Translations under genes and position numbers: made by a program
The notes under the pieces: model-generated
The model's input: the letters and a program-made list of their open reading frames with translations, nothing else
Told to the model about the DNA's origin: nothing
The model's database searches: none
NCBI RefSeq assembly: GCF_009301415.1
Contig: NZ_CP045072.1
Span: 221,501-285,500, forward strand
DNA from: Paracoccus kondratievae
GTDB lineage: Bacteria; Pseudomonadota; Alphaproteobacteria; Rhodobacterales; Rhodobacteraceae
Length of the DNA stretch: 64,000 bases
Direction of reading: 5' to 3'
Shown here: positions 1 to 64,000 of the stretch, in pieces
Position numbering within the stretch: the stretch's first letter is position 1
Layout of the letters: each line of letters starts with the position of its first letter

Positions 1-203
1 CAAAAAAGGTGATCATCGACATCAGCCGCGCCCATATCCGGGACACTTCCTCGGTGCAGGCGCTGGATACGGCGATCCTGAAGTTCTGCCGTAACGCGGC
101 AGAGGTCGAGGTTGTCGGCATGAACCAGGCCTCTGAGACCATCGTGGATAAGCTTGCCATTCACGACAAGCCCGGCGCGATGGACAGTCTGATGGCGCAT
201 TGA
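1..203 (+). CDS. SulP-family anion permease, C-terminal STAS end (partial)
   Basis: The frame is open from the window edge, with codons starting at position 3, and ends at TGA 201-203, so only the last 67 residues or so are visible. The visible part looks like the STAS domain that ends SulP transporters: a hydrophobic strand VIIDIS, the conserved DTSSVQALD segment at the domain's phosphorylatable loop, then an amphipathic region around VEVVGMNQAS. SulP proteins carry sulfate, bicarbonate or related anions across the inner membrane, and the STAS domain regulates them. The membrane part lies upstream of the window, so the substrate cannot be named. A free-standing STAS protein is possible but less likely. 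Confidence 0.6.
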   Translation, partial: KKVIIDISRAHIRDTSSVQALDTAILKFCRNAAEVEVVGMNQASETIVDKLAIHDKPGAMDSLMAH

Positions 204-314
204 CCAAGGGTGCGATGGCCGGGGGGCCTGCTTTCGGGGTCTTTGGCCAGTTCTATTACCGCTGATATTCTGGCAGATACGCTGGTAAGGCGCAGACCTG
301 CCCTTTCTGCTCGA

Positions 315-1646
315 TCAGCCGGCAGGACCGCAGGCCAGCGCAAGCGCGTCCGCGATCCGGTCATAGTCCTTTGAGATGATCCCGGTCGCCACGCGGATAT
401 GAGGTTCGTTGCGCAAAGACATGCGGCTGCCCGGCATGACCGCAATTCCATGCGCGGCCAGCGTGATCATTGCAAAGGATTCTTCTGACACGCGCATCCA
501 AGTGGCAAGCCCTGCGCCAAGCCGATGTGTTATCCCCCGCGTTTGCAGGGCGTGGGAAAGGGTGCGGTTGCGTTCGGCATAGGTCTGTTTGGCGTGCGCG
601 ATTACCTCGGCGGTTTGGGAGTCCCGCAGCAGCCAGGCGGTGGCTGATTGCAGGATGCGGCTGGTCCAGCCCGAATTGAAGCTGCGATAGGCGCGCAGTC
701 GCGCCACCAGGTCGGCATTGGCCGAAAGCACGGCAAGCCTCAGGTCGGGACCATATGGTTTGGAAAAGGATAGAATATGGGTGGTGCGGTCCGGAAAGCG
801 GCTGCCCAACGACTGTGGCGGGTTGGTGGACAGCCCCCCAAGGCCGTCATCCTCGATGATCGCGGTGTCCGCATTCGCCAGAACGTCGCCCAGCTGTCGC
901 AGCCGCTGGGGCGTCAGTTCATATCCCGTGACAGAGTTGAGCCTGGGCTGGAACAGGAAAGCTGCAGGGCGCTTTTCCATCACGCGGGCCAGCATGTCGG
1001 GCCGGGGTCCCTGGCCATCATTGGCAACGGGCACGATGATCGCGCCCAGATGTTCAAGAATGTCCAGATGGCGCATCGGTGTCGGGTCCTCGACCGCGAC
1101 AACTGCATCCGACAGGCTCAGGGCACCCAGAACCATGTGAACCGCGCTATAGCCGCCGTTCACAGCCAGCATCGCCTCTGGCTGATAGGGCCATTGGTTT
1201 CGCAGAACCTCTTCCAGTTCGGGCTGCACCTGAACCCGGCTGTAGCTGTTCAGACCCTGCGCCCGGGCCCCATAAGCCAACGCGGCCTCAAGCGGCGGCA
1301 ACAGGGCTGTGTCGGGAACGGCGAAAGACAGGTCCAGCACCCCGGAGCCATAGCGCCCGGCCGAGGCAAAGCGGGTGGGCTGGGTCACTACCGGCCGATC
1401 GGCGACGCGGATGCCATTCCGACCGCGCCCCTCCAGCACCGAACGCTTACGCAAATCGCTCCATGCAGCAGAGACGGTCGCCGGGCTGATCCCCAGCACA
1501 AAGGCGATGTCGCGGACCGGGGGCAGGCGCGCGCCATGCGGAATAACGCCCGCTCGAATCAGGGCGCGAACATGCATGGCAATGCCACGAGCTGACGGAT
1601 CGCCCAGATTTTGGGCAATTTTCTCGACCGTAACCGGTTCTTCCAC
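315..1646 (-). CDS. MocR-type regulator (GntR DNA-binding domain fused to an aminotransferase-like domain)
   Basis: A 443-residue protein. Residues about 5-85 form a GntR winged helix (PPVRDIAFVLGISPATVSAA is the helix-turn-helix). About 100-440 is a fold-type I aminotransferase domain. The likely PLP-binding lysine is Lys296 in SFSKPYGPDLRL, and an acidic EDDG motif sits near 265 where the PLP pyridine nitrogen is bound. MocR proteins use the aminotransferase domain as a sensor of PLP and a ligand rather than as an enzyme. The start is GTG at 1646, and I see no strong ribosome site in front of it. It is divergent from the decarboxylase-like/ABC/amidohydrolase operon at 1746-6486, which it probably controls; the inducer is unknown. 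Confidence 0.85.
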   Translation of the reverse strand: MEEPVTVEKIAQNLGDPSARGIAMHVRALIRAGVIPHGARLPPVRDIAFVLGISPATVSAAWSDLRKRSVLEGRGRNGIRVADRPVVTQPTRFASAGRYGSGVLDLSFAVPDTALLPPLEAALAYGARAQGLNSYSRVQVQPELEEVLRNQWPYQPEAMLAVNGGYSAVHMVLGALSLSDAVVAVEDPTPMRHLDILEHLGAIIVPVANDGQGPRPDMLARVMEKRPAAFLFQPRLNSVTGYELTPQRLRQLGDVLANADTAIIEDDGLGGLSTNPPQSLGSRFPDRTTHILSFSKPYGPDLRLAVLSANADLVARLRAYRSFNSGWTSRILQSATAWLLRDSQTAEVIAHAKQTYAERNRTLSHALQTRGITHRLGAGLATWMRVSEESFAMITLAAHGIAVMPGSRMSLRNEPHIRVATGIISKDYDRIADALALACGPAG

Positions 1647-1745
1647 AAGCCAAACTCTGTCTTTAAATGTTCAGTAACATAAAATCTATTGATCAGTAGC
1701 AGTCAAACAAAAAATACTCATGGAGGAATTAAGAAAGGCCACATC
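1647..1745. promoter_or_regulatory. Divergent control region between the MocR gene and the transport operon
   Basis: This spacer of about 100 bases is much more AT-rich than its surroundings (TTTAAATG, AACATAAAATCTATTGATCAG). It must hold the promoters of both the regulator and the operon. A Shine-Dalgarno-like AAGAAAGG at 1731-1738 lies 7 bases before TTG 1746 and decides the start of the first operon gene. I cannot define the MocR operator from one sequence. Confidence 0.45.
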
Positions 1746-2690
1746 TTGCTGACACTGCGCATCGCCCTTCGCGATTGGGATTACATTACGCCTCTGGTTC
1801 TTGGTGAGGTTGCTTCTGAAAAGCTGAAACTGATCGTAGATCGTGTCGGCACATTGGTGCCCCATGTCGGGCGCAGCGATTATGACGTGGCCGAGACTTC
1901 GTTCAGCCGCTACGCGCAGCTGTGCCACGACGGCGACGACAGCATCACCGGCATTCCCAATTTCATCATGCGCGGTTTCCGTAATCGCTGCGTCATTACC
2001 CGCAATGACGGCCCGACCTCATTTGCCCAGTTGAAGGGGGGCCGTATCGGCGTCACCGGCTGGCGCGACAGTGGCAATACCTGGACGCGGGCCGTGCTGC
2101 GCCGTGATGGCGTGGGGGTCGAGGATGCGTTCTGGTATGCGGGGCGGCTGACCGAAACACATCCGATCACCGATCGTCTGGACGGCTTTGGCCGCCCCGG
2201 GCGTATCGAGGCTTGCCCCGATGAGCGGCCTATGGCCGACCTGCTGAGAGAGGGGTTTCTGGACGCGATTTTCACCCCCTTCATGCCCGCGGGGTTTTTT
2301 GCGCCCGACAGCGGATTGCGTCAGGTCCAGACCGATTTTCGCGCTGCGGAAAAGGCTTATCTGGATGATGTCGGATATGTCCCCGGCATGCATCTGATCA
2401 GCATCAAATCCGGGATCGCCGATGCCCATCCCTGGGTTGCGCAGGAAATCTCGGACATGCTCGATACCTCGCAGCGTATCTGGGATGAAAAGCGCCAGAA
2501 ATACGCGGATACGACCCCGTGGCTTTTTGACGAGCTGCGCCGCTGTAAAGCCGACCTTCCCGCGGGTTGGAACGCCAGCGGCGTGAATGAGAATATGCGG
2601 ATGATCAACGATTTTGCGCAAGAGCTGCATCAGCAGGGCATCATGCCCCGCGTGCTGAGCGCCGCTGAACTATTTCCCCGTTTTGTCTGA
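1746..2690 (+). CDS. 4,5-dihydroxyphthalate decarboxylase-like / NMT1-type periplasmic-binding-fold protein
   Basis: A 314-residue protein from TTG 1746, chosen because AAGAAAGG lies 7 bases upstream; an in-frame TTG at 1689 has no ribosome site. The layout matches the Pht5/4,5-dihydroxyphthalate decarboxylase family, which has a type II binding-protein fold: TLRIALRDWDYITPL at the N-terminus, then SDYDVAETSFSRYAQL, then QLKGGRIGVTGW. I see no signal peptide, so it should be cytoplasmic, unlike the secreted binding protein encoded next. It may be a decarboxylase acting on the imported compound or a cytoplasmic ligand-binding protein. Being first in an operon with an ABC importer and an M20 hydrolase suggests catabolism of one substrate. 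Family assignment is fair; the reaction is not known. Confidence 0.6.
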   Translation: MLTLRIALRDWDYITPLVLGEVASEKLKLIVDRVGTLVPHVGRSDYDVAETSFSRYAQLCHDGDDSITGIPNFIMRGFRNRCVITRNDGPTSFAQLKGGRIGVTGWRDSGNTWTRAVLRRDGVGVEDAFWYAGRLTETHPITDRLDGFGRPGRIEACPDERPMADLLREGFLDAIFTPFMPAGFFAPDSGLRQVQTDFRAAEKAYLDDVGYVPGMHLISIKSGIADAHPWVAQEISDMLDTSQRIWDEKRQKYADTTPWLFDELRRCKADLPAGWNASGVNENMRMINDFAQELHQQGIMPRVLSAAELFPRFV

Positions 2691-2703
2691 CAGGAGAGAA
2701 ACA

Positions 2704-3582
2704 ATGAAAACCTTCGCCGCTGCCCTGATTTCGGGTGCTGTACTGGCATCTGCTGCCGCTGCTCAGGATCTGCCTGAAGTCACCATGGATCAGTCGCTTC
2801 ATGACCGGTTGCCGCAGAAAATCCGCGACGCCGGTTCGATGATTTCGGTGAACAACGGCTCTTTCCCTCCCTATGAAATCGTCGAGGGAACGAAAATGAC
2901 CGGGGCCAGCGCCGACATGACCGATGCTCTGGGCAAATTGCTGGGGGTCGAGATCCGCCATGAAACGGTGGGCGGCCTGCCCGCGCTGCTGACCGGGGTG
3001 AACTCGGGCCGATACCAGTTCGCTTTCGGCCCGGTGGGGGATTACAAACCCCGTCAAGAGAACAACGATTTCGTGGACTGGGTTCAGGAGTTCGTGGTCT
3101 TTGCGGTGAAAAAAGGCAATCCGCATGGCATCGTTTCGCTGGATACCGCCTGTGGCAAGCGTATCTCGGTCATGGCGGGCGGCTCGGCTGAACGGGTGAT
3201 CCAAGCCCAAAGCGCCCGCTGTGCCGAAGAGGGCAAGGACGCGATCAAGGTCCAGTCCTATACCGACCAGCCCCAGTCGGTTCTGGCAGTGCGGTCGAAC
3301 CGTGCCGACGCCTTCTTTTCCTCGCAAGCGCCGCTGACCTATTTCGTCCAGCAGGCTGGCGGAGATCTTGAGCTGACGGGCGTTGGCCAATCGAACGGCT
3401 TTGACGACATTTTTCAGGGCGCGGTCGTTCCAAAAGGGTCAGAGCTGGGTCCGGTCCTGACCGATGCCATGGCCGAACTGATGAAAAACGGCACCTATGA
3501 GGCGATCATGCGCAAATGGGGTCTTGAGAATAACATGATCGAAACCCCCGGTATGAACCTGGGCGGAGATATTCCGCGATGA
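2704..3582 (+). CDS. ABC transporter substrate-binding protein, family 3 (polar amino-acid type)
   Basis: A 292-residue protein that starts at ATG 2704 after AGGAGAGAA. Residues 1-21 are a signal peptide ending in ASAAAAQ, so the mature protein is periplasmic. The body has the family 3 solute-binding layout: a first strand with NNGSFPPYEI, the ADMTDALGKLLGVEI helix, LLTGVNSGRYQFAFGPVGDY, and the second lobe around ISVMAGGSAERVIQAQ. The gene lies 13 bases after the decarboxylase-like gene and overlaps the permease start by 4 bases, so the subunits are co-translated. The family usually binds amino acids or small carboxylates. The M20 hydrolase in the operon hints at an N-acylated amino acid or similar amide, but that is inference. 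Confidence 0.85.
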   Translation: MKTFAAALISGAVLASAAAAQDLPEVTMDQSLHDRLPQKIRDAGSMISVNNGSFPPYEIVEGTKMTGASADMTDALGKLLGVEIRHETVGGLPALLTGVNSGRYQFAFGPVGDYKPRQENNDFVDWVQEFVVFAVKKGNPHGIVSLDTACGKRISVMAGGSAERVIQAQSARCAEEGKDAIKVQSYTDQPQSVLAVRSNRADAFFSSQAPLTYFVQQAGGDLELTGVGQSNGFDDIFQGAVVPKGSELGPVLTDAMAELMKNGTYEAIMRKWGLENNMIETPGMNLGGDIPR

Positions 3583-4493
3583 TCGGCAAAGACAGGGTAA
3601 ACTCTGCCAAAGCCGGGGACGTCACCTTTCGCGACGTGTCTACGGCGCACCAGCAATTCAGGTGGGGCAAGACGGCTCTGTGGCTGATTGTCGTGCTGCT
3701 GGCGGCTGATTTCCTCTGGGCCATCGCCAATAATGAGAATTTCGGCTGGGCCACGATACGCGAGTATTTCTTTCACCCCGAGGTCGTCGCCGGTCTGTGG
3801 GTTTCGCTGGGCCTGACGGTCGTTGCCATGATCCTGGGGACGATCCTTGGACTGATCCTTGCGGTCATGCGGCTGTCCGACGATAGTCTGGCAAATGGTC
3901 TGGCGGGGATCTACATCTGGTTTTTCCGGGGAACGCCGCTGCTGGTGCAGCTGATTTTCTGGTATAACCTTTCGACGCTTTTCCCGACGCTGGGGATCAA
4001 CCTCTTTGGTCTCGGCCTTGGCGGATGGGACACCAACAGCGTCATTACCCCGCTGACGGCCGCAATCCTTGGTCTTGCGCTGAACGAGGCCGCTTATATG
4101 GCCGAGATCATCCGGGGCGGGCTGTTGTCGGTCGACAAGGGGCAGGCGGAAACCGCATCGGCATTCGGCATGACCCGGGGGCGCGCGCTGCGCCGTATCG
4201 TGATCCCGCAGGCCATGCGCGCCATCGTTCCGCCGACCGGGAATCAGCTGATTTCGATGGTCAAGGCGACCTCGCTGGTCAGCGTGATTGCCATGTCGGA
4301 CCTGCTATATGCTGTGCAGTCTATCTATAACCGCACCTTTGACATCGTGCCGATGCTGCTGGTTGCGGTGTTCTGGTACCTGATCATCACCTCGGTGCTG
4401 AACATCGGGCAGGGCTATATCGAACGCTATTATGGCCGCAGCGACCGCCGCAACAGCGCGGCTGCGGCCATGCAGCCGACAGGAGAGGTGTGA
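3579..4493 (+). CDS. ABC transporter permease, HisM/GlnP type
   Basis: A 304-residue inner-membrane protein. It has a longer N-terminal region than most of the family, with a first membrane segment ([18 protein letters not shown], residues about 30-48) before the usual core beginning [19 protein letters not shown]. The EAA loop that docks with the ATPase is [12 protein letters not shown]...[13 protein letters not shown] near 170-205. The start codon overlaps the stop of the binding-protein gene (ATGA), and the stop overlaps the ATPase start by one base. A single permease gene implies a homodimeric channel, unless a partner lies elsewhere. Confidence 0.88.
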
Positions 4494-5257
4494 TGACACA
4501 ACCTATCGTACAGGCCCGCAATGTGCACAAAGCCTATGATCAGCTAGAGGTCCTGAAAGGCATCGACCTTGATGTCGCACCCGGAGAGGTGGTCGTCATG
4601 CTGGGGCCGTCCGGCTCGGGCAAGTCCACCTTTCTGCGCTGCATCAACCATCTGGAATCGATCCAGCAAGGCGCGATTTTGGTTGATGGAGAGCAGATGG
4701 GCTACCGGCTGCAGGGCGACAAGCTGCTAAAGCTTTCTGAGAACGCGATTGCGCGCCAGCGGCGTAAAATCGGCATGGTGTTCCAAAGCTTTAACCTATA
4801 CCCGCATATGACGGTGCTGCAGAACATCATTGAGGCACCGGTTGGCATTCACGGGGAAAGCCGGGCGGATGCCACAGCCCATGCCATGCAGCTGCTGAAC
4901 CGTGTCGGGCTGGCCGATAAGGCCCCGGCCTATCCGCGACAGCTTTCCGGTGGGCAGCAACAGCGGGTCGCCATCGCGCGTGCTCTGGCCATCCGGCCCA
5001 AGCTTATGCTGTTTGATGAACCGACCTCGGCGCTGGATCCCGAACTGGTGGGTGAGGTTCTGGCCACTATGCGCGATCTGGCCGCGCAGGGCCTGACCAT
5101 GATCGTGGTCACCCATGAGATCGGCTTTGCACGCGAGGCCGCCGACCGCGTTGTCTTTATGGACGGCGGGGTTGTGGTCGAGCAGGGCCGCCCCGGGGAT
5201 GTGCTGGTCAATCCGCGCCATCCGCGGACGCAGGCCTTTCTGTCGCGCTTTATCTGA
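4493..5257 (+). CDS. ABC transporter ATP-binding protein, polar amino-acid type
   Basis: A 254-residue nucleotide-binding subunit. Walker A is GPSGSGKST near residue 37, the Q-loop is [12 protein letters not shown], the ABC signature is [15 protein letters not shown], Walker B with the catalytic glutamate is [13 protein letters not shown], and the H-loop is VVTHEIGFA. This is the compact GlnQ/HisP layout with no extra C-terminal domain. ATG 4493 shares one base with the permease stop and has AGGAGAGG just upstream; a GTG at 4490 is an alternative. It energises import through the permease before it. Confidence 0.9.
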
Positions 5258-5304
5258 CGAAATGCCGTGCGGTATGGCGCGGCGCCAATCTGACTGGAAC
5301 CCAA

Positions 5305-6486
5305 ATGCTCAAAGACAACGCCTATGCGCGGCTCTCGGATTTCGAGGACAAGAAAGACGAACTGACGGCAATTCGCCATCATCTGCATCAGAACCCCGAG
5401 CTTTCGCATCAAGAGGCTGAAACCGCCCGCTTTGTCGCCGGCAAGCTGGAAAGCTGGGGCTACGAGGTGACACGGGGCGTTGGCGGCCATGGGGTTGTGG
5501 CGCGGATGACGGCGGGTTCAGGTACGCGCTCGATCGCGGTGCGGGCAGATATGGACGCGCTGCCAATCACCGAGGCGACAGGGGCAGGCCATGCATCGCG
5601 CGTGCCCGGCGTCATGCATGCCTGCGGGCATGACGGTCACACCACCGTATTGCTGGGGGCGGCCGAGTATCTGGCGCGCACCCGCCGGTTCAACGGCACC
5701 GTCACGCTGATCTTTCAGCCTGCGGAAGAGGCTGGCGACGATTGCGGCGCAAAGCGCATGATCGCCGACGGGTTGTTTGAAAGATTTCCGTTCGATGCGA
5801 TCTTTGGTCTGCACAATCACCCGGGCGCGCCAGCGGGGACGATACTGACCCGCAGCGGCCCGCTGATGGCAGCAAGCGATGCAGCGGTGATCCGGATCAA
5901 GGGCAAGGGCGGCCATGCCTCGCGACCGCACCTGACGGTCGATCCGATCGTCGTCGCCTGTCAGATCGTTGTCGCCCTGCAAACCGTGGTGTCGCGCAGC
6001 GTCGATCCCACCAAGGCGGCGGTCGTCACCGTCGGCACCATCCATGCGGGTGAGGCGGTCAATGTGATCCCTGAAACCGCCGAATTCGCCATCTCGATCC
6101 GCAGCTTTGAACCCGAGGTCAGGGCGACCCTGAAACGGCGGATCACCGCGATCGTCGAGGCCGTGGCCCAGGGCTTCGACGCGGTTGCGACGATTGACTA
6201 TGACGAAGGGCACCCGGTCGTATGCAACAGCGAGGCCGAGAACGAATTCGCCACAGAGGTCGCGCGGGAACTGATCGGGGCCGAAAATGTCCGCCTGTGC
6301 CCGCTGATCCCGGGCAGTGAGGATTTCGCGCATTTCCTTGAGCACAAGCCGGGCGCGTTCTTGCGTCTTGGCAACGGCGAGGATTCGGCCATCCTGCACA
6401 GCCCGAACTATGACTTCAACGATGCAAGCCTGACGACAGGTGCGGCGCTATGGGCGCGGCTGGTCGAGCGCTGGCTGGACGCCTGA
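5305..6486 (+). CDS. M20-family amidohydrolase (N-acyl amino acid / hippurate hydrolase type)
   Basis: A 393-residue metallopeptidase-fold hydrolase. The metal-binding motif MHACGHDGHT lies near residue 107, the catalytic EEAGDDCG near 145, the metal-ligand segment FGLHNHPG near 170, and the last metal region PGSEDFAHFL near 337. M20D enzymes cleave N-acetyl, N-benzoyl or similar amide bonds of amino acids in the cytoplasm. It follows the ATPase gene by 47 bases and should be in the same operon, so the likely order is import of an amide, then hydrolysis. No signal peptide is present. The exact substrate cannot be read from sequence. Confidence 0.85.
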   Translation: MLKDNAYARLSDFEDKKDELTAIRHHLHQNPELSHQEAETARFVAGKLESWGYEVTRGVGGHGVVARMTAGSGTRSIAVRADMDALPITEATGAGHASRVPGVMHACGHDGHTTVLLGAAEYLARTRRFNGTVTLIFQPAEEAGDDCGAKRMIADGLFERFPFDAIFGLHNHPGAPAGTILTRSGPLMAASDAAVIRIKGKGGHASRPHLTVDPIVVACQIVVALQTVVSRSVDPTKAAVVTVGTIHAGEAVNVIPETAEFAISIRSFEPEVRATLKRRITAIVEAVAQGFDAVATIDYDEGHPVVCNSEAENEFATEVARELIGAENVRLCPLIPGSEDFAHFLEHKPGAFLRLGNGEDSAILHSPNYDFNDASLTTGAALWARLVERWLDA

Positions 6487-7148
6487 GCGTTTTAAGCGGC
6501 ATGGGGGCAGATCGGGCGGCGGATCTGATCGTCCCCTTTGCGCCGGGTCGGACCCGGTGAAGAACGCCTGTCCGCTCGGCCGGGGTATGATCCGAGAACC
6601 CGCGGGCCAGCAGGCTATTGCCGATCCGTCAGACGCTCTCCGGTACACTGTCTGCCTCTGCCACTGTTTCGCCATCGTGAGGGCCCATCGGGACACGGGC
6701 GATCAGCCGTGTCCCGTCTTGCAGGGGTTTGATTTGCAGCCTGCCCGCGTGCCCGACGGGGGCTTTGGCCTTGCCATCGTCAGGCCCGACATGTTTCCGC
6801 ACCGGTTCGCCGGGATGGATCACGTCGCCCACGGCATGTGCATTGATGATCAGGCCTTGCCCATTACAGATTACCAGCGCGGACCGCATTGCTTGCCCCC
6901 GGGGGTACGGTCCCGCCCCCCAAGGTTGTCAAAATATTCCTGTGGTGCATAATGGCCCGCTCGTGAGCCGTAACCCCGGATATCAAGTTGTCGCAGCTTC
7001 TGTTCAACATAACGGCTCTTCATCCCATCCTTATCGGGACCAGGGCGAACAATGTCCTGGGGTTGCTGCGCCACTAAGGCCGGCAACCCTGAATGACATG
7101 TGACGCTTTGATTACCCTGCCTTGAGCGGGGTGGATGATCTATTCGGG
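6487..7148. other. 662-base stretch without a convincing gene; possible eroded minus-strand coding remnant
   Basis: No frame here has the length and codon character of its neighbours. Two short minus-strand frames, 6871-7086 and 6629-6889, overlap by 19 bases in different phases, as a frameshifted gene would. The second contains HAGRLQIKPLQDGTRLIARV, which faintly recalls the last strands of a histidine-kinase ATPase domain. The similarity is too weak to name a gene. The promoter of the spermidine-synthase-like gene must lie at the right end. Confidence 0.3.
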
Positions 7149-7853
7149 ATGAAATTCATGAACCTCTGGCAGACGATCTCGCGGGTGAACACCGCGACCG
7201 GCGACGATATCCATCTGCGACAGCGTGGCGAGATTTTCGAGATCCGCTATAACGGCATCGAGCTGATGTCGAATATCAACCATCATTCAGAGGATCAGCT
7301 GGCCCTGCGTCTTTTGCGCCGGATGAACTTTGGTGCCAGAAAGATCCTTATCGCGGGTCTGGGCCTTGGCTATACGCTGCGCGCTGTGCTGGACGTGGCG
7401 CGGCAGGATGCCGAGATCACCGTTTGCGAGCTTATTCCCGAGATTGTCGAGTGGAACAGGGGGCCCCTTGCGCATCTGGCCGGTCATCCGCTGGATGATC
7501 CGCGCGTAAAGGTGGTGGTCAGCGATATCCGCGACCATCTGGAGCGGGTCTCGGATCAATATGACCTTGTCCTGCTTGATACCGACAACGGCCCCGACAT
7601 CGTGATCCGCCCCGAAAATACCGAGATATACGGCGAAAACGGTATGCAGGCGGTTCACGCGGCCACCATGGCGAAAGGCGTTGTCGCCTTTTGGTCGGCC
7701 ACCGTCAGCCCCGGCTTTGAAGAGGCGCTGGATACCTTTGGCTGGGAATGGGAACGGGACGACATCGCCCTGATCCCGGGGCGCGTCGATGCGATGCATT
7801 ACATCTATATCTGCCGGCCTGCTCAGAAAGCCCGCTACGAGCGCGCGGCGTGA
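7149..7853 (+). CDS. Spermidine-synthase-like SAM-fold protein
   Basis: A protein of about 234 residues. The nucleotide-binding glycine loop is ILIAGLGLGYTLRAVLD near residue 67, the acidic residue that ends strand 2 is in TVCELIPEIVEWN, and a strand-4 motif LVLLDTDNGP follows. This is the arrangement of the polyamine aminopropyltransferase/SAM methyltransferase fold. The domain that closes over putrescine in true spermidine synthases is short here, so the enzyme may be a relative of unknown substrate. ATG 7149 and ATG 7158 are both possible starts; neither has a strong ribosome site. It appears to be monocistronic, with a hairpin just after its stop. Confidence 0.65.
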   Translation: MKFMNLWQTISRVNTATGDDIHLRQRGEIFEIRYNGIELMSNINHHSEDQLALRLLRRMNFGARKILIAGLGLGYTLRAVLDVARQDAEITVCELIPEIVEWNRGPLAHLAGHPLDDPRVKVVVSDIRDHLERVSDQYDLVLLDTDNGPDIVIRPENTEIYGENGMQAVHAATMAKGVVAFWSATVSPGFEEALDTFGWEWERDDIALIPGRVDAMHYIYICRPAQKARYERAA

Positions 7854-7867
7854 TCGCCAATCCGCTT

Positions 7868-7901
7868 GTCATGCGGCCTGTCATTTGCAAGGCCGCATGA
7901 C
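7868..7901 (+). terminator. Stem-loop after the spermidine-synthase-like gene
   Basis: A perfect 12-base inverted repeat, 7868-7879 with 7890-7901, separated by a 10-base loop. It starts 15 bases after the stop codon and is followed by GTTATTTG, a weak T-rich tail. It probably ends the plus-strand transcript, and it lies about 80 bases beyond the end of pheT on the other strand. Confidence 0.6.
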
Positions 7902-7980
7902 GTTATTTGACTGCAAGGCCCGACGCCAACCGCCTGCCGGGCGGATATGGCCGAAGGCGCGGCCCCGGTCGTCCCGTGGT

Positions 7981-10368
7981 TTAGCTGCGCAGGACGCCGC
8001 CGGTCGCCTTGCTGACCTTTTCGACGATCTTGGCGCTGACGGCCTCGATCTCGGCATCGGTCAGGGTCTTTTCGCGCGGTTGCAGGCGCGCGGTGATGGC
8101 GATCGACTTTTTGCCGCCTTCAAGCCCGGTGAACTGGTCAAAGACCGTCACCCGTTCGATCAGCGCCTTGTCGGCACCCGCAGCGGCGTTCACCAGCGTC
8201 AGCGCCTCGATCTGAGCGTCAACCACAAAGGCAAAGTCGCGCTCGACCGCCGGCAGATCGGACAGGACCAGCGCCGGACGAGAGGGCGTCTTGACCTTGG
8301 GCAGCGGGACGGCCGCGATACGGACCGTAAAGCCGACAGCCGCGCCCTTGATGCCGAAATGGCGCAGCACACGGGGGTGGATCTCGCCAAAGGTCGCCAG
8401 CGTATTCGGCCCAAGCGCGATATTTCCCGCACGACCCGGATGCCACCATTCGTCCAGCTTACGGTTGATCTGGGCCCTGGCCGGGGCACCGATGATCTGA
8501 AGGATCGCCTCGGCATCGGCCTTGGCGTCATAGATATCCACCTTGCGGCGCGAACCATAGGGGTCACGCGGTGCGTTCGAGCCGACCAGCAGACCCGAAA
8601 GATACAGGTCCTGCTCGCCCGGCTCGCCGCCGTTGAATACCGGTCCGCATTCAAACAGCGCCAGATCGGCAAAGCCGCGCGCCTGATTGCGCGCCGCTGC
8701 CGACAGCAGACCCGGCAGCAGATCGGGGCGCATATGCGTCATCTCGCTGCTGATCGGGTTCTCGATCCGCACAGCCTCGGAGCCGCCGCCGAAAAGTGCC
8801 GCCGCCTTTTGGTCGATAAAGCTGTAGGTCACGCATTCGTTGTAACCAAGGCTTGCCGCCATGCGCCGCGCCGCCTGTTCACGGCGTTGCAGCGGCGTCA
8901 GCACCGGCTGGGGCACACCCGCCTGTGTGCGGGGCAGGGGCTGGCCTTGCAGCTTGGTCAGCGAGGCGATACGCGCGACCTCTTCGACCAGATCGGCGCT
9001 GCCCTGAACGTCGGGGCGCCAGCCTGGGACGAATGCCTGATCGCCGTCCAGCCGGAAGCCAAGCGCGGTCAGCGTGGCGCGCTGCTCTGCCTCGGGGATG
9101 TCCATGCCCACGAGGCTGCTGACCCGGGCAGGATCAAGGCGATAGCTGCGGGTGGTGTCGGGCACCGCCCCGGCGGTCACGACCTCAGAGGGTTCGCCGC
9201 CGCACAGATCAAGGATCATCCGCGTCGCCAGCTCCAGCCCCGGCCGGGTAAAGGCCGGGTCGACGCCCCGTTCAAAGCGGTAGCGCGCGTCCGAGTTGAT
9301 CTTTAGCGCCCGGCCAGCGGTCGCAATGGCGATCGGGTCCCAATAGGCGCTTTCCAGAAAAACGTTCACCGTTTCTTCCGAGCAGCCGCTATGTTCGCCG
9401 CCCATGATGCCGGCAATGCTTTCGGGGCCTGCCTCGTCGGCGATGATCATGGTACCGGGGGGAAAGGCATAGGTCTTGCCGTCAAGCGCCAGCAGCTCCT
9501 CTCCCTCGGTCGAGGGGCGGACGGTCAGATTGCCCCGGATCTTGTCGGCGTCAAAGACGTGCAGCGGCCGGTTCAGATCGAAGGTGAAGAAGTTCGTGAC
9601 ATCGACCAGCGCATTGATCGGCCGCAGCCCGATCGAGACCAGCCGTTTCTGCAGCCATTCGGGCGAGGGTCCGTTTTTCACACCCCGGATCAGCCGGCCC
9701 GAGAAGAAGGGCGCTTTCTGCGCCACCTCTGCCGCGATGGTGACATTGATGGGCGATGCGAAGGTGCCGGGGACCGTCGCCTCTTGCACCGGCTTCAGCA
9801 CGCCCAGACCGCGCGCGGCAAGGTCGCGGGCGATGCCGTGGACGCCAAGCGCGTCGGGCCGGTTCGGGGTGATCTTGATCTCGATCACCGGATCGATCGC
9901 CTCGGGGCGGTTCGCGGCCAGCCAGTCGACGAACTTGTCGCCAACCTCGCCCGAGGGCAGCTCGATGATGCCGTCATGTTCATCGGAAAGCTCAAGCTCG
10001 CGTTCCGAGGCCATCATGCCATGGCTTTCGATGCCACGAATTTTGCCCACACCCAGCGTCACGTCCAGACCGGGGACATAGTCGCCGGGCTTGGCCAGGA
10101 CCACTGTGATACCGGCGCGGGCGTTCGGGGCGCCGCAGACGATCTGCTTTTCGCCCTCATCGGTCAGCACGCGGCAAACCCGCAACCGGTCGGCATCGGG
10201 GTGCTGCTCTGCATGCAGCACCTTGGCGATGGTAAAGGTGCCCAGTTTTGAGGCGGGGTCGGTGACGCCCTCGACCTCAAGCCCGAGGTCGGTCAGCGCC
10301 TCGGCGATTTCTGCCAGCGAGGCCTGGGTGTCGAGATGCTCTTTGAGCCAGGAGAGGGTGAACTTCAT
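7981..10368 (-). CDS. pheT: Phenylalanine-tRNA ligase beta subunit
   Basis: A 795-residue protein, normal length for bacterial PheT. Order of domains: N-terminal MKFTLSWLKEHLDT; an EMAP-type tRNA-binding domain around residues 40-150 (VLHAEQHPDADRLRVC, IVCGAPNARAG); the B3/B4 editing region that hydrolyses Tyr-tRNA(Phe); the B5 DNA-binding-like fold; a catalytic-like core; and the C-terminal FDX-ACB anticodon-binding domain ending GGVLRS. It works in the cytoplasm as an alpha2-beta2 enzyme with PheS (11447-12529). pheS and pheT face the same way but are about 1.1 kb apart, with two small membrane-protein genes between, instead of being adjacent. Confidence 0.97.
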   Translation of the reverse strand: MKFTLSWLKEHLDTQASLAEIAEALTDLGLEVEGVTDPASKLGTFTIAKVLHAEQHPDADRLRVCRVLTDEGEKQIVCGAPNARAGITVVLAKPGDYVPGLDVTLGVGKIRGIESHGMMASERELELSDEHDGIIELPSGEVGDKFVDWLAANRPEAIDPVIEIKITPNRPDALGVHGIARDLAARGLGVLKPVQEATVPGTFASPINVTIAAEVAQKAPFFSGRLIRGVKNGPSPEWLQKRLVSIGLRPINALVDVTNFFTFDLNRPLHVFDADKIRGNLTVRPSTEGEELLALDGKTYAFPPGTMIIADEAGPESIAGIMGGEHSGCSEETVNVFLESAYWDPIAIATAGRALKINSDARYRFERGVDPAFTRPGLELATRMILDLCGGEPSEVVTAGAVPDTTRSYRLDPARVSSLVGMDIPEAEQRATLTALGFRLDGDQAFVPGWRPDVQGSADLVEEVARIASLTKLQGQPLPRTQAGVPQPVLTPLQRREQAARRMAASLGYNECVTYSFIDQKAAALFGGGSEAVRIENPISSEMTHMRPDLLPGLLSAAARNQARGFADLALFECGPVFNGGEPGEQDLYLSGLLVGSNAPRDPYGSRRKVDIYDAKADAEAILQIIGAPARAQINRKLDEWWHPGRAGNIALGPNTLATFGEIHPRVLRHFGIKGAAVGFTVRIAAVPLPKVKTPSRPALVLSDLPAVERDFAFVVDAQIEALTLVNAAAGADKALIERVTVFDQFTGLEGGKKSIAITARLQPREKTLTDAEIEAVSAKIVEKVSKATGGVLRS

Positions 10369-10496
10369 GGGGACGGCTCCGTCACGTTTGCGCGTCCCTT
10401 AGCGCATGGCGCGGCGAATTGGTAGGGTGGTGCGCCCCTTGTTGCCGTTCTGGCGCGCCCTATATGTTAATCAGATTAACATAGGCATCGCATCGG

Positions 10497-10808
10497 ATGG
10501 ACACACAAAGGGAACTGCTGATCGAGCAAAGGGTCGCGAATGACGCCAAATCGCCGCTGGTCGCCTATCTGCTGGCGATCCTGCTGTGGGGATTTGGCGC
10601 GCATCGCATGTATCTGGGACGCTGGCTTAGCGGGATCTTCATGCTGATGCTCTGGGGTCTTGGCTGGCTGCTGGTGCCGGTGCTGATCGGCTGGCCCATC
10701 GTTGGCTTTGTCTGCCTGTGGGCGCTGATCGACCTGTTCCTGATCCCCGGCATGGTTCAGGATGACAAGGACGATCTGCGCCGCCGCCTTGGCTCTTTGC
10801 TGGGCTAG
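10497..10808 (+). CDS. TM2-domain membrane protein
   Basis: A 103-residue protein with the TM2 layout: a first membrane helix with LLWGFGAHRMYLGRW, the conserved glycine/His-Arg-x-Tyr-Leu-Gly pattern of the family, then two more hydrophobic stretches to ALIDLFLIPGMV. The charged tail (DDKDDLRRRLG) is probably cytoplasmic. The role of TM2 proteins in bacteria is not settled. It lies between pheT and a minus-strand membrane gene and points against both. Confidence 0.8.
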   Translation: MDTQRELLIEQRVANDAKSPLVAYLLAILLWGFGAHRMYLGRWLSGIFMLMLWGLGWLLVPVLIGWPIVGFVCLWALIDLFLIPGMVQDDKDDLRRRLGSLLG

Positions 10809-10811
10809 GGC

Positions 10812-11294
10812 CTAGCCGGTAAACAGCCCGATGGTGACAAAGATCGCCCCCGCGACCAGCCACGCGGGCTTGTTCCGCGCGGCAAAGGCCCCAAGGGCAA
10901 GACAGGGCAGGGCAAGCAGCCACGGCCAGTGGCGCGCAAGTCCCACCGCAATGCCTGTCGCCCAGTCCGGTGCCAGCACCGCCAGCAGAAAGCTGATAAG
11001 CGCGAGCAGGCCGAAATAGCAGGTGGCGGCAAGGCCGACCTCAAGCACGCGGCGCTCGGTCTTTTCGTCGTTCCATATCTGCGGACGGGCAAGATAGCTG
11101 CGCGACAGGGTGATGATGGTCGCGGCAAGAAAGGTTGCCGAGGCGATGCCCAGCACCGGCAGCAGATAGGCCCGGGTGATGGCCGGGGCGACGGCCGCCC
11201 CGCTGTTCACCTGTGCGGCATCGACAAGGCCGAAAAGGCTGATCGAGGCCATGAAGGCCGTGGCATAGGTGGTTAGCGTGGTCGGTTGCGACAT
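10812..11294 (-). CDS. Hypothetical membrane protein with four predicted helices
   Basis: A 160-residue protein that I do not recognise. Hydrophobic segments lie at about residues 10-30, 43-65, 88-112 and 118-157, the last possibly two helices (WPWLLALPCLALGAFAA and PAWLVAGAIFVTIGLF). A charged loop RPQIWNDEKTERRVLE separates the second and third. The gene ends 4 bases after the convergent TM2 gene. It sits inside the pheS-pheT interval and could share a transcript with pheS. Confidence 0.7.
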   Translation of the reverse strand: MSQPTTLTTYATAFMASISLFGLVDAAQVNSGAAVAPAITRAYLLPVLGIASATFLAATIITLSRSYLARPQIWNDEKTERRVLEVGLAATCYFGLLALISFLLAVLAPDWATGIAVGLARHWPWLLALPCLALGAFAARNKPAWLVAGAIFVTIGLFTG

Positions 11295-11390
11295 GCTGGC
11301 CCTTTAGCTGCTGGCGTGGTTTGGGGCGCAGGATAGCCACGCGCGCACGGGCTGTCATCTGACAGGACCGTGCGCGGCGGGTGAACTGCG

Positions 11391-11422
11391 AACGCCCGCC
11401 AGCGGGCCTGCTGACGGGCGTT
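11391..11422 (-). terminator. Stem-loop downstream of pheS
   Basis: AACGCCCGCCAGC at 11391-11403 pairs with GCTGACGGGCGTT at 11410-11422 with one mismatch. It begins 25 bases past the pheS stop. The T-run lies on the plus-strand side, so it is not a textbook intrinsic terminator for pheS. A second inverted repeat (GCGCACGG, about 11342-11376) follows; the pair may slow or end transcription. Confidence 0.45.
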
Positions 11423-11446
11423 TTCAGATACTGTGCAGCGGGCAGG

Positions 11447-12529
11447 TTACCTGCTGAGCCCGCCCGAGATGCTGGGAGCATCGCCTGCGGCAAAGCCGTA
11501 ATGCCGCAGCCAGCGCAGATCGCTTTCAAAGAATGCGCGCAGGTCGGGGATGCCGTATTTCAGCATGGCGATACGGTCGATACCCATGCCAAAGGCAAAG
11601 CCCTGCCATTCCTCGGGGTCGATGCCGCCCGCCGCCAGAACCTTGGGGTGGACCATGCCCGAGCCAAGGATTTCAAGCCAGGATTCGCCCTGGCCGATGG
11701 TCAGCTTGCCGCCTTCCCATGAGCAGCGGATATCGACCTCGGCCGAGGGCTCGGTAAAGGGGAAGTGGCTGGCGCGGAAACGCAGCTCGACCTCGTCCAC
11801 CTCAAAAAAGGCGCGGCAGAACTCTTCGAGCGTCCATTTCAGGTTCGCCATCGAGATGCCCTTGCCAAGTGCCAGCCCCTCGACCTGATGGAACATCGGC
11901 GTATGGGTCTGGTCCATGTCCATGCGATAGACGCGGCCCGGGCAGATCACGCGGATCGGCGCGCCGCTGGCCTGCATGGCGCGGATCTGTACGGGCGAGG
12001 TATGGGTGCGCAGCACATGCGGCGGGCGGCTGTCGCCCCCGGCCCGGGCCATGAAGAACGTGTCGTGTTCCTGTCGTGCGGGATGCTCGGGCGGGATGTT
12101 CAGCGCGTCAAAGTTGAACCAGTCGCTTTCGATCTGCGGACCTTCGGCGACGCGAAAGCCCATATCGGCAAAGATCGCGGTGACCTCTTCGGTGACCTGG
12201 CTGATGGGGTGGATCGTGCCTTGCGTGCGCGGGCGGCCGGGCAGGGTGACATCCAGCCATTCCTCTTTCAACCGGGCGTCCAGCGCCGCATCCTCAAGCC
12301 CTTGTTTGCGGGCGCGCAAGGCGGCGTCGATTTCGTCCTTGAGGCGGTTCAGCTCGGCACCGCGGGTCTGACGCTCTTCCGGCGTCATCCGGCCCAGTTC
12401 CTTCATCATGCCGCTGATCTCGCCCTTTTTGCCAAGGGCGGCCAGCCGCACCTGCTCAAGCGCCTCGGCGTCGGCGGCGGTCGAGATACGGTCGAGATAG
12501 GACTGGCGAAGGGCGTTCAGGTCGGACAT
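11447..12529 (-). CDS. pheS: Phenylalanine-tRNA ligase alpha subunit
   Basis: A 360-residue protein, the usual PheS length. The N-terminal coiled coil (about residues 1-85) binds tRNA. The class II catalytic core follows: motif 2 region [13 protein letters not shown] and RVYRMD, then [19 protein letters not shown], and motif 3 [18 protein letters not shown] near 330. It joins phenylalanine to tRNA(Phe) with PheT. ATG 12529 is chosen over a longer open frame because [15 protein letters not shown] is the normal N-terminus. Confidence 0.96.
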
Positions 12530-12590
12530 GGCGGGCTTTCCTTGCGGTTTGCCCGCGCCGATTAGCACGCGGGCGGCGCAGGGAAAAGCC

Positions 12591-12935
12591 TTAGCGGCTG
12601 TAAGTCTCGGCCACCAGCTCGGCCGGGCGGCACAGGCGTACGCCGCCGGGACCGCAGACGATCGGCCGTTCGACCAGCAGCGGGTTTTCAACCATGGCGG
12701 CAAGGATCTGATCATCGCTGGCCGTGGTCAGCCCACGTTCGGCGGCATCGGTGCCCTTGACCCGCAATGCCTGCCGCGGGGTCACGTCGGCAGCGGCGAA
12801 AAGCCCCATAAGCTGGGCCCGGGTCCAGCCTTCGCGGGCGTAATCAATGATCTCGGGCTCATGCCCCGCATCGCGGATCATCTGCAAGACCTTGCGCGAG
12901 GTCGAGCAGGTCGGCTTGTGATAAATGGTAATCAT
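12591..12935 (-). CDS. arsC: ArsC-family arsenate reductase (glutaredoxin-dependent type)
   Basis: A 114-residue thioredoxin-fold protein of typical ArsC length. The active-site segment is [16 protein letters not shown], with the redox cysteine at residue 10 followed by TSRK as in the family. The second conserved region [11 protein letters not shown] near residue 82 holds the arginine expected to bind arsenate. ArsC enzymes reduce arsenate to arsenite in the cytoplasm with glutathione and glutaredoxin. No arsenite pump or ArsR regulator is nearby, so it may be one of the many ArsC/YffB-like reductases not used in arsenic resistance. It lies 31 bases after the P450 gene on the same strand. Confidence 0.8.
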
Positions 12936-12966
12936 GGCGCGACTTTGGCCCGGCCTGTCCGCGCTT

Positions 12967-14328
12967 TCAAGAGCGATCCGAGACCGCTAGCCACACTCCG
13001 CCATGCGGGCGCAGCGTCAGGATCATGCGCGGCTGCGGCTGGCGTGCGGACAGGTCAAAGCGAAAGCGCGATACCAGCGTGGCAAGGATGATCACCGCCT
13101 CTTGCAGGGCAAAGCTTGCGCCGATGCAGATCCGGGGTCCGGCGCCAAAGGGCAGGAAAGCAAAGCGGTCGCGGGTCGTGCCGGGGGCAAAGCGTTCGGG
13201 ATCGAAACGGTCGGGGTCATCCCACAGCAGGTGGTGGCGGTGCAGCGCATAGATCGGCAACATGATCGTGTCGCCCGGCAGTACCTCGCGTCCGCCCAGC
13301 ATGTCATGTGCACGGGCGGTACGCGACAGGAAGGCGGCGGGGGGATAAAGGCGCAGCGTCTCTTCGATGACCTGCCGGATATAGGGCAGGCGGGGCAGAT
13401 CCGCGGCGGCGGCGGCGCGACCGTCAAGCGTCGCCTGAGCCTCATCCGCCGCGCGCGCCTGCACCTGCGGGTCAAAGGCCAGCAGGTAAAGCGCCCATGC
13501 AAGCGTCAGCGCCGTGGTTTCATGCCCGGCGACGATAAAGGTCAGCAGGTTGTCGCGCAGCTCGGCGGGCGTCATGCGGCGGTGGGTCTCGGGGTCTTCG
13601 CCCGCGCGCAGCAGGTCCAGAAGGTCCGGTACCTGACGCGGCCCCGAGCGGGCGCGTGCGGTGATCGCCTCATCCGCGACGCGCTTCATCCGCCGCAGGT
13701 CGCTGCCGGAAAACAGCCTGCCGGGGCGCGGAATCCAGCCCGGCAGGCCAAGGATATCCATGACCGAAAGCCGCGCGGTTCCGGCGATATAGGCGTCGAT
13801 GGCATGGTGTACCGCCCTGCGGTCAAAGCCCTCGTCACCCGAAAACGTCACCTCCGAGATGACCTCAAAGGTTGCGGCCACGGTTTCGGCAAAGACATCG
13901 ACCGGCCCCGGCGCGTTGGCCAGCCGGCGGGCCGAGGCCTCTGCAGCGGCGGTCATCACCGGCCCCAGCGCCTCGACATGACGCTGGGCAAAGGCCGGGG
14001 CTGCGGCAAGGCGCTGCCAGCGCCAATGCGCCCCCTCGGCGACGAACATCGAATTGCCGATCGCAGGTTCGAGAATCAGCCGGGTGACGATGGATTTCGG
14101 ATAGTCCTCGACCCGGTCCTTGAGCACACGGCGCAGGGCATCGGGGTCCATGACCATATGCCAGCGCTTGCCAGTCTTGCCGGAAACCATGGGTTGCCGG
14201 GTGGCGATTTCGGGGATCAGCTCCAGCACATTGCGTCGTGCGGTCATCGCACTGGCAATCACGCCCATCGGCTTGCGATGCAGGGCGACGCGGGCAGGGT
14301 AAAGGGGCTGACGGTCAAAAGGCATCAT
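12967..14328 (-). CDS. Cytochrome P450
   Basis: A 453-residue P450. The I-helix oxygen-activation motif is [20 protein letters not shown] near residue 255, the K-helix ExxR is in [12 protein letters not shown], and the heme-binding loop is [20 protein letters not shown], with the cysteine ligand near 400. The proline-rich start without a membrane anchor marks a soluble bacterial enzyme. Overall it resembles CYP4/CYP102-like fatty-acid hydroxylases, but the substrate is unknown. No ferredoxin or reductase gene is adjacent. Start ATG 14328 is preferred over an upstream TTG. It is placed between the ribosomal L20 gene and pheS, where such a gene is not expected. Confidence 0.92.
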
Positions 14329-14395
14329 AGGCAAAACCCGCAAGACGTGGTCGGGGTTCCGTCTTGCCCGCTGGCCTATCCGGAGAACGCAAGAA

Positions 14396-14423
14396 AAAAC
14401 CCGCGCCAGATAGCGCGGGTTTT
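14396..14423 (-). terminator. Intrinsic terminator of the rpmI-rplT transcript
   Basis: A perfect 11-base stem, AAAACCCGCGC at 14396-14406 and its complement at 14413-14423, with a 6-base loop. Read on the minus strand it starts 25 bases after the rplT stop and is followed by TTTTTTCTT, a classic U-tract. It separates the ribosomal genes from the P450. Confidence 0.85.
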
Positions 14424-14448
14424 ATCCGTTTCGGCCTGTCGCCTAGGA

Positions 14449-14808
14449 TCAGGCAGCAGCTTTCGCCTGGGCGACCACGGCGGCAAACGCCTCGGGTTCG
14501 TGGATGGCCAGATCGGCCAGAACCTTGCGGTCCACCTCGATGCCCGCTTTCGCCAGAGCGGCGATGAAGCGCGAATAGGTCATCTCGGCGTCGACAGCGC
14601 GGACCGCAGCGTTGATACGCTGGATCCACAGGGCGCGGAAATTACGCTTGCGGGTCTTGCGGTCGCGGGTCGCGTATTGATTGGCCTTGTCGACGGCCTG
14701 GGTCGCGGTACGGAAGTTACGCGAGCGGTTGCCGTAATAGCCTTTCGCCGCGTCCAGAACCTTCTTGTGGCGGGCGTGGGTGACTTTGCCCGATTTGACT
14801 CGTGCCAT
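14449..14808 (-). CDS. rplT: 50S ribosomal protein L20
   Basis: A 119-residue protein with the L20 signature: basic start [19 protein letters not shown], then [18 protein letters not shown] and the [11 protein letters not shown] helix. It binds 23S rRNA early in assembly of the large subunit. It follows rpmI by 12 bases and forms the usual rpmI-rplT pair. infC is not next to it. Confidence 0.98.
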
Positions 14809-14820
14809 GTCCGGTTCTCC

Positions 14821-15021
14821 TTAGCGGTTATAAGGCATGTATTTCTTGACGATCTTCGCGTCCGCATCGGACAGGATCATGGTCCCGGTCACGTCGCGGA
14901 TGAATTTCGTCGAGCGTTTGATCATGCCATGGCGCTTGCCAGCCGGGCCGGCCTTGACCTTGCCCGTGGCCGTCATCGAGAACCGCTTTTTTGCGGCCGA
15001 TTTGGTCTTCATCTTCGGCAT
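14821..15021 (-). CDS. rpmI: 50S ribosomal protein L35
   Basis: A 66-residue protein starting at ATG 15021 after an AAGGAGAG ribosome site. [14 protein letters not shown] and [15 protein letters not shown] are diagnostic of L35. It is a structural protein of the large ribosomal subunit, transcribed with rplT. A longer open frame upstream (to 15093) is rejected because L35 starts at MPKMKT. Confidence 0.97.
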
Positions 15022-15127
15022 TTTACTCTCCTTGCGGTCAGAGTGAACGCACGACTCGGCAATGCCTCTGGCCGGCCGCGCGGGTGGAAGCACGCCCTAT
15101 AAGCGGGCGTGCGCGAATTGGCAAGGC

Positions 15128-15619
15128 TTATTGGCTTTGCCCATCGGTCTGGGCCTCACCCTCGGGCGCAGCCCCGGCCGGGGTTTCCGTCGCAGTTTCC
15201 TCTGTGGCGGGTTGCTCGGCAGCGGGTTCCTCAGCCGCAGGCGCGGCAGGCGGTTCGGTCGCGGCGGGTTGTTCAGCCGCAGGCTCTTCGGCAGCGGGTT
15301 GCGTCGCCTCGGTCGCGGCGGGTTGTTCGGCAGGCTCTTGCACGGCTTCGGTCGCTGCAGGTTCTGCCGGCGCAGGAGCGGTGACCGGATCAGTGCTGAG
15401 GCTCACTTCGCCCTTCACCAGTCGCTGCCAGCTTTCCTTCAGCGTTTCCAAACCAAAGGGACGGTCATCGCGCCAGCCGCCGACAAGCAGCAGCACGATA
15501 CCCAGCACCAGCAGGACGGCAGCGCCCCGCGGAGCCTGCGTGCGAGCCACCGAAATGATGGCCAAAAGGACCGAGAGGGCGCACAGCGCCACGCCGGCCA
15601 GCAGCAGGATGTCGATCAT
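15128..15619 (-). CDS. Membrane-anchored protein with a long Ala/Pro/Glu-rich tail
   Basis: A 163-residue protein of unknown function. Two membrane helices form a hairpin (MIDILLLAGVALCALSVLLA and a second segment about residues 30-47). A short conserved-looking stretch RPFGLETLKESWQRLVKGEV follows. From residue 80 to the end the sequence is low-complexity Ala/Pro/Glu/Thr/Gln, built from imperfect units such as EEPAAEQPAATE. The tail should be disordered and acidic. It lies between pyk and rpmI on the same strand; the first half and the tail may evolve at very different rates. Confidence 0.7.
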   Translation of the reverse strand: MIDILLLAGVALCALSVLLAIISVARTQAPRGAAVLLVLGIVLLLVGGWRDDRPFGLETLKESWQRLVKGEVSLSTDPVTAPAPAEPAATEAVQEPAEQPAATEATQPAAEEPAAEQPAATEPPAAPAAEEPAAEQPATEETATETPAGAAPEGEAQTDGQSQ

Positions 15620-15659
15620 CGGATCACCTTTCCGTTTCGGATCTGTTTGATCGTGCTGC

Positions 15660-17105
15660 TTATTCCGGATCGGTGCGATAGATCAAGCGCTCGTCGCAGG
15701 GGGCGATGCGCAGAATGTTGGTGGTGCCGGGCACATTGAAGGGCACCCCGGCCATGACGACGATCTGGTTCGTCTCATCGGCAAAGCCGAAATCCCGCGC
15801 TGCCTTGGCTGCGTTGACCACGGCCTGCTTGAACCGCTCAAGCGAGGGGGTCTTGACGCAATGCGTCCCCCAGGTCAGGCACAGCCGGCGCAGCGTACCC
15901 TGTTCGGACGACATGGCGACGATCGGCACCCGGGGCCGTTCCCGCGCGGTCAGGCTGGCGGTGGTGCCGGATTGGGTAAAGGCGCAGATGCAGGAGATAT
16001 CGGTATTCTCGGCAATCTCGCGCGCGGCGGCGACGATGGCATCGGCAACCGTCTGACGCTTGGCGCTGCGCGAGCTTTCGATGATATCGCGATAGGTCGG
16101 ATCGCTTTCGACCGAGCGGGCGACGTTATCCATGGTGGCGACCGCCTCGACCGGATAGGCACCGGCGGCGCTTTCTGCCGACAGCATCACGGCATCGGCA
16201 CCTTCATAAATAGCGGTCGCGACGTCCGAGACCTCGGCCCGGGTCGGCATCGAGCTTTCGATCATCGATTCCAGCATCTGGGTGGCGACGATCACCGGCT
16301 TGGCGGCGGCGCGGCAGGCGCGTACCAGACGTTTCTGGATCGGCGGAACAGAATGGACCGGCAGTTCGACCCCCAGATCGCCGCGCGCCACCATGATCCC
16401 GTCCGAGACCTTGAGGATTTCGCTGAACGCCCGGACAGCGGCGGGCTTTTCGATTTTCGACAGGATGGCGGCGCGGCCGCGGGCCAGTTCGCGCGCCTCG
16501 ATCACGTCCTCGGGACGCTGGACAAAGGACAGCGCCAGCCAGTCCACGCCCAATTCGCAGGCGAATTCCAGATCCTCGCGGTCCTTTTCAGACAGGGCCG
16601 CCAGCGGCAGCACCACATCGGGAACGTTCACACCCTTGCGGTTCGAGATCGCGCCACCCGCCGTCACCATGCAATCGGCAAAGTCCGGACCGCAATCGGT
16701 CACCTGCAGGCGGATCTTGCCGTCGTTGACCAGCAGTTCGGCCCCCGGTTCCAGCGCGGCAAAGATTTCGGGGTGGGGCAGCTGCACGCGATTTGCGTCG
16801 CCCTGGGCAGGGTCAAGGTCAAAGCGGAAGCTTTGCCCCTCGGTCAGGTCGTGGGGCCCGTTGGCAAAGGTGCCCACGCGCAGTTTCGGACCCTGAAGGT
16901 CGGCCAGCACGGCGATCGGGCGGCCTGATTCGGCCTCGACCCGGCGGATGATCTCATAGCGGGCGCGCTGCTCTTCGTGGGTGCCATGACTCATGTTCAG
17001 GCGAAAGACGTCAGCGCCGGCCTCGAAAAGGGAGCGAATAGTGGCGAAATCGCTAGAGGCGGGACCCAAAGTTGCCACGATCTTGACCTTGCGATGCCGT
17101 CTCAT
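15660..17105 (-). CDS. pyk: Pyruvate kinase
   Basis: A 481-residue protein of normal length. N-terminal RHRKVKIVATLGPASS, ADVFRLNMSHGTHEEQ, the B domain (about residues 70-170), the catalytic ILSKIEKPAAVRAF with the active-site lysine near 222, VARGDLGVELPV, and TQMLESMI.. followed by the regulatory C-terminal domain around SGTTASLTARERPR. It converts phosphoenolpyruvate and ADP to pyruvate and ATP, the last step of lower glycolysis. The DUF-like membrane protein gene begins 40 bases after its stop and may be co-transcribed. Confidence 0.96.
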   Translation of the reverse strand: MRRHRKVKIVATLGPASSDFATIRSLFEAGADVFRLNMSHGTHEEQRARYEIIRRVEAESGRPIAVLADLQGPKLRVGTFANGPHDLTEGQSFRFDLDPAQGDANRVQLPHPEIFAALEPGAELLVNDGKIRLQVTDCGPDFADCMVTAGGAISNRKGVNVPDVVLPLAALSEKDREDLEFACELGVDWLALSFVQRPEDVIEARELARGRAAILSKIEKPAAVRAFSEILKVSDGIMVARGDLGVELPVHSVPPIQKRLVRACRAAAKPVIVATQMLESMIESSMPTRAEVSDVATAIYEGADAVMLSAESAAGAYPVEAVATMDNVARSVESDPTYRDIIESSRSAKRQTVADAIVAAAREIAENTDISCICAFTQSGTTASLTARERPRVPIVAMSSEQGTLRRLCLTWGTHCVKTPSLERFKQAVVNAAKAARDFGFADETNQIVVMAGVPFNVPGTTNILRIAPCDERLIYRTDPE

Positions 17106-17225
17106 CCGTCTCTCCGTGCATGTTTGCGCTATCGTCTCTGCATTTATGGCCTATTGGCTGGCCTGCGGCAACTGGCGCTTGGTCTTGCTATTGCCTAAAG
17201 CTTGCAGCGGAAAGGCGACGGACGA

Positions 17226-17966
17226 ATGACGGGACAGCCCTATTCAATCATAGGAGAGGATCGGCCTTCGCGCTGGCTGATCACCTGCGATCATGCGACC
17301 AACCGGGTGCCGGACTGGATCGGTGGCGGCGATCTGGGCATCGCGGCCGAGGATATGCAGCGCCACATCGCCTATGACATCGGCGCGGCCGCCCTGGCGC
17401 GGGCGCTGGCCGAGCGGCTGGAGGCCCCGGCGATCCTGTCCGATTTCTCGCGTCTGGTGATCGACCCGAACCGGGGCGAGGATGACCCGACGCTGATCAT
17501 GCGCATCTATGACGGCACGGTTATTCCAGCGAACCGCCGTATCGACGCCGCCGAGCGAGAGCGGAGGTTGGCGCTGCTTTACCGCCCCTATCACGACGCT
17601 TACGCGCGGCTGGCGGCCGCACATCCGCGCCGTGCGATCTGCGCGATCCACAGTTTTACCTGCCAGCTGCGCGGGCGACCGCGTCGGCCATGGGCGGTGG
17701 GGGTGCTGTTTTCGCACCGCGATCAAAGGCTGGGGCCGGCGCTGGTGCGCGAATGCCGCGATCAGGGCTGGATCACCGGCGAGAATGAGCCCTATTCCGG
17801 CCATCTGGAGGGTGATTCCATCGACCGCCACGCGCTTGCTTACGGCCGCCCGAATGTGTTGATCGAGGTCAGAAACGACCTGATCGCCGACGCAGCTGGC
17901 CAGCAGCTGTGGGCTGATCGTCTGGCGGCGGTGCTTAGCGGGTTTCTTGAGCGGCACGAGGTCTGA
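17226..17966 (+). CDS. N-formylglutamate amidohydrolase family protein
   Basis: A 246-residue protein starting at ATG 17226. Family features include ITCDHATNRVP near residue 22, HIAYDIGAAALARALAERL, SRLVIDPNRGEDDPTLI with the conserved DPNR, IHSFTC near 143, and NEPYSGHLEGDSIDRHA. The family contains HutG2-type N-formylglutamate deformylases of histidine breakdown and many relatives of unknown substrate. No hut genes are nearby, so a precise reaction cannot be given. It is divergent from pyk across a spacer of about 120 bases. Confidence 0.82.
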   Translation: MTGQPYSIIGEDRPSRWLITCDHATNRVPDWIGGGDLGIAAEDMQRHIAYDIGAAALARALAERLEAPAILSDFSRLVIDPNRGEDDPTLIMRIYDGTVIPANRRIDAAERERRLALLYRPYHDAYARLAAAHPRRAICAIHSFTCQLRGRPRRPWAVGVLFSHRDQRLGPALVRECRDQGWITGENEPYSGHLEGDSIDRHALAYGRPNVLIEVRNDLIADAAGQQLWADRLAAVLSGFLERHEV

Positions 17967-18024
17967 CGCCGGGCGCTGATGATGCTGCCCGCCGCAACTG
18001 CGGTCGCGGCGGGGCTGTGGCTGG

Positions 18025-18726
18025 TCAGGCTGCACCGACCTCGATCCCGCGCTGAACGGCGGGGCGGGCAAGGAAGCGGTCCAGATAGGCCTGTACGTTG
18101 CGGAACGTATCCATCCCGGTTTCCTTTTCGGCCTCATAGTTCACGCGCACGGTACGCAGCCACGGGCCGACCGACATATCGGCAATGGAATATTCGCCAG
18201 TGATCCAGTCGCGCCCTTCAAGCTGGCGATCCAGCACGCCCAAAAGCCGCCGCGCCTCGTTGTAATAGCGGGTGCGCGGGCGCGGGTCCTCGATCTCACG
18301 CCCCTTGTAGCGGTGGAAAAAGCCGACCTGGCCGAACATCGGCCCGACGCCGCCCATCTGCCACATCAGCCACTGGATGGTGTGATAGCGCGCCGCGCCG
18401 GATTTCGGCAGAAACTTGCCGGTCTTGTCGCCCAGATAGATCAGGATCGCGCCGGTTTCGAACAGACCCATCGGTTGGCCCTCAGGGCCGTCCGGATCAA
18501 CGATCGCCGGGATCTTGTTATTGGGGTTCAGCGACAAAAACTCTGGCGTAAACTGGTCTTCAGGGTCACCGATCGAGATGCGATGCGCGTCATATTCAAG
18601 GCCGCATTCCTCCAGCATCACCGAAACCTTGATGCCGTTTGGCGTGTTCAGCGTGTAAAGCTGCAGCACATCGTCGCGCCGCGGCGGCCAGCGCCGTGTG
18701 ATCGGAAAGTCGGATAGTGTTCCCAT
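18025..18726 (-). CDS. Glutathione S-transferase, YghU/YfcG type
   Basis: A 233-residue cytosolic GST. The thioredoxin-like domain has [20 protein letters not shown], in which the TPNG segment replaces the usual catalytic Tyr/Ser/Cys, then [18 protein letters not shown] and [20 protein letters not shown]. The helical domain contains [19 protein letters not shown] and ends [16 protein letters not shown]. These are marks of the YghU/YfcG (nu-class) enzymes with disulfide reductase activity toward glutathionyl disulfides. A longer open frame to 19479 runs across mscL in antisense and is not used. Start ATG 18726 gives the normal N-terminus. Confidence 0.88.
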
Positions 18727-18813
18727 GTCGTTTCCTGTCTCATATTGCAAGGAGCGAGCGTGATGTGGCAGCCTTTGCCGGAACACGCGCAACAGGGTCT
18801 GAAAGGTAAGCCC

Positions 18814-19248
18814 ATGATCAAGGAGTTCAAGGAATTCATCGCCCGGGGCAATGTCATTGACCTTGCTGTCGGCATCATCATCGGGGCGGCGTTCACGGCA
18901 ATCGTGAGTTCGCTGGTGACGGATCTTATCAACCCGCTGATCGGTCTGCTGACCGGTGGCACGGATTTCAGCAGCCACTATCTGGTGCTCAAAGGCGAAG
19001 TTCCCCCGGGTGCCAGCCTGCAGGTCGCGCGCGATTCCGGTGCCTCGATCTTTGCCTGGGGCGCTTTCCTGTCGGCGGTCATCAACTTCCTGATCGTCGC
19101 CTGGGCGGTTTTCCTGATCGTCAAGGCAGTGAACAAAGTGCAAAGCACCACCAACCGCAAGAAAGAGGAGGAGCCCGCACCTGCCGGTCCGACGCAAGAA
19201 GAGCTTCTGACCGAGATCCGGGACGAACTGCGCGCGCGCCGCGTTTGA
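18814..19248 (+). CDS. mscL: Large-conductance mechanosensitive channel
   Basis: A 144-residue MscL. The N-terminal amphipathic helix [16 protein letters not shown] leads into TM1 ([21 protein letters not shown]), which lines the pore, a periplasmic loop, and TM2 ([19 protein letters not shown]). The C-terminal helix ends [12 protein letters not shown]. It opens under membrane tension to release solutes during osmotic downshock. ATG 18814 follows GAAAGGTAA. It is divergent from the GST gene. Confidence 0.95.
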
Positions 19249-19365
19249 CCCGCGCTGCAGGCTGTTTTTTCCCGAGCTCAAGGTTTTGCTTATCGCCGGG
19301 GCCCGGGGGCGGTATCGTCGCAGAAACCGGCGCTGTAACGCGCTTGCGACATAAGGATCGCCTGG

Positions 19366-19827
19366 ATGATCGAGCTTGACGCAACGGATCGTCGTATTCT
19401 GTCCGTCTTGCAGCGCGATGGGCGCATGACCAACGCCGAACTGGCGGTTGAGGTCGGCTTGTCCCCCAGCGCCTGTCACCGCCGCGTCCAGCGTCTGGAA
19501 GAGGCGGGGGTGATCCGTGGTTATGTCGCCCTGCTCGACGCCCGCAAGCTTGAGCGGCCGACCACGGTTTTCGTCGAGATCACGCTTTCAGGTCAGGCGG
19601 ATGAGCTGCTTGAAGCATTCGAGCGTGCGGTGCGCACCATTCCCGATGTGCTTGAATGTCATCTGATGGCGGGCTCGGCTGACTATCTGTTGAAAGTCGT
19701 TGCCCAGGATACCGACGACTTTGCCCGTATCCACCGTCAACGGCTGGCGAAACTGCCCGGGGTGCAGCAGATGCATTCGTCATTTTCGCTGCGCACGGTG
19801 GCCTTTACGACGGCGCTGCCGGTCTGA
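19366..19827 (+). CDS. Lrp/AsnC-family transcriptional regulator
   Basis: A 153-residue protein of standard Lrp size. The helix-turn-helix is in residues about 20-45 (MTNAELAVEVGLSPSACHRR), followed by the hinge VIRGYVALLDARKL and the RAM ligand-binding domain to residue 150 (DVLECHLMAGSADYLLKVV). Such proteins form octamers and respond to amino acids. The target genes are not evident; mscL lies 117 bases upstream in the same direction. Confidence 0.9.
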   Translation: MIELDATDRRILSVLQRDGRMTNAELAVEVGLSPSACHRRVQRLEEAGVIRGYVALLDARKLERPTTVFVEITLSGQADELLEAFERAVRTIPDVLECHLMAGSADYLLKVVAQDTDDFARIHRQRLAKLPGVQQMHSSFSLRTVAFTTALPV

Positions 19828-19841
19828 TGCCCTGAAAATAG

Positions 19842-19867
19842 AAAACCCCCGGCAAGGCGGGGGTTTT
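19842..19867. terminator. Bidirectional terminator between the Lrp-type gene and rpsU
   Basis: A 10-base stem, AAAACCCCCG at 19842-19851 and its complement at 19858-19867, with a 6-base loop. A-rich sequence precedes it and TTTTCAT ends it, so it can stop both converging transcripts. Confidence 0.8.
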
Positions 19868-19890
19868 CATAAACAATGTGATCGCTCGCC

Positions 19891-20097
19891 TTACAGCGCG
19901 CCTTCACGCTGCGCTTTCTTGCGCGCCAGCTTGCGGGCGCGGCGGATGGCCTCGGCTTTTTCACGGGCCTTCTTGACCGAGGGCTTCTCGAAATGCTGCT
20001 TGAGCTTCATTTCACGGAACACCCCCTCGCGCTGAAGCTTCTTCTTCAGAGCACGAAGCGCCTGTTCGACGTTGTTGTCGCGAACACTTACCTGCAT
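19891..20097 (-). CDS. rpsU: 30S ribosomal protein S21
   Basis: A 68-residue basic protein matching S21: [36 protein letters not shown], and a Lys/Arg/Ala-rich tail. S21 sits near the anti-Shine-Dalgarno region of 16S rRNA and helps start-site selection. It stands alone between a bidirectional terminator and the divergent COQ9 gene. Confidence 0.96.
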
Positions 20098-20220
20098 GTG
20101 GTTGTCACCACCTTCCTAAGTTAGAGTTGATCTGATTTGCAGGACGCGACCTTCTAGCAAGGCGAATCGGCTTTGTCCAGATTTTCCGGGCCAGAGCCCT
20201 CGTGAGGAAAGGAGACTGCC

Positions 20221-20907
20221 ATGACGGATGAACGGGAAAGGCTGATCGAGGCGGCCCTGCCTCATGTCGTCTTCGAAGGCATGGGTGAGCGGGCGATTGC
20301 CGAGGGCGCGCGCGACATCGGCATGGCGCCGGCACTGGCACGGGTTTATCTGCCGCGTGGCGGGGCCGATCTGGCCGCGGCCTATCATCGCAGGGGGGAT
20401 GCCGGACTGCGTGCCTGGTTGGCCGAACACCCGCCAGAAGGCCGGTTCCGCGACCGTATCTGCGCCGCAGTGCTGCACCGGCTGTCACTCAGCAACCGTG
20501 AATTGGCGCGCTCGGCGGCGTCGGTTCTGGCGCTGCCCCAGAACGCCCCCCTTGGGGCCCGGCTGATCTGGGAGACAGCGGATGCGATCTGGGAAGGGCT
20601 TGGCGACCGCTCCGGGGACGTCAACTGGTATTCCAAGCGCGCGACCCTCTCGGCGGTTTATGGTGCGACGGCGCTTTACTGGCTCGGCGACGAATCGCCC
20701 GAGATTGAAGAGACGCGCCATTTTCTTGATCGGCGTATCGAGGGGGTGATGCGGTTCGAAACCTTTAAGGGGCGCGCCTCGGCCTTGCCAGGTGTCCCGA
20801 CGCTCACGCGGCTTGCGACGGGCTGGATCCGGCGGCCGGAAAGCCGCAATCTGCCCGGAAAGCTGTTCACGACCCGGCATGCCGGGGCCAAGGGAGGCGA
20901 TGGGTGA
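20221..20907 (+). CDS. COQ9 family protein (ubiquinone biosynthesis accessory)
   Basis: A 228-residue protein. The N-terminal 70 residues form a TetR-like helix-turn-helix without likely DNA binding (IAEGARDIGMAPALARVYLPRG). The COQ9 lipid-binding core follows with DAIWEGLGDRSGDVNWYSKRATLSAVYGATALYWL, here split across residues about 120-160. In mitochondria COQ9 presents ubiquinone intermediates to COQ7. Bacterial homologues are restricted mainly to alphaproteobacteria. The stop codon overlaps the start of the next gene, so they form an operon. Confidence 0.85.
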   Translation: MTDERERLIEAALPHVVFEGMGERAIAEGARDIGMAPALARVYLPRGGADLAAAYHRRGDAGLRAWLAEHPPEGRFRDRICAAVLHRLSLSNRELARSAASVLALPQNAPLGARLIWETADAIWEGLGDRSGDVNWYSKRATLSAVYGATALYWLGDESPEIEETRHFLDRRIEGVMRFETFKGRASALPGVPTLTRLATGWIRRPESRNLPGKLFTTRHAGAKGGDG

Positions 20908-21896
20908 TTCCCGATATGATGCAGGCGATTGAAATATCCTCACCGGGTGGGGCAGAGGTGCTGCGCCCGGCAAACCGTCCGGTCCCGGTGGCAGGACATG
21001 GTCAGATCCTGATCCGGATCATATGGGCCGGGGTGAACCGCCCCGATGTATTGCAACGCGCCGGCTCTTACGCGCCACCGCCGGGGGCATCAGACCTGCC
21101 GGGGCTGGAATGCGCCGGAGAGGTCGCGGCGGTGGGCCCAGGCGTGACGCGCTGGAAGCCGGGCGACCGGGTTTGCGCCCTGTTGCCGGGGGGTGGCTAT
21201 GCGGAATATGCCAGCTGTCCCGCTGAACACGCACTCCCCATTCCCAAGGGGCTGTCTTTGCAAGAGGCCGCAGCTCTGCCCGAGACCGCCTTTACCGTCT
21301 GGTCCAATGTGGTCATGCGCGGTGGGCTGCAACCGGGTGAGCGGTTTTTGGTCCATGGCGGCTCTTCCGGCATCGGCACCATGGCGATCCAGATCGCACG
21401 GGCATTGGGAGCGCGGGTCTGGACGACCGCAGGTTCGGCCGAGAAATGCGCAGCTTGTGCAAAACTGGGCGCAACCGCGATCAACTATCGCGAAGAGGAT
21501 TTCGTCACCTTGCTGCGCGAGGCTGGGGGAGCTGACCTGATCCTTGATATGGTCGGCGGTGACTACATTGCCCGCAATATCAGATGCCTTGCGGATGATG
21601 GCCGGCTGGTAATGATCGCTTTTCTTGCCGGGCCCAAGGCCGGGATCAACTTTGCCCAGATCATGGCCCGACGGCTGACGGTAACCGGTTCGACCCTGCG
21701 CCCACAATCTGACCTTGCCAAGGCGCGTATCGCGGATGAACTGCAAGCGAGGCTCTGGCCGCTGATCGAGGCGGGGGCGGTACGCCCGCTGATCGACAGC
21801 ACCTATCCTCTGCGAGAGGCCGCCGAGGCGCATCGCCGCATGGAAGGCAGCAGCCATATCGGAAAGATCCTGTTGCAGGTCTCATCTAAGGAATGA
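20904..21896 (+). CDS. NAD(P)H-quinone oxidoreductase, zeta-crystallin type
   Basis: A 330-residue medium-chain reductase without the zinc ligands of alcohol dehydrogenases. The N-terminal GroES-like half has WAGVNRPDVLQRAGSY and LPGLECAGEVAAVG; the Rossmann half has LVHGGSSGIGTMAIQIARALG near residue 148. This is the PIG3/Qor layout, with electron transfer from NADPH to quinones or enones. GTG 20904 is chosen because GGGAGG lies 6 bases upstream; ATG 20916 is too far from it. It overlaps the COQ9 gene by 4 bases. Confidence 0.85.
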   Translation: MIPDMMQAIEISSPGGAEVLRPANRPVPVAGHGQILIRIIWAGVNRPDVLQRAGSYAPPPGASDLPGLECAGEVAAVGPGVTRWKPGDRVCALLPGGGYAEYASCPAEHALPIPKGLSLQEAAALPETAFTVWSNVVMRGGLQPGERFLVHGGSSGIGTMAIQIARALGARVWTTAGSAEKCAACAKLGATAINYREEDFVTLLREAGGADLILDMVGGDYIARNIRCLADDGRLVMIAFLAGPKAGINFAQIMARRLTVTGSTLRPQSDLAKARIADELQARLWPLIEAGAVRPLIDSTYPLREAAEAHRRMEGSSHIGKILLQVSSKE

Positions 21897-21924
21897 ACGC
21901 TTCAATCCTTGTTGCCCGGCCCGG

Positions 21925-21957
21925 TGCCTCCGGCGGGGATATTTGAACACGAAAGAA
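21925..21957 (+). repeat. Dispersed intergenic repeat, copy 1
   Basis: The element begins TGCCTCCGGCGGGGATATTT (21925-21944) and continues through GAACACGAAAGAA. A second copy lies at 22081-22113 in the opposite orientation. The first 20 bases are identical in both copies, and 10 of the following 13 match. It sits 28 bases past the stop of the quinone reductase gene. I recall this GC-rich motif as common after genes in Rhodobacteraceae. Confidence 0.75.
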
Positions 21958-22080
21958 GCCGTTAACCGAATCGCAAGGATTTTAGGGCAATCTGGAATCA
22001 CGGTACAGGTGGGGACGCCGATGACCGTCACGGAAGAAGCCACACCCTGGCCTCAGCTCCGGCAGGCGGGGTGTGTGCTT

Positions 22081-22113
22081 TTCTTGCGTGCTTAAATATC
22101 CCCGCCGGAGGCA
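22081..22113 (-). repeat. Dispersed intergenic repeat, copy 2 (inverted)
   Basis: On the minus strand it reads TGCCTCCGGCGGGGATATTT followed by AAGCACGCAAGAA. It starts 14 bases after the stop of the RNase T2 gene, reading in the direction of that gene. Each copy therefore follows a gene in the same orientation relative to it, which fits a 3'-end element better than the two ends of one transposon. Confidence 0.75.
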
Positions 22114-22127
22114 TCACAACAGTCCCA

Positions 22128-22757
22128 TCAGCGGGGCGCTGGCAGCAGGAAGTCCCCACGACAATCGCGCTGCGCGTCGGGAGCACAAGCGCGGGGTTGC
22201 AGCTCACGGGTCAGGCAGATGCGGACTTCTTGGAGGGCATTGTTGCGGCAGGTGACTGTGATACCGTCACGGGTGAGGGTGGGGTTCGCCTCGATGAAAG
22301 CATCTTCTACCACGCGGGCGGGCAGGGCGATGTCCCTGCCGAGGTGGCGCAGGGCTTCGGGTACGATGATACTGTCGGCCGCCTTGCGCGTAAGGGAAAA
22401 ATAATCCTGCGCTGATAGGCTTGAGCAGCGACCGTGCTTTTTCCACTGGTACCAAGCCAGCCCGCCCGACCCCATGATATCTGCCATGGCGCGAGTTTCG
22501 CGGCGCGAGGGATCGCGGGTGTCGGTCCGGCAATCAGATGGCCACCCACGTTCATATTGCGGCCACAGGCCGTGGACTACGAAGCCGAGGCGTCGACCGG
22601 TGTCACATTGTTCGGCATCGCTTTCTTCGCCCTCGGCACGGCACCAGCTTGGCGACCAACTGAGCGACAGGACATAATAATCGAAACGTCCCGGGATGTC
22701 CTGGGCCAGGGCAGCGGGGGTGAGCAGCAGGGTGGCGATCACGGAGATAAGCTTCAT
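22128..22757 (-). CDS. Secreted ribonuclease T2 family protein
   Basis: A 209-residue protein with a signal peptide (MKLISVIATLLLTPAALAQ), so it acts in the periplasm or outside the cell. The two catalytic segments of RNase T2 are clear: FVVHGLWPQ near residue 59, and WYQWKKHGRC near 101, each with its catalytic histidine. Several cysteines (CRAEGEESDAEQC, CSSL, CRNNALQ, CLTREL) should form disulfides. T2 enzymes cleave single-stranded RNA through a 2',3'-cyclic intermediate with little base preference. They scavenge phosphate and nucleosides. It is divergent from the TrcR gene. Confidence 0.9.
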   Translation of the reverse strand: MKLISVIATLLLTPAALAQDIPGRFDYYVLSLSWSPSWCRAEGEESDAEQCDTGRRLGFVVHGLWPQYERGWPSDCRTDTRDPSRRETRAMADIMGSGGLAWYQWKKHGRCSSLSAQDYFSLTRKAADSIIVPEALRHLGRDIALPARVVEDAFIEANPTLTRDGITVTCRNNALQEVRICLTRELQPRACAPDAQRDCRGDFLLPAPR

Positions 22758-22917
22758 GGTCGCGAACCTAGCGTTGCGCCTGGTGTCACGCTACGAAATT
22801 CAGACTTTATTTTGGCCCTTTCTGGCCCTATATAACCTGTCAATCCCCCGAAAATGGAATGGCACCCGCCGAAAGCCGTTTTCTCCGGCCGGAAGAGATA
22901 TTGTTAAGGAGAAGGTC

Positions 22918-23667
22918 ATGAACAAGCCGCTGATGGCCAAGGCCACTGCCGTCTGGCTGGTCGACAATACGACGCTGAGCTTCAAGCAGATCGCCGATTT
23001 CTGCGGTATGCATGAGCTTGAGGTTCAGGGCATCGCCGATGGCGACGTGGCGGCTGGCGTCAAGGGATTCGATCCGATTGCCTCGAACCAGCTGGACGCC
23101 ACTGAGATTGAGAAGGGTGAAAAGAACCCTGCCTACAAGCTGAAGCTCAAGCATAACCCCGCCGCCGAGGGCGAGGAAAAGCGCCGCGGCCCCCGCTATA
23201 CGCCGCTGTCCAAGCGTCAGGACCGTCCGGCGGCGATCCTGTGGCTGGTCAAGTTCCATCCCGAACTGGCCGATTCGCAGATCGCCAAGCTGGTTGGCAC
23301 CACCAAGCCGACCATCGCGTCGATCCGCGACCGGACGCATTGGAACATCCAGAACATCCAGCCCATCGACCCTGTTGCTTTGGGGCTTTGCCGCCAGTCC
23401 GAGCTTGATGCTGCCGTGCAAAAGGCAGCCAAGCGCAAGGCTGCTGAGGGCGGCATGATGACCGATGATGAACGTCGCAAACTGCTGTCGACCGAGACTT
23501 CGCTTGCGATGTCGGATGAGCCGCGCTTGCCCTCGTCCATCGCGGGGCTTGAGAATTTCACCCTTACCCGGGACGATGAGGACGAAAAGCCCGCAGAAGA
23601 TCTGGATGCGGACAGCTTTTTCAACCTGCCCGATGCGGATGGCGACGACGAAGACGAGGATCGCTGA
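22918..23667 (+). CDS. trcR: DUF1013 cell-cycle regulator, TrcR type
   Basis: A 249-residue protein starting at ATG 22918 after AAGGAGAAGG. The N-terminal half has two predicted helix-turn-helix-like regions, LSFKQIADFCGMHELEVQG and DSQIAKLVGTTKPTIASIR. KRRGPRYTPLSKRQDRPAAI lies between them. The C-terminal 60 residues are strongly acidic and probably disordered (DADGDDEDEDR). DUF1013 proteins are nearly confined to alphaproteobacteria and are named for cell-cycle transcription control in that group. The gene ends at a strong terminator. The name is from memory of the family; the start and domain layout are seen. Confidence 0.82.
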   Translation: MNKPLMAKATAVWLVDNTTLSFKQIADFCGMHELEVQGIADGDVAAGVKGFDPIASNQLDATEIEKGEKNPAYKLKLKHNPAAEGEEKRRGPRYTPLSKRQDRPAAILWLVKFHPELADSQIAKLVGTTKPTIASIRDRTHWNIQNIQPIDPVALGLCRQSELDAAVQKAAKRKAAEGGMMTDDERRKLLSTETSLAMSDEPRLPSSIAGLENFTLTRDDEDEKPAEDLDADSFFNLPDADGDDEDEDR

Positions 23668-23674
23668 TCCCGGC

Positions 23675-23699
23675 AACCCCGGAGCGATGCTCCGGGGTT
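23675..23699. terminator. Terminator between converging trcR and gabD
   Basis: A perfect 11-base stem, AACCCCGGAGC at 23675-23685 with 23689-23699, loop GAT, then TTTCC. It begins 8 bases after the trcR stop and 25 bases from the gabD stop on the other strand. Confidence 0.8.
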
Positions 23700-23724
23700 T
23701 TCCGCTTCTCTGGCTCTGACGGAT

Positions 23725-25197
23725 TCAGACAGAGAGGCAGATGTATTTCATTTCAAGATAGTCCTCGATGCCGTGGCGCGAGCCTTCGCGGCCAAGGCCC
23801 GATTGCTTGACACCGCCAAAGGGCGCGACTTCGGTCGAGATGATCCCGGTGTTCACGCCGACGATACCGTATTCCAGCGCCTCCTGAACCCGGGTAATAC
23901 GGCCGATGTCCCGGGCGTAGAAATAGGCCGCAAGGCCAAAGATCGTCGCATTGGCGCGCTCGATCACCTCTGTCTCGGTGTCAAAGCGGAACAGGGGGGC
24001 AAGCGGGCCAAAGGTCTCTTCCTGCGCGACCTTCATCTTGTCGGTGATCCCGGTTATGACGGTCGGCTCAAAGAACAGCCCCTCGCGCGGTTTGCCGCCG
24101 GTGAGCACCTGTCCGCCGCCTTCAAGGGCGTCCTGAATGTGCTCCTGCACCTTTTCGACCGCAGCCTGATTGATCAGCGGGCCGGTGGTGACGCCGTCTT
24201 CAAGCCCGTCGCCGACGCGCAGCTTGTCCGCCGCCGCCGCCAGACGCCGGGCAAATTCGTCATAGACGCCAGCCTGTACATAGATGCGGTTGGCACAGAC
24301 GCAGGTCTGGCCGTTGTTGCGGAACTTCGAGGCCATGGCGCCTTCGACCGCGGCATCCAGATCCGCATCGTCAAAGACGATGAAGGGGGCGTTGCCGCCA
24401 AGCTCCATCGAGCATTTCAGCACCTGACCGGCGGCCTGACGCAGCAGGATGCGCCCCACCTCGGTCGAGCCGGTAAAGGTCAGTTTCCGGATCAGCGGGT
24501 TCTCGCAGAATTCTTTGCCGATGTCGGACGATCGCGATGAGGTCACGATGCTGAACAACCCCTTGGGCACGCCCGCGCGTTCGGCAAGCACGGCCAGCGC
24601 CAGCGCCGAAAGCGGTGTCTCGGCGGCGGGGCGGCCAACAAATCCGCAGCCGGCGGCGATGGCCGGGCCGCATTTGCGGGTGATCATCGCGTTGGGAAAG
24701 TTCCACGGCGTGATCGAGCCGACCACTCCGATCGGTTGGCGGATCACGGTCAGGCGCTTGTCGGGCATATGACCGGGAATGGTCTCGCCATAGATGCGCT
24801 TGGCCTCTTCGCCGAACCACTCGATAAAGCTGGCGCCATAGGCGATCTCGCCCCTGGCCTCGGGCAGCGGTTTTCCCTGTTCGGCGGTCAGGATCTTTCC
24901 CAGATCGTCCTGGTTTTCGATCATCAGGTCGAACCATTTGCGCATCACCTGTGCGCGTTCTTTGGCGGTGCGGGCGGCCCAGCCCTTCATCGCCTGAGCC
25001 GAGGCCTCGATGGCGCGGGCGACCTCGGCGCGCGACAGGTCGGCCACCTCGGCGATCACATCGCCGCGCGCCGGGTTCACCACCGGGAAGGTCTTGCCGT
25101 CAGCGGCCGCGATCCACTCGCCAGCAACATAGGCCCGCGTTTCAAAAAGCGTGGGGTCCCGGAGCAAAAGCCGCAGATCCGTCGGATGGTTCGTCAT
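23725..25197 (-). CDS. gabD: Succinate-semialdehyde dehydrogenase (NAD(P)+)
   Basis: A 490-residue aldehyde dehydrogenase. The active-site glutamate is in MELGGNAPFIVFDDAD near residue 257, the catalytic cysteine in NNGQTCVCANRIYV near 291, and the cofactor region SITPWNFPNAMITRKCGPA near 155. The sequence fits GabD, which oxidises succinic semialdehyde to succinate in GABA and related catabolism; other short-chain aldehydes are possible. ATG 25197 follows GGAGGAC. No gabT is adjacent. It faces trcR and stands alone. Confidence 0.88.
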   Translation of the reverse strand: MTNHPTDLRLLLRDPTLFETRAYVAGEWIAAADGKTFPVVNPARGDVIAEVADLSRAEVARAIEASAQAMKGWAARTAKERAQVMRKWFDLMIENQDDLGKILTAEQGKPLPEARGEIAYGASFIEWFGEEAKRIYGETIPGHMPDKRLTVIRQPIGVVGSITPWNFPNAMITRKCGPAIAAGCGFVGRPAAETPLSALALAVLAERAGVPKGLFSIVTSSRSSDIGKEFCENPLIRKLTFTGSTEVGRILLRQAAGQVLKCSMELGGNAPFIVFDDADLDAAVEGAMASKFRNNGQTCVCANRIYVQAGVYDEFARRLAAAADKLRVGDGLEDGVTTGPLINQAAVEKVQEHIQDALEGGGQVLTGGKPREGLFFEPTVITGITDKMKVAQEETFGPLAPLFRFDTETEVIERANATIFGLAAYFYARDIGRITRVQEALEYGIVGVNTGIISTEVAPFGGVKQSGLGREGSRHGIEDYLEMKYICLSV

Positions 25198-25422
25198 GAA
25201 AAAAGTCCTCCAATTCGGCCGGATGCAGGCTTGCGCGTTTGCGTGCGCAACGCAAGCCGCCGCAATATTGCAGGGATCGAGGATTTGTGATGAACCCCAG
25301 CCGAGGTCCCGGCGTTGCCTTAGCATCGCCAGGCTTTCCCTCTTGGCGCTTTCTTGTGGGGCGGCGCGGTATCTCTGCGTCGCCCCTTCCTGTTGTTGTA
25401 CGAGTTTGCCTGCGCCAGCGCC

Positions 25423-26298
25423 TTAGCGCGTGGGGACCGGCGTTTCGCCGGAATAGTCATAGAAGCCGCGCCCGGTCTTGCGGCCCAGCCAGCCCGCCTC
25501 GACATATTTCACCAGCAGCGGGCAGGGGCGGTACTTCGTATCCGCCAGCCCCTCGTGCAGCACATTCATAATGGCGAGGCAGGTGTCCAGGCCGATGAAA
25601 TCCGCCAGCTCCAGCGGGCCCATGGGGTGGTTCGCGCCCAGTTTCATCGCCTGATCAATCGAGTTGACCGAACCAACGCCCTCATAAAGCGTATAAACCG
25701 CCTCGTTGATCATCGGCATCAGGATGCGGTTCACGATAAAGGCCGGAAAGTCCTCGGCACTGGCAGAAGTCTTGCCGATCTTTTCGACCACCTCGACCAA
25801 AGCCTTGTAGGTCTCTTCGTTGGTAGCGATGCCGCGGATCAGCTCGACCAGCTGCATGACCGGAACCGGGTTCATAAAGTGGAAACCCATGAAACGCTCG
25901 GGCCGGTCGGTGCGGCTGGCCAGCCGGGTGATCGAGATCGACGAAGTGTTCGAGGTCAGGATCGTCTCGGGCTTCAGATGCGGCAGCAGATCCTCAAAGA
26001 TGGCCTGCTTGACAGTTTCGCGTTCGGTGGCGGCCTCGATGACCAGATCAGTCTGGCCCAGATCGGCCAGCGTCATCGTCGTGGTGATGCGTTTCAGCGC
26101 GGCCGCCTTGTCCTCGGCCGAGATCTTGCCGCGGCTGACCTGACGTTCAAGGTTGCGATCGATCAGCGCCAGCGCCTTGTCCAGCGCCTCGCGCGAGATG
26201 TCGGTCATCAACACGTCATATCCGGCCAATGCAAAGACATGGGCGATACCATTGCCCATCTGGCCTGCGCCGATCACGCCCACCGATTGAATCGCCAT
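25423..26298 (-). CDS. hbd: 3-hydroxybutyryl-CoA dehydrogenase
   Basis: A 291-residue enzyme. The NAD-binding Rossmann loop is [21 protein letters not shown] at residues about 5-24, with [14 protein letters not shown] and [15 protein letters not shown] after it. The catalytic region is [15 protein letters not shown], and the dimer domain ends [11 protein letters not shown]. It oxidises (S)-3-hydroxybutyryl-CoA to acetoacetyl-CoA in fatty-acid, PHB-related or ethylmalonyl-CoA metabolism. ATG 26298 has AAGGATGAG upstream. It follows etfA but a strong hairpin lies between them. Confidence 0.92.
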
Positions 26299-26361
26299 GA
26301 ATCTCATCCTTTCGTCGGTCAGGCGGGACGATAGGCTTAAGCGGGGCGCAGGTTCAATGCA

Positions 26362-26392
26362 AAAACCGCCCGGTTTGCTGCCGGGCGGTTTT
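26362..26392. terminator. Terminator after etfA
   Basis: AAAACCGCCCGG at 26362-26373 pairs perfectly with 26381-26392 (12 bases, 7-base loop). A-rich and T-rich flanks make it usable from both sides. It separates the etfBA transcript from hbd. Confidence 0.85.
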
Positions 26393-26441
26393 CAGGTCCT
26401 TTTAACCGGAGAGAGGGATCCCCCCGGGCGACGAGAGAGAC

Positions 26442-27368
26442 TTACAACTTCTGCGTGAGTTCTGGTACGGTGGAGAAGAGGTCCCCGACGAGGCCGTAGT
26501 CTGCGATCTGGAAGATGGGGGCCTCTTCGTCCTTGTTGATGGCGACGATGACCTTGCTGTCCTTCATCCCCGCGAGGTGCTGGATCGCACCCGAGATGCC
26601 GACCGCAACGTAAAGCTCGGGCGCGACAACCTTGCCGGTCTGGCCAACCTGCCAGTCGTTCGGCGCGTAGCCCGAGTCCACCGCCGCGCGCGAGGCGCCG
26701 ACCGCGGCGCCCAGCTTGTCGGCAAGCGCCTCGATGATCCCGAAGCTCTCTTTCGAGCCAAGGCCGCGACCGCCCGAGACCACACGTTTCGCCGAGGTCA
26801 GCTCGGGGCGGTCCGATTGCGCCACCTCGTCGCCGACCCAGGACGACAGGCCGGGATCCGCAGCAGCAGCCACATCCGAGACCGCGGCCGAGCCACCCTC
26901 GCCCGCCGCATCAAAGCTGGCCGTGCGGATGGTGAAGACCTTCTTTGCGTCCTTCGACCTGACCGTCTGGATCGCGTTGCCGGCATAGATCGGCCGCTCG
27001 AACGTATCCGCGCCGATCACCGCCGAGACATCCGACAGCACCATCACGTCCAGAAGCGCCGCAACCCGCGGCATGACGTTCTTGGCATCCGTCGTCGCAG
27101 GCGCGGCGATATGGTCGTAGTCACCCGCCAAAGACACGATCAGCGCCGCCGTCGGCTCGGCCAGCCGGTGGCCATAGACCGGGCTTTCCGCCACCAGCAC
27201 TTTCGACACGCCGGCGATCGTCGCGGCCTCCGCGGCGGCCGCTTTCGCCGAGGCGCCGGCGCAGAGCACCGTCACATCGCCCAGGCCCCTGACCGCGCTG
27301 ACCGCCTTGGCGGTCGCATCGCGGTTCAGAACACCACCCGTCACTTCTCCAAGCAGCAGAACAGCCAT
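26442..27368 (-). CDS. etfA: Electron transfer flavoprotein alpha subunit
   Basis: A 308-residue FAD-binding subunit. The C-terminal FAD domain has [39 protein letters not shown] and [22 protein letters not shown], all diagnostic. It carries electrons from acyl-CoA dehydrogenases to ETF-ubiquinone oxidoreductase. Its start shares one base with the etfB stop (TGATG), so the two are translationally coupled. Confidence 0.96.
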
Positions 27369-28126
27369 CAGATCACCCCCGCTTCTTTCAGCTTGCCAAC
27401 CAGCTCATCGACCGAGCCGACCCTGATGCCGGCCTTGCGCCCCTCGGGCTCGCGGGTCTTGAGAACCTCAAGCCGCGGCGAAACATCCACGCCGTAATCA
27501 CCGGCGGTCTTTTCATCGAGCGGCTTTTTCTTGGCCTTCATGATATTGGGCAGGCTCGCATAGCGCGGCTCGTTCAGACGCAGGTCGGCGGTCACCACCG
27601 CAGGCAGGCTGACCTCGATCGTCTGCAGCCCGCCGTCAACCTCACGCGTGACCCGGGCCTTGCCGCCATCAACCTCGAGCTTGCTGGCAAAGGTCGCCTG
27701 CGCCCAGCCCAGCAGCGCCGCCAGCATCTGGCCGGTCGCGTTCATGTCGTTGTCGATCGCCTGTTTGCCGGCGATGATCAGGCCCGCGCCCTCTTCCTGC
27801 GCCACTTTCGCCAGGATCCTGGCCACCGCCAGGGGCTCGATGTCCTGATGCACATCATCGGCCGCAACCACCAGGATCGCACGGTCCGCGCCCGTCGCAA
27901 GCGCCGTCCGCAGCGTCTCGGCTGCCTGCTTCACACCGATCGAAACCGCGATCACCTCAGAGGCCTTCCCGGACTCCTTCAGGCGGATCGCCTCCTCAAC
28001 CGCAATCTCGTCGAACGGGTTCATCGACATCTTGACGTTCGCAAGATCAACACCAGTGCCGTCAGACCTAACACGGGCCTTAACGTTGTAGTCAATCACA
28101 CGCTTCAATGGCACGAGAACCTTCAT
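27368..28126 (-). CDS. etfB: Electron transfer flavoprotein beta subunit
   Basis: A 252-residue subunit with the N-terminus [19 protein letters not shown] and the AMP-binding regions [19 protein letters not shown] and [20 protein letters not shown]. The ETF beta signature for docking to dehydrogenases, [20 protein letters not shown], is near residue 160. It pairs with EtfA. The PduO-type gene lies 120 bases upstream. Confidence 0.96.
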
Positions 28127-28246
28127 CGGCCGCTCCCCTTTGGTTGTGTCACCTGTTCGGAAGGTTTGTTAGCTGGCCATCAGCGGCAATAACAGGGAAA
28201 AAACGACCGTAACGCGTCGTAACATTTCCATCCTGTCGTGTTCGCG

Positions 28247-28819
28247 CTAACGACTGGCTCCTGGCACCCACAGGATATCCTGCGCGCCGTTATCATTGGC
28301 CACGCGCCCCGCCACGAACAGCCAGTCCGACAGGCGGTTGAGATATTTCACAGCGGCCGGATTGGCCCCTTCGGCGGCCATCAGCGCAACGGCAGCACGT
28401 TCGGCCCGGCGGGCGACAGTGCGCGACAGGTGCAGATGCGCCGCCAGCGCCGAACCGCCCGGCAGGATAAAACTGCGCAAGGGTGAAAGCGCCGCGTTCA
28501 TTGCGTCGATTTCGGTCTCAAGACGCTCGACCTGCGCGTCGATCATGCGCAGGACAGTATAGGGGGCATCGGCGTCCTCTTCCATGCGCGGCCGCGACAG
28601 ATCCGCGCCAAGATCGAAAAGATCGTTCTGGATCACCGCGATACGGGTCGCGATCTCGCCCCCGGCATGCAGCCGGGCGAGGCCAAGCGTCGCGTTCAAT
28701 TCATCTACGGTGCCATAGGCTTCGACCCGCAGCGAATGTTTGGGCACACGCTCGCCATTCGACAGCGCGGTTTCGCCCCTGTCGCCGGTGCGGGTGTAGA
28801 TTTTGTTCAACACGACCAT
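28247..28819 (-). CDS. Cob(I)alamin adenosyltransferase, PduO type
   Basis: A 190-residue protein. KIYTRTGDRGETALSNGE at the N-terminus is the ATP-binding motif of PduO/MMAB enzymes; LRVEAYGTVDELNATLGLAR and RTVARRAERAAVAL are the other conserved regions. It makes adenosylcobalamin from cob(I)alamin and ATP, the cofactor of methylmalonyl-CoA mutase. It is unrelated in fold to CobO at 47388. It overlaps the HIG1 gene stop by one base (TGATG). An open frame running further upstream is rejected. Confidence 0.92.
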   Translation of the reverse strand: MVVLNKIYTRTGDRGETALSNGERVPKHSLRVEAYGTVDELNATLGLARLHAGGEIATRIAVIQNDLFDLGADLSRPRMEEDADAPYTVLRMIDAQVERLETEIDAMNAALSPLRSFILPGGSALAAHLHLSRTVARRAERAAVALMAAEGANPAAVKYLNRLSDWLFVAGRVANDNGAQDILWVPGASR

Positions 28820-29019
28820 CAGCCGCTCCTGATCCAGAGATACAGCAGAAAGACCGCGATAGCGACCGCCTGGGCGATGATGCGCCAGCGCATCAGGCGA
28901 TTGCCGTGTTTGCGGTTGAACTCGCCCCCGCGGGCAAAGCCGCCGATGCCGGTGGCAAGGATCACCAGGACCACAAGGCAGCAGATCACGAGGAGATAGA
29001 AGAGCGGTTTGTCGTGCAT
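28819..29019 (-). CDS. Twin-transmembrane HIG1-domain protein
   Basis: A 66-residue protein with two membrane helices (LFYLLVICCLVVLVILATG and a second at IIAQAVAIAVFLLYLWI). The loop RGGEFNRKHGNRLMRWRI between them carries the HIG1 hallmarks: a glycine-rich turn, N-x-x-M-R-x-R. HIG1 proteins in mitochondria support respiratory supercomplexes; in alphaproteobacteria the role is less clear. ATG 29019 follows AAAGGGC; ATG 29037 is an alternative. It is translationally coupled to the adenosyltransferase gene. Confidence 0.85.
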   Translation of the reverse strand: MHDKPLFYLLVICCLVVLVILATGIGGFARGGEFNRKHGNRLMRWRIIAQAVAIAVFLLYLWIRSG

Positions 29020-29042
29020 GAAAAGCCCTTTCGGCATGCAAC

Positions 29043-29861
29043 CTAGCTGCGGCGCGCGAACCAGTCCAGTGCGCGTGTGGACAAGAGCCTGCGCCCAAAG
29101 CCTGCGATGCGGGTCGGCGTGGTGACGTAATAGCGTGGGTGCGGGTTTGTGCTTTCCAGTGCTTCGGCGATGCGGGCGCTGACCGCCGAGGGCGGCAGCT
29201 CGAACCGGTCCTTTTTCGCGGCAGGCTCATAAAGCCGCTTTAGCAGCGTGCGGCGGTATTGGTCGGCGCGCGGGCTTGCCTGCCAGTTGATCCAGCGTTC
29301 GAAATGCGGAATCGAGTTCTGGCGGATCAGCGTGCCGATGGGGCCGGGCTCGATCAGAACAAAGCGGACGCCGGTATCTGCCATTTCTACGCGCAGCACA
29401 TCGGTCAGTCCCTCAAGCGCGAATTTCGTCGCCACATAGGCGCCGCGCCAGGGGATGCCGACAAGGCCAAGGACCGAACTGATATTGACCACCCGTCCGC
29501 CATGGGCGCGGAAATGCGGCAGCAGCCGGCGGGTCAGGTCATGGGTGCCGAACAGATTCGCCTCGAATATCGCACGCAGCGCGCCGCGCGGCAGGTCCTC
29601 GGCCGCGCCGGGGATGGCGAAGGCGGCGTTGTTGACCAGCGCGTCGATGCGGCCAAGCGCCAGAGCGGCCTCGGCGCAGCGGGCGACGCTGTCTTCGTCG
29701 CCAAGCTCAAGCGGCAGGGTATCAAAGCCCTCGGCACGGCGGGCCTCGATATCCCCGGGCTTGCGACAGGTGGCGATGACGCGCCAGCCGCGTTCGCGCA
29801 TGTGGCGCGCTGCGTCCAGCCCGATGCCCGAAGAACAGCCGGTGATCAGAACGGTTTTCAT
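29043..29861 (-). CDS. Short-chain dehydrogenase/reductase
   Basis: A 272-residue classical SDR. The cofactor motif is TGCSSGIG at residues 7-14, [10 protein letters not shown] is the NNAG-type strand, the catalytic serine is in [12 protein letters not shown], and YVATK holds the catalytic Tyr/Lys. The C-terminal region is long and basic. Substrate unknown. It is probably the first gene of a run with the HIG1 and PduO-type genes. Confidence 0.88.
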
Positions 29862-29962
29862 GCGCGCCTCCTTGCTACCCGGTTCTGCGCCAGGGCCAGC
29901 TCATGCGCAAGCCGCGCATTTCCGGCTGGACCGATGCGGTTCGCGGGCCTATTCAATCGACC

Positions 29963-32191
29963 ATGTCCGACGATCCGAATACCCCCGATCCCAACGCGGA
30001 TCAGACCACGTCCGAACCGCTGTCGCGCGCCATTGGCGAGCGGTATCTGACCTATGCGCTGTCCACGATCATGAACCGTGCGCTGCCGGATGCGCGTGAC
30101 GGGTTAAAGCCGGTGCACCGCCGTATCCTGTTCGCGATGCGCGAATTGCGGCTGAGCCCGACCGGAGCTTTCCGTAAATCGGCCAAGATCAGCGGCGATG
30201 TGATGGGCAACTATCACCCCCACGGCGATGCCGCGATCTATGACGCGATGGCGCGTCTGGCCCAGCCGTTCGCCATGCGCTATCCGCTGGTGGACGGGCA
30301 GGGCAACTTTGGCAACATCGACGGCGACAACCCTGCCGCCAGCCGCTATACCGAGGCCCGCCTGACCGCAGCAGCCGAGGCGCTGATGGAGGGGCTGGCC
30401 GAGGATGCGGTCGATTTCCGCCCCAACTATGATGGCACGCTGCAAGAGCCGGTGGTGCTGCCTGCTGCATTCCCGAACCTGCTTTGCAATGGTGCCAGCG
30501 GGATCGCGGTGGGGATGGCGACGAACGTGCCTCCGCATAACCTGCATGAGGTCATCGACGCCTGTCTGCATCTGATCAAGGCACCCGATGCCCGCGACGA
30601 CACGCTGATCTCGATCATGCCGGGGCCGGATTTCCCGACCGGGGGCGTGCTGGTCGAATCGCGCGAGACGATTGCCGAGGCCTATCGCACCGGCCGCGGC
30701 AGCCTGCGGCTGCGGGCGCGTTGGGTGGTCGAGGATATGGGCCGCGGCCAGTGGCAGATCGTCGTGACCGAGATCCCCTATCAGGTCCAGAAATCCAAGC
30801 TGATCGAGCGGCTGGCCGAGATCATCCAGACCAAGAAGGTGCCGATCCTTGCCGATGTGCGCGATGAATCGGCCGAAGATATCCGCATCGTGCTGGAACC
30901 GCGCACCCGCGCCGTCGATGCCGAACAGCTGATGGCCGCGCTGTTCCGGGTCAGCGACCTTGAGGTGCGCTTTGGCCTGAACATGAACGTGCTGATCGAC
31001 GGGCGCGTGCCCAAGGTCTGTTCGCTGAAAGAGGTGCTGCGCGCATTCCTTGACCACCGGCGCGAGGTTCTGGTGCGGCGCTCGAACCACCGGCTGGACA
31101 AGATCGCGGCCCGGCTGGAAGTGCTGGAAGGCTACATGATCGCCTTCCTCAACCTCGACCGCGTGATCGAGATCATCCGTAATGAGGATGATCCGAAAGC
31201 TGTGATGATCGCCGAGTTCAGGCTGACCGAGGTTCAGGTCGAGGCGATCCTGAACATGCGCCTGCGTGCCCTGCGCCGTCTCGAAGAGATGGAGCTGCGC
31301 ACCGAGCATGAGAAGCTGACCCATGAGCGCGAGGGCCTGATGGCCATGCTGGCTGACGAGGGCGCGCAATGGGCCAGGATTGCCGAAGAGCTGCGCGAAA
31401 CGCGTTCGAAGTTCGGCAAGTCCGCGCCCGGAGGCCAGCGCCGCACCGAGATCGGCGAAGCCAGCGAGGTGGCCGAAATCGACATGGAGGCGATGATCGA
31501 GCGCGAGCCGATCACCGTGATTCTGTCCAGGATGGGCTGGATTCGCGCGCTTAAGGGTCATCAGCCGCTGGATGCCGAGGTCAAGTTCAAGGACGGCGAC
31601 GGCCCCTTCATGGCGCTGCATGCCGAAACCACCGACAAGCTGATGATCTTTGCCGCCAATGGCCGCTTTTACACACTGCCCGCCAATAACCTGCCCGGCG
31701 GGCGCGGCATGGGTGAGCCGCTGCGGCTGATGATCGACCTGCCGAATGATGCGGCGGTGATCGACATGTTCCCCTGGCGCGATGGCGAGCGTTACCTTGT
31801 TGCCTCAAAGGCCGGGGACGGGTTCATCGTTGGTGCGGCGGATATCCTTGCGCAGACCCGTGCCGGCAAACAGGTACTGAATGGCGAGCCGGCGCTTTGC
31901 CGCCGCGTCGCCGGTGACCATGTTGCCGTGGTCGGTCAGAACCGCAAGATGCTGGTCTTTCCGCTGGACGAGCTGCCCGAAATGGCGCGGGGCAAGGGCG
32001 TCCGGTTGCAAAAGTTCAAGGACGGCGGCCTGTCGGACGCGATCTGCATCACCCTGGCCGAAGGTCTGCGCTGGCAGGAAAGCGGTGGCCGTACCCGGAC
32101 CGAGCCCGATCTGACCGAATGGCTGGGCAAACGGGCAACAGCGGGACGTATGGCGCCACGGGGCTTTCCCCGCGATAACAAGTTCAACTGA
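29963..32191 (+). CDS. parC: DNA topoisomerase IV subunit A
   Basis: A 742-residue protein, the normal ParC size. It starts with [20 protein letters not shown] and has the gyrase/topo winged-helix region [19 protein letters not shown] near residue 85, followed by the catalytic tyrosine in [13 protein letters not shown]. Coiled-coil and C-terminal beta-propeller parts follow ([19 protein letters not shown]). With ParE it unlinks daughter chromosomes. parE is not in the window. ATG 29963 is preferred to an upstream frame extension. Confidence 0.96.
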
Positions 32192-32192
32192 A

Positions 32193-32220
32193 AAAAGGGC
32201 GGGGTTGATCCCGCCCTTTT
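32193..32220. terminator. Bidirectional terminator after parC
   Basis: AAAAGGGCGGG (32193-32203) pairs perfectly with 32210-32220, loop GTTGAT. A-run before and T-run after. It ends parC and also lies just past the small secreted-protein gene on the minus strand. Confidence 0.85.
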
Positions 32221-32223
32221 CCT

Positions 32224-32370
32224 TTAGCTGTTCGTGCTCGGCGCTGGGGCCGGGCGCTCGATCTGTGTGGTCTGGTCGCTGGGGACTTTCTTGTGGCCGT
32301 TGCAATCCGCGAATGCGGGGATCGCCGCCATCGAGAAGGCCAGCGCAAGGGCGAAGGTCCTGCTGATCAT
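32224..32370 (-). CDS. Very small secreted protein (48 residues)
   Basis: A small gene not usually called at this length. Start ATG 32370 has AAGGAG six bases upstream. Two further in-frame ATGs, at 32373 and 32385, are less well spaced. Residues 1-21 are a clean signal peptide (TFALALAFSMAAIPAFA), then the mature part begins DCNGHKKVPSDQTTQ and ends in a Pro/Ala-rich tail. The single cysteine-histidine segment CNGH is the only notable motif. It ends at the parC bidirectional terminator and follows cytochrome b561. Function unknown. Confidence 0.65.
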   Translation of the reverse strand: MISRTFALALAFSMAAIPAFADCNGHKKVPSDQTTQIERPAPAPSTNS

Positions 32371-32471
32371 CATCGGCTCCTTCATGCGGGTCAGCCATGC
32401 CAGGCTGTCAATAGGCGAGGCCCGGCATGAACCAGCCTCGCACGAAGGGGCGATTCGATCAAATGCGCCGC

Positions 32472-33059
32472 TTATTCCTCGCGGATCGCCTTGCGGCCGT
32501 TGATCATCGGGCTGACCAGATCCTCACGCTTCCAGAAGCGATAGAACAGCACCGCCGCGACATGCAGCAGCACCAGGATCAGGATGATGCTGGCACCCAG
32601 ATTATGCCAGCCCACCGCTTTTGAGCGGGTGGCGCTGCTGACATAAGATGCCAGTGGGCCGACGTTGATATAGTCGTCGGGGTCCGAGATCAGCCCGGTC
32701 GTCACCTGCGCTGCCAGCACCGCCAGCATGACGATGACCGACAGTGCCCCCAAGGGGTTATGGCCGGGCCAGTGGCTGGGCTCGGGCAGGAACATGCTGC
32801 GCATGTACCGGGCCACGGCCCCCGGTCCCCGGACGAAATGCGCAAACCGTGCCGGGGGCGGGCCGACAAAGCCCCAGACCAGGCGAAAGATCAGCAGCCC
32901 CGCCACGACATAGCCGCACCAGAAATGCAGGGTCATCTTTGCCGGGCCGAACTGGCCAAGGCACCAGGCCGCAATCACGAAAAACGCCAAAAGCCAATGG
33001 AACCCGCGCAAAAGCGGGTCCCATAGCCGGACCTCACGGATGGGGCCGCGCCGCGACAT
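32472..33059 (-). CDS. Cytochrome b561-type membrane protein
   Basis: A 195-residue four-helix protein. Histidines in the expected places are GFHWLLAF near residue 20, TLHFWCGYVVAG near 44, and WHNLGAS and LLHVAAVLFY near 150 and 168, enough to hold two b hemes. It should take electrons from a periplasmic or quinone donor. It is translationally coupled (TGATG) to the cytochrome c' gene before it, which suggests the two exchange electrons. Confidence 0.88.
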   Translation of the reverse strand: MSRRGPIREVRLWDPLLRGFHWLLAFFVIAAWCLGQFGPAKMTLHFWCGYVVAGLLIFRLVWGFVGPPPARFAHFVRGPGAVARYMRSMFLPEPSHWPGHNPLGALSVIVMLAVLAAQVTTGLISDPDDYINVGPLASYVSSATRSKAVGWHNLGASIILILVLLHVAAVLFYRFWKREDLVSPMINGRKAIREE

Positions 33060-33514
33060 CAGCTTTTTTCGCGATAGCTGTCGTGGCAGGCCTTGCAGGC
33101 AGCGCCCAGTTTCCCGACCACCGGGCCGATATTACCCTGACCGCCTTTGACGGCCTCGGACGCGCCTGAGGCGGCCTCGCCCAGACCGGCGAACTTGGCC
33201 TGGAAGTCCTCGGAGTTCGTCCAGATATCAGGCTTGGCAGCGGTGCCTTCGGTATCGGCCGAGCTGCTGCCTTCGATAAAGAGGGCGGGCATGTCATATT
33301 GCGTCAGCGCCTCGATATTGGCGGCGGCGCGGCTGGCGGCGGCTTCGTCATAGGCGATATCACCTTTGGCCATACCGGCAAGGGTGCCCATGTTGATGGC
33401 GAGCATCTGATAGAAACCCTGGCGTGCCTTGACGGCCTGCTTGGCCGGATCGTCCTGGGCAAAGCTTGCCAGAGGAACCGCGGCAAGGGCGGCGGCAATG
33501 AGAATCAGGCGCAT
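33059..33514 (-). CDS. Cytochrome c' (c-556 family)
   Basis: A 151-residue protein with a signal peptide (MRLILIAAALAAVPLASFA). The body is a four-helix bundle, with heme attachment at the C-terminal CKACHDSYRE (CxxCH). The arrangement with a single C-terminal heme is that of cytochrome c', which binds NO or CO or carries electrons in the periplasm. AAAGGAAGATG lies upstream of ATG 33514. The b561 gene overlaps its stop. Confidence 0.9.
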   Translation of the reverse strand: MRLILIAAALAAVPLASFAQDDPAKQAVKARQGFYQMLAINMGTLAGMAKGDIAYDEAAASRAAANIEALTQYDMPALFIEGSSSADTEGTAAKPDIWTNSEDFQAKFAGLGEAASGASEAVKGGQGNIGPVVGKLGAACKACHDSYREKS

Positions 33515-33897
33515 GTCATCTTCCTTTTTGTGTGGCGTCTAGCTGCACTGGGGTTCGCGCAGGGGCAGGGTTGCACAACCAGGCCAAACTGCCAACGCGC
33601 CGACGATATCATTTTCGTGAAAACCCTTGGTCTTGGGCGGTTTTCCGGCGCTTTTGGGGGTTTTGGACTGCTGCTTTTCGTCGCAGTCCGGGCCAGATCA
33701 CCCATAAAACGGGCACATCCGTGCTTTCGGGTGGCGCTGTCGCGGCCTGTGCTTGCGCGATGCTGCGATGCAGCGCAGGCTGAAGGGGACGGGGTCCATG
33801 CACCTCCCGTCGCCCCGGGCCGCACGGGGCTCTCATGGCAGTGACCGCCGTTCATGCCGCGTTTCCTCCCTCCGCGCGGACATGAACGGCGGGTTTT
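33515..33897. other. 383-base intergenic stretch upstream of cytochrome c'
   Basis: No convincing gene. It should hold the promoter of the cytochrome c'/b561 operon. Short minus-strand frames here lack codon bias or a recognisable motif. A strong inverted repeat closes its right end next to the last cobalamin-cluster gene. Confidence 0.5.
33845..33892. terminator. Long inverted repeat at the end of the cobalamin cluster
   Basis: CCGCCGTTCATG (33845-33856) pairs perfectly with 33881-33892, with more pairing inside the arms (CCGCG/CGCGG). It begins 5 bases after the stop of the minus-strand 102-aa gene. The T-run (33894-33898) lies on the plus-strand side, so as a terminator for the cob transcript it lacks a U-tract. 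It may protect the 3' end instead. Confidence 0.55.
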
Positions 33898-34206
33898 TCA
33901 TCCCGCCGGGATGCGCAGCTTGAGGCAATACCGCAGCCGTCCGCAGGGTCGGGCGTCGCTGATCCAGCCGTCGGGGGCGGCAAGATAGGCGCGGATTGTA
34001 GCGGCCACGTCACCGGCATCCTCGGGGCGCAGGTCGTGAAAAAGATATGAGCCGCGCCCCGGCGATTGCACAGCCATCAAGACCGGCCGCGCGTCTTTTG
34101 CCTGCAAGGCCGTACGGCGCAGGGTGACGGTCGGGTCAAGCGTGCCAAGCGCCAGGGCCAGCGCATCGGCCTTGACCCCGGGCGGCAGGGTCAGGGTGAC
34201 GGGCAT
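33898..34206 (-). CDS. Unknown 102-residue protein, last gene of the cobalamin cluster
   Basis: A 102-residue frame whose start lies inside cobF (16-base overlap), as expected in a tightly packed operon. It begins MPVTLTLPPGVKADALALAL, contains LMAVQSPGRGSYLFHDLRPE and ends RLRYCLKLRIPAG. No signal peptide or membrane helix. I do not recognise the family. Position and overlap argue that it is translated, and a hairpin follows it at once. A role in corrinoid metabolism is only guilt by location. Confidence 0.6.
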   Translation of the reverse strand: MPVTLTLPPGVKADALALALGTLDPTVTLRRTALQAKDARPVLMAVQSPGRGSYLFHDLRPEDAGDVAATIRAYLAAPDGWISDARPCGRLRYCLKLRIPAG

Positions 34207-34940
34207 CGGTCAAGCAGATAGATATCCATGATCCAGCCGTGCTCGGCCCTCGCCGTGGCGCGGGTCTCATGGATGCGGCCGGCGACTTCGGACAGGGGGC
34301 CGCTGATCAGGATCTGGTTTGGCATGCCCAGAAAGGCGCCCCACCAGATATGCACGCCCTGCGGGTCGAGATGGCGAAACGAGCATTCGCCGTCCAGCAT
34401 GACGACCAGCCGCTCTGCGGTCCCGGGCCAGCCATGGTCACGGATCTGGCGGCCGGTGGTGATAAGCACCGGGGCGGCCACCGCGTTCAGCGGGATCGTA
34501 TGGGCCGCGCAAAGCGCCTGAATTGCGGTGATGCCGGGGATGACCTTCACGCGCATGGGCAGGCGGTGCGCGACCCGCCCGGCGATGCGCAATGTGCTGT
34601 CGTAAAGCGAAGGATCACCCCAGACCAGCAGCGCCGGACGCATGGCGCCATGATCGCGGATCACCTGTTCCCACCGGGCCGCGATGGCGTCGTGCCATTC
34701 CTCGACGCCCTGACGATAGCCGTTTGCGGCGCCGCGCTGCGGCATGTCAAAGATCGCCAGCGGTGGCGGGCTCACCAGCGCATCGCGGCAAAGCGCAAGG
34801 CGCAACTCGGCCAGATCGGCCTTATCCTCACCTTTGGCGGGGATAAGGATCAGGTCAGCATTCGCCATTGCCGCAATGCCTTCGCGGGTCAGATGGCCGG
34901 GGCTGCCAGTGCCGATGCCGATCAACGCAAGCTCGATCAT
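34191..34940 (-). CDS. cobF: Precorrin-6A synthase (deacetylating)
   Basis: A 249-residue SAM-dependent methyltransferase of the tetrapyrrole family. [18 protein letters not shown] is the glycine-rich start, LVWGDPSLYDSTLRI and VKVIPGITAIQALCAAH are family motifs, and the C-terminus has HIWWGAFLGMPNQILISG, typical of CobF. It methylates precorrin-5 at C1 and releases acetate, the step that marks the aerobic pathway. It overlaps cobB by 4 bases (ATGA). Confidence 0.93.
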   Translation of the reverse strand: MIELALIGIGTGSPGHLTREGIAAMANADLILIPAKGEDKADLAELRLALCRDALVSPPPLAIFDMPQRGAANGYRQGVEEWHDAIAARWEQVIRDHGAMRPALLVWGDPSLYDSTLRIAGRVAHRLPMRVKVIPGITAIQALCAAHTIPLNAVAAPVLITTGRQIRDHGWPGTAERLVVMLDGECSFRHLDPQGVHIWWGAFLGMPNQILISGPLSEVAGRIHETRATARAEHGWIMDIYLLDRCPSP

Positions 34941-36226
34941 GGCGCCTCTCCGATCAGGTGAAAGAAGGTGCCGGTGGCATGGCCGCGGCGTGAGCCGGTC
35001 TCGGCCACCCTGTCGCCATTAGCGTCGGTGACCTGCGCCAAAGGCTCGTCCGGCTGCGCGAGAATCGTCGCATAGTGGAACTCATGCCCGGCCAGCGGCT
35101 GGCGGTATAGCCCGGCCAAAGGCTGAGCCCGGCGATAGCCCAGATGCATCCGGCGCTTTTCATAGCTGGTTTCAAGCCCCAGCAGGCCCGCCATCTGGTG
35201 CCGCACCCCCTGAGCATCGACCAGCCCCGCGCCCATGGCCATATAGCCACCGCATTCGCCATGAACCGGCCGTGTCTGGGAAAAACGCTGCAACCCGGCG
35301 CGAAAGCGTTCGGCCATGGCAAGCCTGCCTGCGTGCAATTCTGGATAGCCGCCGGGCAGCCAGCAGGCCCCGGCACTGTCGTCGGGGGGCTGATCCGCAA
35401 GGGGAGAAAAGGGCAGGATCTCAGCCCCGGCTGTCCTCCAGCCCTGAATAAGATGCGGATAGACAAAGGAAAACGCTTCATCCTGTGCCAGCGCGATACG
35501 TTGTGCGGGCGGAGGCAGTGGCGAAAATGGCCCGGCCACGACGCCGCCCCCAGCCGCCGCGATGATGGCGCCAAGGTCCAGATGCAGCCTTGCCGCTGCG
35601 GCAGCCGCGGCAAGCAAGGAGTCAAGGGCGGCGAGCTCCTGCGCCTGCACGAGGCCAAGGTGACGTTCGGGCAGTTCGATCCCGGCCTCGCGCGGCAGCA
35701 CGCCCAGCACCGGGATGCCCAGCGGGTCCAGCGCGTGGCGCATCAGCATTTCGTGCCGGGACGAGGCGACGCGGTTCAGCACCACCCCGGCCAGTTTCAC
35801 GTCGTGGCGCATCTCGCGGAACCCCAGTGCCACGGCCCCGGCGGATTGCGCCTGACCTTTGCAGTCAAGGACCAGAACCACCGGCCAGCCGGTCAGCGCG
35901 GCGATATCGGCGCTGGCGCCATTGCCGCAGCCTCCGCGCTGGGCCACGCCGTCAAATAGCCCCATCGAGCCCTCGGCGATTGCAAGATCGGCGTCCGATG
36001 TGCGCGCAATCAGATGTGCGATCTGTGCCCGTCCCATGGCCCAGCTGTCCAGATTGAACGAGTCACGCCCCGCCGCCCGGCGGTGAAAGGCGGGGTCGAT
36101 ATAATCAGGCCCGCTTTTAAAGGGCTGCACGGTCAGGCCGCGCGCCCGCAACGCGCCGATCAGTCCCAGCGTCACCGTGGTCTTGCCGCTGCCCGAGGCC
36201 GGGGCGCTGATGACAAGGCCCTTCAT
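34937..36226 (-). CDS. cobB: Hydrogenobyrinic acid a,c-diamide synthase
   Basis: A 429-residue CobB/CbiA enzyme. The N-terminal ATP-binding domain starts with [20 protein letters not shown] (P-loop near residue 11), and [13 protein letters not shown] follows. The C-terminal glutamine amidotransferase domain has the nucleophile cysteine in [11 protein letters not shown]. It converts hydrogenobyrinic acid to its a,c-diamide, the substrate for CobN. It overlaps cobM and cobF by 4 bases each. Confidence 0.95.
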
Positions 36227-36996
36227 TCGGGGAACCGGGGTGTGGTGCCGACCGGCCGAAACCGGCGGTCGTAATCGCCGGCGTAAAGGCGGCTTTCCAG
36301 AAAATCCCTGGCTGCGAGAGCCCGACCGACAAGGATCAGCGCCGTGCGCTCGCCCTCGCCGATCGCCGGGTCAAGCGTGCCGAGCGTCGCCCTGACGATG
36401 CGCTGGTCAGGCCAGCTGGCGCGGAACACTACCGCGACCGGGCAATCGGCACCGTAATGGGGCAGCAGTTCGTCTTGTACCCGGTCGAGCACATGCACCG
36501 ACAGGTGAATGGCAAGCGTCGCGCCAGTGGCCGCGAAATTTGCCAGCTGCTCGCCCTTTGGCATGGCCGAGGCCCGGCCCGAGGTGCGGGTCAGGACCAC
36601 CGATTGCGCAATACCGGGCAGCGTGAGTTCAGCCCCAAGCGCGGCGGCGGCGGCGGCGAACGAAGGTACGCCCGGCGTCACGTCATAGGGAATGCCAAGT
36701 TCGCGCAGCCGCCGCAATTGTTCGCCCATGGCCGACCACACTGACAGATCGCCGGAATGAAGTCGCGCGACGTCATGACCGTCACGATGCGCGTTCAGGA
36801 TCTCGCCAATGATCTGGTCAAGGTTCATGGGCGCGGTGTTCACGATACGCGCACCGGGCGGGCAATGGCTCAGCAGTTCCTGCGGCACCAGTGAGCCGGC
36901 ATAAAGGCAGACCGGGCAAGAGGCGATCAGGTCGCGGCCGCGCAGGGTGATCAGATCGGCCGCGCCGGGGCCAGCGCCGATGAAATGGACGGTCAT
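36223..36996 (-). CDS. cobM: Precorrin-4 C11-methyltransferase
   Basis: A 257-residue SAM-dependent enzyme. It starts [20 protein letters not shown] and has [14 protein letters not shown] and [19 protein letters not shown], the standard CobM/CbiF sequence. It methylates precorrin-4 at C11 to give precorrin-5. ATG 36996 overlaps the cobE stop by 4 bases; a much longer open frame upstream is rejected. Confidence 0.95.
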
Positions 36997-37343
36997 GCGG
37001 GGTCTCCTTCTGCGATGGCGGCGGTGGCGGTGCCATCCTGCGAGATGACGCGCGGGGCGATGATGCGCGCGCCGGGGCCAAGGGCGGCAAGGGCGGCTGC
37101 CTCGGCCAGCGAACCGGTGCCGTGGCGGGCAAGGATGCGTGGCGATTGGGTGGGCGTGGCGATGCCTGCGACCTCGACCGCGATCAGGGGCAGGCCGGTT
37201 TCGGCAGCAAGCGCACGTATTGGGGCGGCCTGCGCCTTGGCGGGCGTGGTCGCCAGCGCCTCGGCCGGGCCTGCACGGGTCAGCGCCTCGCGCAGCGCAG
37301 CCAGCGTGGCCGCTTTGCGAAAGCCGATGCCTGCCACCCTCAT
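36993..37343 (-). CDS. cobE: CobE / CbiG C-terminal domain protein
   Basis: A 116-residue protein. [21 protein letters not shown] and [17 protein letters not shown] match the CbiG C-terminal domain that in the aerobic pathway exists alone as CobE. ATG 37343 makes the ATGA overlap with cobL, so it is preferred over ATG 37355. The precise step is not established. Its location between cobL and cobM agrees. Confidence 0.85.
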
Positions 37344-38512
37344 GGCCAGCTCCATTGCGTGACGTTGCGCGCCGGGGTCCAGCCGCGCATCCGGCCAAGA
37401 GGGGTGGCCTCTTGCAGGGCAACCCGGGTCAAATATCCGCCGCGCGCGGCATGCAAATCGATCAGCAGCGCCTCGGTTTCAAGCGTGACCGCGTTCACGA
37501 CCAGTCGTGCAGGGGGCAGGGCGTCGATCAATGCCGCACTGGCCCCACCGCCGACAAAGATCGCGTCAGGCGGGGGCAGGCCAGCCAGTGCCGTGGGCGC
37601 GGCGCCGTGGATGGTGCGCATCTGTTCCGCAAGCCCAAAGGCGTCGATGTTTGCGGCGATATTGGCGATGCGGTCGGCGCGCGGCTCAATGGTCACGGCC
37701 CGCCCGCCGTTCAGGCACCATTCGACGCTGATCGAGCCCGAGCCGCCGCCGATGTCCCACAGCATTTCACCCGAACGGGGGGCAAGCGCCGCCAGAGTCA
37801 TCGCCCGGACAGCCCGGCGGGTGATCTGGCCGTCATGGGCAAAGACCTCGTCCGGCAGGCCGAAACCACGTGGCAGGCCCGCCCCCGGTGGCAGATCCGC
37901 CCCGTCCAGAGCGACCGCCACCGGGGCGACACAGTCAAGCGCAAACTCCTGCGCCCGCGCCTCGCGGATACGTTCGCGGGGGCCGCCAAGCGCCTCAAGC
38001 ACGACCATGCGCATCTGCCCGAACCCCTGTGCCACCAGCCATTCCGCCAGGGCGGCAGGGGCAGAGGCGTCGCGCATCAGGCAGATCGTCCGCGTTCCCC
38101 GTGCCATGACCGGGCGCAGCCGGGCAAAGGGTGCGGCGTGCAGGCCAAGACAGGTCACATCCTCCAGCCGCCAGCCCAGCCTTGCGGCGGCCAGCGAAAA
38201 GGTGCCGGGCGCGGGAAAAGCGCGCCATTCGCTATGGGGCAGAACAGCGGCAATACTGCCCCCCGCGCCATGCCAGAACGGATCGCCCGAGACAAGCGCG
38301 GCGACCTTTTGCCCGCGCAGGGCCAACAGGGGGCCAAGATCAAAGGGGACCGGCCAGGTTTTGCCGCGTGGCGCGGCAAGCCCTGCGAGTTCCAGGTGCC
38401 GGGGGGCACCAAAGACGATTTCGGCGCGATCCAGCGCTTCGCGGCTTGCAGGCGACAGGCCGGCAGGGCCATCCTCCTGAATACCGATGATGGAAAGCCA
38501 GGGATCAGCCAT
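37340..38512 (-). CDS. cobL: Precorrin-6Y C5,15-methyltransferase (decarboxylating)
   Basis: A 390-residue two-domain enzyme. The N-terminal CbiE-like methyltransferase (about 1-200) has [16 protein letters not shown] and [16 protein letters not shown]. The C-terminal CbiT-like domain has [19 protein letters not shown] near 230. It methylates C5 and C15 and removes the acetate carboxyl at C12. ATG 38512 shares two bases with the start of cobK on the other strand. Confidence 0.95.
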
Positions 38513-39248
38513 GACGCGCATCCTTTTGCTGGGCGGCACCACCGAAGCCGGAGCCATGGCCAGCGCGCTGGCCGCTGCCGGGCTGCAGGCGGTGTATTCT
38601 TACGCCGGCCGCACCGCGCGCCCGGTCAAACAACCCCTGCCGACGCGGATCGGCGGTTTTGGCGGTCCCGAGGGGCTGGCCGGGTATCTGCGCACCGAAC
38701 GCATCAGCCATGTCATCGACGCCACCCACCCCTTTGCCAAGGGGATGAGCTGCAATGCCATTACTGCCTGCGCGGCGACGGGCACGGCGCTGATCGCGCT
38801 GGAACGCCCGCCCTGGGTGTCCGCGCCCGGTGACCGTTGGGTCAGGGTCAGCGATTATGAGGCTGCCGCCCGTGTTCTGCCGGGGGATGGCTCGGGGGTG
38901 TTTCTGGCCATCGGGCGACAGAACCTGCAACCCTTTGTCGGGATCAATCACATCTGGATGCTGCGCTTTGCCGAGGTGGCGGCCCATCCCCTGCGGGATG
39001 CGACGCTGATCGTTTCGCGCGGCCCCTTCACCGTGGCAGGTGATGTGGCGCTGATGCGCCGCCATGACATCGCCCATGTCGTTGCCAAGAATGCCGGAGG
39101 TCAGGCGGCCGAGGCCAAGATCGCGGCTGCGCGCGAACTGGGCCTGCCAGTGGTGATGATCGACCGCCCTGAGCTGCCGCCCCGCCGCGTCGTCGCAACC
39201 CCGGCCGAGGTGATGGTCTGGCTTCATGGTACGGATCGCGGCGTATAG
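38511..39248 (+). CDS. cobK: Precorrin-6A reductase
   Basis: A 245-residue NADPH-dependent reductase. It begins [20 protein letters not shown], contains VIDATHPFAKGMSCNAITAC and ILVSRGPF-like IVSRGPFTVAGDV, and ends in VVAKNAGGQAAEAKI: the CobK/CbiJ family. It reduces precorrin-6A to 6B. It is the only cob gene on the plus strand inside a minus-strand operon: its start overlaps the start of cobL and its end overlaps cobJ by 25 bases, so its promoter must lie in the cobL coding region. Confidence 0.93.
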   Translation: MTRILLLGGTTEAGAMASALAAAGLQAVYSYAGRTARPVKQPLPTRIGGFGGPEGLAGYLRTERISHVIDATHPFAKGMSCNAITACAATGTALIALERPPWVSAPGDRWVRVSDYEAAARVLPGDGSGVFLAIGRQNLQPFVGINHIWMLRFAEVAAHPLRDATLIVSRGPFTVAGDVALMRRHDIAHVVAKNAGGQAAEAKIAAARELGLPVVMIDRPELPPRRVVATPAEVMVWLHGTDRGV

Positions 39249-39952
39249 ACCCAGCTGCCAGCCCGGCGGGTGGCGCTGTTGCCAAGGATGACGACGGTGC
39301 GCATGTCCGCCATCTCGGGCAATGCCTTGCTCAGCGTCGTGGTCTGGATCACCTCATCCGGGGTCGAGACGGCCCGCGCGAATGAGATCAGCCGGTCAGG
39401 CCCGCAGCATTCGCGCAGGATGTTAAGCGCGCGGGCAAAGCCTTCGGGCCGTGCCTTTGAGCGGGGGTTATAAAAGGCCATGGCAAAATCGGCCTCGGCC
39501 GCCAGCCGCAAGCGCCGCTCGATCAGGGCCCATGGTTTAAGATTGTCCGACAGGTTGATCGCGCAGAAATCATGGCCAAGCGGTGCGCCGATCCGTGCTG
39601 CGGCGGCGAGCATGGCGGTGATGCCGGGCAGGATGCGGATTTCGGGCATGACGGTGCGGTCCTCAAGCGCCTCAAACAGCGCCGAGGCCATCGCAAAGAC
39701 CCCCGGATCCCCCGATGAGACCACCACGACCCGCCGCCCGCTTTCGGCCAGATCAAGGGCCAGGCGCGCGCGCTCGACCTCGACCCGGTTGTCCGAAGGG
39801 TGCAGCGTCAGCCCTTTGCGCGGAGCGACACGGGCGACATAGGGGATATAGCCGACAACATCGGTGGCCTCGTCCAGTGCCGCGCGCACCTCGGGGGTGA
39901 CGAGGTGATCGGCCCCGGGCCCAAGACCCGCCACCACGACCCAGCCGCTCAT
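39224..39952 (-). CDS. cobJ: Precorrin-3B C17-methyltransferase
   Basis: A 242-residue SAM-dependent enzyme. VVVAGLGPGADHLVTPEV, VVVVSSGDPGVFAMASAL and AINLSDNLKPWALIERRL are the CobJ/CbiH motifs. It methylates C17 and contracts the ring to give precorrin-4. ATG 39952 overlaps the cobI stop by 4 bases. Its last 25 bases overlap the end of cobK on the other strand. Confidence 0.95.
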   Translation of the reverse strand: MSGWVVVAGLGPGADHLVTPEVRAALDEATDVVGYIPYVARVAPRKGLTLHPSDNRVEVERARLALDLAESGRRVVVVSSGDPGVFAMASALFEALEDRTVMPEIRILPGITAMLAAAARIGAPLGHDFCAINLSDNLKPWALIERRLRLAAEADFAMAFYNPRSKARPEGFARALNILRECCGPDRLISFARAVSTPDEVIQTTTLSKALPEMADMRTVVILGNSATRRAGSWVYTPRSVP

Positions 39953-40686
39953 TCCGCTGCGTCCGCCAGGGGACGGCGGCCATTGCCATGCACCAGAACG
40001 GTGGCGAAATACGGGCAATTCTGCAGATCGGCGTCCGCAAGTGGGGTCACGCGCTGGTTCGGCATCGTTCCACGCTCGACCAGCCAGGCATCGGTCATCC
40101 GTCCGGCAAGGTTCAGCGCGCGGGCGATCTTGGGCAGGTTGCGGCCGGTTTTCATCACGACCACCGCATCAGCGGCGCGCATGTGGCGGGCAAGCTCGGC
40201 CTCGGGCAGGGTGCCCATCAGCACGGTCATCGCGTCATCGCCCCAGGTCATCGGACGGCCGATGGCGTTCCAGCAACCGGTCATGCCGGGGATGCCGGGG
40301 ATGATCTCGACCGGCGCCAGATCCTGCAGCCGGGCGTGCAGATGCATGAACGAGCCGTAAAACAGCGGATCGCCCTCGCACAGCACGACCACGTCGCCGT
40401 CAGCCGCCAGCCCTGCAAGCCGCCCCGTCCAGTCGTCGTAAAAGGCCGAAAGCAACCGGTTGTATTCGGGGCTGTCAAAGGGGATTTCGGTCGTGACCGG
40501 ATATTCCATCGCATGTTCGATCACATCCGGCGCCAGCAGGTCCGAGACGATCCGGCGGGCCTGTCCGGCGCGGCCCTTTTTGCGGAAATAGGCGATCTGG
40601 CGTGCCCCGCGGATGGCGCGGTCGGCACGGACCGAGATCAGGTCGGGATCGCCGGGGCCAAGACCCGCGCAGATGATCTTGCCCAT
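39949..40686 (-). CDS. cobI: Precorrin-2 C20-methyltransferase
   Basis: A 245-residue methyltransferase. MGKIICAGLGPGDPDLISVR, VLCEGDPLFYGSFMHLH and VEIIPGIPGMTGCWNAIG are typical of CobI/CbiL. It forms precorrin-3A from precorrin-2 with SAM. It follows cobH by 2 bases and overlaps cobJ by 4. Confidence 0.96.
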   Translation of the reverse strand: MGKIICAGLGPGDPDLISVRADRAIRGARQIAYFRKKGRAGQARRIVSDLLAPDVIEHAMEYPVTTEIPFDSPEYNRLLSAFYDDWTGRLAGLAADGDVVVLCEGDPLFYGSFMHLHARLQDLAPVEIIPGIPGMTGCWNAIGRPMTWGDDAMTVLMGTLPEAELARHMRAADAVVVMKTGRNLPKIARALNLAGRMTDAWLVERGTMPNQRVTPLADADLQNCPYFATVLVHGNGRRPLADAAE

Positions 40687-40688
40687 GG

Positions 40689-41351
40689 CTATTCCTTTCG
40701 GCTGGCAAGTGCGTTGACGGCGGCAACCGTGATGGCCGAGCCGCCAAGCCGCCCGCGCACGATCAGTGCCGGAGCGGGCAGGTCCTTGATCAGCGCCGCC
40801 TTGGATTCAGCGGCACCGACAAAGCCAACCGGACAGCCGATAATCGCGGCGGGACGCGGGCAGGCCGGATCGCGCAGCATGTTCAACAGATGAAACAGCG
40901 CGGTCGGAGCATTGCCGATGGCGATCACCGCCCCGGCCAGATCCTCGCGCCATAGTTCAAGCGCGGCGGCGCTGCGTGTGTTGCCCATCTGCGCCGCCAG
41001 TTCCGGTACGCGGGGGTCTTGCAGGGTACAGATGATACGGTTTTTTGCGGGCAGCCGGGCGCGGGTGATCCCTTCGCTGACCATGCGCGCGTCGCACAGG
41101 ATTGGTGCGCCGTCCTCTAGTGCTTTGCGCGTGGCCAGGGCCATCCCGGGCGAGAATTCCACGTCGCGTTCAAGCCCGACCAGCCCGGCGGCGTGGATCA
41201 TGCGAACGACGACCGGCTCTTCTTCGGGGGAAAAGCGGGCGAGGTCGGCCTCGGCGCGGATGGTGGCAAAGGACTGCGCATAGATGCGGGCGCCGTCGGT
41301 TTCATATTGGTGCAGCATCGGGCGGCTCCACTGGGTTTGAGGCGATTTCAT
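40689..41351 (-). CDS. cobH: Precorrin-8X methylmutase
   Basis: A 220-residue protein matching CobH/CbiC: VVVRMIHAAGLVGLERDVEF near residue 50 holds the proton-donating histidine, with ILCDARMVSEGI and AIIGCPVGFVGAAESKAAL after it. It moves the C11 methyl group to C12, giving hydrogenobyrinate. ATG 41351 makes the ATGA overlap with cobG; two other in-frame starts exist. Confidence 0.95.
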   Translation of the reverse strand: MKSPQTQWSRPMLHQYETDGARIYAQSFATIRAEADLARFSPEEEPVVVRMIHAAGLVGLERDVEFSPGMALATRKALEDGAPILCDARMVSEGITRARLPAKNRIICTLQDPRVPELAAQMGNTRSAAALELWREDLAGAVIAIGNAPTALFHLLNMLRDPACPRPAAIIGCPVGFVGAAESKAALIKDLPAPALIVRGRLGGSAITVAAVNALASRKE

Positions 41352-42505
41352 TGGGGACACGCTTTGGCAAGTGCGGCAGGCAGGTCATGCACGGCCAGCC
41401 CCGCCCGCGTGACAGGATCGCGCGCGCTGCCATCCCGGATCAGGTCAAAGCGGTCGCGCCCGGTCGCAATCAGCGTCGCCGAGGCCGGTCCCTGATGGGC
41501 GCATGCCTTGGCGCAGCCGGTGACATGCAGCGTCTGATCCGGCGCGAGGCGAGACGCAAGATGCCGCGCCAGCGTCCGTACATCGGCCTGCGCCTGCGGG
41601 CAGCCGGGCGCGCCCGTGCAGGCATGGACGCGCGTAAGCGGGTCGCACGGATCAAGGATCGCACCGGGGATACGGGGCAAGGTAGCACCCTCGATCAGCA
41701 AGGCGCGCCACGGTGTCAGGCGCAGCGGACCCAAAGCTGCTGCTGCCTCAAGCTGGCCGGGCGTGATCTGACCAAAGGCAAAGCCGACGATCCAGCCATT
41801 CGTTGCCGGTCCGGGACCTGGCGTGGCAGAGGCACCGGGGCGGGTGGTCCCTGCGACCGATCCCCCGGGTTTTGGCGCCCCCCGGCGCAGATGGTTGCGC
41901 ATCCGCCCACGACCCTCGGTCACGCCGCCCGTCTGCACGAACCAATGTGCCAGTGCGACGGCGCGGCGGGCAGCCTCGGCGGGGTTTGCGGCCTCAAGTG
42001 CCCAATCCGCACCATCAGGCAGGATCAACCAGCCCGTGCCATGTGGGCGCAGCCGGATATCCGCGGGCACATCGGTCAGCACCGCAGTTCCTGCATCGAC
42101 TGCAAATCCGAACTTGGCGGGAACTTTTGGCGCATCCGGTGCTGTCATTGCGCGGGCGATCGCCTCGGCCACCTGCCACGCCGGTCCGCCGACCGGGGCA
42201 AATGGCGACAGGATGACATTGCGCCGCGCCTCGGTCCCGGCATCGCGGTCGGTCAGGCCGAAAGGCTGAAGCGCCGCGATGGTCGCCGCATGGCCCAAGG
42301 GGGTCAGCCCGCGCAATTGCAGGTTTGCGCGACTGGTCAGGTCGATCAGCCCGTTGCCGTGGCGCGAAGAAAGACCGGCGATCAGCCGCGCCTCGTCGGG
42401 TGTCAGCCGTCCATTTCGCGCCCGGATACGCAGCACCAGCCCGTCGCCCGATTCCATCGGGCGCAGCGCGCCGGGACACCAGCCCTTGATCTCAAAACCG
42501 CTCAT
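41348..42505 (-). CDS. cobG: Precorrin-3B synthase
   Basis: A 385-residue sulfite/nitrite reductase-like protein. RIRARNGRLTPDEARLIA and GLIDLTSRANLQLRG are in the N-terminal half-domain. The [4Fe-4S] cysteines are in CTGAPGCPQA near residue 300 and HVTGCAKACAHQG near 342 (Cx5C ... Cx3C). CobG uses O2 to hydroxylate precorrin-3A at C20, so this pathway is oxygen-dependent. A Gly/Pro-rich linker lies near 215-230. ATG 42505 overlaps cobN by 4 bases. Confidence 0.93.
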   Translation of the reverse strand: MSGFEIKGWCPGALRPMESGDGLVLRIRARNGRLTPDEARLIAGLSSRHGNGLIDLTSRANLQLRGLTPLGHAATIAALQPFGLTDRDAGTEARRNVILSPFAPVGGPAWQVAEAIARAMTAPDAPKVPAKFGFAVDAGTAVLTDVPADIRLRPHGTGWLILPDGADWALEAANPAEAARRAVALAHWFVQTGGVTEGRGRMRNHLRRGAPKPGGSVAGTTRPGASATPGPGPATNGWIVGFAFGQITPGQLEAAAALGPLRLTPWRALLIEGATLPRIPGAILDPCDPLTRVHACTGAPGCPQAQADVRTLARHLASRLAPDQTLHVTGCAKACAHQGPASATLIATGRDRFDLIRDGSARDPVTRAGLAVHDLPAALAKACPQ

Positions 42506-45500
42506 GGTGCCACCCCGGCAAGGACAGAGTTGCGCCGCGTGACCCACAGACCCGAGGCGATCAGCCGTGCAAACAGCGCCCGCATTGCGGCCAGAGCGGC
42601 GGGGTTTTCGCGCTGCATGAAATCCACCACCTCGGGTCGACCCAGCGTCGCCTCGTGATAAAGGTCGAACAGATGGCCCGGCACCACGCCGGCCAGATTG
42701 GCAAAGGCGGCCATGTGATCCAGCGTTGCCGCAATCTCGGCCGCGCCGCGAAAGCCGTGCCGCATCATGCCGTCCGCCCAGGCGGGATTGGCAGCGCGGG
42801 CACGGGTGACGCGGGCGATTTCCTCGGTCAGGGTGCGGGCGCGCGGCTGGTCCGGGCGCGTGGCGTCAAGGTGGTAAAGCGCCGGATGCGCAGCCCCGAT
42901 CCGCGCCATGGCGGCGGCAAAGCCCGCCTCATGTGCGGCGTAATCGCTGGCCAGCAGCAGATCGGATTCCGGCAGGTCCTGCGCATGGACAAAGGCGTCA
43001 GCCCCCGAAAGCCGCTCACGGATCGCCTGTGGCTGATGGCTGATGCGCCCATCCGCCCCGATGGCATGAGAGGACGCGGCAAGCCATGCCTCGCCCGCCG
43101 CGTGCCGCGCCTCATCGCTGAACGTTTCGGCAAGATCGGCAAGGCCGAGGCCGTAAAGCCCGGGCTTGGGGCCAAAGACGCGCGGGATGCGGTGACGATA
43201 GGGGTTGTCATCCGGGCTTTCGCCACGAGTCGCCAGCGCTGCGGCCCCGGTCTCGAACAATTGCGCCAGACCGGGGAAAACGTCCCTAAACAACCCCGAG
43301 ACCCGCAGCGTCACGTCAATTCGCGGCCGGCCCAGTTCGGCCAGCGTAAGGATATCGACCCCCGATACCCGGCCCGAGGCGGCGTCCCAGCGCGGGCGCA
43401 GCCCGGCCAGATGCAGCGCCATGGCAAATTCCTCGCCTGCCGTGCGCATGGTTGCGCTGCCCCACAGGTCCACGACCAGCCCACGCGGCCAGTCGCCATG
43501 ATCCTGAAGATGGCGGCGCAGCAGCTCTTCGGCCAGCCTTACCCCCTGTGCATAGGCATTGCGCGAAGGCACGGCGCGGGGATCGACGGTAAAAAGATTG
43601 CGCCCCGTCGGCAGCACATCCTGCCGCCCGCGCGCCGGAGAGCCCGAGGGGCCGGGCGCGACCCTTTGCCCCGAAAGGGCGCGGGTCAGCCCCTCACGCT
43701 CGGCCTTGCCACAGGCGCCAGAGCCATAGACATGCAGCCCGTCGCCAAAGCGGCTGTCCTTGAGATCGCAAAGGAAACGGTCGATCAGCGGGATCGCCTC
43801 GGCCGGGGCGGCGTCGGGGGGCAGGCCCAGATCCGCCTCGACCCCGGCGGCACGTGCCTCGTCTCGGATGGCAAGGATCAGCCGGTCGCGGCGGCGTGGG
43901 TCCAGCCCGTCGGCGGTGGAATATTCGTCAAGCAGCCGCTCAAGATGCGTCAGGCGCTCCGGCAGGGCGGCATCGACAAGGGGCGGCGGCAGATGGCCCA
44001 GCGTTACGGCTGAAAGCCGCCGTTTCGCCTGCGCCGCCTCGCCCGGATCGTTGGCGATGAAGGGATAGACGACGGGCAGATCGCCAAGCAGTGCCTCGGG
44101 CCAGCATTCATCTGACAGTGCCACCGATTTGCCCGGCAGCCACTCAAGCGTGCCATGTGCGCCCATGTGGATCAGCGCGTCCGCCTGTGTCCTGAGCCAC
44201 AGGTAAAAGGCAACATATTCGTGGCATGGGGTGCGGGTCAGGTCGTGATAATCCTCGGCCCTTGTCGCGACCTCTCCGCGTTCGGGTTGCAGCGCGATCA
44301 GGTCGGCGCCATGGCGCAGGGCGGCAAAGTGAAAGCCACCAGCGGGAGGCGCGCCCCATGCGGCGGCAAGGTCGTCACGCAGACGCGCCGGCAGGCGGGC
44401 CAGCGTGGCAAGGTAATCCGCCTGCGGCCAGTGCAGACGCCCGGCCTTAAGCCTGCGGCCCAGATCGTCATGTGGAATGCCAAGCATCGCCCCGGCTGAT
44501 GCAAGGGCGTCAAGCCCAACCGCATGGGCCAGCTGATAGGTCTTGCCGGGATAGGTCGACAGCACCACTGCGCGGCGTTTTGCGGGCAGGTTCAGCCAAG
44601 CCCGCACCCGTGCCGCCGCCGCATTGATGCGCTGATCATCCGGGACGTGGATCATGCGAGAAAATTGCAGATCCGGGTCGCGCTCTTGCGCCTGTTTGAA
44701 GCTGATCGCGCCCAGAAAAATGCGGCCATCAACCTCGGGCAGGACCACGTGCATCGCCAGATCTGCGGCGGAAAGGCCGCGTTCTTCTGCGGCCCATAGC
44801 TCGCGCGGGGCAGTGGAAAGCGCCACCTGAAAGACCGGGCCGTCGGCCCCGTCAAAGGGCGTCGCGCCAGCATCGTCACGGGCAGAAAAGGCGGTCAGGT
44901 TTACCACCGCCGCAACCCCCGGCAGATGTGGCGCCAGCCATTCTGCAAAGCCCGGTGCCTTGAGCGAGGGCGCGAATACTCCGGTTGCGTCCAGTCCCGC
45001 GGCGTGCAGGGCGCGGATCATCGCATCGACTGGCGCCAGATCGGCAGAGGTCAGATAGCTGCGGTAAAAGCTGACGAGCAGCCCGGGCTTTGGCCGCTGA
45101 ATAACGCCGTGATCGGGGTCGTAAAATCCGAACTCGGGGATCGCAGCCTCGCCCTGAACCGGCGCGGTGTGCAGGCCCGCAGCATGCGCCAGCTCTGCCA
45201 AGGCCATCTGCGCGGCGACCGCGCCGCCCTGATCGCATAGCGTGGTCAGCCGGCGCAGCACCGGCAACGGCAGCGTCGAATAACGGTCAAGCGTCGGGTC
45301 AGGCCGCCCGTCGGCGGGCAGAAAGGCCAGCGCGATACCCCGTCTGCGCGCCAGATCCTGAAGGCTGGCGACTCCATAGGACCAATAGGGTTCACCCCCG
45401 ATCAGCCGCACCAGAATCGCCCGCGCCCCGGCAAGCGTCGTCTCGCAGTACTGATCGACCGAAACCGGGTGCCGCAGCGCCGAAAGATTGCACAGCCGCA

Positions 45501-45660
45501 GCGAGGGCAGCCCCCCTGACGCACGGTGCCAGCCTGCCGCGAAAGCGCCGAGATCGCTGTCCGAATAGGACAGTGCGATCAGCTCGGCGGGGCTTTGGCC
45601 GGGGTCGGTCGGAACCTCGGTTTCTTCCAGCCCACGGCTTTCGCGAAAGACGACATGCAT
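42502..45660 (-). CDS. cobN: Cobaltochelatase large subunit
   Basis: A 1052-residue CobN, somewhat short for the family (usually about 1100-1250). Motifs include WPQADYLATLARLPARLRDDL, HMGAHGTLEWLPGKSVAL near residue 490, VVYPFIANDPGEAAQAKRR, and VDLWGSATMRTAGEEFAMAL. It inserts cobalt into hydrogenobyrinic acid a,c-diamide with the AAA ATPase pair CobS and CobT, which are not in the window. It lies 14 bases after cobW. Confidence 0.95.
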   Translation of the reverse strand: MHVVFRESRGLEETEVPTDPGQSPAELIALSYSDSDLGAFAAGWHRASGGLPSLRLCNLSALRHPVSVDQYCETTLAGARAILVRLIGGEPYWSYGVASLQDLARRRGIALAFLPADGRPDPTLDRYSTLPLPVLRRLTTLCDQGGAVAAQMALAELAHAAGLHTAPVQGEAAIPEFGFYDPDHGVIQRPKPGLLVSFYRSYLTSADLAPVDAMIRALHAAGLDATGVFAPSLKAPGFAEWLAPHLPGVAAVVNLTAFSARDDAGATPFDGADGPVFQVALSTAPRELWAAEERGLSAADLAMHVVLPEVDGRIFLGAISFKQAQERDPDLQFSRMIHVPDDQRINAAAARVRAWLNLPAKRRAVVLSTYPGKTYQLAHAVGLDALASAGAMLGIPHDDLGRRLKAGRLHWPQADYLATLARLPARLRDDLAAAWGAPPAGGFHFAALRHGADLIALQPERGEVATRAEDYHDLTRTPCHEYVAFYLWLRTQADALIHMGAHGTLEWLPGKSVALSDECWPEALLGDLPVVYPFIANDPGEAAQAKRRLSAVTLGHLPPPLVDAALPERLTHLERLLDEYSTADGLDPRRRDRLILAIRDEARAAGVEADLGLPPDAAPAEAIPLIDRFLCDLKDSRFGDGLHVYGSGACGKAEREGLTRALSGQRVAPGPSGSPARGRQDVLPTGRNLFTVDPRAVPSRNAYAQGVRLAEELLRRHLQDHGDWPRGLVVDLWGSATMRTAGEEFAMALHLAGLRPRWDAASGRVSGVDILTLAELGRPRIDVTLRVSGLFRDVFPGLAQLFETGAAALATRGESPDDNPYRHRIPRVFGPKPGLYGLGLADLAETFSDEARHAAGEAWLAASSHAIGADGRISHQPQAIRERLSGADAFVHAQDLPESDLLLASDYAAHEAGFAAAMARIGAAHPALYHLDATRPDQPRARTLTEEIARVTRARAANPAWADGMMRHGFRGAAEIAATLDHMAAFANLAGVVPGHLFDLYHEATLGRPEVVDFMQRENPAALAAMRALFARLIASGLWVTRRNSVLAGVAP

Positions 45661-45674
45661 GGCTTATTCGGCGC

Positions 45675-46709
45675 TTATGCGGCCAGAACCGCCCTGATCG
45701 CGGCCTCGTCGATATCGTCATGCTCGGCAATGACGACGAGGCGCGAGTTGCGGGGGGCATCGCCCCAGGGCCGGTCGTATTGGTGGCGCACCCGTTCACC
45801 CACCGCCTGCACCAGCAACCGCATGGGCTTGCCCAGGACGGCGACATGGCCTTTGACCCGCAGGATGTTCTGTTCCCGCGCCAGCCGTTCGATGCGGGTG
45901 GCCAGATCAGCCGGGTCCGCGATCTCGGCCAGTTCGATCACCACCGAGTCGAAATCGTCATGCTCATGATCCTCGGCCCCGTCATGATGGCTGGGGCGGG
46001 CGGCAAGGTCATCCTCGGCCGCGGCATTGAGGCCCAGGATGACGCGCGGGTCGATCACCCCGTCAACCAGCGGCAGGATCGGCAGCTTGCGCGGGGCCTC
46101 GGCCTCGATGACCGCGCGGGCGGCGGCCAGCCCCTGTTCGCCCGCCAGATCAGCCTTGGAGAGCAGGACGATATCGGCACAGGCGATCTGGTCCTCGAAC
46201 ACCTCGGAAAGCGGCGTTTCGTGGTCAAGGCTGTCATCAGCGGCGCGCTGGGCCTCGACTGCCGCCACGTCGGGGGCAAAACGGCCTGCCGCAACCGCCT
46301 CGGCATCGGCCAGTGCAATCACCCCGTCCACGGTGATGCGCGAACGGATCGCCGGCCAGTCGAACGCCTTAAGCAGCGGTTTCGGCAGGGCAAGGCCCGA
46401 GGTCTCGATCAGGATGTGGTCGGGCCTGACCGGCATTGCCATCAGCCGTTCAAGCGTCGGGATGAAGTCATCGGCGACGGTGCAACAGATGCAGCCGTTC
46501 GACAGCTCCATGATGTTTTCGGCCGGGCAGTTTTCGTCTGCGCAGGATTTCAGGATCTCTCCGTCCACGCCCATTGTGCCGAATTCGTTGACCAGAACTG
46601 CCAGCCGCTTGCCCTGCGGGTTCTGCATCAGGTGGCGGATCAGCGTGGTCTTGCCGGCGCCCAGAAAGCCGGTGATGACAGTCACTGGGGTCTTGGTCAG
46701 GTCGGTCAT
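45675..46709 (-). CDS. cobW: CobW-family GTP-binding metallochaperone
   Basis: A 344-residue G3E GTPase. Walker A is VITGFLGAGKTTLIRHLM near residue 12, the metal-binding CxCC motif is NGCICCTVADDF near 72, and the E-D/SKAD motif is IVLLSKADLAGE. A histidine/aspartate-rich insert (HHDGAEDHEHDD) near 245 could bind metal. CobW is thought to deliver cobalt to CobN in the aerobic pathway, and its position directly before cobN fits. The gene lies 3 bases after the DUF1636 gene. Confidence 0.95.
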   Translation of the reverse strand: MTDLTKTPVTVITGFLGAGKTTLIRHLMQNPQGKRLAVLVNEFGTMGVDGEILKSCADENCPAENIMELSNGCICCTVADDFIPTLERLMAMPVRPDHILIETSGLALPKPLLKAFDWPAIRSRITVDGVIALADAEAVAAGRFAPDVAAVEAQRAADDSLDHETPLSEVFEDQIACADIVLLSKADLAGEQGLAAARAVIEAEAPRKLPILPLVDGVIDPRVILGLNAAAEDDLAARPSHHDGAEDHEHDDFDSVVIELAEIADPADLATRIERLAREQNILRVKGHVAVLGKPMRLLVQAVGERVRHQYDRPWGDAPRNSRLVVIAEHDDIDEAAIRAVLAA

Positions 46710-46712
46710 GTG

Positions 46713-47066
46713 CTACCCAATCGGAGGAATGCGCGCGAGGCTGCGCTTGCGGAAAATCGTGACGCGTTCGCGCCAGGGGACGATGCCGTCAGATGCGTCG
46801 GCATAGGCGGCGGCGCCCTGCATGATCTCGGGGGCGTCATCAGCCGACATGCTGCCATAGACATAGGTCCACCGGCCCGGGCCCGACAGCGCGATCGCCG
46901 CGCCATTGGCGCAGGCCGACAGGCATTCGACGGGAACGATACGCACGCCTTGGGGCAGGGTCTCGGCGGTCAGCGCCTGCAGCAGACGCAGGCCGGGCAC
47001 GGGCTCGCCGTCGGGGACGGGCAGGCCGGCGCGGCAGGTGATGCAGACGTGCAAGGTGACTGTCAT
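46713..47066 (-). CDS. DUF1636 ferredoxin-like metal-binding protein
   Basis: A 117-residue protein and the first gene of the cob operon. It has two cysteine pairs, HVCITCRAG near the start and VECLSACANGAAI near residue 50, in the spacing of thioredoxin-like [2Fe-2S] ferredoxins. DUF1636 genes are often found in cobalamin clusters next to cobW. The protein probably binds an Fe-S cluster or cobalt. ATG 47066 follows a GAAGGGCGC site, and the B12 riboswitch begins about 90 bases upstream. Confidence 0.8.
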   Translation of the reverse strand: MTVTLHVCITCRAGLPVPDGEPVPGLRLLQALTAETLPQGVRIVPVECLSACANGAAIALSGPGRWTYVYGSMSADDAPEIMQGAAAYADASDGIVPWRERVTIFRKRSLARIPPIG

Positions 47067-47156
47067 GCGCCCTTCATCCGTTATGGCGGCAGGGCGCGGG
47101 GGCGCGACATATGCCCCAAGCCCCAGCAGGAACACCCCGTCCGCCGGTCAATCCTT

Positions 47157-47315
47157 TGCGCGGGCAGGTCTCCCGGCTTGCGGATTCGGGCCTGTGGGGC
47201 CCACGGTCGTCCCGCCTTCCCGGCTTTTGGCCAGTGGCTTATGGGCGACCTTTCCGGTCACGGTCGCGGGGGCGGCTGCTTCCAGGCGGTTGCCTGTCGC
47301 ATTCCCTCTTAGCCT
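47157..47315 (-). promoter_or_regulatory. Cobalamin riboswitch upstream of the cob operon
   Basis: Read on the minus strand: a GGGAAT start (47301-47310), the core GCAGCCGCCCCCGCG (about 47265-47279), the GCCACTG motif, GGGAAGGCGGG, and the closing GCCGGGAGACCTGCC (47162-47176). These are the conserved parts of the B12 (cobalamin) riboswitch in the right order. It should repress the DUF1636-cobW-cobN... operon when adenosylcobalamin is abundant. Confidence 0.92.
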
Positions 47316-47387
47316 GTCGTAGGACAGGAACCAGCGCCCCTTGTCTGTGCGCGCCCGGTCCCGACTTGTCAAGCAAAGGAGTGCCCG

Positions 47388-47999
47388 ATGCCGACCGAAG
47401 ACAACCTTCGCCATGCCGAGAAGATGGCCAGGATCAAGGCTGCGCGTGACCGGATGATGGCTGGAAAGCAGGGCGAAAAGGGACTGATCATCGTCCATAC
47501 CGGCAAGGGCAAGGGCAAGTCCTCGTCCGGGTTTGGCATGATCCTGCGCTGCATCGCCCATGAGATGCCCTGCGCCGTGGTGCAGTTCATCAAGGGCTCA
47601 TGGGACACGGGCGAGCGTCGGCTTTTGACCGGACATTTCGGCGATCTGTGCCAGTTTTATGCCATGGGCGAGGGGTTTACCTGGGAAACGCAGGACCGTG
47701 AGCGTGACATCGCCGCCGCCCGCGCCGGCTGGGAAAAGGCCAAAGAGCTGATCCGCGATCCCCGCATCCGTATGGTACTGCTTGATGAGATCAACATCGC
47801 CCTGCGCTATGATTATCTGGATCTGGACGAGGTGCTGGTCTTTCTGCGCAGCGAAAAGCAGCCGATGACCCATGTCGTGCTGACCGGGCGCAACGCCAGG
47901 CCGGAACTGATCGAGCTTGCCGATCTTGTAACAGAGATGGAACAGGTCAAGCATCCGTTCCGCGACGGTATCAAGGCCCAGCCGGGGGTAGAGTTCTAG
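47388..47999 (+). CDS. cobO: Cob(I)yrinic acid a,c-diamide adenosyltransferase
   Basis: A 203-residue enzyme of the CobA/CobO/BtuR family. The P-loop LIIVHTGKGKGKSSSGFGM is near residue 33; VQFIKGSWDTGERRLL, VLLDEINIALRYDYLD and VVLTGRNARPELIELADL are the other hallmarks. It adenosylates the corrinoid after cobalt insertion. ATG 47388 follows AAAGGAGT. It is divergent from the riboswitch-controlled operon and may be followed by the DUF1801 gene. Confidence 0.96.
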   Translation: MPTEDNLRHAEKMARIKAARDRMMAGKQGEKGLIIVHTGKGKGKSSSGFGMILRCIAHEMPCAVVQFIKGSWDTGERRLLTGHFGDLCQFYAMGEGFTWETQDRERDIAAARAGWEKAKELIRDPRIRMVLLDEINIALRYDYLDLDEVLVFLRSEKQPMTHVVLTGRNARPELIELADLVTEMEQVKHPFRDGIKAQPGVEF

Positions 48000-48003
48000 G
48001 ACG

Positions 48004-48420
48004 ATGACCGAACCGCAGAACAAGCCAAAACTGCTTTCGGGCGGCAATCCGCAGATCCCAAAGGGATATGGCGAAGCCCCCGTTCGCGCCTATATCGACG
48101 CGCTGCCGGGATGGAAGCATCAGGTTGGCGAAAAGCTGGATCAGATCATCACCCGCACCGTGCCGGGTGTGAAAAAGGCGGTAAAGTGGAATTCGCCTTT
48201 TTACGGGGTCGAGGAAGGGGTCTGGTTCCTCAGCTTTCACTGCATGACTAAATATATCAAAGTCGGCTTTTTTCGCGGCGCAGAGCTGGATCCGCTGCCG
48301 CCTGTCGCCTCGAAACAGCCCGACGTGCGCTATGTCCATATTCCCGAAGGCCCGTTCGACGAAAAGCAATTCGCCGATTGGGTGCTGCAGGCCAGCCATC
48401 TGCCGGGGCTGAAGATGTAA
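48004..48420 (+). CDS. DUF1801 (YdhG-like) protein
   Basis: A 138-residue protein. VRAYIDALPGWKHQVGEKLDQII and VKWNSPFYGVEEGVWFLSFHCM are the DUF1801 features; the fold is small and alpha/beta. The role is unknown. It lies 4 bases after cobO in the same direction, so it may be in the same transcript, and it converges on bluB with a gap of 4 bases. Confidence 0.8.
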   Translation: MTEPQNKPKLLSGGNPQIPKGYGEAPVRAYIDALPGWKHQVGEKLDQIITRTVPGVKKAVKWNSPFYGVEEGVWFLSFHCMTKYIKVGFFRGAELDPLPPVASKQPDVRYVHIPEGPFDEKQFADWVLQASHLPGLKM

Positions 48421-48424
48421 GGCC

Positions 48425-49048
48425 CTAGCGCCGCTGCCATTCGGGGGCGGTATTTTCCTGCCAGCCCCTGCGATGCAGCAATGGCGTGTCATCCTCAAAC
48501 TCAGGCCAGCCGAGGCAGAGAAGGGCCGAGAACTCCCATTCAGGCGACACCTGCAAAAGCGCGGTGATCCGCTGGGGGTCGATGATCGAGACCATCCCCA
48601 TCCCCAGATTGCGCGCCCGTGCCGCCAGCCATAGCGCCATGATTGCCATGGCGGTCGATTGTTGCAGCGTTTGCGGCATGGTTGCCCGGCCAAGGCCGTG
48701 CCCCTCAGAGGGGTCGAGACGGGTAAAGACGGCCAGCCACACCGGTGCGCGATCAAGACCTGCCAGTTTCAATGCATCATATTCCTGTCGCTGCTGGCCC
48801 CGATAGTGGCTGGCGGCCTCGGTATTGCAGCGTTGGAACTCGGCCCGGATCCGGTCGCGCAGAGCCGGGGTTTCGACGCGAACCACCCGCCAGGGACGAG
48901 AGTTGCCGACGGATGGCGCAAGCTCCATCGCGGCACGCAGCTCATCCAGCAGGGGTTCGGGCACAGGATCGGGGCGGAAATGGCGTATATCGCGGCGCCA
49001 GCGCAGGATGCGGTCCAGCGTGGCGCGATCTTCGGGGCCGAACTCCAT
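48425..49048 (-). CDS. bluB: 5,6-dimethylbenzimidazole synthase
   Basis: A 207-residue flavin-destructase of the nitroreductase fold. WRRDIRHFRPDPVPEPLLDEL (in two parts), APSVGNSRPWRVVRV, DRAPVWLAVFTR and ARNLGMGMVSIIDP match BluB. It breaks reduced FMN with O2 to make DMB, the lower ligand of cobalamin. ATG 49048 shares one base with the stop of the preceding gene (TGATG); a GTG one codon upstream is less likely. Confidence 0.93.
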   Translation of the reverse strand: MEFGPEDRATLDRILRWRRDIRHFRPDPVPEPLLDELRAAMELAPSVGNSRPWRVVRVETPALRDRIRAEFQRCNTEAASHYRGQQRQEYDALKLAGLDRAPVWLAVFTRLDPSEGHGLGRATMPQTLQQSTAMAIMALWLAARARNLGMGMVSIIDPQRITALLQVSPEWEFSALLCLGWPEFEDDTPLLHRRGWQENTAPEWQRR

Positions 49049-49581
49049 CACGGTGTAGCGCAGATTGCGTTGTCGGGCAGGCCCTCGGCCCCGGCGCGGA
49101 TGGCGACCGGGCGTTCGGGGACTGTCAGTTCGATAGCAAGCGGCTGGCCGCCGACGGTCAGGGGGCTGTGATCGTTGGCATTCAGTTCGACCCGCAGCTG
49201 ATCGCCGGGCGCCAGCGACCCAAGGTGATGGGCGGGGCCATAAAGACGGGCGATCTTGGTGCCGTTCAGGTAAAGATGGGCGTGACCTTCACCCGCGCGG
49301 TGGGCCAGACCTGCATGTTCGGGCGCAAAGCAAAAGCCCTGCGCCTGCACGAACAGGTTCCAGCCGGTGACGCTGTCGGGTTCAAGCCGCGCCGAGGCAG
49401 TTGCGCTGCCAGCGGGCAGGTCGATGGCCGTGCCGTGGTGATGCGTCCCGGTCTGTGCGCCATGGCCATTGGCACCGTGGTCGTGGCCGTCCAGCGTGAC
49501 GCCATTCGCGGCGGCGATGACAAAGCCCATGCCGCCGCCGAAGATCAGACCGATCAGCAGCATCGGGATCGAGCGATCCAT
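49048..49581 (-). CDS. Histidine-rich membrane-anchored protein in the cobalt-uptake operon
   Basis: A 177-residue protein starting at ATG 49581, chosen because AAGGA lies 7 bases upstream. Residues 1-25 form one membrane helix (LLIGLIFGGGMGFVIAAA). A histidine cluster follows (GHDHGANGHGAQTGTHHHG, residues about 31-49), then a beta-rich periplasmic domain with FAPEHAGLAHRAGEGHAHLY and LNANDHSPLTVGG. The many histidines and the operon partners (cbtB, cbtA, bluB) suggest cobalt capture or delivery outside the membrane. I cannot name the family. It could be one of the further B12-regulated Cbt-type families. Confidence 0.7.
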   Translation of the reverse strand: MDRSIPMLLIGLIFGGGMGFVIAAANGVTLDGHDHGANGHGAQTGTHHHGTAIDLPAGSATASARLEPDSVTGWNLFVQAQGFCFAPEHAGLAHRAGEGHAHLYLNGTKIARLYGPAHHLGSLAPGDQLRVELNANDHSPLTVGGQPLAIELTVPERPVAIRAGAEGLPDNAICATP

Positions 49582-49647
49582 GTCACTATCCTTGTTCATA
49601 GGAACAGCCGGACGATGGCCGCCCGGCTGCGAATGCTTCATTCCCGA

Positions 49648-50346
49648 TCAGGCCGCCTGCGGCACTGGGGCGCCCTGCGCCTCGCGCTGCCAGAGCCAGC
49701 CCGAAAGCAGCCCAAGCAGGGTCCATGCCATGGCGCCTACGCCTAGCGAGCGGCCGGCGAATTCGGCTGCCAGTTCCGGCGGGACGGGGCCGGCGTAACT
49801 GTCGGGCTGCGGTGCTCCGATCAGATGCGGCGCGATGATCAGGATGATTGCCGCGCCCCATGCCGCCCAGCCTTTGCCAAAGACGATCAGCCACAGGGCA
49901 AGCCCGGTCGCAACCGCCGTGCCAAGCCACCAGATTGCGCGAAGCTGCACATCAGCGGCGGCAACGCCCGGCACCTCGGGTGCAAGGCCAAAGGCCGGGG
50001 CAAGCTGCATGGTGACAAAACCTGCAAGCCCCCACAGCAGCCCCTGCCGGGCTGATACCGTATTTCCCTGCACCTCGGTCACCGCCATCAGTGCCACCAG
50101 CATCAGCCCGTAGCCTGCATAGACCATCATGGTGAACAGAACCGACAGCATGTTGCGGCTCCATTCAAACGGACCAAGGTTCTGATGGGCGCTGACGGTC
50201 TCGGCCCCGAAATGGGTCAGTTGGCCCGATTCATACAGTTCGGCATGCAGCAGCACCGGCTGCACGAACCAAAGCTGCAACAGGGCGGCAATCAGCCCTG
50301 CTGCAGCGCCAGCGATCAATCCGCTGGTCACTATGCGCGAAAACAT
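49648..50346 (-). CDS. cbtA: CbtA-type cobalt transporter subunit
   Basis: A 232-residue protein with about six membrane helices, beginning MFSRIVTSGLIAGAAAGL and containing WSRNMLSVLFTMMVYAGYG and LAPAFGLAPEVPG. CbtA works with CbtB as a predicted cobalt importer controlled by B12. The start follows the cbtB stop by 1 base. A longer open frame upstream runs through cbtB and is rejected. Confidence 0.9.
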   Translation of the reverse strand: MFSRIVTSGLIAGAAAGLIAALLQLWFVQPVLLHAELYESGQLTHFGAETVSAHQNLGPFEWSRNMLSVLFTMMVYAGYGLMLVALMAVTEVQGNTVSARQGLLWGLAGFVTMQLAPAFGLAPEVPGVAAADVQLRAIWWLGTAVATGLALWLIVFGKGWAAWGAAIILIIAPHLIGAPQPDSYAGPVPPELAAEFAGRSLGVGAMAWTLLGLLSGWLWQREAQGAPVPQAA

Positions 50347-50347
50347 C

Positions 50348-50527
50348 TCAGTGGCAGGGGAAGCCGACGGCGTGACGCGTGTCATGCGCGGCATCATGCA
50401 GGGTCTCGGCCTGCACCAGCCCCGACACAAAGATCAGCCCAAAGCCGATGGCAAACGCTGCAATGGCAGGAAGCAGGACCGAGCGCGCGCCTGCGGCGCT
50501 GCTGGTCGTCATGGTCTTTGCGGTCAT
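50348..50527 (-). CDS. cbtB: CbtB-type cobalt transporter small subunit
   Basis: A 59-residue protein with one membrane helix (LLPAIAAFAIGFGLIFVSGL) and the C-terminal metal-binding signature HDAAHDTRHAVGFPCH. This conserved tail marks CbtB and is thought to bind cobalt. ATG 50527 follows GGAAAGGGT. It is the first gene after the second B12 riboswitch. Confidence 0.93.
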   Translation of the reverse strand: MTAKTMTTSSAAGARSVLLPAIAAFAIGFGLIFVSGLVQAETLHDAAHDTRHAVGFPCH

Positions 50528-50577
50528 TCTTGACCCTTTCCTGTAGTCGTCCAACCCGACGACGTTACGGTTTCATG

Positions 50578-50735
50578 CACCGGCAGGTCTCCTGGCTTGC
50601 GGGTCACAGCTGACGCCCGCCTTCCCGGCCATGACGGGCCAGTGGCGTGATGGGCGTCCGCTCTCCGCTCACAGTCGCGGGGGCGGCTGCGGATTTGGCA
50701 CCGGATGTTCCGGGCCGCACCGCATTCCCTTTTGG
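50578..50735 (-). promoter_or_regulatory. Cobalamin riboswitch upstream of cbtB-cbtA-bluB
   Basis: On the minus strand: GGGAATGCGGTGCGG (about 50716-50730), GCAGCCGCCCCCGCGACTGT (50671-50690), the GCCACTGG motif, GGGAAGGCGGGCG, and the closing AGCCAGGAGACCTGCCGG (50581-50598). All conserved blocks of the B12 riboswitch are present. It should turn off cobalt uptake and DMB synthesis when cobalamin is plentiful. Confidence 0.93.
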
Positions 50736-50827
50736 GCCCCGATCAAGGGGCACCGATACGTGGGCATGTTAGCTGCGAGATCGCGCCGGCGGCAAGCGGA
50801 ATCGGGTGCCGTCTCGTCGCAGGCCGG

Positions 50828-51880
50828 TCAGGGCGCGGGTGGCCAATCCACATCGACCCAGACCAGCCGATGCGCCGAGGCTTTCAGCGCGGCCTCGGCC
50901 AGTGGCCCCTCGGCAGGCCAGAAGACGCCAGAGCCCAGCACCTCTAACCCCTTGGCGGGCAGGACGTAATCGACGCGCAGGTTGCCCGGCGGACGGTCGT
51001 CGCGCCAGTCGCCGGTATCCAGCGCGGGGTCGCCCTTATGGTTGTCGTTCACGCCCCCCCTGGCCGCCGTCCCTCCGGTGCTGCGGGGCAGGGGGTCGGT
51101 GACATGGGCCATGATCCGGGCCAAAGCCTCGGGTCGGCCGTCGCCGTCCATCGGATCAAGGTTCAGATTTCCGGCAAGCACGAAGGGACCTTTGGGCAGA
51201 TGGTGCAGCCAGAAGGCCAGTTCGTCGTGATTGCGCCGCCCGTTCAAATCTTCGGGGCCGTCAAAGACCGGAGGGGTTGCTGACATAGCCAGCAGGTGCA
51301 GCGGCTGACCCGCAATGGTGATTTCAGCATCCCAATGCGCGGTCGAGGACAGGCGCCGCGCCGCCGCGACCTCGGGCGGCAGGGGCGGCATCAGGTTGCC
51401 GGGCAGATCGCGCCACAGGAAACCACTGTAATCCCGGACTGAGCCTATCGGGTGGCGCGACAGGATCGCCATACCGCCCTGACCGGTGAAATTGCCAAAC
51501 CCCTGCGCATCATCTGCTGTGCCAAGCCGTCCGTCGGCGTTCAGATCCAGCCCGGTCGCCATGCCGGAATTTGGGCGTGCTGCAAAACGGTGGGGATAAT
51601 CCAGCCCCGCCTTGGCCAGCCTTGCGGCAAATGCATCCAACGCCTTGCTGTCGTAGTCCCAGTCGAAATCGGTCAGCAAAAGGATATCGGGCCGTGTCCC
51701 GGCGATGACGCGGATTACGGCGTCAATCTGGCTGTCCTTGCGGGTCAGATCGCGCAGCAATAACCCCGGCCCGTCGCGTGACAGGCCGGGGCTATAGGTG
51801 GCGATCCGCAAAGGCTCTGCCAGCGTGCCCTGGGCCAGCGCGAGGATCAGCGCCAGCCCGGCGAAAGCATTCAGACCCAA
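50828..51880 (-). CDS. Secreted endonuclease/exonuclease/phosphatase family protein
   Basis: A protein of about 350 residues with the EEP fold: RIATYSPGL, the [14 protein letters not shown] region, [36 protein letters not shown], and the closing [18 protein letters not shown]. The NLNLDP segment is the usual metal/catalytic DxNxD region with N in the first position. The N-terminus ([17 protein letters not shown]) is a signal peptide. The best start is TTG 51880, which lies inside leuD and overlaps its stop; there is no in-frame ATG. Substrate unknown. Confidence 0.75.
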
Positions 51881-52476
51881 GGCCGGCTCTGTTGCATCTG
51901 CGCCTCGAACGTGTCGATCGACGCGGACTTTTCCATGGTCAGGCCGATATCGTCCAGCCCGTTCAGCAGGCAATGTTTGCGGAAGGGGTCGATGTCGAAG
52001 CCAAAGCTTTGCCCGTCCGAAGTGGTGACGGTCTGGTTTTCAAGGTCGATGGTCATGCGGGCGTTGGCGCCTTTGCGGGCGTCCTCCATCAGCACGTCCA
52101 CCGCCTCTTGCGGCATGACGATGGGCAGGATGCCGTTCTTGAAGCAGTTATTGTAAAAGATGTCGGCAAAGCTGGTCGAGATGACCGCGCGGATGCCAAA
52201 GTCCAGCAGTGCCCAGGGCGCATGCTCGCGCGACGAGCCGCAGCCAAAGTTATCCCCGGCGACGATGATTTCCGCGCTGCGATAGGCGGGCTGGTTCAGC
52301 ACGAAATCGGCGATCTCGGTGCCGTCGGGATTGTAGCGCATCTCGTCAAACAGGTTCTTGCCCAGACCCGAACGATGGATCGTCTTGAGGAACTGTTTGG
52401 GGATGATCATGTCGGTGTCGATATTGACCAGCGGCATGGGGGCCGCGATGCCGGTCAGGGTGGTGAACTTGTCCAT
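51871..52476 (-). CDS. leuD: 3-isopropylmalate dehydratase small subunit
   Basis: A 201-residue protein. [20 protein letters not shown], the swivel-domain loop [17 protein letters not shown] near residue 70, and [17 protein letters not shown] are diagnostic of LeuD. With LeuC it isomerises 2-isopropylmalate to 3-isopropylmalate in leucine synthesis. leuC is about 700 bases away, beyond an opposite-strand gene. ATG 52476 follows GAGGATCAAC. Confidence 0.96.
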
Positions 52477-52567
52477 GTGTTGATCCTCGCGAATTGACTG
52501 GGGGAGTGCGTCCCCGTTAACCCAGGCCGACTGGGCGCATAGCACCACGACGAAACGGGTCCTTCAG

Positions 52568-53149
52568 ATGTTTTTTGGATTTTCGAGCTTTCACGACCTG
52601 CGTGCCTGCATTGCCCGCGACTGGACCCCAAAGATCGGGGACCCCGGGTTCACCGGTTGGCTGACGGTTCTGTCCTATCTTGTCTGCCTGTGGCTGGCGG
52701 TGCTGGTACTGCGCCGTCGTCCGGCGGGTGCCGCACGCAAATTGTGGCTGGTCATTGCCGGGTTGATGGCCTTTCTGGCCCTGAACAAACAGCTGGATCT
52801 GCAAACTGCGCTGACCGCTGCGGGGCGGTGCGTGGCGCGGGCGCAGGGCTGGTATGACAGCCGCTATATCGTGCAGCTGGCCTTTATCGCCGGGCTGGTT
52901 CTGGGGGCCGTTCTGGCGCTGATCTGGGCGACGAAAGCCTTGCGCGGACACATGAGCCACAACCGCCTGGCCCTGCTGGGTCTGGCGGTGCTGTGCTGCT
53001 TTGTGCTGGTGCGCGCGGCTGGCTTTCATCATGTGGACAGGCTGATCAGTGCCGATTTTGCGGACATCAAGTTCAATTTCTGGCTCGAAAACGCGGGGCT
53101 TGTGCTGATTGCCCTTAACGCGCTGATGCTGTTGCGGCGGGGCCGCTAA
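52568..53149 (+). CDS. Hypothetical membrane protein between leuD and leuC
   Basis: A 193-residue protein with about four membrane helices: LTVLSYLVCLWLAVLVL, LWLVIAGLMAFLALN, VQLAFIAGLVLGAVLALIW, and LALLGLAVLCCFVLVRA, with a last segment near the C-terminus. The loop AARGWYDSRY-like QGWYDSRYIVQ and RAAGFHHVDRLI are its only notable motifs. I do not recognise the family. It points against both leu genes and so splits leuC from leuD. Confidence 0.7.
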   Translation: MFFGFSSFHDLRACIARDWTPKIGDPGFTGWLTVLSYLVCLWLAVLVLRRRPAGAARKLWLVIAGLMAFLALNKQLDLQTALTAAGRCVARAQGWYDSRYIVQLAFIAGLVLGAVLALIWATKALRGHMSHNRLALLGLAVLCCFVLVRAAGFHHVDRLISADFADIKFNFWLENAGLVLIALNALMLLRRGR

Positions 53150-53166
53150 GGACCCCGCCCAAGCGA

Positions 53167-54603
53167 TCAGACCGTCTCGGTCAGAAACTCGCGCACATCG
53201 GTCAGATGACCGCGAATGCCCGCCGCTGCCGCCATGACCGGCGACATCAGGTGGGTGCGGCCACCACGGCCCATGCGGCCCTCAAAGTTGCGGTTCGAGG
53301 TCGCGGCGCAGCGTTCGCCGGGGGCAAGCTGGTCGGGGTTCATGCCCAGACACATCGAACAGCCGGCCAGACGCCATTCAAAGCCGGCGTCGATAAAAAT
53401 CTTGTCCAGCCCCTCTTCCTCAGCCTGCATCCGCACCAGACCCGAGCCGGGCACGACCATGCCGCGCACACCCGGCGCCAGTTTCTGTCCCCTGAGGATC
53501 GAGGCCGCGGCGCGCAGATCCTCGATCCGGCCATTGGTGCAGGACCCGATAAAGACCGCGTCGATCTTGATTTCGTTCAGCGGGGTGCCCGGTTTCAGAC
53601 CCATGTAGTCAAGGCTGCGGCGCACGGCCTCGACCTTGCCGCCTTCGAAATCCTCGGGCGCGGGGACGTTGGCGGAGATCGGCAGAACGTCCTCGGGCGA
53701 GGTGCCCCAGGTCACGACCGGGGCGATGTCCTCGGCGCGGATGGTGATGACTTTGTCCCAATGCGCGCCTTCGTCGGAATACAGGGTTTTCCACCAGGCC
53801 AGCGCGGCCTCCCACGCGGCGCCTTTCGGCGCGTGCGGGCGGCCCTTGACGTATTCAAAGGTCTTTTCGTCAGGGGCGATCAGGCCGGCGCGGGCGCCAC
53901 CTTCGATCGCCATGTTGCAGACGGTCATCCGGCCTTCCATCGACAGGTCGCGGATCGCTTCGCCGCAATATTCGATGACATAGCCGGTGCCACCAGCCGT
54001 GCCGGTGTGGCCGATGATCGACAGCGTAATGTCCTTGGCGGTCACACCGGGGCGCAGCTTGCCGGTGATCTCGACCTTCATGTTCCTGGACTTTTTCTGG
54101 ATCAGCGTCTGGGTGGCCAGAACATGCTCGACCTCAGAGGTCCCGATGCCGTGGGCAAGCGCACCAAAAGCGCCATGGGTCGCGGTATGGCTGTCGCCGC
54201 AAACCACGGTCATGCCGGGCAGGGTCCAGCCCTGTTCGGGGCCGACGATGTGAACGATGCCCTGACGGATGTCGTTCATCGGGTAGTAGTTCAGCCCGAA
54301 TTCGCGGGCGTTCTTGTCCAGTTCAGCGACCTGGATACGACCCTCGGGGTTTTCGATGCCGTTCACGCGGTCGGCGGTGGTCGGGACGTTGTGGTCCGGC
54401 ACGGCGATGGTCTGGTCGGGGCGGCGCACCTTGCGCCCGGCCATGCGCAGGCCCTCGAATGCCTGGGGCGAGGTCACCTCATGCACGAGGTGGCGGTCGA
54501 TATAGAGGATGCAGGTCCCGTCATCAGAACGCTCGACCACATGGGCGTCAAAGATTTTGTCGTACAGGGTGCGGGGCGCGCCCGCGTTGGTGTTGCCGGT
54601 CAT
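53167..54603 (-). CDS. leuC: 3-isopropylmalate dehydratase large subunit
   Basis: A 478-residue aconitase-family protein. The first Fe-S cysteine is in [17 protein letters not shown] near residue 355, and the pair in [19 protein letters not shown] near 415. [21 protein letters not shown] and the start [12 protein letters not shown] are typical of LeuC. It carries the [4Fe-4S] cluster of the isomerase. It is separated from leuD by the plus-strand membrane gene. Confidence 0.96.
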
Positions 54604-54910
54604 GGCTGTCTCTTTTCTGGAAGACTAGCTGGGAAAAGGCGAAATTCGGGCCGCAGCAGGCGGCAGGGCGCGCGCAGGCGCCCGCGCCCGTCAAAGTCGG
54701 GCGGTGACGGACAGGGTTTCCCCGTAGAACCGACCCGGCAGGCGGGCACGGTCATGGATGTCGAAATAGACGAATCCTCGCATGCGCCCAGTAATAGGTT
54801 CATTTGCCCGTGTGTTCAATCATGTTCAACCGCTCTACACGGGGCTGTTAATTCCATCTCAGCAGTTTGGCCCTATCTTCCACGGCAAATGAGTCGGGAA
54901 GGGACCGGTC
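54604..54910. promoter_or_regulatory. Intergenic region upstream of leuC with a tandem 7-base repeat
   Basis: About 300 bases without a recognised gene, between divergent leuC and the small plus-strand gene. It contains TGTTCAA twice, 10 bases apart (54813-54819 and 54823-54829), which is one helical turn and looks like an operator. A very GC-rich run (about 54668-54690) lies nearer leuC. Confidence 0.4.
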
Positions 54911-55171
54911 ATGCTGATTCGCTTTGTCCTGCGGGCGATCCCGCTGATCTGCGTGGCGATTTTCGCGCTGGCGGTGCATGTCACCCACACACCGGCGGAA
55001 CGTGCGCGGGAAATGGCACATCTGGCAAACAGGCCGCTGACCTGGGCGGCGGGGCAGGTGCGCTGCGCCGATCCCTGGGGCAATCTGCCAGTTTCTGCCT
55101 GTCCCGGCGGCATTGAGGCCCAGAAAACCGACGTCCCCTCATTGAGCGGACGGAATTCCGTGCTAAATTAA
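54911..55171 (+). CDS. Small hypothetical protein with N-terminal membrane segment
   Basis: An 86-residue frame starting at ATG 54911 with GGGAAGGGA upstream. The first 25 residues (MLIRFVLRAIPLICVAIFALAV) are a membrane anchor or signal peptide. The rest, with CADPWGNLPVSACPGG, has two cysteines that could pair outside the cytoplasm. Not recognised. It lies just upstream of rsfS in the same direction, with a GC-palindrome at 55178-55191 between them. Confidence 0.5.
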   Translation: MLIRFVLRAIPLICVAIFALAVHVTHTPAERAREMAHLANRPLTWAAGQVRCADPWGNLPVSACPGGIEAQKTDVPSLSGRNSVLN

Positions 55172-55221
55172 TAAAACCCCGGCGCCGGGGGAGATCGGCG
55201 TGATGACCGGAGGATGAACCC

Positions 55222-55677
55222 CTGTCCAATACCGTCTCGCCGGCTACCACGCCGGCTGCGACCACCGCGGATTCCCAGCTGACGAGCGATCAGCTACTAA
55301 GCCGCATTCTTGCTTCGCTTGACGACGACAAGGCCGAGGATGTCGTGACCATCGACCTGCGCGGTCGCTCGGCCATGGCTGATCACATGGTGATCGCTTC
55401 GGGCCGGAACGCGCGCCAGGTAGCCTCGATCGCTGAAAAGCTGGTCGATCGGCTAAAGCAGCAATCCGGCCGCTCTGCCCGAATCGAGGGGAAAGAGACC
55501 GGCGATTGGGTGCTGATCGACACCGATGACGTGATCGTGCACGTATTCCGCCCCGAGGTCCGGGAATTCTATCAGCTGGAAAAGATGTGGATGCCGGCTG
55601 ATGCGCTGCGTTCGGCCACGCTGGACCGGATGCGTGCCGAACACGCCGCCGGACAGGCAGGCAAGCCCGAGAACTGA
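55222..55677 (+). CDS. rsfS: Ribosomal silencing factor RsfS, apparently with a CTG start
   Basis: The RsfS homology runs from LLSRILASLDDDKAEDVVTI through ADHMVIASGRNARQV, GDWVLIDTDDVIVHVF and REFYQLEKMW. The only standard start in frame, GTG 55345, would cut off the first helix and strand. Upstream the frame is open to a TGA near 55205 with no ATG, GTG or TTG. CTG 55222 lies 8 bases after GGAGG (55209-55213) and gives 151 residues. A one-base error in CCCC (55219-55222) joining ATG 55214 is the alternative. RsfS binds L14 and blocks subunit joining in starvation. rlmH follows at once. Confidence 0.75.
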   Translation: MSNTVSPATTPAATTADSQLTSDQLLSRILASLDDDKAEDVVTIDLRGRSAMADHMVIASGRNARQVASIAEKLVDRLKQQSGRSARIEGKETGDWVLIDTDDVIVHVFRPEVREFYQLEKMWMPADALRSATLDRMRAEHAAGQAGKPEN

Positions 55678-55680
55678 CAT

Positions 55681-56148
55681 ATGCGCATGGTCATTGCCGC
55701 GGTCGGGCGGCTGCGGCAGGGCCCCGAGGCGAAGCTTGTCGCCGATTATCTTGAACGTCACGCCAAGGCGGGCCGCGCCTTGGGTTTGCCGCCCGTCACC
55801 CTGGCCGAGGTCGAGGACAAGCGCGGCGGCGGCATGGCCGCCGAGGCGGCGCTGCTTTCCAAAGTCATCCCCGAAGGTGCCGCGCTGGTGGTGCTGGATG
55901 AGCGCGGGCAGATGCTCAGCTCTCCTGAGTTAGCCAGCCGAATCGCCGGCTGGCGCGATCAGGCGCGGGATGTGGCCTTTGTGATCGGCGGGGCAGATGG
56001 CATCGACCCCATGTTGCGCGACCGTGCTGATCTGGCGATCAGCTTTGGCCGGATGGTCTGGCCGCATATGCTGGTCCGGGTGATGCTGACCGAACAGATC
56101 TATCGCGCCACCACCATCCTTGCAGGCAGCCCCTATCACCGGGAATGA
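55681..56148 (+). CDS. rlmH: 23S rRNA (pseudouridine-1915-N3)-methyltransferase
   Basis: A 155-residue SPOUT methyltransferase. VFVIGGADGIDP-like FVIGGADGIDPMLRDRA, ISFGRMVWPHMLVRVMLTEQIYRA and the C-terminal GSPYHRE are the RlmH signature. It methylates pseudouridine 1915 in helix 69. It follows rsfS by 3 bases, the normal gene order. Confidence 0.95.
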   Translation: MRMVIAAVGRLRQGPEAKLVADYLERHAKAGRALGLPPVTLAEVEDKRGGGMAAEAALLSKVIPEGAALVVLDERGQMLSSPELASRIAGWRDQARDVAFVIGGADGIDPMLRDRADLAISFGRMVWPHMLVRVMLTEQIYRATTILAGSPYHRE

Positions 56149-56186
56149 TCTGTCCCCCCACCTGATGGGGACAACCGCCCGCCCCG

Positions 56187-57014
56187 TCAGGAGCAGGGCT
56201 CGACCCAGTTGTCGATGATCTCGACCGCCTCGTCGGCGCTTTCGACAAAGCTGATCAACTCCAGATCCTCGGGGCTGATGGTACCCGCCTTGGCCAGCGC
56301 CTCCCAGTTGATGACCTCGTTCCAGAACTCGGACCCGAACAGGATGAAGGGCACGCGTTTCATGCGCCCGGTCTGGATCAGGGTCAGCGCCTCGAACATC
56401 TCGTCCATGGTGCCAAAGCCGCCGGGGAAGATCGTCACCGCCTTGGCCCGCATCAGAAAGTGCATCTTGCGGATCGCGAAATAATGGAAGTTGAAGCACA
56501 GATCCGGCGTCACATAAGCGTTCGGAGCCTGCTCATGCGGCAGCACGATTGACAGGCCGATCGAGGTGCCGCCGGCCTCATGTGCGCCAAGGTTGCCGGC
56601 CTCCATCACCCCAGGACCGCCACCGGTGCAGATCACATTCTCGGCGCCATAGCTTTTCAGGCTGCGCTCGGTCATCAGCCGGGCAAAGCGCCGCGCCTCG
56701 TCATAGTAATGCGACAGGGCGGCCAGCGTCGGCGTGCGGGCCGTCTCGCGCTGATCGGGTGCCGGGATCCGGGCACCGCCGAACATCACCACGGTCGAGC
56801 GGATGCCGCGCGCATCCATGATCATCTGCGGTTTCAGCAGCTCAAGCTGCAGCCGGACCGGACGCAGCTCTTCGCGCAGCAGGAACTCGGTATCAGTAAA
56901 GGCCAGCCGATAAGCCGGTGCGCGCGTCTGCGGCGTATCGGGGGTGGTCCTGGTTACCTGGACATCCTGATGGCTGTCACGGAACGGATTGCTGCGCTCT
57001 TCAAACTCTGTCAT
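56187..57014 (-). CDS. LOG-family nucleotide phosphoribohydrolase-like protein
   Basis: A 275-residue protein of the long LOG/TIGR00730 type. [20 protein letters not shown] near residue 125 and [19 protein letters not shown] near 195 are the substrate-binding motifs (GGGxGxMEA and PGGxGTxxE). The N-terminal 85 residues have no counterpart in short plant LOG enzymes. LOG proteins release ribose phosphate from nucleoside monophosphates. It is divergent from dapD. Confidence 0.85.
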
Positions 57015-57108
57015 CCAAACCTCTGGCACGGACTGCCGCACATTGCGCGGCCGCAGCCCTCGGCTTATAGCCCTTGGTCAGGAGTTTCCACCGTTGAGAG
57101 GCCAGACC

Positions 57109-57936
57109 ATGTCGAATGACGCCCTTGAAGCCGCCATCGAAGCCGCCTGGGAGAACCGTGACCAGATCACCCCGGCCACCAGGGGCGAGGTCCGCGACGC
57201 CATCGAGGCGACGCTGGAGGCACTGGACAAGGGCGTGCTGCGCGTCGCCGAAAAACGTGACAATAACGACTGGCATGTCAATCAATGGGCGAAAAAGGCG
57301 GTGCTGCTGGGCTTTCGCCTGAAGGATATGGAGATCCACAGCGGCGGCCCGCAGGGCGGTACCTGGTGGGACAAGGTAGACAGCAAATTCGCCAGCTGGG
57401 GCGAAGCCCAGTGGAAAGAGGCGGGCTTTCGCGCCGTGCCGAACTGTGTCGTCCGCCGCTCGGCCTATATTGCCAGGGGCGCGGTGCTGATGCCCAGCTT
57501 TGTGAACCTGGGCGCCTATGTCGATGAAGGTACCATGGTTGATACCTGGGTCACCGTCGGCTCTTGCGCGCAGATCGGCAAGAACGTGCACCTGTCGGGC
57601 GGCGTCGGCATTGGCGGCGTGCTGGAGCCCATGCAGGCCGGTCCGACCATCATCGAGGACAACTGCTTTATCGGCGCCCGCTCTGAGGTGGTCGAAGGCG
57701 TGATCGTGCGCGAAGGCTCTGTCCTCGGGATGGGCGTGTTTATCGGCAAATCGACCAAGATCGTGGACCGCGAAACCGGCGAGGTCACCTATGGCGAGGT
57801 TCCGGCGGGTTCAGTCGTCGTCTCGGGTTCGCTGCCGTCCAGGAATGGCGTGAACCTGTATTGCGCGGTGATCGTCAAGCGCGTCGATGCGCAGACCCGT
57901 TCAAAAACCTCGATCAACGAGCTTTTGCGCGATTGA
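57109..57936 (+). CDS. dapD: 2,3,4,5-tetrahydropyridine-2,6-dicarboxylate N-succinyltransferase
   Basis: A 275-residue left-handed beta-helix enzyme. ATG 57109 gives [20 protein letters not shown]. The hexapeptide region has [40 protein letters not shown] and [19 protein letters not shown]. It succinylates tetrahydrodipicolinate in lysine and diaminopimelate synthesis. An imperfect stem (GGCCGCgTCGCA / TGCGAgGCGGCC) after the gene may be a terminator. Confidence 0.97.
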
Positions 57937-57949
57937 TCCGCCAATCCGG

Positions 57950-57984
57950 CCGCGTCGCATACACCAAGTTGCGAGGCGGCCGTG
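57950..57984 (+). terminator. Imperfect stem-loop after dapD
   Basis: GGCCGCGTCGCA pairs with TGCGAGGCGGCC across a loop of about 10 bases with one mismatch. No T-run follows, so it is at best a weak or factor-assisted terminator. Confidence 0.4.
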
Positions 57985-58042
57985 AACCGAAGCCGGGTTT
58001 GTGCGTTCTGTCCGCATGACATCTTGAAAGCGGAGGTATCAC

Positions 58043-58294
58043 ATGCAGGGTTTGGGTTGGCTGGCGGCGATCATCGTCGGTGGTCTGGCGGGCTGGATCG
58101 CCAGCAGCATCATGAAGGCCGATACGGGGATCATCCTCAACGTCATTCTTGGCATCGTCGGCGCGGTGGTCGGCAATGCGCTTCTGGGCCTTGTCGGGCT
58201 GAATGCGCAGGCGGGCAGCTGGCTTGCCCAGGGCGTGGCGGGACTGGTCGGCGCGGTGCTGCTGATCTGGCTTTATCGCGCGGTCGCGGGTTAG
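58043..58294 (+). CDS. GlsB/YeaQ/YmgE family stress-response membrane protein
   Basis: An 83-residue protein with three membrane helices. The family pattern is clear: a glycine-rich first helix (IIVGGLAGWIASSIMK), ILNVILGIVGAVVGNALLG, and a last helix LVGAVLLIWLYRAV. Such proteins are induced by general stress in several bacteria. AAGCGGAGGTATCAC lies upstream of ATG 58043. Confidence 0.85.
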   Translation: MQGLGWLAAIIVGGLAGWIASSIMKADTGIILNVILGIVGAVVGNALLGLVGLNAQAGSWLAQGVAGLVGAVLLIWLYRAVAG

Positions 58295-58314
58295 GGCGCC
58301 CGCACGAAAACAGG

Positions 58315-58343
58315 AAAGGGGGGTGGATTTTCCGCCCCCTTTT
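58315..58343. terminator. Terminator between glsB-like and ybaK-like genes
   Basis: AAAGGGGGGTGGA pairs with TCCGCCCCCTTTT, with a short loop of T residues. The T-run on the right and A-run on the left serve the two converging genes. Confidence 0.65.
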
Positions 58344-58351
58344 CTTTGGGG

Positions 58352-58822
58352 TCAGGCGGTGAAATCCGCCGTCTGTGCGCCGGTCACGCGGATCAGGTCC
58401 TGTGGCGTAATGGAGAACACATGGCGTGGTGTGCCAGCCGCCGCCCATACGGTCGAAAACTCCAGCAGGCGCGGGTCTATCCATGCCTCAAGCGGGCGCA
58501 GATGCCCGACCGGCGCCACACCGCCGATGGCAAAGCCGGTCTCGGCGCGGATCAGCTCGGCATCGGCCTTGCCCAGCTTCTGTCCCGCGACCGCAGTTGC
58601 CTTGGCCGGATCGACCCGGTTGCCGCCTGCAGTCAGGAACAGCACGACATGGCCGCTGTCCTCGCCCCGGAAAATGATGGATTTGGCAATCTGATCGACC
58701 TCGCAGCCGATTGCTGCAGCCGCGCCTTCGGCGGTGCGGGCGCTGTCGTCGGTCTCGCGGATCTCGGCGGTCAGGTCCGCCTCTTGCAGTGCGGTGCGCA
58801 CCCGCCGCAAGCTCTTGCTCAT
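58352..58822 (-). CDS. YbaK/EbsC-type aminoacyl-tRNA deacylase
   Basis: A 156-residue protein. IAKSIIFRGEDSGHVVLFLTAG near residue 45 holds the conserved lysine, and AIGGVAPVGH near 107 the GGxxP loop of YbaK/ProX enzymes. These edit Cys-tRNA(Pro) or Ala-tRNA(Pro). ATG 58822 follows GGAGGCA; the longer open frame upstream is rejected. Confidence 0.88.
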   Translation of the reverse strand: MSKSLRRVRTALQEADLTAEIRETDDSARTAEGAAAAIGCEVDQIAKSIIFRGEDSGHVVLFLTAGGNRVDPAKATAVAGQKLGKADAELIRAETGFAIGGVAPVGHLRPLEAWIDPRLLEFSTVWAAAGTPRHVFSITPQDLIRVTGAQTADFTA

Positions 58823-58878
58823 TGCCTCCTCCATCTGTTTCGGGCGATATGACCGCAAGTTGGCGCAAAGGAAAAGCC

Positions 58879-59193
58879 ATGCAACAGGTTTATACGCTTC
58901 TGGTCGAGGTCGGGCGCGCTGCAGAGGACGGGCTGCCCGAAGGTGCGACCGGCGCGGCGCTGGTCTGCTACGCATCGGGCAAGGACGAAGATGAGGCGGT
59001 GCGCGAGACCGTCGCCATCCTGAAACAGGCCGGCCTTGCACCGCTGGAGGTCACCGGCCACGGCACGATCGAAGAGCGTCTGGCCGAGGGGCATGAGATC
59101 TCCGACGAAGAACGCGCCCTGATGGAGCGTGCCCGCCAAGAGAATGCCGTCATCGTCGCGCAGATGGAGACGCTCTATGACCACGAGGACTGA
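58879..59193 (+). CDS. Hypothetical 104-residue protein
   Basis: A soluble protein from ATG 58879 after AAAGGAAA. It begins MQQVYTLLVEVGRAAEDGLP, has VCYASGKDEDEAVRETVAIL and LEVTGHGTIEERLAEGHEIS, and ends in an acidic helix. No known domain comes to mind, though the pattern is that of a conserved housekeeping protein. It is divergent from the YbaK-like gene and followed by the transglycosylase. Confidence 0.65.
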   Translation: MQQVYTLLVEVGRAAEDGLPEGATGAALVCYASGKDEDEAVRETVAILKQAGLAPLEVTGHGTIEERLAEGHEISDEERALMERARQENAVIVAQMETLYDHED

Positions 59194-59269
59194 TCCGCCC
59201 CTATCCAGCCGGCCCATGCTGGGTTAGACTGACCGAAACCAGAACAAAAGCACGGAACGGACAGGCAGA

Positions 59270-60520
59270 ATGACCAGACGCATCATGCGCATTGCGACCG
59301 CCGCCCTGCTGATCGGCACGCTGGCCGGTTGTGGCGTTTCGCTGAACAGGACCCCCGGCGCGGTTGGCGGCAATTTCAGCGGGTTGCCCACTGCGGGAGG
59401 GCAGGGTTCTGAGGCAGGTTTCCGGAACTGGGTGCAAAGCTTCCGTCCGCGCGCGCTGGCTGCCGGGATCTCGCCCACGGTCTTTGACAGCGCCATGGCG
59501 GATGCCCATTATCAGCCCAGCCTTGTCGCTCTTGATCGCAAGCAGAGCGAATTTACCAAGCCGATCTGGGAATATCTCGACGGTGCCATCGGGACGCGCG
59601 GCGCGACCGGTCGCAGCAAGGCCGCGCAATATGCAAGCACACTGTCGGCAATTGAATCCCGCTATGGCGTCCCACGTGAAATCGTGCTGGCGGTCTGGGG
59701 GATGGAATCGAACTTTGGCGTCAATCGTGGCAATACCCGCATCGTGCCGGCACTGGCAACGCTGGCCTATGACGGCCGCCGGGGTGAGTTCTTTGCGGGT
59801 GAGCTGGTCGCCGCGCTGCGCATCATCCAGTCCGGCGATGTCGACAGCGCCCATATGGTCGGCAGCTGGGCGGGGGCCATGGGCCATACGCAGTTCATGC
59901 CGTCATCCTTCCTTGCCCATGCGGTAGACTTTAACGGGGACGGCCGCCGCGACATCTGGTCGAACGATCCGACCGACGCGCTGGCCTCGACCGCAAGCTA
60001 TCTGCGCCAGAACGGCTGGCGTTCGGGTCAAAGCTGGGGCGCTGAGGTGATCCTGCCTCCGGGCTTTGACTTCAACCAGACCGGTAAATCGGTGCAGCAT
60101 TCCGGCAGCCAATGGGCGTCTATGGGTGTGCGCACGGTCAGCGGCGCGCCGGTGCCTTCGGGTTCGATCCTGGCCCCGGCGGGTGCGCGCGGTCCGGCCT
60201 TCCTGATCACCGGGAATTTCCGCGCCATCCTGAAATACAATGCCTCGGACAGCTATGCGCTGGCCGTTGCCTATCTGGGTGAGGCCATCGCCGGCCGTCC
60301 CGGCATTCAGGGCAACTGGCCGCGCGGAGACCGCACCCTGTCAAACACCGAAAAGGCCGAGATCCAGCGCCTGCTGATGGCCAAGGGCTTTGACACCGGC
60401 GGGGTGGACGGCAAACTGGGGAGCCAGTCGACCGAGGCCATCAAGGCCTTCCAACGCTCGCGCGGTGTGACGCCTGACGGCTATGCCGATACCCGCTTGC
60501 TGGCGATGCTGCGAGGCTGA
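59270..60520 (+). CDS. Lytic murein transglycosylase, MltB type, with peptidoglycan-binding domain
   Basis: A 416-residue lipoprotein. Residues 1-21 end in LAGCG, a lipobox that would anchor it to a membrane. The MltB catalytic domain has VLAVWGMESNFGVNRG (catalytic Glu) near 145, LVAALRIIQSGDVD, and WAGAMGHTQFMPSSF. The C-terminal peptidoglycan-binding domain (about 350-416) has GVDGKLGSQSTEAIKAFQRSRGV. It cleaves glycan strands with formation of 1,6-anhydroMurNAc. Confidence 0.93.
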   Translation: MTRRIMRIATAALLIGTLAGCGVSLNRTPGAVGGNFSGLPTAGGQGSEAGFRNWVQSFRPRALAAGISPTVFDSAMADAHYQPSLVALDRKQSEFTKPIWEYLDGAIGTRGATGRSKAAQYASTLSAIESRYGVPREIVLAVWGMESNFGVNRGNTRIVPALATLAYDGRRGEFFAGELVAALRIIQSGDVDSAHMVGSWAGAMGHTQFMPSSFLAHAVDFNGDGRRDIWSNDPTDALASTASYLRQNGWRSGQSWGAEVILPPGFDFNQTGKSVQHSGSQWASMGVRTVSGAPVPSGSILAPAGARGPAFLITGNFRAILKYNASDSYALAVAYLGEAIAGRPGIQGNWPRGDRTLSNTEKAEIQRLLMAKGFDTGGVDGKLGSQSTEAIKAFQRSRGVTPDGYADTRLLAMLRG

Positions 60521-61006
60521 GAGCGCGGAACCAGCGGTCATTACCTGCGGTGTGGCCTTGGTGCGGGGGCGGCAGGACCGCCCCTTGGCGAAGCAGGGGC
60601 TATGCAATCCGCAGGTGGCGTTTCTCCATGCCAGAACATCCGAAAGAATCGGGCGCCTGTGACCCTGGCCTGACATGATGGCGCCGGGATGACGGCAAGG
60701 TCATGTATATACACGGCATATCCGGTGTGTGCGCTATCGCAGCGAACGCGGCTTATCCCCATTGACACAGGGAATACGGCGATCACTTCGCCGACGATCC
60801 CGAACCGGCCCGCTTATCCCGGCGTATGCCGGGAACACTATGAAAACGGGCAGGCCGGTCCCGGGCTGGCGGATTATCCCCGCACATCGGGGACGCGCTT
60901 TCTTGATGCGGGCCTGAAGGTTGTGACCTGTCCATCCCCGCGCAGGCGGGGAAACCCTTCCCGATCCGACCCAAAGCAAGCCCGCCCGGCCCCGGACGGA
61001 CTGCCT
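60521..61006. other. 486-base intergenic region holding a decayed CRISPR-like array
   Basis: Between the transglycosylase and rppH there is no convincing gene. The first 220 bases hold nothing I can name. The rest contains four degenerate repeats (see the CRISPR entry). Frames through the repeats give peptides such as LIPAYAGNT, which I recall as a typical artefact of translating type I-E CRISPR repeats. Confidence 0.6.
60749..60956 (-). CRISPR. Degenerate type I-E-like CRISPR array, four repeats
   Basis: Four repeats start at 60749, 60810, 60870 and 60928, spaced 61, 60 and 58 bases. Each has the hairpin form of type I-E repeats read from the complementary strand: TTATCCC...GGGAA. Copy 2 (60810-60838) is the clearest: CTTATCCCGGCGTATGCC then GGGAACAC. 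Copy 4 (60928-60956) has a perfect core ATCCCCGCGCAGGCGGGGAA. Copy 1 has lost part of the stem and copy 3 has a one-base deletion. Spacers are 32, 31 and 30 bases; 32 is canonical for I-E. No cas genes are in view. It is best read as a relic. Confidence 0.6.
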
Positions 61007-61498
61007 TCAAGCCAGAATTTCGCGGAAATCGGCGAGGACGCGGGCATAGACCTCGCGCTTGAAAGGTACGATGCTCTCGATCAGGTCCGAGGCCCGCATC
61101 CACTGCCACCGGTCGAACTCCGGGTGTTCGGTCTCAATACGGATGGCGTCGTCGGCACCGTGAAAGCGCATGGCAAACCATTTCTGCTTTTGCCCGCCGT
61201 ATTTGCCCTTCCAGACCTTGCCCAAAAGCTCGGGCGGCAGGTCATAGGTCACCCAGTCCGGGGTTTCGGACACCACCTCGACCAGATCGGGGGTGACGCC
61301 GGTTTCCTCGACCAGCTCGCGCAACGCGGCCTCGCGCGGGGTTTCGCCCTTGTCGATGCCGCCCTGAGGCATCTGCCAGGCGGGGCCGGGATTGTCGATG
61401 CGCTGCCCGGCAAAAATCAGCCCGGCGGGGTTGATCAGCACCACCCCCGCACAGGGACGATAGGGCAGGCCCGACGGGCCGAGCAGCTCTGTGCTCAT
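61007..61498 (-). CDS. rppH: RNA pyrophosphohydrolase
   Basis: A 163-residue Nudix enzyme. The Nudix box is [20 protein letters not shown] near residue 46, and [14 protein letters not shown] and WQMPQGGI precede it, as in RppH/IalA proteins. It removes pyrophosphate from the 5' ends of mRNAs and so starts decay by RNase E. ATG 61498 overlaps the ctpA stop by 4 bases. Confidence 0.95.
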
Positions 61499-62913
61499 TC
61501 GGCCTTCGCCCCCTCCTGACCCGAATCCTCGCCGGTATTGGCGGGTTTCGCGGCCTCGGGCACGGCCTGGGCGTGGTAATCCACGGCAGCGAGCCCCTTG
61601 AGGATGTCGACGGCATAGGCCAGCTGGTAGTCCTCTTCCCGCAGTTTTGCGGTGGCGGCGACCTGCTTGGCCTCTTCCTCGATCTGCTTGCGCTCTTCGT
61701 CGCTGATCGAATCGTTGTTCAGCGCCCCGCGCAGATCGGCTTCGGAGCTGAGGAATTTCGACTCGGTCAGCGGCTTGTTGGCCTCATCCTCGTCCTTGGG
61801 CTTGGGTGCCGGCTGCTCGACGATGATATCGGGCTGGATGCCAAGGGCCTGAATCGAGCGGCCCGAGGGCGTATAATAGCGTGCCGTCGTCAGCCGGATG
61901 GCGCTGTCCGAAGTGACCGGCATCACCGTCTGGACCGAGCCTTTGCCAAAGCTCTTGGTGCCCACGACGATGGCACGGCGGTGATCCTGCAGCGCGCCGG
62001 TGACAATTTCCGAGGCCGAGGCCGAGCCGCCGTTGATCAGCACGACCATCGGTTTGCCCTGCGCCAGGTCGCCGGTCTTGGCATTCCATCGCTCGCTGTC
62101 CTCGGTTTTGCGGCCGCGGGTCGAGACGATCTCGCCGCGGTCAAGGAATGCGTCCGAAACCTCGATCGCCTGGTTCAGCAGACCGCCGGGGTTGTTGCGC
62201 AGGTCCAGCACAAAGCCCGTGACCTTCTCGATGCCGCCCGCATCCTCGATAGCCTTTGCCATCTCAGTCTTGAGCGTCGAGAAGGTTTCGTCGTTGAAGG
62301 TGGTGACGCGCAGGACGACGGCATGGCCCTCGATGCGGGTTTTGACCACCGTCAGCTTGATGACGTCGCGGGTGATGGTCAGATCAAAGGGCTCTTTTTC
62401 GCCCTCGCGCAGAATGGTGATCTTGATTTCCGAACCAACCGGGCCGCGCATCTTTTCGACCGCCTCGTCCAGGTTCAGGCCCATCAGCGATTCGCCGTTC
62501 ACATGGGTGATGTAATCACCGGCCTTGACGCCGGCCTCGGCTGCCGGGGTGTCGTCGATGGGCGAGATGACCTTGACCAGCCCGTCCTCTTGCCCGACCT
62601 CGATCCCAAGGCCGCCAAAGCTGCCACGGGTCTGGGTCTGCATGTCGTCGTAATCCTTGGCCGACAGGAACGAGCTGTGCGGATCAAGCGAGGTCAGCAT
62701 ACCGTTGATCGCTGCCTCGATCAGCTTCTTGTCGTCCACCTGTTCGACGTAATCGGCACGGACGCGCTCGAACACATTGCCGAACAGGTCAAGCTGTTCA
62801 TAGACCGAGGCGTTCTTGCCGGATTCCTGCGCGACCAGGGGACCCGCGAATTGGGTGGCGACGGTGATGCCCGCAAGCGTGCCGATCGCCCCTGCCAGAA
62901 GATAATGTCTCAT
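61495..62913 (-). CDS. ctpA: Carboxyl-terminal processing protease, S41 family
   Basis: A 472-residue periplasmic protease starting at ATG 62913, which overlaps the envC-like stop by 4 bases. N-terminal membrane/signal segment [18 protein letters not shown], a PDZ domain ([20 protein letters not shown]), [18 protein letters not shown], the catalytic serine in [15 protein letters not shown], and the lysine in [13 protein letters not shown]. The C-terminal 80 residues are charged and low-complexity. CtpA trims envelope proteins, often with the envelope hydrolase system next to it. Confidence 0.95.
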
Positions 62914-64000
62914 TCGGTTCCGTCCTGCCCGGTTGCGTTGCTGCGGTCCATGCCGTTCGTGGCTTCTCCGACGATTGGATTCATCATGAACCACTCGGCC
63001 GGGTCCAGTGTTTCCTTGCCGTTGCGAAGTTCAACATAGAGTGTCTCGCTCTGTCCAGCGCCACCTCCGGCTGCGGCATTGGCGACAAACTCGGCGCCGA
63101 ACTCTTGCGCGGGGGGTTCCTGTCCGCCCATCAGACCAACCGGTTCGCCCGCCGCCAGCACGTCGCCCGTCTCGCCAAAGACCTGCGCCAGACCGGCAAA
63201 TATCATCAGATACCCGCGCGCGGGCTCAACGATCATCACATTGCCGTAATCAAGCAAAGGTCCGCGATAGCGGATGGTGGCGGGCCAGGGGGTCGTGACA
63301 AGCGCGGCGGGGGCGGTCGCGATGACCAGTCCCGGCCTGCGTACACCGGCGGCATCGGGTTCATCATAGCGATGCAGTACCCTGCCCAGCACCGGCAGGG
63401 GCAGGCTGCCCTGTGCACCCTCGAAATCGGCCATGGGCGCGCCGACGTCCTGTTCCATGCCGACGATGCCCGAGGCAAAGGCCTCCAGCGTGTCGGCCGA
63501 TTGCACCAGTGCCGTCAGCTCCTTTGGGTCCTCGCCAAAGCGCACCGGCAGGTTTGAACGGTCGGTAACCGCCGAGGCAAGCAGCCGCCGCGCCTCTTGC
63601 ACCTGCCCAAGCCCCTGCGCCAGCGTGTTCGCGGCGCTAAGCTGGATGGCGCGCACGGTGCGGATTTCCTCAAGCTTTTGCTGCATGCTGCGGGCCTCGG
63701 CCTCAAGTCCCGGTGCAACCGAGGACAGGATCATTCCCGCCCGGGCCGAGGATTCCGGTCCGGCGGGATGCAAAAGCAGCATGGTTTCGGGTGATTTCTG
63801 CATCGACGTCATCACGCCCAGCACCCGGCCCAGCCGTTCGCGGCGCGAATCGAATTCGGTGCGGATCTCTTGTTCGCGGATACCGGCACGACGCAGCCCC
63901 TCGCGCAGCGCCGAGAGGCCCTGCTCATAGGCGCGGATCATGCGGGTCAAAGAGGCAACCTGATCGTCCTCGGTCAGGGCCTCGTCCAGCTGGCTGACCG
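62910..64000 (-). CDS. EnvC-like murein hydrolase activator (partial)
   Basis: The frame runs off the right edge, so the N-terminus is missing. The visible part begins in a coiled coil (ALTEDDQVASLTRMIRAYEQ, then long Glu/Arg/Leu-rich helices). The C-terminal LytM/M23 domain starts at LGRVLHRYDEPD. Where active M23 enzymes have histidines (HxxxD and HxH), this one has RYDEP and LMIFAG, so it is catalytically inactive. EnvC activates amidases in septum splitting. It is the first of three overlapping genes (envC, ctpA, rppH). Confidence 0.8.
   Translation of the reverse strand, partial: VSQLDEALTEDDQVASLTRMIRAYEQGLSALREGLRRAGIREQEIRTEFDSRRERLGRVLGVMTSMQKSPETMLLLHPAGPESSARAGMILSSVAPGLEAEARSMQQKLEEIRTVRAIQLSAANTLAQGLGQVQEARRLLASAVTDRSNLPVRFGEDPKELTALVQSADTLEAFASGIVGMEQDVGAPMADFEGAQGSLPLPVLGRVLHRYDEPDAAGVRRPGLVIATAPAALVTTPWPATIRYRGPLLDYGNVMIVEPARGYLMIFAGLAQVFGETGDVLAAGEPVGLMGGQEPPAQEFGAEFVANAAAGGGAGQSETLYVELRNGKETLDPAEWFMMNPIVGEATNGMDRSNATGQDGTE

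What the first reader, a model, noticed from the sequence alone, without database searches (positions are those of the whole stretch)
60749..60956. Relic of a type I-E CRISPR array in an otherwise ordinary intergenic region
Four imperfect palindromic repeats with starts 61, 60 and 58 bases apart. Repeat 2 and the core of repeat 4 agree closely with the type I-E repeat consensus, and the first spacer is exactly 32 bases. Regular spacing with different sequence between is not expected from REP-type elements. The stem and ends are damaged in copies 1 and 3, so the array is probably dead. The spacers may still record old invaders, or the array may mark a lost cas locus.
Basis: partly seen in the sequence, partly recalled or inferred. 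Interest (0 to 1): 0.75.

Follow-up and report, generated by a model that had tools for sequence, protein, structure and literature searches.

The report
Decayed type I-E CRISPR array
A short, decayed bacterial immune-memory array (four worn type I-E CRISPR repeats) sits between two ordinary genes of a Paracoccus-like genome that also has a complete type I-E system on another replicon; the relic is real, but of a known kind and probably inactive.

Summary
On the minus strand, four I-E-like repeats (60749-60777, 60810-60838, 60870-60897, 60928-60956) enclose three unrelated spacers of 32, 31 and 30 nt. A matrix from other arrays scores the tandem at 72 bits, against at most 15 in 60 shuffles. 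A covariance model built without relic repeats finds R4 and R2 genome-wide (E 4.7e-5, 9.3e-5); R1 and R3 are in register.

It is a leaderless relic between convergent genes (SLT_2 transglycosylase, NUDIX hydrolase). Three syntenic relatives have 90-99 bp there and no repeat. No lost local cas locus: a complete I-E operon with long arrays and a different repeat lies on C2. Relic repeats are closer to the repeat common in the genus. Two sister relics lie at C1:1908511-1908666 and C2:592196-592347, extra relative to six of eight relatives searched.

'Damaged stems' fails: all four repeats fold with the seven-pair stem. No spacer has a convincing source. Ordinary decay is likeliest; several dispersed relics in one genome are mildly unusual.

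The parts
60928..60956 (-). Repeat R4, first in crRNA sense; stem intact
   Evidence: 27.1 bits with matrix from other arrays; 27.6 bits with model R2; folds at -14.7 kcal/mol
60898..60927 (-). Spacer between R4 and R3, 30 nt
   Evidence: by position; 27 weak phage hits, best E 0.6
60870..60897 (-). Repeat R3, 28 nt, one base missing; seven pairs kept around a 5-nt loop
   Evidence: 13.0 bits in register; 13.2 bits; -12.0 kcal/mol
60839..60869 (-). Spacer between R3 and R2, 31 nt
   Evidence: by position; 11 weak phage hits, best E 3
60810..60838 (-). Repeat R2; stem keeps pairing through a paired C-G to G-C swap
   Evidence: 26.1 bits; 26.7 bits; -15.6 kcal/mol
60778..60809 (-). Spacer between R2 and R1, 32 nt
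   Evidence: by position; 19 phage hits at E 1 or less, best E 0.08 in mycobacterial phages, taken as chance
60749..60777 (-). Repeat R1, last in crRNA sense; stem kept by a changed T-A pair and two G-U pairs
   Evidence: 15.2 bits in register; 13.7 bits; -8.4 kcal/mol
60600..61006 (.). Approximate extra stretch relative to three syntenic relatives; edges not resolvable by alignment
   Evidence: 486 bp between stop codons here; 90-99 bp between the matched coding ends in G056, G057, G058; no match to 60600-60990 in the 124 other genus genomes searched, five candidates scored in each
59270..60520 (+). Flanking gene: lytic transglycosylase (SLT_2, PG_binding_1)
   Evidence: Pfam
61007..61498 (-). 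Flanking convergent gene: NUDIX hydrolase, RppH-like (the name RppH is recalled)
   Evidence: Pfam

Best explanation
A short, leaderless relic of a type I-E CRISPR array: four diverged repeats and three spacers, read on the minus strand. It descends from an I-E repeat lineage like the one common in other genomes of the genus, not from the repeat of the system now resident on C2, and was acquired in this lineage between two conserved convergent genes. Without leader or identical repeats it should no longer gain spacers; substitutions and small deletions have worn repeats and spacers. Shown: repeats, spacing, strand, short junction without repeats in three relatives, two sister relics in the same genome, intact system elsewhere. 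Inferred: acquisition rather than loss in the relatives, decay after acquisition, and lack of function.
For: Chained score 72.4 bits against shuffle maximum 14.8. Independent model R2 finds R4 and R2 genome-wide at E 4.7e-5 and 9.3e-5, R1 and R3 in register. Spacer lengths 32, 31, 30; no pair of the 7 spacers of the three sites scores above the best of its shuffles (21 pairs, 50 shuffles each). The 9 relic repeats compared (all but the 34-nt one at b) match the genus repeat better than the resident one: window 18, 22, 22, 23, b 21, 25, c 16, 24, 17 of 29 against 16, 17, 20, 20, 16, 22, 15, 21, 15 (the two outer c repeats only by 1 and 2). G056, G057, G058 keep both neighbours 90-99 bp apart without a repeat-like site, best 4.5 bits. 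Sites b and c have the same architecture with spacers of 32 nt and are longer than in six of the eight relatives searched; in the other two the flanking blocks are not both found together; the relatives' gaps hold no strong repeat-like site. Only 50 bp separate R4 from the upstream stop codon, with a terminator-like hairpin and no sigma-70-like promoter.
Against: All four window stems are preserved despite six stem substitutions; with an assumed ancestral stem, random substitution gives this in 0.2 to 1.3% of trials for R1 and R2 together (post hoc), which pure decay predicts poorly. R1 and R3 are not significant alone with the independent model. No spacer source was found. Acquisition of leaderless arrays at three sites needs an unexplained route.
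Confidence: 0.8

Rival explanations
1. Retained guide or decoy: the diverged repeats are still processed by the resident Cas6e and feed Cascade with fixed guides, like CreTA or other CRISPR-derived regulators with degenerate ectopic repeats.
For: All four window stems are kept, R2 through a paired swap; a complete Cascade operon is in the genome; [quoted passage not shown]).
Against: No sigma-70-like promoter. No spacer has a seed or identity match in the 64-kb window clearly beyond shuffled spacers: one 11-nt seed run for the R2-R1 spacer, at 9858, against 10 as maximum of 20 shuffles. Of the sister repeats folded, b 5578 and c 5258 do not keep the full stem. The cas locus is on another replicon.
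Confidence: 0.08
2. Ectopic Cas1-Cas2 integration built new arrays at local repeat-like sites.
For: Extra stretches relative to relatives at three sites; off-array integration by overexpressed Cas1-Cas2 is reported (Nivala 2018, seen only as cited in PMC11788318, passages).
Against: Integration copies the local target (recalled), yet the corresponding gap in three relatives holds no repeat-like sequence, and a repeat at b and one at c, on different replicons, agree at 26 of 29 positions, more than the window repeats agree with each other (16-19 of 29).
Confidence: 0.04
3. Dispersed REP-type hairpin family or terminator hairpins between convergent genes.
For: Lies between convergent genes; a pair of similar hairpins, read on opposite strands by the models, exists at C2:486041-486130.
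Against: Few copies in 4.2 Mb; regular 58-61 spacing; the match extends beyond the hairpin over the 3' handle; sites b and c give spacers of 32 nt.
Confidence: 0.05
4. An old array lost by the relatives rather than gained here.
For: Only few close relatives could be compared; the repeats are worn.
Against: Would need losses in three relatives at the window site and in six each at b and c, unless they share one loss.
Confidence: 0.12

Closest known systems
Type I-E CRISPR arrays of the genus (repeat CTGTTCCCCGCA..CGCGGGGATGAACCG, e.g. loci L130, L134, L137)
   Same: Repeat length, stem, 3' handle, 61-bp period
   Different: Those repeats are near identical and many; here four, mutually 16-19 of 29 identical, no leader
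Resident type I-E system on C2 (L017; repeat GGCTCCCCCGCACCTGCGGGGATAGACCC)
   Same: Same subtype and stem
   Different: Different repeat ends, long arrays of uniform repeats, complete cas operon beside it
CreTA and other ectopic degenerate repeats (PMC9458426)
   Same: Few, degenerate repeats outside the main array
   Different: No local target and no link to the cas locus found here
Degenerated ends of CRISPR arrays and isolated arrays (PMC4869251 passages; PMC5294841 abstract)
   Same: Diverged repeats still in register; array far from cas genes
   Different: Here the whole array is degenerate and three such pieces occur in one genome
Racr and solitary repeat units of phages (PMC10651486, listing and start of abstract only)
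   Same: Few I-E-like repeats outside an array
   Different: The genes on both sides of the window relic are not phage genes

Membership tests
Type I-E CRISPR array | 29-nt repeats with the I-E stem and handle | tested here: met
   Scores with matrix and model built from other arrays; degenerate, R3 28 nt
Type I-E CRISPR array | Spacers of about 32 nt, unrelated to each other | tested here: met
   32, 31, 30 nt; no pair scores above the best of its shuffles; 32 nt at sister sites b and c
Type I-E CRISPR array | Near-identical repeats | tested here: not met
   16-19 of 29 identical between window repeats: a relic, not an intact array
Type I-E CRISPR array | Leader with promoter upstream of first repeat | tested here: not met
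   50 bp to the upstream stop codon; no sigma-70-like promoter in 60450-61100; other promoter types not covered
Type I-E CRISPR array | cas genes adjacent or in the genome | tested here: met
   Not adjacent; complete operon on C2
Type I-E CRISPR array | Spacers match mobile elements | tested here: inconclusive
   No credible match; worn spacers and limited databases
REP-type dispersed hairpin | Many solitary copies without fixed period | tested here: not met
   3 places by pattern; few by models
CreTA-like CRISPR regulator | Spacer partly matches an adjacent promoter; linked to cas locus | tested here: not met
   No local match clearly above shuffles; cas on another replicon
CreTA-like CRISPR regulator | Transcribed and processed by Cas6 | not testable with these tools
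   Needs small-RNA data
Cas1-Cas2 neo-array | Repeats are copies of the local target sequence | tested here: not met
   Three relatives' gaps lack a repeat-like site; repeats agree across replicons

The most novel reading that the evidence does not exclude
At least three leaderless I-E mini-arrays were seeded at separate intergenic sites on two replicons of one lineage, and the window copy keeps its hairpins by paired changes because the resident Cas6e and Cascade still use it as a fixed guide or decoy: a route by which immune arrays are scattered and reused outside the CRISPR locus.
Probability: 0.07. Interest if true: 0.65.

Novelty: new member of a known kind. Interest (0 to 1): 0.3.

Why it matters
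It shows that a relic array missed by a generic repeat finder can be recognised with a genus-specific repeat matrix, and that one genome can hold several relics of a repeat lineage other than its resident one, a possible trace of replaced immune systems. If the kept stems reflect use, it would be a case of array reuse outside the CRISPR locus. As it stands it is mainly an annotation result.

Tried and rejected
Lost cas locus at the site: rejected, three relatives have a short junction between the same genes. Copies of the resident array: rejected by repeat sequence. Other weak hits of model R1 in the own genome, twelve stretches (L159-L170) tested for a tandem: L161, L162, L165, L167, L168 and L170 do not exceed their shuffles; L160 (C3:377753) does, as a single site inside a 301-aa open reading frame; L163, L164, L166 and L169 exceed the shuffle maximum as single sites without a partner and were not followed (they were picked as top hits, so this is expected in part). 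L159 (C2:486041-486130) scores 33.9 bits as a two-repeat minus-strand tandem 61 apart, shuffle maximum 13.2, but both models read its two hairpins on opposite strands; strand is ambiguous, so it is left as a possible fourth site and not counted.

Other genomes. In 12 genus genomes searched with R1, 30 of the listed matches were fetched and tested; only the resident-type intact array of G058 gave a tandem; the remaining listed matches were not tested. With R2 in 36 genomes (G000 and 35 chosen mostly for lack of long arrays), four of the 35 others have hits at E 1e-4 or less: G102 (two repeats 60 apart), G077 (one), and G018 and G013, which look coding by eye, untested. So relics of this kind are not confined to this genome. 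Of 80 NUDIX-gene loci from genome contigs (the best 80 of 588), none has a repeat chain over 18 bits; in 10 of them the transglycosylase lies downstream. Model R1 was built from the relics, so its own-genome ranks are circular; R2 and the matrix are not.

Viral contigs: exact pattern of the repeat core, four contigs; L218 has three good repeats beside genes that look phage-like by eye, but nothing connects it to this genome.

Full report
What is there. Region 60749-60956 holds four imperfect palindromes with starts 61, 60 and 58 apart. They read as type I-E repeats on the minus strand, so the array runs from 60956 down to 60749. A matrix built from 15 repeats of other arrays (the resident repeat among them, no relic repeat) gives a chained score of 72.4 bits; 60 shuffles of the 601-bp region reach at most 14.8, and the rest of the window at most 14.2. 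A covariance model from 13 repeats of other genomes (R2) finds R4 and R2 in the whole genome at E 4.7e-5 and 9.3e-5; R1 and R3 score 13.7 and 13.2 bits in the window, no more than the best unrelated place (14.1), and are convincing only because they lie in register.

Structure. All four repeats fold with the I-E stem of seven pairs. R1 keeps it by one changed T-A pair and two G-U pairs, R2 by exchanging C-G for G-C; R3, one base short, has seven pairs around a 5-nt loop. Against an assumed ancestral stem, random substitution keeps all pairs in both R1 (four changes) and R2 (two changes) in 0.17, 0.54 or 1.3% of trials for transition weights of 2, 4 and 8. This is a post hoc test on two repeats. 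At the sister sites, b repeat 5578 and c repeat 5258 do not keep the full stem, so selection on stems is not general; copying of one arm from the other by template switching (recalled mechanism, untested here) would give the same pattern without selection.

Surroundings. The array lies in 486 bp between the stop codons of a lytic transglycosylase and a NUDIX hydrolase gene, convergent. G056, G057 and G058 encode both neighbours (91-94% and 85-90% amino-acid identity) with 90-99 bp between the matched coding ends, and their gaps have no repeat-like site: best 4.5 bits against 27.1 here. The stretch 60600-60990 matched 1 of 125 genus genomes, its own (five candidates scored per genome). None of 80 NUDIX loci from genome contigs, most of the best ones named Paracoccus, has a repeat chain over 18 bits. 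The host is Paracoccus-like by these hits; the genome itself is unnamed.

The genome's CRISPR state. One cas1e was found, in a full I-E operon on C2: cas3, cse1, cse2, cas7, cas5, cas6e, cas1 (cse1, cse2 and cas6e fall under the curated cut-offs, their order supports them) and cas2. Its array has repeats every 61 bp and is interrupted by an IS66-family transposase gene. The resident repeat differs from the relics: each of the 9 relic repeats compared is nearer to the common genus repeat than to the resident one, the two outer c repeats only by 1 and 2 positions. That repeat type forms intact arrays in other genomes of the genus.

Sister relics. The relic-built model R1 ranks C1:1908638 and 1908577 and C2:592257 with the window repeats (circular). 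Independent tests agree: chains of 52 and 42 bits against shuffle maxima of 19 and 15, best R2 hits E 2.0e-10 and 1.2e-6. Site b has two clear repeats 61 apart (19.1 and 34.8 bits) and a third with a 5-nt insertion (4.1 bits ungapped; 18.7 with R1); its chain also takes in a fourth weak place at 5452, which I do not count. Spacers are 32 and 32. Site c has one clear repeat (31.0 bits) with weak partners of 7.4 and 9.3 bits exactly 61 away on both sides, spacers 32 and 32; scores that high on both sides within 57-65 would occur with probability about 1e-6 in background sequence. Its stretch from the middle repeat into the third also aligns to a Paracoccus aestuarii plasmid (77% over 80 bases, E 2e-4). 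Both sites are longer than in six of eight relatives; in the other two, G012 and G069, the flanking blocks are not both found together. The best repeat-like scores in the relatives' loci reach 16.1 bits but lie outside the gaps, save one of 5.2 bits in the gap of G056 at c. Site b lies between a DUF697 gene and a penicillin-binding protein gene; site c lies just upstream of the tmRNA gene, with a resolvase-domain gene beyond.

Spacers. The phage hits are 19 at E 1 or less for the R2-R1 spacer (all listed, best 0.08, mycobacterial phages; 130 records at E 10 or less, six listed), 11 for the R3-R2 spacer (all listed, best E 3; one, 19 bases at E 10, is in a Paracoccus phage) and 27 for the R4-R3 spacer (all listed, best E 0.6): taken as chance. 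The array stretch against plasmids gave six records, E 0.2 or weaker. Site b gave two phage records at E 0.5 and 26 plasmid records (eight listed, E 0.01 or weaker); site c no phage and 14 plasmid records. The plasmid hits of b and c, many in alphaproteobacteria, overlap repeats and were not opened. No local target stands out: one seed run of 11 nt against a shuffle maximum of 10, 51 kb away.

Literature. Six searches of the open-access library listed no paper whose title or abstract start describes dispersed degenerate I-E arrays in Paracoccus; only listings were judged, apart from the outline with abstract and section 13 of PMC9458426, passages of PMC4869251 and PMC11788318 and the abstract of PMC5294841. 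Degenerate repeats at array ends and isolated CRISPR loci are documented there, so the kind is known.

Verdict. A genuine, degenerate I-E relic array, one of three in this genome (a fourth possible), from a repeat lineage other than the resident one, most likely inactive. How three leaderless pieces reached three sites is open.

Noticed in passing
G000 C1:1908511-1908666 (L018:5512-5667): Second relic I-E array, two clear repeats and one with a 5-nt insertion, spacers of 32 and 32 nt, between a DUF697 gene and a penicillin-binding protein gene; extra relative to relatives.
   Followed up: yes
G000 C2:592196-592347 (L019:5197-5347): Third relic array, one clear repeat and two weak ones exactly 61 away, just upstream of the tmRNA gene and near a resolvase-domain gene.
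   Followed up: yes
G000 C2:486041-486130 (L159:542-631): Two I-E-like hairpins 61 apart; 33.9 bits as a tandem on one strand, but the models read them on opposite strands; possible fourth site.
   Followed up: partly
L017:4101-8716 (G000 C2): Resident array is split by an IS66-family transposase gene; the 300 bases from 7043 recur identically at 7409, so a block of spacers is duplicated.
   Followed up: partly
L141 (G059 C37): Long I-E array in another genome whose repeats vary strongly from unit to unit; by eye many keep the stem.
   Followed up: no
L135 (G102 C45) and L152 (G077 C1): A two-repeat mini-array and a solitary I-E repeat with a changed but paired stem, in genomes with only two and one hits of model R1.
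   Followed up: partly
L218:8853-9095 (IMGVR_UViG_2630968879_000002): Viral contig with three I-E repeats beside genes that look phage-like by eye, possibly a phage mini-array or repeat mimic.
   Followed up: no
window 50565-50772 and 47146-47350, minus strand: Two cobalamin riboswitches about 3.2 kb apart.
   Followed up: no
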